DNA from: an uncultured Actinomycetes bacterium
GTDB taxonomy: Bacteria; Actinomycetota; Actinomycetes; Nanopelagicales; Nanopelagicaceae
NCBI GenBank assembly: GCA_903893085.1
Contig: CAITKS010000134.1
Span: forward strand, 1-19,365
Length of the DNA stretch: 19,365 bases
Reading direction: 5' to 3'
The position numbers and the translations under genes are program-made. The notes beneath the pieces were generated by a model. The model worked only from the letters and a program-made list of their open reading frames with translations, was not told where the DNA came from and did no database searches. This document shows, one piece after another, positions 1 through 19,365 of the stretch (positions are counted from its first letter, which is position 1; each line of letters starts with the position of its first letter).

Positions 1-608
1 AAAAGAAATTTACAGTAGCGGCAATTGATCTTGGAATAAAAGGTGCAACTCCACGCGCGCTAGCCGCCAGAGGTGTTGAAGTCCATGTGCTTCCCTTCAA
101 TGCGAGTTTCGAAGATATCCAAGCAATCAATCCTGACGGAGTGTTTCTATCGAATGGACCGGGCGATCCATCCACAATGAATGATGTGGTTGATCTCGTG
201 CGCGAAGTGTTACTCGAGGAAATACCAATATTCGGCATTTGTTTTGGCCATCAAATTCTCGGCAGGGCGCTCGGATTCGAGACTTATAAATTGCAGTTTG
301 GGCACAGAGGAATTAATCAACCGGTTCTTGATAAGAAGACTGGAAAAGTGGAAATAACAGCCCATAACCACGGTTTTGCAATCAAAGCGCCAACCGATTC
401 AATATTTAATACAGTTTATGGTTCTGGAGAAGTCACACATGTTGGGCTTAACGATGGTGTGGTTGAAGGTTTGCAGTTGCTAGAACGTGGTGCATTTAGC
501 GTGCAATATCACCCGGAAGCAGCCGCGGGTCCGCACGATGCTGCTTACTTGTTTGATCGCTTTATTGCGTTGATGCAAAAGTACCCAAGAGTTAAGGCGG
601 TGATCTAA
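1..608 (+). CDS. carA: Carbamoyl-phosphate synthase small (glutaminase) subunit, 3' part
   Basis: This is the glutamine amidotransferase subunit, which hydrolyses glutamine and channels ammonia to CarB for carbamoyl phosphate, the precursor of pyrimidines and arginine. The gene is cut by the window edge. The frame is open from base 3 and begins [14 protein letters not shown], inside the family's C-terminal class I glutaminase domain. The GTG at 87 is therefore an internal valine and not the start. The nucleophile lies in GICFGHQ (Cys codon 240-242) and the catalytic His/Glu in YHPEA (His 510-512, Glu 516-518). The substrate-contact motif NGPGDP and the stretch [10 protein letters not shown] are also visible. 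The stop TAA shares one base with the carB ATG (TAATG), so the two subunits are probably translationally coupled. The N-terminal half is outside the window. Confidence 0.97.
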
Positions 609-3600
609 TGGCCCGCGATCTAACAATCAAAAGCGTTTTAGTAATTGGATCTGGTCCAATTGTGATCGGACAGGCTTGCGAATTTGATTACTCGGGAACG
701 CAGGCTTGTCGTGTCTTGCGAGCCGAAGGTATTCGGGTAATCCTGGTCAATTCAAATCCAGCAACGATCATGACGGATCCAGAGTTTGCTGACGCTACTT
801 ATATAGAACCAATCACTTCCGAATTCATCGAAAAAATTATCGCTAAAGAGCGCCCAGATGCGGTGCTTGCGACTCTTGGTGGTCAAACGGCACTTAATGC
901 AGCTATCGGCCTGCACAAAGCTGGCACCTTAGAGAAATACGGAACCAAGTTAATTGGCGCCGATGTTGACGCAATCGAACGCGGTGAAAATCGCGAAACA
1001 TTTAGAGGAATTGTAGAAAAGATTGGTGGTCAATCCGCAAAATCGATTATTTGCCACACAATGGAAGAAATCATTGCGGGCGTTGAAATTCTGCGATATC
1101 CGGTGGTTATTCGCCCATCATTTACCATGGGTGGACTTGGTTCAGGAATCGCCTTTGATGAAGAATCACTTCGTCAGATTGCCGGTGCAGGATTGCGTCA
1201 CAGCCCAACTTCAGAGGTTTTACTTGAAGAGTCAATTATCGGCTGGAAAGAGTACGAACTAGAAGTTATGCGGGATAAATCCGATAACGTGGTAATTGTC
1301 TGCAGTATTGAAAATATTGATCCGATGGGAGTCCACACGGGGGACTCCATAACCGTTGCTCCCGCTCTAACGCTTACCGATGTTGAATTTCAAAATCTAC
1401 GTAATTTATCCATCGACATTATTCGTGAAGTTGGGGTGGCTACAGGCGGTTGCAATATCCAATTTGCAGTTAATCCAGATGATGGTCGCATCATCGTCAT
1501 TGAGATGAATCCACGAGTTTCGAGATCGAGTGCGCTGGCTTCAAAGGCAACAGGCTTTCCAATCGCAAAGATTGCTACCAAATTGGCAATCGGTTACACG
1601 CTAGATGAAATAAAGAATGACATAACTCAGGTTACCCCCGCATCATTTGAACCAACCTTGGATTACATAGTTGTGAAGATGCCAAGGTTTGCTTTCGAAA
1701 AATTTGCCGATGCCGATCCACGACTAACTACGACGATGAAGAGCGTTGGCGAGGCGATGGCGATTGGTCGTTCATTCCCAGAAGCTCTAATGAAGGCCTT
1801 ACGTTCACTTGAGCGAAAAGAGGCGATATTCAAGTTTCCATCTGATGTTTCTTCAATCGATACTGGATCTTTGCTTCAGTCAATGCGAATCCCAACTGAA
1901 TACCGACTGCAGCAAGTGCAGCAAGCGATGTGGGCTGGTGCAGATTTAGATGATGTATTTGCAGCCACGAAGATCGATCGCTGGTTTTTACATCAATTGG
2001 ATTTGATCAACCTACGTGCCAGAGAGCTAAGTCAGCCAGTGGAATTGACCCTTGATTATTTGAAATCTGCGAAAGAGATGGGTTTCTCAGATGAGCAGAT
2101 TGGGGAATTACGTGGAGTTTCCGAGGAAGAAATTCGTAAAGTTCGTCAACACCTTGGCCTGCGACCAGTGTATAAAACTGTAGACACATGTGCTGCCGAG
2201 TTTGAAGCATTCACTCCTTATCATTATTCGAGTTATGAAGAAGAGACTGAAGTACGTTCTCGCACGAAGCCTGCAGTGATTATTTTGGGAAGTGGACCAA
2301 ATCGCATTGGGCAAGGAATTGAATTTGATTATTCATGTGTACACGCGTCATTCACATTGCGCGAAGCCGGTTATGAAACGGTGATGATTAACTGCAACCC
2401 AGAGACTGTTTCAACGGACTATGACACATCTGATCGTCTCTATTTTGAACCCTTGACGTTAGAAGATGTATTAGAAGTGGTACATGCAGAATCCTTAGCT
2501 GGTCCCGTATTGGGAGTCATTACACAGCTTGGTGGTCAAACTCCGCTTGGTCTTGCGGCTGGCTTACAGGCAGCAGGTGTAAATATTTTGGGTACTTCAC
2601 CCGATGCGATTAACTTGGCTGAAGAGCGTGGAGCATTTGGACGTGTTCTTGCCGAACAAGGTCTTACCGCACCGGAATTTGGAATGGCAGCTTCACAAAT
2701 GGAGGCGTTAGATATAGCAGCACGAATTGGATATCCAGTCTTAGTTCGTCCTTCCTTCGTATTGGGCGGTCGAGGCATGGAAATTGTCTATGACGATGCT
2801 GCACTCTCTAGTTTTATTACTCGAGCCACGGATATAACACCAGATCATCCGGTTTTAGTAGATCGTTTTCTCGACAGCGCTATCGAGATTGATGTTGATG
2901 CTCTCTATGACGGAACTGAACTCTTTCTCGGTGGCGTAATGGAACATATCGAAGAAGCGGGTATTCATTCAGGTGATAGTGCCTGTGTTCTACCCGCGAT
3001 GACTATTACCGCTAAGCAACAGAAAAACATTCGCGAAGCAACTTTAAAAATTGCTCAAGGTGTCGGCGTCTTAGGTTTAATCAATATTCAGTTCGCCATT
3101 GCTGGCGATGTTCTCTACGTTCTCGAGGCGAATCCGCGCGCTTCACGTACTGTGCCATTTGTCAGCAAAGCAACGGGAGTTCCCTTAGCAAAAGCGGCTG
3201 CGCGCCTTTCACTCGGTTCAACGATTGCTGATCTACGTAGCGAAGGTTTATTGCCTGCTACAGGTGATGGAGTAGCAAAAGGAATTTCGGTCAAAGAAGC
3301 GGTACTTCCATGGAATCGTTTTCGCAGAACTGATGGTCGCGGGGTCGACGCCGTTCTCGGTCCTGAGATGAGATCAACCGGTGAAGTAATGGGAATAGCC
3401 CAAACCTTTGGTGAAAGTTATGCCAAGAGTCAGATCAGCGCTTTCGGTCCGCTACCGAAGTCTGGAACGGTATTCATCTCACTTGCTGATAAAGATAAAG
3501 AAGCAGGGCTTGCGCCTTCACGCGCTTTCGCAGAGCTCGGATTTAATTTGATTGCCACTGGCGGCACAGCAGATTATTTAGCGAACAATGACATATTGGC

Positions 3601-3874
3601 CTATAAGGTTCGCAAGAATTCGGAAGGCTCAGGTCCAATGGGTGAAAAAACTATTGTGGAACTTCTAAATAGTGGAGGAGTCGATTTGGTAATTAATACT
3701 CCTGTTGGTCGCGGCACCAGAGCAGATGGATGGGCTATCCGAACTGCAGCAGTTCAAAGATCAATTCCTTGTATAACTACGACTGCCGGATTTAGCGCCG
3801 CTGTAGAAGGAATCAAAGCTTTACAACGAGGCGATTTAGCAGTTTTACCTATCCAAGAATGGCTTAAGAAGTAA
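608..3874 (+). CDS. carB: Carbamoyl-phosphate synthase large subunit
   Basis: CarB uses two ATP, bicarbonate and CarA-derived ammonia to make carbamoyl phosphate in the cytosol. The 1088 residues are full length for the family. Two homologous halves are clear. The first ATP-grasp half opens with [20 protein letters not shown] near residue 10. The second repeats the motif as [20 protein letters not shown] near residue 557. A helical oligomerisation region lies between them (about 400-550). The C-terminal allosteric MGS-like domain (about 945-1075) carries the [13 protein letters not shown] and GFSAAVEGI motifs. The start overlaps the carA stop by one base and the stop overlaps the pyrK start by one base. 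No frameshift or missing block was seen. Confidence 0.98.
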
Positions 3875-4722
3875 TGTCACAGATTAACCGAGGTGCTTCG
3901 CATATAAACGCGACGGTTCTAGCCAATAAAAGAGTTGGTCAATATCACCAGATAGTTTTAGGAATTGGTGATCTTGTAAAGAGTTGCCGTCCTGGAAACT
4001 TCGTTGCAATTAAAGTTGGTGGTGATTCTTCACGAATGATACTTCGTCGCGCTTTTGCAATATCTCGGGTAGCTGAAAGTGCCAGTTTTGGCGGAACTAT
4101 GGAGTTAATCGTTGCACCGCATGGTTCTGGTTCCAAGTGGTTATGTTCGCAGAACGAAGGGGATGAGGTAGATATCATCACCCCGCTTGGAACAGCTTTT
4201 GGTATTCCAACTTCGCCGGTAAATGCGCTTTTAGTTGGTGGTGGTTATGGTTCCGCGCCTTTATTTGGTTTGGCCGAAGTACTGAAAGCGCGTGGTTGCA
4301 AAGTTGATATGTTGTTAGGCGCCTCAACGGGTGGAAAAATATATGCACCGATGGAGGGCAAACGTTCAGTCAATTCCCTCAAGATTTATACCGAAGATGG
4401 AACCATGGGTGAACTTGGACGCGTAACCGAACCTATAAAGGTTTTAATCGAGGAAAAATCAATTGACGTCATTTACTCCTGTGGACCGATGGGAATGTTG
4501 CGAGCGATATCCGAGCTAACTGCAAATACGGATGTAGTTCACCAGTGCGCGGTTGAGGAAGCAATGGCGTGTGGAATCGGTATCTGCATGACATGTGTGT
4601 TGCCAGTTAAGGATGAATCGGGTTCTATTTCGATGCTGCGATCCTGCATCGATGGACCAGTAATGGATGGCTCGCAGGTTCAATGGCACCTAGTAGGTCA
4701 GGTTCCTGAGGTCACACCATGA
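3874..4722 (+). CDS. pyrK: Dihydroorotate dehydrogenase B, electron transfer subunit
   Basis: PyrK is the FAD and [2Fe-2S] partner of class 1B dihydroorotate dehydrogenase. It passes electrons from PyrD to NAD+. The 282-residue protein has an N-terminal flavin-binding barrel (about 10-110, with RRAFAIS at 58-64 in the place of the usual RRPxSI flavin motif). A nucleotide-binding domain follows, with VGGGYGSAPL at 121-130 and CGPMGML at 203-209. A C-terminal iron-sulfur loop has Cys233, Cys238, Cys241 and Cys258 (C-x4-C-x2-C-x16-C), the typical PyrK spacing. It starts in the TAATG overlap with carB and ends in an ATGA overlap with pyrD, fitting a 1:1 complex. With pyrD next door, other ferredoxin-reductase-like functions are unlikely. 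Confidence 0.95.
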   Translation: MSQINRGASHINATVLANKRVGQYHQIVLGIGDLVKSCRPGNFVAIKVGGDSSRMILRRAFAISRVAESASFGGTMELIVAPHGSGSKWLCSQNEGDEVDIITPLGTAFGIPTSPVNALLVGGGYGSAPLFGLAEVLKARGCKVDMLLGASTGGKIYAPMEGKRSVNSLKIYTEDGTMGELGRVTEPIKVLIEEKSIDVIYSCGPMGMLRAISELTANTDVVHQCAVEEAMACGIGICMTCVLPVKDESGSISMLRSCIDGPVMDGSQVQWHLVGQVPEVTP

Positions 4723-5657
4723 GTAGCTTTGATTTCTCAACAACTCTAGGAAACGCATTTTTCAACACTCCAATCTTTACCGCTAGTGGATGTGCAAGTT
4801 CAGGAAAAGAATTAGCTCAATTCTTCCCGTTAAAGGAGATTGGTGCCGTAGTAACAAAGTCGGTTATGAATAAACCTAGATACGGTCGACCAACTCCACG
4901 TATGGCAGAGACTCCATCAGGAATGTTGAACTCGATAGGTCTGCAAGGACCAGGAATTGAAGCTTTTCTTGCCAATGACATTCCATGGCTTGTCGAGCAA
5001 AATTCCAGAGTCATAATTTCCATAGCCGGGGAGACAGTCGAAGAATATGCAACGCTGGCACGTAAGGTGCGATCAGTTGCAGGAATAAGTGCGATAGAAG
5101 TAAATATTTCATGTCCCAATGTGGAAAATCGTGGTTTGGTTTTTGCCTGCGATCCAGATGCGTCTCGGCGCGTAATCGATGGAGTGCGAAAGACAATCGG
5201 GGGAGAGATTCCGATTATCGCCAAACTTTCCCCGGATGTAACGAATTTGCCAGCTATAGCGCAAGGTGTTGTCGAAGCAGGAGCAGATGCTCTGGCGTTG
5301 ATTAATACCGTTCTAGGAATGGTAATTAATATCGAAACGATGCGTCCGCATCTTGGCGGCAAAACAGGTGGCCTATCAGGACCTGCGATCAAGCCCGTTG
5401 CAGTCCGCGCGATCTATCAGGTCCATGCAGCACTTCCTGAAGTTCCGATACTCGGAATGGGTGGGGTCTCATCCGGCCGCGATGCCTTTGAACTAATTTT
5501 GGCTGGGGCATCTGGTGTGAGTGTTGGTACCGCAAGTTTCGGAAATCCACATGCTGTTATTGATATTCAAAATGAACTTCGAGAATTATTGATTGCTAAA
5601 GGTTTCCCTTCACTCAAAGCAGCGATTGGATACGCGCATAGAGAGGTGGATGTATGA
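4719..5657 (+). CDS. pyrD: Dihydroorotate dehydrogenase, class 1B catalytic subunit
   Basis: This is the FMN enzyme that oxidises dihydroorotate to orotate, the fourth step of UMP synthesis. The 312-residue TIM-barrel protein is the size of class 1 soluble enzymes and lacks the N-terminal membrane helix of class 2. The class 1 catalytic cysteine is in NISCPNVENRG (Cys132), where class 2 enzymes have serine. Other family blocks are TKSVMNKPRYGRPTPR (46-61), LNSIGLQGPG (70-79), the lysine in IIAKLSPDV and the FMN phosphate region ILGMGGVSSGRDA. Its neighbour pyrK confirms the 1B (NAD+-linked) type. It overlaps pyrK by 4 bases and pyrF by 4 bases. From memory, mycobacteria and Streptomyces use the class 2 enzyme, so this form is notable for an actinobacterium. 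Confidence 0.96.
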   Translation: MSSFDFSTTLGNAFFNTPIFTASGCASSGKELAQFFPLKEIGAVVTKSVMNKPRYGRPTPRMAETPSGMLNSIGLQGPGIEAFLANDIPWLVEQNSRVIISIAGETVEEYATLARKVRSVAGISAIEVNISCPNVENRGLVFACDPDASRRVIDGVRKTIGGEIPIIAKLSPDVTNLPAIAQGVVEAGADALALINTVLGMVINIETMRPHLGGKTGGLSGPAIKPVAVRAIYQVHAALPEVPILGMGGVSSGRDAFELILAGASGVSVGTASFGNPHAVIDIQNELRELLIAKGFPSLKAAIGYAHREVDV

Positions 5658-6364
5658 AAGCACCGATAATTTTGGCAGTGGATACATCAGATTTTGACAC
5701 TGCAATTTCGTGGATTGAAGCAACAAAGGAAAGTGTCAGTGTTTATAAACTTGGGCTTGAGTTTTACTTAAATTTTGGTGCCGCAGGGGTGGCCAATGTT
5801 GTCTCACGCACGGGCGCGGAGATATTCCTGGACCTGAAGCTGCATGACATCCCGCATACTGTCGCTGGTGCAGCAAAAGCTATTTCTCATTTACAACCAA
5901 GGTTCTTAACGGTCCATGCAAGTGGCGGTTCTGCCATGGTTAAGGCTGCAGCAGATGCGGTACCAAATGTTTCAATCACTGCGGTCACAATTCTCACCTC
6001 AATCTCTGAAGGTGATCTTTTTGAAATTGGTTACGCTAGCCCAGCACTTGAGAGCGCCGTCGCGTTAGCAAAACTTGCAGTTAACGCTGGAGCGAAAGCC
6101 ATTGTTTGTTCCCCGCTTGAAACCGCGGCGATTCGAAGCGCTTTGGGTGATAAACCAATAATCATTACCCCCGGAGTGAGACCGCTGACTGAAATGGGCG
6201 CAGATGATCAAGTTCGAACAATGACTCCAGCGGATGCAATCGCCGCAGGTGCAAATTTCGTAGTTATTGGTAGACCGATCACAAGAGCATGGACAGATGG
6301 AGCAGCAGCAATGACGGCGAAAGCGCGTTTGATCGCCGATGAGATTCTTTCGGCAATTGCGTAG
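5654..6364 (+). CDS. pyrF: Orotidine 5'-phosphate decarboxylase, short (type 1) form
   Basis: PyrF decarboxylates OMP to UMP, the last step of the pathway encoded by this operon. The 236 residues match the short form found in E. coli and Bacillus. The catalytic charged network D-x-K-x-x-D is in DLKLHDIPHTV (Asp60, Lys62, Asp65). The N-terminal ILAVDTSD, Lys32 and the phosphate-binding TPGVRP and VIGRPITRA blocks are also present. The start is in an ATGA overlap with pyrD. The stop TAG lies inside a TAGAGT hexamer that may be the -10 element of the next gene. Mycobacterial PyrF belongs, as I recall, to the longer type 2 branch. Confidence 0.96.
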   Translation: MKAPIILAVDTSDFDTAISWIEATKESVSVYKLGLEFYLNFGAAGVANVVSRTGAEIFLDLKLHDIPHTVAGAAKAISHLQPRFLTVHASGGSAMVKAAADAVPNVSITAVTILTSISEGDLFEIGYASPALESAVALAKLAVNAGAKAIVCSPLETAAIRSALGDKPIIITPGVRPLTEMGADDQVRTMTPADAIAAGANFVVIGRPITRAWTDGAAAMTAKARLIADEILSAIA

Positions 6365-6373
6365 AGTTATCCT
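6362..6373 (+). promoter_or_regulatory. Putative leaderless -10 element for mihF-gmk
   Basis: TAGAGT (6362-6367) is followed by six bases and then the GTG start at 6374. The hexamer includes the pyrF stop codon. There is no convincing Shine-Dalgarno sequence and no clear -35 box. The same geometry occurs upstream of metK, def, rpe and hisE. Transcription would begin at or next to the start codon. Confidence 0.45.
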
Positions 6374-7252
6374 GTGCCAACTCCTCCAAAGTTAACACCT
6401 GAGCAACGCAGGGACGCTTTAGCAAAGTCCACCGCCGCTAGGCAGGTACGCGCTTCGACAAAAGCGCGCGTCAAAGCAGGGGAGTTAACTCTCGCGGCAA
6501 TATTCGAATTAGCTGCAAACGATGAAGCCATAGCCAAGATGCGTGTGGTTGAACTCCTAGAATCATTTGCTGGTGTTGGAAAAGTTCGAGCGATTGCAAC
6601 TTTAGATCGTTTAGCAATTTCCCAAACCAGACGTATCCAAGGTCTTGGTTCAGCGCAACGCGCAAACTTGCTTCTTGAATTTCCAAGCCGTACCGCCGCC
6701 GTGCAACGCGGAAAATTGATAGTTCTTTCCGGTCCGGGTGGCGTTGGAAAGAGTACCGTTGCAAAAGCGCTACGAGAGACTCAGTCATTCTGGGTAAGTA
6801 TTTCTGCTACGACTCGAGTTGCAAGGCACAATGAAACTGATGGTGTGGATTATTACTTTTATTCGGAAAATGAATTTGATAACGCGATTAAATCCGCACT
6901 CTTTTTAGAGTGGGCTGAATTTGCGGGTTCCAGATACGGAACGCCCCGCAAACCAGTTGAAGATGCACTCCGAGACGGCCGAAATGTGTTGCTAGAAATA
7001 GAAATAGCGGGAGCTCGGCAAGTTAAAGAGAGAGCACCGGAAGCGGTCCTAGTATTTTTGCAGCCACCTTCGTGGGAAGAATTAGTCTCTCGCCTAGAAG
7101 GTCGCGGTACAGATTCGCCCGAACGGCGGGCGGCGAGATTGGAATTAGCCCAAGATGAACTTGCTCAATCCAGCTTTTTCGACTTGAACGTAGTAAATGA
7201 GCGCGTCGAAGAGGTTGTAGAACGCCTGATAGGATTGACCACACATCAGTAG
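6374..7252 (+). CDS. gmk: Fused mycobacterial-type integration host factor and guanylate kinase
   Basis: One uninterrupted 292-residue frame holds two normally separate proteins. Residues 1-103 match actinobacterial mIHF, a basic nucleoid DNA-binding protein: [13 protein letters not shown], the basic stretch around residues 23-35, GELTLAAIF, then the helix-turn segment [13 protein letters not shown] (61-73), RRIQGLG and [11 protein letters not shown] linker of about nine residues follows. Residues 113-289 are guanylate kinase (ATP + GMP to ADP + GDP): Walker [10 protein letters not shown] (120-128), the GMP-binding SATTR and R-x-x-E-x-DGVDYYF (144-162), [12 protein letters not shown], and [10 protein letters not shown] with RGTDS. 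No kinase motif is missing. The GTG start follows pyrF by 9 nt and is the only start that includes the whole mIHF domain. A GTG at 6701 (residue 110) could allow a free kinase but has no obvious ribosome site. In mycobacteria mihF and gmk are adjacent genes, so this looks like loss of the intergenic stop. Confidence 0.93.
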
Positions 7253-7279
7253 GTATTTGGCTTTATTTCGCACGTAACC

Positions 7280-7285
7280 AGGAGG
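7280..7285 (+). promoter_or_regulatory. Strong ribosome binding site of rpoZ
   Basis: AGGAGG ends five bases before the rpoZ ATG at 7291. It is the best Shine-Dalgarno sequence in the window, where most starts are either overlapping or lack one. It fixes the rpoZ start. Confidence 0.85.
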
Positions 7286-7290
7286 ACCAA

Positions 7291-7539
7291 ATGGACGGCA
7301 TTACTAATCCACCAATCGACGAACTTCTCGATAAGAGTGGTTCTAAATACAGCTTGGTTCTCTATGCAGCAAAGCGTGCCCGTCAGATAAATGCTTATTA
7401 CTCACAACTTGGTGAAGGACTTCTTGAATATGTTGGTCCGTTGGTTGAGACACACGTTCACGAGAAGCCACTTTCAATTGCACTTCGTGAGATCAACGAA
7501 GGTTTACTTACAATCGAAAATCTCGAACCAACCGCTTAA
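7291..7539 (+). CDS. rpoZ: RNA polymerase omega subunit
   Basis: Omega is the small RNA polymerase subunit that helps assembly of beta prime. The 82-residue protein begins with the actinobacterial signature [20 protein letters not shown], followed by the conserved helix [18 protein letters not shown] (27-44). It ends with [16 protein letters not shown], the conserved C-terminal segment. The length is usual for the family. It lies 38 nt after gmk, the same gene order as in Mycobacterium. The consensus AGGAGG suggests efficient initiation. The gap of 21 nt to coaBC contains no hairpin followed by a T-run, so co-transcription is likely. Confidence 0.97.
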
Positions 7540-7560
7540 GTAATAACTTTCGCTAAGACA

Positions 7561-8757
7561 ATGGTTCGTGTTCGAGAAGTAATTCTCGGGGTTGGTGGAG
7601 GAATAGCCGCCTATAAATCCTGCGAACTCTTGCGGCGTTTACAAGATCGCGGTTATTCAATAACGGTAGTTCCCACCCCATCAAGTTTGAACTTCGTCGG
7701 TGCGGCAACTTGGGAAGCTTTATCAGGTCGCCCCGTTACAACTCAAGTGTGGGAACGCGTCGACGAAGTCCGACATATTTCTTTGGCTAGTTCAGCAGAT
7801 GCTTTGATTATCGCTCCTGCCACCGCTGATTTAATCGCGCGAATAGCTGCAGGTCGTGCCGATGATCTATTAACGAATTTGATTCTGGCAGTTGATGTTC
7901 CAATTTTAGTTGTACCAGCAATGCATCCACAGATGTGGCTTGATCCCGCAACTGTTGCGAATGTTGATGTCCTCAAAAAACGTGGCTTTACTGTGATGGA
8001 TCCAGAAGTTGGACGTCTAACGGGTGACGATATAGGCCCCGGTCGATTCCCTGAAACAATTGCGATCATTGAAAAGTTTGAGCGCTTGGTTGGAGTTGAT
8101 AAAGACTTCCTTGGTGTAAATGTCTTGGTTACTGCAGGTGGAACGCGAGAGGCAATAGATCCAGTTAGATTTATTGGAAATCGCTCCAGCGGAAGACAGG
8201 GAGCGGCCGTCGCCCGTGCGGCGAGAGATCGCGGTGCGAATGTAAAGCTGATTCTGGCGAATTCTCAATTAACGCGCGAAGAAACAGAAGAGTTAAGTGG
8301 TATTGAAATCACAGCAGTTGAGACAGCAACGCAAATGCATGCGGCGTTAGAGAAAGAGTTTCCCGCGACTAATTTGCTAGTAATGAGTGCAGCTGTTGCA
8401 GATGCCAGACCTTCGCAAGTATCTGATGCGAAAATTAAAAAAGGCGAATTAAGAGATATTCAATTAACTGAGAACCCCGATCTGCTTAAATCGATTGCCA
8501 AAATGCGTGATAAGCAGGTGATAATTGCTTTTGCCGCCGAAACCAATAGTGACCTCGGTGCTGCACAAGAGAAAATGCAGTCCAAGGGGGCTAATATTCT
8601 GTATCTAAACGATGTTTCTGGTGGTGCGATCTTTGGATCTGATCTAACAGAAGGCGCAATTCTCACGGGCAACGGCGCTCACATTCCAATTTCTCAGACC
8701 AGTAAAGACACGCTTGCCGAGCTACTACTCGACCAGGCACTAATTCAGTTAGGTTAA
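7561..8757 (+). CDS. coaBC: Bifunctional phosphopantothenoylcysteine decarboxylase / phosphopantothenate-cysteine ligase
   Basis: This enzyme performs two steps of coenzyme A synthesis: CTP-dependent joining of 4'-phosphopantothenate to cysteine, then FMN-dependent decarboxylation. The 398 residues hold an N-terminal CoaC flavoprotein domain (about 5-175): [13 protein letters not shown], active-site His72 in [16 protein letters not shown] and PAMHPQMW (119-126). The C-terminal CoaB domain (about 184-398) has [47 protein letters not shown] and FAAET. In the CoaC motif the usual PxMNxxMW asparagine is histidine. The cysteine of E. coli Dfp's ACGD loop is absent from [12 protein letters not shown]. 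My memory of the M. tuberculosis sequence has the same replacements, so these look like lineage traits and not damage. There is no clear Shine-Dalgarno. TAACTT at 7544-7549 is a weak -10 candidate. Confidence 0.95.
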
Positions 8758-8761
8758 CCCA
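8750..8761 (+). promoter_or_regulatory. Putative leaderless -10 element for metK
   Basis: TAGGTT (8750-8755) is followed by six bases and the ATG at 8762. The hexamer touches the coaBC stop TAA (8755-8757). The embedded AGG could instead act as a weak Shine-Dalgarno. No SAM riboswitch can fit here because coaBC ends four bases before metK. Confidence 0.4.
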
Positions 8762-9952
8762 ATGTCAAAACGTCTATTCACATCCGAGTCAGTTACAGAA
8801 GGCCATCCGGATAAGATCGCAGATCAAATTTCAGATGCGATTCTCGATTCACTGCTTTCCCAAGATTCAACGAGTCGCGTAGCAGTAGAAACGCTGATAA
8901 CAACTGGACAAGTTCACGTTGCTGGTGAAGTAACAACTAATGGTTACGCCGACGTCATGGGAATAGTTCGTGACACCGTTATCGGAATTGGTTATGACTC
9001 ATCCGTTAAAGGATTTGACGGCAACAGCTGTGGTGTATCAATCTCAATTGGTCAACAGTCACAAGATATTGCTCAAGGAGTTAATGACGCCTACGAAAAT
9101 CGTGTTTCTTCATCCGTTGATCCACTAGACCTACAAGGCGCCGGGGATCAAGGTTTGATGTTTGGTTACGCCTGCGATGACACGAAAGAGTTGATGCCGC
9201 TGCCTATCTGGTTGGCACACGAGCTAGCACAACAACTTTCAGCTGTTCGCAAGTCAGGAGCGTTGCCTTATCTTCGCCCAGATGGAAAGACTCAGGTAAC
9301 GATTGAATATGACGGAGACCGCGCCGTTGCTTTGGATACAGTTGTTATATCTAGCCAGCACGCAGAAGATGTCGACGTCGCAAAGAAATTAACGCCTGAG
9401 ATTATCGAACACGTAATCAACCCAGTCTTATCTAAAATTGATTTGCCTCGTAAGGATATGCGAACCCTGATTAACCCAACTGGGCGCTTTGTAATTGGTG
9501 GCCCAATGGGAGATGCCGGTCTTACGGGTCGCAAGATAATTGTTGACACTTATGGAGGTATGGCTCGACATGGTGGTGGTGCTTTCTCTGGAAAAGATCC
9601 ATCTAAGGTCGATCGTTCGGCGGCATATGCGATGCGCTGGGTAGCTAAGAACGTTGTAGCAGCCGGTCTAGCCCGTCGATGTGAAGTACAGGTTGCCTAC
9701 GCAATCGGTAAGGCCCAGCCAGTTGGAGTTTTTGTGGAGACTTTTGGCACCGAAACAGTTGCAGTGCAGAAGATTCAAGATGCAGTTACAACGGTCTTTG
9801 ATCTGCGACCTGCGGCGATCATTCGCGACTTAAATCTGCTACGACCTATCTATTCTCAAACTGCTGCGTACGGACACTTTGGGCGTGAACTTCCTAATTT
9901 CACTTGGGAAACGACATCTCGCGTAGAAGCACTTCGCGCAGCTGTTAATTAA
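8762..9952 (+). CDS. metK: S-adenosylmethionine synthetase
   Basis: MetK makes S-adenosylmethionine from methionine and ATP, releasing phosphate and diphosphate. It supplies methyl donors, including for RsmB encoded downstream. At 396 residues it is full length. Family signatures are GHPDK (14-18), the active-site hexapeptide GAGDQG followed by LMFGYACDD (126-140), [20 protein letters not shown] (237-256) and the P-loop-like [19 protein letters not shown] (271-289). The C-terminal [13 protein letters not shown] and YGHFGRE blocks are also normal. It lies 4 nt downstream of coaBC, as in the actinobacterial gene order. Nothing unusual was seen in the protein. Confidence 0.98.
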
Positions 9953-9954
9953 TT

Positions 9955-9960
9955 AGGGGA
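9955..9960 (+). promoter_or_regulatory. Ribosome binding site of priA
   Basis: AGGGGA lies seven bases before the GTG at 9968. It supports this GTG over the GTG at 9961, which is one base past the site and out of frame. Confidence 0.6.
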
Positions 9961-9967
9961 GTGCGCC

Positions 9968-11848
9968 GTGTCATCTGCGCGGCCACTTCGTCTAAAGACC
10001 GAAGAAGTTTCTAGAGTAGATAAAGAGATAGCAACTTCTTTACCCGTAGCGCGTCTTTGGGTGGATAATTCGTTGTCACATCTGGATGGCAGTTATGACT
10101 ATTTGGTTCCCAAGCGTCTAGATGCACAAGTTAAAGCTGGGGTACGCGTTGGTGTTGATTTCGCTGGACGCGAAGTTGAAGCACTTGTTATAGATCGAAT
10201 TGATGCCCCATCGCACGCGGGACTTAAAACAATTGCATCGGTCTTATCACCGATTGTTGTCGCACCACCGCAATTGATCTCGTTGATAACTCAGGCTTCG
10301 CAAAGGTGGTTGGCTCACCCATATGATTTAATCAGAAGCGCGATTCCACCAAGCGTTGCCAGTGTGGATAAGAGCCTTTCCACTGAAACGGTTGCGTACT
10401 CATCTCGAGTGAAGAAAATCCACGAAGCTGCATATATCCATATACAACCTCATGAAAATGCGATAGTTAAGTTAGTTGATTTTGCCAACGGAAAGTTGTC
10501 GCTCGGTTCGGTACTTCTCATCGTGCCTGAGGAACGAGAACTTGCGCGCCTCCTTGAAATTTATGGTGATAGTGCAATTGTTCTCTCCGGATCTTTGACA
10601 AGGACAGATCGATATCGAAACTATCTATCGGCTGTCGGTGGTTCGAAAAAGTTGATCATCGGCACAAGAAGTGCAATTTTTGCATCTCCGAACGATTTGC
10701 AAACCATCATTGTCTTTCGCGAAATTTCCGAATCTCTATATGAACCCAGAAGCCCTGGATGGAATGTTAGAGACTTAGCGCTTATGCGAAGTGAGAGAGA
10801 AAGTCTCGATTTGTATTTTGCCGGCTATTCGCCATCGAGTGAGATTGCTAGTCAAATAGAAGAGGGTAAGTGCAGATATATTGGTAAAAGAAATCGCTTG
10901 AAAGTGACCAACAATCCATCGGCAAATGGTGAATTACTTCCTGGACGGATATTCGCATCAATAAGAACTGGACTGAAAACTGGACCGGTTCTTTTTCTCG
11001 TGCCTCGTAAAGGGTATGCCAGCTCACTCATGTGCAAAAAATGCAGAAATATTTCACTCTGCGAATGCGGGGGTAAGTTATCTAAATCATCGGCAACGGC
11101 TCCCGCACATTGCGTCCATTGTGGTTTGAAATCTACCTTGGATAAATGCAAGTGGTGTGGAAGCGATTCTAGGATCTTGCTAGGCCGTGGTGCAGATCGT
11201 CACGCCGAGGAAATTGGACGCGCTTTTCCTGGCTATCCTGTTTTTTATTCGAGCAGCGATAAGCCAGTTGAAGAAGTAGCAAACGAGTCGAGTTTGGTTA
11301 TCTCCACAACTGGAATGGTTCCCCGAACAAAGAATGGTTATGCCGCTGTCATATTGCTAGAAGGTGATTCATTCTTTTCATATGCTGACCTAAGAGCGCA
11401 GGAACGCGCCCGCGAGTCATTCTTTGAGGCAGCATCCCATGTCTCGATTAAAGGGGAGATAGTTACTGTGATTGATTCAACGCACCCAATTACTTCCGCG
11501 CTAACTCTTTGGAGCCCGTCCACTATGGCGGGACGGGAATTATTGGAACGTAAAGAGGTTTCTTTGCCACCGTATACGCGAGCAGTTGTTTTAGAGACGG
11601 ACACAAAGGATGCGACCGGAATCATCTCTGGAATACGTAAGGCGGTGTTCGATAAAAGATTACCAAGTTCTGTTGTTGCTCTTGGACCTTCTCAACGTTC
11701 AGGAGATCTTTCGCGAATTCTCTTGACTTGCGATATATCCCAGAGCGATGAATTCCTAAAATTTTTGCATGAATTTATCCGCCATCGTGCAATCGCCAAG
11801 AAAAGCAAGATTTTTCTCCGAGTAGATCCTTACTCTCTTTCATCCTAA
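9968..11848 (+). CDS. priA: PriA-like primosomal protein N', helicase motifs degenerate
   Basis: PriA normally recognises stalled forks and restarts replication as a helicase. Here 626 residues keep the PriA fold but not the motor. The N-terminal DNA-binding region (about 25-125) begins ARLWVDNSLSHLDGSYDYLVP. In the helicase part, no Walker A GxGKT/S motif is present, and the DEEH box region reads VFREISESLYEPRSPGW. The zinc module is intact with eight cysteines (356, 359, 365, 367, 382, 385, 394, 397). The late motif region is GYAAVILLEGDSFFSYADLRAQERA, and the C-terminal domain follows. Loss of ATPase motifs is typical of actinobacterial PriA as I know it, so this is probably a structural primosome or fork-binding protein. 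The GTG start has AGGGGA upstream. The sequence is more divergent than its neighbours. Confidence 0.88.
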   Translation: MSSARPLRLKTEEVSRVDKEIATSLPVARLWVDNSLSHLDGSYDYLVPKRLDAQVKAGVRVGVDFAGREVEALVIDRIDAPSHAGLKTIASVLSPIVVAPPQLISLITQASQRWLAHPYDLIRSAIPPSVASVDKSLSTETVAYSSRVKKIHEAAYIHIQPHENAIVKLVDFANGKLSLGSVLLIVPEERELARLLEIYGDSAIVLSGSLTRTDRYRNYLSAVGGSKKLIIGTRSAIFASPNDLQTIIVFREISESLYEPRSPGWNVRDLALMRSERESLDLYFAGYSPSSEIASQIEEGKCRYIGKRNRLKVTNNPSANGELLPGRIFASIRTGLKTGPVLFLVPRKGYASSLMCKKCRNISLCECGGKLSKSSATAPAHCVHCGLKSTLDKCKWCGSDSRILLGRGADRHAEEIGRAFPGYPVFYSSSDKPVEEVANESSLVISTTGMVPRTKNGYAAVILLEGDSFFSYADLRAQERARESFFEAASHVSIKGEIVTVIDSTHPITSALTLWSPSTMAGRELLERKEVSLPPYTRAVVLETDTKDATGIISGIRKAVFDKRLPSSVVALGPSQRSGDLSRILLTCDISQSDEFLKFLHEFIRHRAIAKKSKIFLRVDPYSLSS

Positions 11849-11862
11849 ACCTGCACCTAGGC

Positions 11863-11874
11863 TAGACTGGACTC
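11863..11874 (+). promoter_or_regulatory. Putative leaderless promoter -10 for def
   Basis: TAGACT (11863-11868), six bases, then the def ATG at 11875. There is no Shine-Dalgarno and no clear -35 box. The gap between priA and def is only 26 nt, so the promoter occupies most of it. Confidence 0.55.
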
Positions 11875-12435
11875 ATGTCTATTCAACCAATTCGTCTTTT
11901 CGGAGATCCCGTATTGGTTACGCCGGCTGCTTTAGTTGTGGACTTTGATAAAGAGTTGAGAACTTTGGTTGCTGATCTGACTGACACGATGCTGGAGGCT
12001 CCGGGTGCCGGCCTCGCCGCTCCCCAAATTGGTGTGGGGTTGCGCGTCTTTGTATGGGATGTTGATGAAGCACTTGGTCATCTGATTAATCCGACCCTTG
12101 ATTTAAGCGAGGAGTTACAAGACGGTGAAGAAGGTTGTCTCTCATTTCCGGCGCTTAGTTATGAGACCCCACGTGCTTTTCGTGCCGTTGCTAAAGGATT
12201 TAACATGTACGGGGAGCCAATAACAGTAGAGGGCACAGAACTCCTTGCGCGATGTTTGCAGCACGAGACAGATCACTTAGATGGAATAGTGTTTATCGAT
12301 CGTATGTCGCCGCAGGATCGCAAATTAGCGATGAAAGAGATACGAGAATCCGACTGGTTTGCCAGCGCGCAGACAACAGGGCTAAATCCAACAGTGAAAA
12401 TCTCTCCTCATAACATCTTCGGTCAAGGAATTTAG
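11875..12435 (+). CDS. def: Peptide deformylase
   Basis: Deformylase removes the N-formyl group from new proteins and is a metal (usually iron) hydrolase acting at the ribosome. The 186-residue protein has all three signature motifs in order: GAGLAAPQIG (44-53), EGCLS (86-90, metal ligand Cys88) and QHETDHLDG (129-137) with ligands His130 and His134 and catalytic Glu131. The length is normal. It overlaps fmt by one base (TAGTG), so the enzyme that removes the formyl group is coupled to the one that adds it, a common arrangement. The ATG at 11875 gives an N-terminus (IQPIRLFGDPVL) that matches the family start. Confidence 0.98.
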   Translation: MSIQPIRLFGDPVLVTPAALVVDFDKELRTLVADLTDTMLEAPGAGLAAPQIGVGLRVFVWDVDEALGHLINPTLDLSEELQDGEEGCLSFPALSYETPRAFRAVAKGFNMYGEPITVEGTELLARCLQHETDHLDGIVFIDRMSPQDRKLAMKEIRESDWFASAQTTGLNPTVKISPHNIFGQGI

Positions 12436-13352
12436 TGCGCATTTGTATAGCGGCAACACCAAGTGTTGCGTTGCCTACTTTAAACCAGATACTAAAGAGC
12501 GGTCACGAAATTGTTTCGGTAATAACCAGACCTGATGCATTAGCGGGGCGGGGACGTACTTTAAAGGCAAGTGCTGTCTCTGATTGGGCCATAGCCAACA
12601 ATGTTCCACTTCATAAACCAACTACCGCAGATGAAATCGCATCTCTGGTTTCCCACTGCGACCTGGTCGTGACTATTGGTTTCGGCGTTCTATTACCCGA
12701 AGCGATTCTAAAGATTCCAAAATTTGGTTTTATAAATCTACATTTTTCACTTCTGCCACGCTGGAGAGGAGCGGCTCCAGTCCAACGTGCACTTGAAGCG
12801 GGGGACACATCAACAGGAGTGACGGTCTTTCAGTTAGATGCCGGAATGGATACTGGACCAATTTATTCATCCAAAGCGATCGATATTGACTCAACCATTA
12901 ATACAGCCGAACTTCTCGAACTACTTTCGAATATTGGCGTCTCTGCTGTACTTGATGCTGTCGCTGCAATCGAAAATGGCAACACACCCAATAAGCAGCC
13001 CCTTGAAGGTGTGACTCGCGCCGACAAGTTAAGCAGCGAAGAGGCTCAGATCGATTGGTCAATGAGTTCTGCAACAATCGTAAATAAAGTTCGAGCTTTT
13101 TATCCCAATCCAGGAACGTGGAGTACTTTCCGAGGCTTGAAAATCAAAATCGACGCTGCCGTTCTTCACGAGTTAATTTTGAAGCCCGGTGTAATTTCGC
13201 TCCAAGATAAGAAAGTGCTGGTCGGAACAGGCGATGGTTCTGTCGAATTATTAAAGGTTAAACCTTCTGGTAAAAATGAAATGTCAGCGCAGTCATGGGC
13301 CAATGGACTTCATTTGATTTCCGATGAAAGTTTTGAGCGAGAAAATGGTTGA
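12435..13352 (+). CDS. fmt: Methionyl-tRNA formyltransferase
   Basis: Fmt transfers a formyl group from 10-formyltetrahydrofolate to initiator Met-tRNA. The 305-residue protein has the N-terminal formyltransferase domain (about 1-185) with the catalytic triad Asn101, His103 and Asp139 in FINLHFSLLPRWRGAAPVQ and DAGMDTGPI. The C-terminal tRNA-contact domain (about 200-300) includes KLSSEEAQIDW and VRAFYPNPGTWS. The start is GTG, sharing its G with the def stop TAG. The 3' end overlaps the next gene by 8 or 29 nt depending on the rsmB start. Confidence 0.97.
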   Translation: MRICIAATPSVALPTLNQILKSGHEIVSVITRPDALAGRGRTLKASAVSDWAIANNVPLHKPTTADEIASLVSHCDLVVTIGFGVLLPEAILKIPKFGFINLHFSLLPRWRGAAPVQRALEAGDTSTGVTVFQLDAGMDTGPIYSSKAIDIDSTINTAELLELLSNIGVSAVLDAVAAIENGNTPNKQPLEGVTRADKLSSEEAQIDWSMSSATIVNKVRAFYPNPGTWSTFRGLKIKIDAAVLHELILKPGVISLQDKKVLVGTGDGSVELLKVKPSGKNEMSAQSWANGLHLISDESFERENG

Positions 13353-14712
13353 GGCTAGACGGAACACCTTTAAATCTCCCAAGCCAGACCGAGTTCGATT
13401 ATTAGTCTTCGATATCCTTCAGGAAGTCAATCGTTCTGATGGCTACTCCAATCTTCTTCTGCCGCAAGCCTTGGCCGATGCCGATTTCGAACAACGCGAC
13501 AAGGGTTTCGCGACTGAACTTCTTTATGGAACTCTTCGCATGCAAGGACGTCATGATTACATTGCATCACAAGTATCAGATCGTAAATGGAGCGAGGTGG
13601 ATGCCGGAATAGTCGACGTAGTGCGACTGGGTGCCCATCAACTATTTGAAATGCGAGTACCTTCACATGCGGCAGTATCTGCGACAGTGGAATTGGCTCG
13701 CAAAGTAATCGGAGAATCGAAAGCATCATTTGTAAATGCGTTGCTTCGAAAAATGAGCGCACAGACCCTTGATCAGTGGCTTGAGCCGGTGCGTGAGATC
13801 AAAGACTCAGTCACTCGATTATCGATCATGTATTCACATCCGGAATGGATAGTTTCCGCCTATTTTGACTTGCTACGAGATTATGAAGAAGTTGAGAAAC
13901 TTCTGTCAGCAAATAATCTTCCAGCGAGTCCAACTTTAGTTTGGTGGCCGGGACGTTCCACCAGGGAAGAGTTTGTCGAACTTGGTGCAGTTTCAACTCA
14001 ATATTCACCGTATGGTTTGAAGTACGAAGGTACGCCGGTCTCTTTAGAGGCGATTCGTCATCGCCGTGCTGGCGTGCAAGACGAAGGTTCTCAACTAGTT
14101 GCATCAATTTTTGCATCCGTTGTTCAAAGTCAAGGCACTTGGTTAGATATATGCGCAGGCCCTGGAGGCAAAGCGGCGTTACTTTCATCTCTTGCCAAGG
14201 AGTCAGGCAAAGACTTCACCGCCAATGAAATATCTAAGCCAAGAGCAGAACTTGTTAAGCAGGTGATCGGATCTGCTCGCTTATGGGTTGGAGATGGACG
14301 CGAGATTGCCTCCCATGGTGAAAAATTCGGTGCAATTTTAGCTGACGTACCTTGCACGGGTTTGGGAGCGTTGCGCCGTCGTCCAGAAGTTCGTTGGCGA
14401 CGTCAAGTGAGCGATCTTCGCGCGCTCACCCAGTTGCAACGCGAAATCAGTGATTCAGCTATTTCAGTTTTATCAGACGATGGATACTTCGCTTATGCAA
14501 CATGTTCGCCTCACTTGGCCGAGACGAGTATTCAAGTAAAGGATATTTTGAACAACCACCCAGAATTGGAATTGATTGACCTTACCGATCATATTCCGAC
14601 CAATCTAAACGGAGCTATTCGTGACGGAGCGCTCTCACTTTGGACTCACAGACATGAAACAGATGCCATGTACATGGCGATTTTCCATAAGAAGAAAGCG
14701 GTCAGCCTTTAG
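13345..14712 (+). CDS. rsmB: 16S rRNA (cytosine-C5) methyltransferase
   Basis: RsmB (Sun/Fmu) methylates a cytosine in 16S rRNA using SAM. The N-terminal third is a NusB-like RNA-binding domain (VRLLVFDILQEV, then FATELLYGTLRMQGRHDYI and FVNALLRKM). The C-terminal Rossmann methyltransferase has the SAM motif LDICAGPGGKAALL (from about residue 267). Both cysteines of the m5C mechanism are present: DVPCTGLGALRRRPEVRWR (Cys337) and the catalytic YATCSPHLAE (Cys387). Two ATGs are possible. The one at 13345, used here, gives 455 residues and an 8-nt overlap with fmt, with a purine-rich GAGCGAG just before it. The one at 13324 adds seven residues and a 29-nt overlap. The conserved domain starts after both, so the choice is uncertain. 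Confidence 0.95.
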   Translation: MVEARRNTFKSPKPDRVRLLVFDILQEVNRSDGYSNLLLPQALADADFEQRDKGFATELLYGTLRMQGRHDYIASQVSDRKWSEVDAGIVDVVRLGAHQLFEMRVPSHAAVSATVELARKVIGESKASFVNALLRKMSAQTLDQWLEPVREIKDSVTRLSIMYSHPEWIVSAYFDLLRDYEEVEKLLSANNLPASPTLVWWPGRSTREEFVELGAVSTQYSPYGLKYEGTPVSLEAIRHRRAGVQDEGSQLVASIFASVVQSQGTWLDICAGPGGKAALLSSLAKESGKDFTANEISKPRAELVKQVIGSARLWVGDGREIASHGEKFGAILADVPCTGLGALRRRPEVRWRRQVSDLRALTQLQREISDSAISVLSDDGYFAYATCSPHLAETSIQVKDILNNHPELELIDLTDHIPTNLNGAIRDGALSLWTHRHETDAMYMAIFHKKKAVSL

Positions 14713-14721
14713 GCTTAGTCG
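14710..14721 (+). promoter_or_regulatory. Putative leaderless -10 element for rpe
   Basis: TAGGCT (14710-14715) is followed by six bases and the ATG at 14722. The hexamer starts with the rsmB stop codon TAG (14710-14712). The embedded AGG could be a weak Shine-Dalgarno instead. Confidence 0.4.
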
Positions 14722-15387
14722 ATGGAGAAGTCAAGAGAGATTCGAATTACTCCGAGTGTTTTAAACGCCGATCGCGAGAATTTAGGTCATGAGATTGCTC
14801 GGATTGCGGCCGTCTCTGATCTCTTGCACTTAGATGTTATGGATGACATCTTCGTTCCTAATTTAACGTGGGACTTCGCTGCGGCTGAAGCAATTATCAA
14901 AGCGTCACCGTTACCGGTAGATGCTCACTTAATGATCACAGACGTGGATCGAATCGCACTTGATTACGCAGCGATTGGAACATCCAGCGTAACTATTCAT
15001 GCTGAAGCCTCCGTCACACCGCGTGCCACTTTACAAGCGATTCGAAAGTCTGGATCCAGAGCGGGATTAGCGCTCAAGCCGGGAACCAAGATTGCCGAAT
15101 ACCAAGATTTATTGGATGTAGTCGATATGTTTTTAATTATGACAGTGGAGCCAGGTTTTGGTGGACAGAGTTTTATGTCAGATATGATGGAAAAAGTTAG
15201 GCAGACCCGAAAGATTATTGGTCAACGCCCCATTTGGTTACAAGTAGATGGTGGTATTTCACTGGATACGATCTCAATCGCCTTAGATGCTGGAGCCGAT
15301 ACCTTCGTTGCTGGGTCTGCAGTCTTTAATTCACCTGATCCAGCCGAGATGGTAAAAATGCTCCGTCAAAGAGCAACTGGTATCTAG
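14722..15387 (+). CDS. rpe: Ribulose-phosphate 3-epimerase
   Basis: Rpe interconverts ribulose 5-phosphate and xylulose 5-phosphate in the pentose phosphate pathway. The 221-residue TIM barrel has ITPSVLNAD at the start and the metal ligands His36 and Asp38 in HLDVMDDIFVPNLTW. His69 is in DAHLM and Asp176 in VDGGIS. Further signatures are GLALKPGT (115-122) and the phosphate-binding MTVEPGFGGQSF (140-151). The common MDG turn is MDD here, a position that also varies elsewhere. It follows rsmB by 9 nt, the same order as fmu-rpe in Mycobacterium. Confidence 0.97.
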   Translation: MEKSREIRITPSVLNADRENLGHEIARIAAVSDLLHLDVMDDIFVPNLTWDFAAAEAIIKASPLPVDAHLMITDVDRIALDYAAIGTSSVTIHAEASVTPRATLQAIRKSGSRAGLALKPGTKIAEYQDLLDVVDMFLIMTVEPGFGGQSFMSDMMEKVRQTRKIIGQRPIWLQVDGGISLDTISIALDAGADTFVAGSAVFNSPDPAEMVKMLRQRATGI

Positions 15388-15399
15388 TAAAGTACGCAC
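15388..15399 (+). promoter_or_regulatory. Putative leaderless -10 element for hisE-hisG
   Basis: TAAAGT (15388-15393) directly follows the rpe stop TAG (15385-15387). Six bases separate it from the ATG at 15400. No Shine-Dalgarno is visible, which makes leaderless initiation the simplest reading. It would start a separate hisEG transcript. Confidence 0.55.
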
Positions 15400-15663
15400 A
15401 TGAAGACTTTCGATCAACTCTTTGAAGAACTAGCAAAAAAGATTGAAAGTGCTGACGCCGAATCAGGAACTGTTGCGGCAGTAAATGGTGGGGTTCATAA
15501 CATTGGCAAGAAGGTCCTAGAAGAGGCTGGTGAAGTATGGCTGGCGGCCGAACACGAGAGTAATGAGGCCCTTGCCGAAGAGATTAGCCAACTTATTTAT
15601 CACTTGCAGACTTTAATGTTGGCTCGAGGTCTAACCCCAACTGATATTTATCGTTACCTATAG
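15400..15663 (+). CDS. hisE: Phosphoribosyl-ATP pyrophosphatase
   Basis: HisE hydrolyses phosphoribosyl-ATP to phosphoribosyl-AMP, the second step of histidine synthesis. This is a free-standing 87-residue MazG-like helical protein, not fused to HisI. It begins [14 protein letters not shown]. The metal-binding ExxE stretch is [17 protein letters not shown] (37-53) and the second acidic helix is [19 protein letters not shown] (60-78). The form EISQLxYHLQ matches actinobacterial HisE. It lies 12 nt after rpe and 12 nt before hisG, so enzymes 1 and 2 of the pathway are paired, as in Mycobacterium (hisE-hisG). Confidence 0.96.
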
Positions 15664-15675
15664 AAACGAGTTCTT

Positions 15676-16521
15676 GTGTTAAAAATTGCAGTCCCAAACA
15701 AGGGTTCACTTGCTGATGATTCCATTGCCATCTTGAAAGAAGCTGGATACCGTCAAAGAGTAGATTCAAGAGACCTTATTTTGACGGATCAAGAGAATGG
15801 CGTCGAGTTCTACTACCTACGACCACGCGACATCGCGCTCTATGTTGGAACTGGAGAACTCGAAGCTGGCATCACAGGTCGCGATTTATTGATTGATTCT
15901 GGAGCTAAGGCATCAGAGATTTTATCCCTTGACTTTGGAGGATCAACATTTCGATTTGCCGGGCCTGCTAGTAAGAGTTGGGAGATTAAAGATATTGCAG
16001 GTAAGCGAATCGCGACTGCATATCCAGGTTTGGTTAATGATTTTCTTAACAGAAACAGCATCAAATCCGATGTGGTTCGCCTAGATGGCGCTGTTGAAAG
16101 CAGTGTACGTCTTGGAGTCGCTGACGTTATCGCTGACGTTGTCAGTACGGGTAACACTCTAAGACAGGCTGGGCTAGCAATCTTTGGTGATCCAATTTTG
16201 CAGAGTGAAGCAATTCTGATTTCTCGAGAGGGTGCAAAGCTAGCTGCAGAACTTGAGATCTTGTTGCGACGGTTACAAGGTGTTGTGACTGCGCGTCAGT
16301 ACGTATTACTTGATTATGACATTCCTAAAGTAAGTGTTGATAAGGCCTGCGCGATTACACCAGGACTGGAATCGCCCACCATTTCCCCCCTACAAAAAAC
16401 TGATTGGGTTGCGGTTCGTGCCATGGTTTTACGTAAGGACACAAACAGGTTAATGGATGAGCTTTGGGCACTTGGTGCTCGCGGAATTCTGGTTACTGAT
16501 ATTCACGCTTGCCGCTTATAG
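15676..16521 (+). CDS. hisG: ATP phosphoribosyltransferase, long form
   Basis: HisG condenses ATP and PRPP in the first and feedback-controlled step of histidine synthesis. The 281-residue protein is the long form. It has a periplasmic-binding-protein-like catalytic part (LKIAVPNKGSLADDS, DLILTDQENGVEF, VGTGELEAGITGRDLL). The PRPP-binding loop region DVIADVVSTGNTLRQAGL (about 150-167) follows. The C-terminal ACT-like regulatory domain (about 205-281) ends GARGILVTDIHACRL. It therefore does not need HisZ, and histidine inhibition is expected. The start is GTG with only a weak GAG upstream. Its stop TAG lies inside the end of serB on the other strand. Confidence 0.96.
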   Translation: MLKIAVPNKGSLADDSIAILKEAGYRQRVDSRDLILTDQENGVEFYYLRPRDIALYVGTGELEAGITGRDLLIDSGAKASEILSLDFGGSTFRFAGPASKSWEIKDIAGKRIATAYPGLVNDFLNRNSIKSDVVRLDGAVESSVRLGVADVIADVVSTGNTLRQAGLAIFGDPILQSEAILISREGAKLAAELEILLRRLQGVVTARQYVLLDYDIPKVSVDKACAITPGLESPTISPLQKTDWVAVRAMVLRKDTNRLMDELWALGARGILVTDIHACRL

Positions 16522-17718
16522 GGAATCAGATTCCTCAACTTCTTCGCGTGTGATTCCAAGTAAATAAAGCACTGAATCCAAATAAGGCGCTGAAAGAGAA
16601 CTATCGGCTGCGGCGATGACCGCTGGTTTTGCGTTAAATGCGATACCCAGTCCAGCCGCTGCGATCATATCCAGATCGTTTGCTCCATCACCGATCGCGA
16701 TTGTTTGCTCCATCGCTATCGAATGTTCGTCAGCAAATTCACGTAGAGCATTTGCCTTTCCAGCTCGGTCAATGATTGGACCCGTGAGATTGCCTGTCAA
16801 TTTTCCGTCAACTATTTCAAGGTTATTTGCGCGCATATGTTTAATGCCTAGTTCGGCAACTATGGGGGCGATAACGCTCTCGAATCCACCAGATACCAGC
16901 GCCACATGATGTCCCAACTTATGCATGGTGCGCACGAGGGTACGTGCTCCGGGGGTCAAGGTTATTTCTTTTTGAACTTCACTTAAAACGGATTCAGGTA
17001 GTCCGGCTAACAATTTAACTCGAGCACGCAGACTGGATTCAAAATCGAGCTCACCTCGCATGGCAGCTTCGGTAATCGCTGTAATTTCAGATCCTTTTCC
17101 TGCTTTAGCGCCCAGCAATTCAATGACTTCTTCTTGGATCAGGGTTGAATCAACATCCATTACGACCAATTTTTTTGCCCAGCGCATTAAACCGCCGGGG
17201 GAGACGGCAATATCTACTGAATTGGTGTTTGCAATAGTGGCCAATTCGGTGCGAAGTTTTGCGATCACAACACCTGAGACGGTTAGTTCAATCGCAGTTA
17301 CGGGATAACTTGCAGTGCGATGAATCCGCTCGATATTTCCACCATTTGCAGCGATCGCACTGGCGACTGCAGTAAAGGCTGTGGGATTGAGTTCTGGCGC
17401 CAGAACTACTACATGGCAAAGTGCTCGCTTTGCAGCGATTGTTGAAATTGCACTATCTTCAAATGCCGATGCGATATCAACGCCTAGGCGTTCTGAGCAT
17501 TGCTCAAGATCGGCTTCAATGGCTTTTGCATGTGCAGGATTTAGGGCTAATAAAACGGTGAGAATTACTCGTTCGCGAATAACGACTTGTTCGATATCCA
17601 GAATTGTCACAGCAAAAGGTGCCAGTGCTTCAAAAAGACCTTCCGTAATTCCAGGCTTATCGACTCCAGAGAGCAGGATTAAGCCAGTGAATTGCTCTGT
17701 TTTTCCTGTGGTCGTCAT
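16516..17718 (-). CDS. serB: Phosphoserine phosphatase with N-terminal ACT domains
   Basis: SerB dephosphorylates phosphoserine to serine. The 400-residue protein resembles mycobacterial SerB2. Two ACT-type regulatory domains occupy about 1-170 (FTGLILLSGVDKPGITEGLF and a second copy beginning HVVVLAPELNP), then a HAD phosphatase domain. HAD motifs are DVDST (nucleophile Asp188, acid Asp190), SGGFE (276-280), Lys321 and GDGANDLDM (343-351). I chose the ATG at 17718 because AGGCG lies five bases upstream and the ACT domain starts soon after. An in-frame ATG at 17760 would add 14 residues, has no ribosome site, and would leave only 43 nt to the divergent gene. The 3' end overlaps hisG by 6 bp. 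Serine-dependent control through the ACT domains is plausible. Confidence 0.94.
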   Translation of the reverse strand: MTTTGKTEQFTGLILLSGVDKPGITEGLFEALAPFAVTILDIEQVVIRERVILTVLLALNPAHAKAIEADLEQCSERLGVDIASAFEDSAISTIAAKRALCHVVVLAPELNPTAFTAVASAIAANGGNIERIHRTASYPVTAIELTVSGVVIAKLRTELATIANTNSVDIAVSPGGLMRWAKKLVVMDVDSTLIQEEVIELLGAKAGKGSEITAITEAAMRGELDFESSLRARVKLLAGLPESVLSEVQKEITLTPGARTLVRTMHKLGHHVALVSGGFESVIAPIVAELGIKHMRANNLEIVDGKLTGNLTGPIIDRAGKANALREFADEHSIAMEQTIAIGDGANDLDMIAAAGLGIAFNAKPAVIAAADSSLSAPYLDSVLYLLGITREEVEESDSL

Positions 17719-17803
17719 AAGAACGCCTAGATTATCGTGAATCACATCTAACTGAGTCATATTTAAGCCTGATTTGCCGTGATACCCGCTATCTTTTTCA
17801 TCT
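17719..17803. promoter_or_regulatory. Divergent promoter region between serB and the ABC ATPase gene
   Basis: This 85-nt gap, if the shorter serB start is right, must hold promoters in both directions. Toward serB, GATAAT (minus strand, 17736 to 17731) overlaps TAATCT (17734 to 17729), each a plausible -10. Toward the ABC gene, TATCTT (17790-17795) lies eight bases before the ATG at 17804, close to the leaderless spacing seen elsewhere. No clear -35 boxes or operator repeats were found. Confidence 0.4.
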
Positions 17804-18601
17804 ATGGATAGCCAATCTCAGATTAGCATTCTTGCGATGCAAGGAGTGAGCGTCTCTCGCGGTGGCAGAGATATTTTGGGTCCACTGGATTTTAAGATTC
17901 AAAACGGTGAACGCTGGGTGATCCTCGGTCCAAATGGTGCAGGTAAATCTACTCTTCTAAATATTCTGGCGACGAGAATCTTTCCCACTAAAGGGACTGT
18001 AAAAATCTTAGATAAAGAGATGGGAAAAGTAGACCTATCCGAACTGCGTACTCGCATTGGAATCTGCGCCAGCTTACTTGCAGAAGATATTCCCGATGAT
18101 GAATTTGTTCGAGACGTTGTCTTAACTGCCGCCTATGCAGTGATAGGTCGTTGGAACGAGAGTTATGACTTATGGGATGAATCAAGAGCTGTGGCTTTGT
18201 TAACAACTTTTGGAGTTCGCTCTCTTGCCGACCGCAGGTATTACACCCTTAGTGACGGTGAAAAAAAGCGAGTTCAGATTGCTCGTGCGTTGATGGCCGA
18301 TCCTGAACTTTTGCTCCTTGATGAACCAACAGCCGGCCTCGATTTGGGTGGTCGCGAAGATTTATTGCAAAGATTTGCGCAGTTCTCACAAGACCCGCTC
18401 GCTCCCGCAAGTATCGTCGTTACCCATCACATTGAAGAAATCCCAGCCGGAACTACGCATGCCTTAATCATTAAGGACGGCAAGATTGCAGTATCGGGAC
18501 CTATTTTTGACGTCATTACAACAGAACATATGTCAGCAGTATTTGGAATACAAATAACAGTTTCAACTGATGGTCAAAGGTTTTTTGCCCGCAGCTCATG
18601 A
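17804..18601 (+). CDS. ABC transporter ATP-binding protein
   Basis: This is a stand-alone ATPase domain of 265 residues with no membrane segments. Walker A is GPNGAGKST (42-50), the signature is LSDGEKKRVQIARALM (149-164), Walker B is LLLLDEPTAGLD (169-180), and the H-loop is in VTHHIEEIP (206-214). All residues needed for ATP binding and hydrolysis are present. No permease or binding protein is encoded nearby, so the transported substrate, if any, is unknown. It resembles the ModF/YlmA-like group, and mycobacteria have a similar ATPase gene beside serB2. A non-transport role is possible. It ends in an ATGA overlap with ung. Confidence 0.9.
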   Translation: MDSQSQISILAMQGVSVSRGGRDILGPLDFKIQNGERWVILGPNGAGKSTLLNILATRIFPTKGTVKILDKEMGKVDLSELRTRIGICASLLAEDIPDDEFVRDVVLTAAYAVIGRWNESYDLWDESRAVALLTTFGVRSLADRRYYTLSDGEKKRVQIARALMADPELLLLDEPTAGLDLGGREDLLQRFAQFSQDPLAPASIVVTHHIEEIPAGTTHALIIKDGKIAVSGPIFDVITTEHMSAVFGIQITVSTDGQRFFARSS

Positions 18602-19242
18602 CCAGCTTTCGTAATCAACTGCATCCATCATGGGCGCAAGCACTGCAGGATTTACTTCCATTACTCGATGAGATTGAAAGCAAAGTTAAAAACGAAAACT
18701 TCTTACCGTCGCAGATAAATGTGATGCGTGCACTGACCCAGGACTTAGCGATTAGTAAAGTTTTGATCGTTGGCCAGGATCCTTACCCGAATTCAGAACA
18801 TGCCATGGGGTTGGCCTTCTCTGTTCCTGAGAACCTAGTCAAGTTACCAGCGTCCCTGCGAAATATTTTTAAAGAGTTGGAATCGGATTTGGATCTAGGA
18901 CAACCTGCGACTGGTGATTTAACGATGTGGCACCAACAAGGGGTCGTGCTACTAAATAGAACTCTGACATGTGCTCATGGTCAAAGTAATTCTCATTTAG
19001 ATTTAGGTTGGCGCGTTATTACGGATAGATGCGCAAAAGTCTTAGCGGATCAAGGTGTTGTTGCACTTCTCTGGGGCAATAACGCCGCAGAATTAAGCGG
19101 CTTCTTTTCTAGCCGAAAGATAATAACTAGCCCTCATCCAAGTCCATTGTCTGCCTACCGTGGTTTCTTTGGATCTAAACCCTTCAGTCGGGCGAATCAG
19201 ATTTTGGAATATGAAGGAAAAAGTGGAATCAACTGGGTATAA
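18598..19242 (+). CDS. ung: Uracil-DNA glycosylase, family 1
   Basis: Ung excises uracil from DNA to start base excision repair. The 214 residues match the family length. The water-activating loop is VGQDPYPNSEHAMGLAFSVP (58-77) with catalytic Asp61. GVVLLNRTLT (115-124) contains the uracil-contacting Asn. The DNA-intercalation loop is SPHPSPLSAYRGFFGSKPF (178-196) with catalytic His180. The common GQDPYH is GQDPYP here, which from memory is also the mycobacterial form. It overlaps the ABC gene by 4 nt, so it is probably translated by coupling from that transcript. Five bases after its stop a terminator hairpin begins. Confidence 0.96.
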   Translation: MTSFRNQLHPSWAQALQDLLPLLDEIESKVKNENFLPSQINVMRALTQDLAISKVLIVGQDPYPNSEHAMGLAFSVPENLVKLPASLRNIFKELESDLDLGQPATGDLTMWHQQGVVLLNRTLTCAHGQSNSHLDLGWRVITDRCAKVLADQGVVALLWGNNAAELSGFFSSRKIITSPHPSPLSAYRGFFGSKPFSRANQILEYEGKSGINWV

Positions 19243-19246
19243 AAAA

Positions 19247-19278
19247 CTTGGCCCCACAAAGTTAACTGTGAGGCCAAG
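19247..19278. terminator. Bidirectional rho-independent terminator
   Basis: The arms CTTGGCC (19247-19253) and GGCCAAG (19272-19278) pair perfectly. After one C/A mismatch the stem continues with CACA (19255-19258) and TGTG (19267-19270), around an eight-base loop. On the plus strand a T-rich stretch follows (19281-19296). On the minus strand the run of six A at 19241-19246 becomes a U-tract. It can therefore end ung and a convergent minus-strand gene. Confidence 0.85.
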
Positions 19279-19294
19279 CCTTTAGAATTTTTCT

Positions 19295-19365
19295 TTAGCC
19301 TACCCAAATATTAATTGGTGAGGATAAGAAGTAGACCATGAACAAACCAGATACAAGAAGTAGAA
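19295..19365 (-). CDS. Possible C-terminal end of a membrane protein gene (partial)
   Basis: On the minus strand a frame enters from the window edge and ends with TAA at 19297-19295. Its last 22 residues read LLLVSGLFMVYFLSSPINIW then VG: a hydrophobic helix followed by a short polar tail, as at the end of an integral membrane protein. A bidirectional terminator lies just beyond its stop, which fits a convergent gene. The family cannot be recognised from so few residues. Another minus-strand frame here also gives a hydrophobic tail, so the frame choice is tentative. Confidence 0.35.
   Translation of the reverse strand, partial: LLLVSGLFMVYFLSSPINIWVG

Follow-up and report, generated by a model that had tools for sequence, protein, structure and literature searches.

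The stretch of DNA under study (19,365 nucleotides, hereafter the window) carries on its forward strand a single gene in which a nucleoid-protein domain is joined to a guanylate kinase. The gene and its surroundings are laid out as follows:

6374..7252, + strand: mIHF–guanylate kinase fusion gene; GTG start codon, 292 codons and a stop; full-length relatives known
6374..6682, + strand: actinobacterial IHF (mIHF/sIHF) domain, residues 1–103
6683..6709, + strand: linker of about nine residues, 104–112 (from NCBIfam domain limits and pLDDT)
6710..7240, + strand: guanylate kinase domain, residues 113–289
6731..6757, + strand: P-loop GPGGVGKST, residues 120–128 (from the sequence and from invariant positions in fused proteins)
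6629..6634, + strand: codons of R86 and R87, a conserved basic pair (from the alignment of fused groups)
6701..6703, + strand: in-frame GTG (V110) within the linker, a candidate internal kinase start, unsupported
5654..6364, + strand: pyrF, the upstream neighbour (Pfam OMPdecase)
7291..7539, + strand: rpoZ (RNA polymerase omega), the downstream neighbour (Pfam RNA_pol_Rpb6)

Farther along, after metK, a 626-amino-acid frame (9968–11848) presumably encodes a protein resembling the actinobacterial-type primosomal protein PriA.

An earlier, sequence-only reading of this DNA had described a stop-free frame of 292 residues with a complete mIHF-like domain and a guanylate kinase, and profile searches agree with it. 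The window protein scored 111.5 bits against the actinobacterial IHF profile NF041260 (curated cut-off, 60) and 211.3 bits against the guanylate kinase profile TIGR03263 (curated equivalog cut-off, 160.45). On the 292-residue chain, NCBIfam places actino_IHF at residues 5–103 and guanyl_kin at 113–287; the Pfam matches are H2TH_5 at 33–103 and Guanylate_kin at 113–285. The predicted structure contains a guanylate kinase fold and the S13-like H2TH fold of DNA-bound sIHF. Its mean pLDDT is 67 for the block of residues 101–110 and is lower only in the last two residues. In a Foldseek search, the best 50 structure matches were all kinases; the kinase half is 47% identical to the structurally matched mycobacterial guanylate kinases 1znw and 1s4q, and the IHF half was matched on a second look.

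Does the single frame reflect a genuine gene, or did an error join two? Full-length copies 99–100% identical to the window protein lie on several contigs from different sources (the longest is 109 kb; one of these records is possibly the window's own). Named Candidatus Planktophila records are about 90% identical to it, which makes the acI group, in the order Nanopelagicales, the very likely source of the window. Two complete chromosomes, those of Candidatus Planktophila lacus and of Actinobacteria bacterium IMCC26103, encode single-frame, full-length relatives at 80–81% identity. The recurrence of the same frame in several contigs and in complete chromosomes contradicts an assembly or sequencing artefact, the chance of which we regard as negligible; assembly error and coincidence are ruled out by these records. 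The fusion is a real, conserved two-domain protein, and it was probably formed repeatedly.

Distribution of the fusion and number of its origins

In a draw of 201 genomes from the order of P. lacus, the full-length fusion is present in 165 and a separate pair of genes in 28; two have a fusion cut by a contig end, one has a kinase with no mIHF match in the stretch examined, and five gave no match. Separate genes in related genomes had been named in the sequence-only reading as a finding that would refute the fusion; the 28 found here indicate ancestry, not error. The Microbacteriaceae-family draw (100 genomes from the family of Microterricola pindariensis) yielded 98 matches, including 90 full-length fusions: 86 had no stop in the match, and four had one but proved on inspection to be fused (L155, L224–L226). 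At seven of the 98 matching loci the kinase lacks an mIHF half, and at one the halves are in different frames. These seven genomes (L216–L222) measure 1.1–2.1 Mb, and their loci look as if the mIHF half was lost after fusion. In the remaining case (L223, genome G565), the mIHF and kinase halves overlap in different frames, which reflects either a genuine change of frame or an error in sequencing.

Wider draws extended this picture. At least 57 of 394 genomes drawn across the class are fused, at least 36 of them from the window's order and at least 21 from elsewhere. Across the phylum, 377 of 396 genomes gave a match; at least eight rows cover both halves and contain no stop (one is P. lacus and one, G924, has undetermined junction bases), and many other listed rows contain both halves with one internal stop, i.e., separate genes in one frame. 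One apparent fusion from this draw, L196, was left out of the counts, its junction containing undetermined bases. Another, L197, comes from a 1.7-Mb genome and is 38% identical to the window protein; it lies outside the tree described below and is perhaps a fifth origin. Genome G070 has a fused gene cut by a contig end (L076), and another of its contigs opens with a second kinase half (L102); the genome may be a mixed bin or may hold a second copy.

Both Pfam domains were present in all of the best 120 database matches of the window protein and in 117 of a further best-120 set. By group membership taken from record titles and the tree, 41 matching loci comprised 23 fused relatives of the window's group, four fused Microbacteriaceae (Microterricola, Agromyces, Glaciibacter and Leifsonia), eight separate pairs (Trebonia, Propionibacterium and six Acidimicrobiales) and six Bacteroidota kinases alone. 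Records titled Bifidobacterium breve and Streptomyces griseus (L010, L011, L014, L020) nest with the window's freshwater relatives, and their titles look wrong. Within Microbacteriaceae, proteins of about 300 residues called "guanylate kinase" (from Curtobacterium, Leucobacter, Leifsonia and Salinibacterium) have the same two Pfam domains in one chain.

The sequence-only reading knew of no described protein with this architecture. As a statement about print, this holds as far as we searched: no published description of an mIHF–guanylate kinase fusion was found in the literature covered, which included few subscription journals and was seen in part, and neither "guanylate" nor "gmk" appears in the main text of PMC3724605, PMC10028186 or PMC4255298. 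As a statement about proteins it does not hold. Fused proteins are common in the databases, where the named entries are mostly titled guanylate kinase; the architecture is thus widespread and already deposited.

To place the fusions relative to one another, we used a tree of the pyrF, gmk, rpoZ and coaBC columns, with mIHF excluded. It has 166 rows, obtained from 196 sequences after dropping duplicates and 10 sequences without a usable mIHF–kinase pair. The fused rows fall in four clusters: 79 in the window's clade, four in a second clade of the order, 19 in Microbacteriaceae, and two in another lineage. In the second clade of the order, the two domain matches are separated by a different segment, about 23 residues long. 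The Microbacteriaceae fusions form a separate clade and differ from the window's in junction sequence, and for these reasons they are probably independent.

In an IQ-TREE quick tree of 68 rows, the window's clade (28 of its 79 rows sampled) was not closed, with separate rows standing between its two parts. Constraining that clade as one gave a likelihood 2.9 above that of the free quick tree and is not rejected (AU p 0.646). Constraining all fused rows of the order as one clade was 28.5 log units worse, a weak rejection of a single fusion origin there (AU p 0.024). The fewest changes between the fused and separate states on the quick tree number five; one gain with later losses of the fusion may be compatible with such counts. 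The fusion probably arose twice in the window's order, again in Microbacteriaceae, and in at least one other actinobacterial lineage.

The junction and the route to fusion

In Mycobacterium tuberculosis, mihF is a separate gene followed by gmk and rpoZ, and gmk and rpoZ had to be supplied upon deletion of mihF because of its polar effects (PMC6155035). Mycobacterium mIHF (Rv1388) and guanylate kinase (Rv1389) have the same two domains in the same order beside rpoZ, but they are two genes there. Streptomyces sIHF (SCO1480; 4itq, 6bek) is a free 107-residue protein without a kinase, unlike the window's.

The 28 separate rows of the order reveal several junction layouts. In 19 of them mihF and gmk never share a frame; for 12 of these 19, the mihF stop is overlapped by the nearest gmk start. 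Five others include one pair in one frame. The last four (L212–L215) are in one frame, with the mihF stop directly before the next start codon; the tree places them among separate rows and none within the main fused clade. In L213–L215 a single stop sits immediately 5' of the gmk ATG, so that these extant genomes stand only just short of a fusion. Judging from sequence, the arrangement in L212–L215 is the expected step before fusion. Because such pairs overlap or share a frame with only one stop between them, one substitution or a small shift would join them. Together with the separate genes of M. tuberculosis, these layouts bear out the earlier proposal that neighbouring operon genes had fused. 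The same reading listed genome streamlining as one possibility, beside a kinase held on the nucleoid near RNA polymerase and a DNA-binding protein of altered oligomeric state. Streamlining fared less well: in the Microbacteriaceae-family draw, where 90 of 98 matching genomes carry the fusion, 77 of the 90 are at least 2.4 Mb in size, which rules out streamlining as the only cause.

A TANNNT motif precedes the separate gmk start in 7 of the 19 rows of the order (L080, L082, L091, L093–L096), as opposed to 2.1 in shuffles; it was found in 0 of 5 and 0 of 38 rows in the other separate groups. This motif is perhaps a candidate promoter for gmk alone.

Is the mihF–gmk pair special among its neighbours? 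One-frame joins occurred in 104 of 166 loci for mihF–gmk but in 0 of 129 for pyrF–mihF, 0 of 161 for gmk–rpoZ and 0 of 155 for rpoZ–coaBC (loci with both genes, chosen by likeness to a fused protein). These counts hint that fusion of mihF and gmk is tolerated or favoured above that of neighbouring pairs. In the order's separate rows, the median number of bases from stop to domain match was 5 for mihF–gmk, 20 for pyrF–mihF, 36 for rpoZ–coaBC and 57 for gmk–rpoZ; the medians in the mixed separate group were 35, 77, 39 and 77, respectively. Since mihF–gmk is the tightest pair in the order's separate rows, ease of fusion may explain part of the bias.

The junctions of fused genes contain in-frame start codons, and one gene could in principle give two products, the full chain and a free kinase begun at an internal start (GTG 6701 or TTG 6716 in the window). 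We consider this very unlikely. Of the 79 rows that make up the main fused clade, 33 have an in-frame junction ATG, where 18.1 would be expected, but these rows are related by descent, and the excess does not equal 33 events; in Microbacteriaceae the count is 0 of 19 against 3.7 expected. No junction ATG exists in the window, which has only the GTG and the TTG. The GTG is absent from L001–L004, a TTG at the position of 6716 occurs in 18 of 79 rows (the window included), and neither codon has a Shine–Dalgarno-like core in the preceding 14 bases. The junction ATG is possibly a relic of the old gmk start, although it could serve as a start in some relatives.

The two halves and what the fused protein may do

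Across 82 fused proteins, residues G120, P121, V124, G125 and K126 of the P-loop are invariant, as are S144, T146, T147, R148 and R151 of the S-x-TTR-xx-R stretch; we take these two elements to be the nucleotide-binding motifs. In all 25 fused genomes inspected (16 from the order and 9 Microbacteriaceae), a single guanylate kinase scored above the cut-off, and it lay in the frame of the fused gene. No second one scored above the cut-off in these genomes, where two weak matches fell below it (G014, G021). As the fused gene holds the sole guanylate kinase in 25 of 25 genomes, its complete kinase half is very likely active in converting GMP to GDP. The MAGUK proteins of animals likewise join a guanylate-kinase-like domain to other domains, but those domains have lost the P-loop and catalysis and act as inactive scaffolds. 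The intact P-loop of the window protein argues against an inactive domain of the MAGUK type.

The same 25 genomes have a single mIHF above the cut-off, again in the frame of the fused gene, plus one HU-type protein; no second, free mIHF gene scored above the cut-off in any of them. Residues R23, R26, G69, G92 and Q95 are identical in 166 of 166 rows, and K30 is also invariant in the fused groups. Position 87 is R or K across the 166 rows, position 86 is K in 19 of 19 Microbacteriaceae and R elsewhere, and K70 is mostly replaced in Microbacteriaceae. By alignment, the window's mIHF half has conserved basic residues of the family (R23, R26, K30, R86 and R87). It is a complete actinobacterial IHF domain that most likely still binds DNA.

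From these considerations we favour, with a probability of about 0.72, a protein of two working domains on a flexible linker, through which the nucleoid would carry GMP kinase in 1:1 proportion to mIHF. The stop between overlapping or nearly touching mihF and gmk operon genes would have been lost, giving one chain with the domains joined as beads on a string. Both halves would work; the IHF domain would hold the kinase on the nucleoid, and the two activities would be fixed at 1:1.

An alternative is decay of the mIHF half, or its reuse as a mere solubility or oligomer tag, with DNA binding lost. The ratio of mIHF to kinase evolutionary rates, a rough figure given partly saturated distances, was 1.66 and 1.74 in the two large fused groups and 2.13 in the four-row small clade, compared with 0.90 in the mixed group of separate genes and 0.78 in one separate group of five rows within the order. 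The order's remaining rows with separate genes, however, are nearly as fast (1.54), and fusion alone is therefore not the cause of the faster mIHF half. Also in keeping with decay, 7 of the 98 matching genomes in the Microbacteriaceae-family draw have no such half at the locus, which implies that it is dispensable there. Against this stand the basic and glycine positions that are invariant across all fused groups and the lack of any other mIHF gene above the cut-off in 25 of 25 genomes, and we judge decay to be quite unlikely.

That both halves work does not entail that tethering them is useful. The fusion could be a tolerated by-product without benefit, in which a stop is occasionally lost and the fused gene is kept since both halves still function and reversal would need a new stop and a new start together; this account is compatible with two working halves. 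Its mutational path is short: the two genes overlap in 12 of 19 separate rows, in which no other pair of the cluster lies closer together, and one-frame, one-stop layouts exist in L212–L215 and in many rows of the class and phylum draws. The seven Microbacteriaceae-family genomes without the mIHF half also accord with it. The fusion's recurrence in several clusters and its nearly complete spread through two large groups speak against this account, as does the finding that the other close pairs of the cluster are unfused in every locus examined. We put the by-product account at even odds, and the proposition that tethering brings a selected benefit at about one chance in three.

Implications for guanine nucleotide supply and the nucleoid

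With or without a benefit, a protein with two working domains joins a global DNA-binding protein to a reaction that is essential for making guanine nucleotides, including in most of the Microbacteriaceae-family genomes sampled; the window's freshwater group is itself very numerous. Proteins labelled "guanylate kinase" can hold an organism's sole mIHF, and such genomes may seem mIHF-free. The repeated fusion also hints that, in actinobacteria whose mihF and gmk are separate neighbours, the two products may act close together already. A bolder and rather doubtful reading is that several actinobacterial lineages independently evolved a nucleoid-anchored GMP kinase that couples GDP/GTP supply with the chromosome, transcription and nucleoid state, perhaps via (p)ppGpp. 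If this were true, GDP, and hence GTP, would be supplied along the chromosome, beside transcription, and guanine nucleotide supply and the state of the nucleoid would influence one another, with regulation of the kinase by (p)ppGpp as a possible link.
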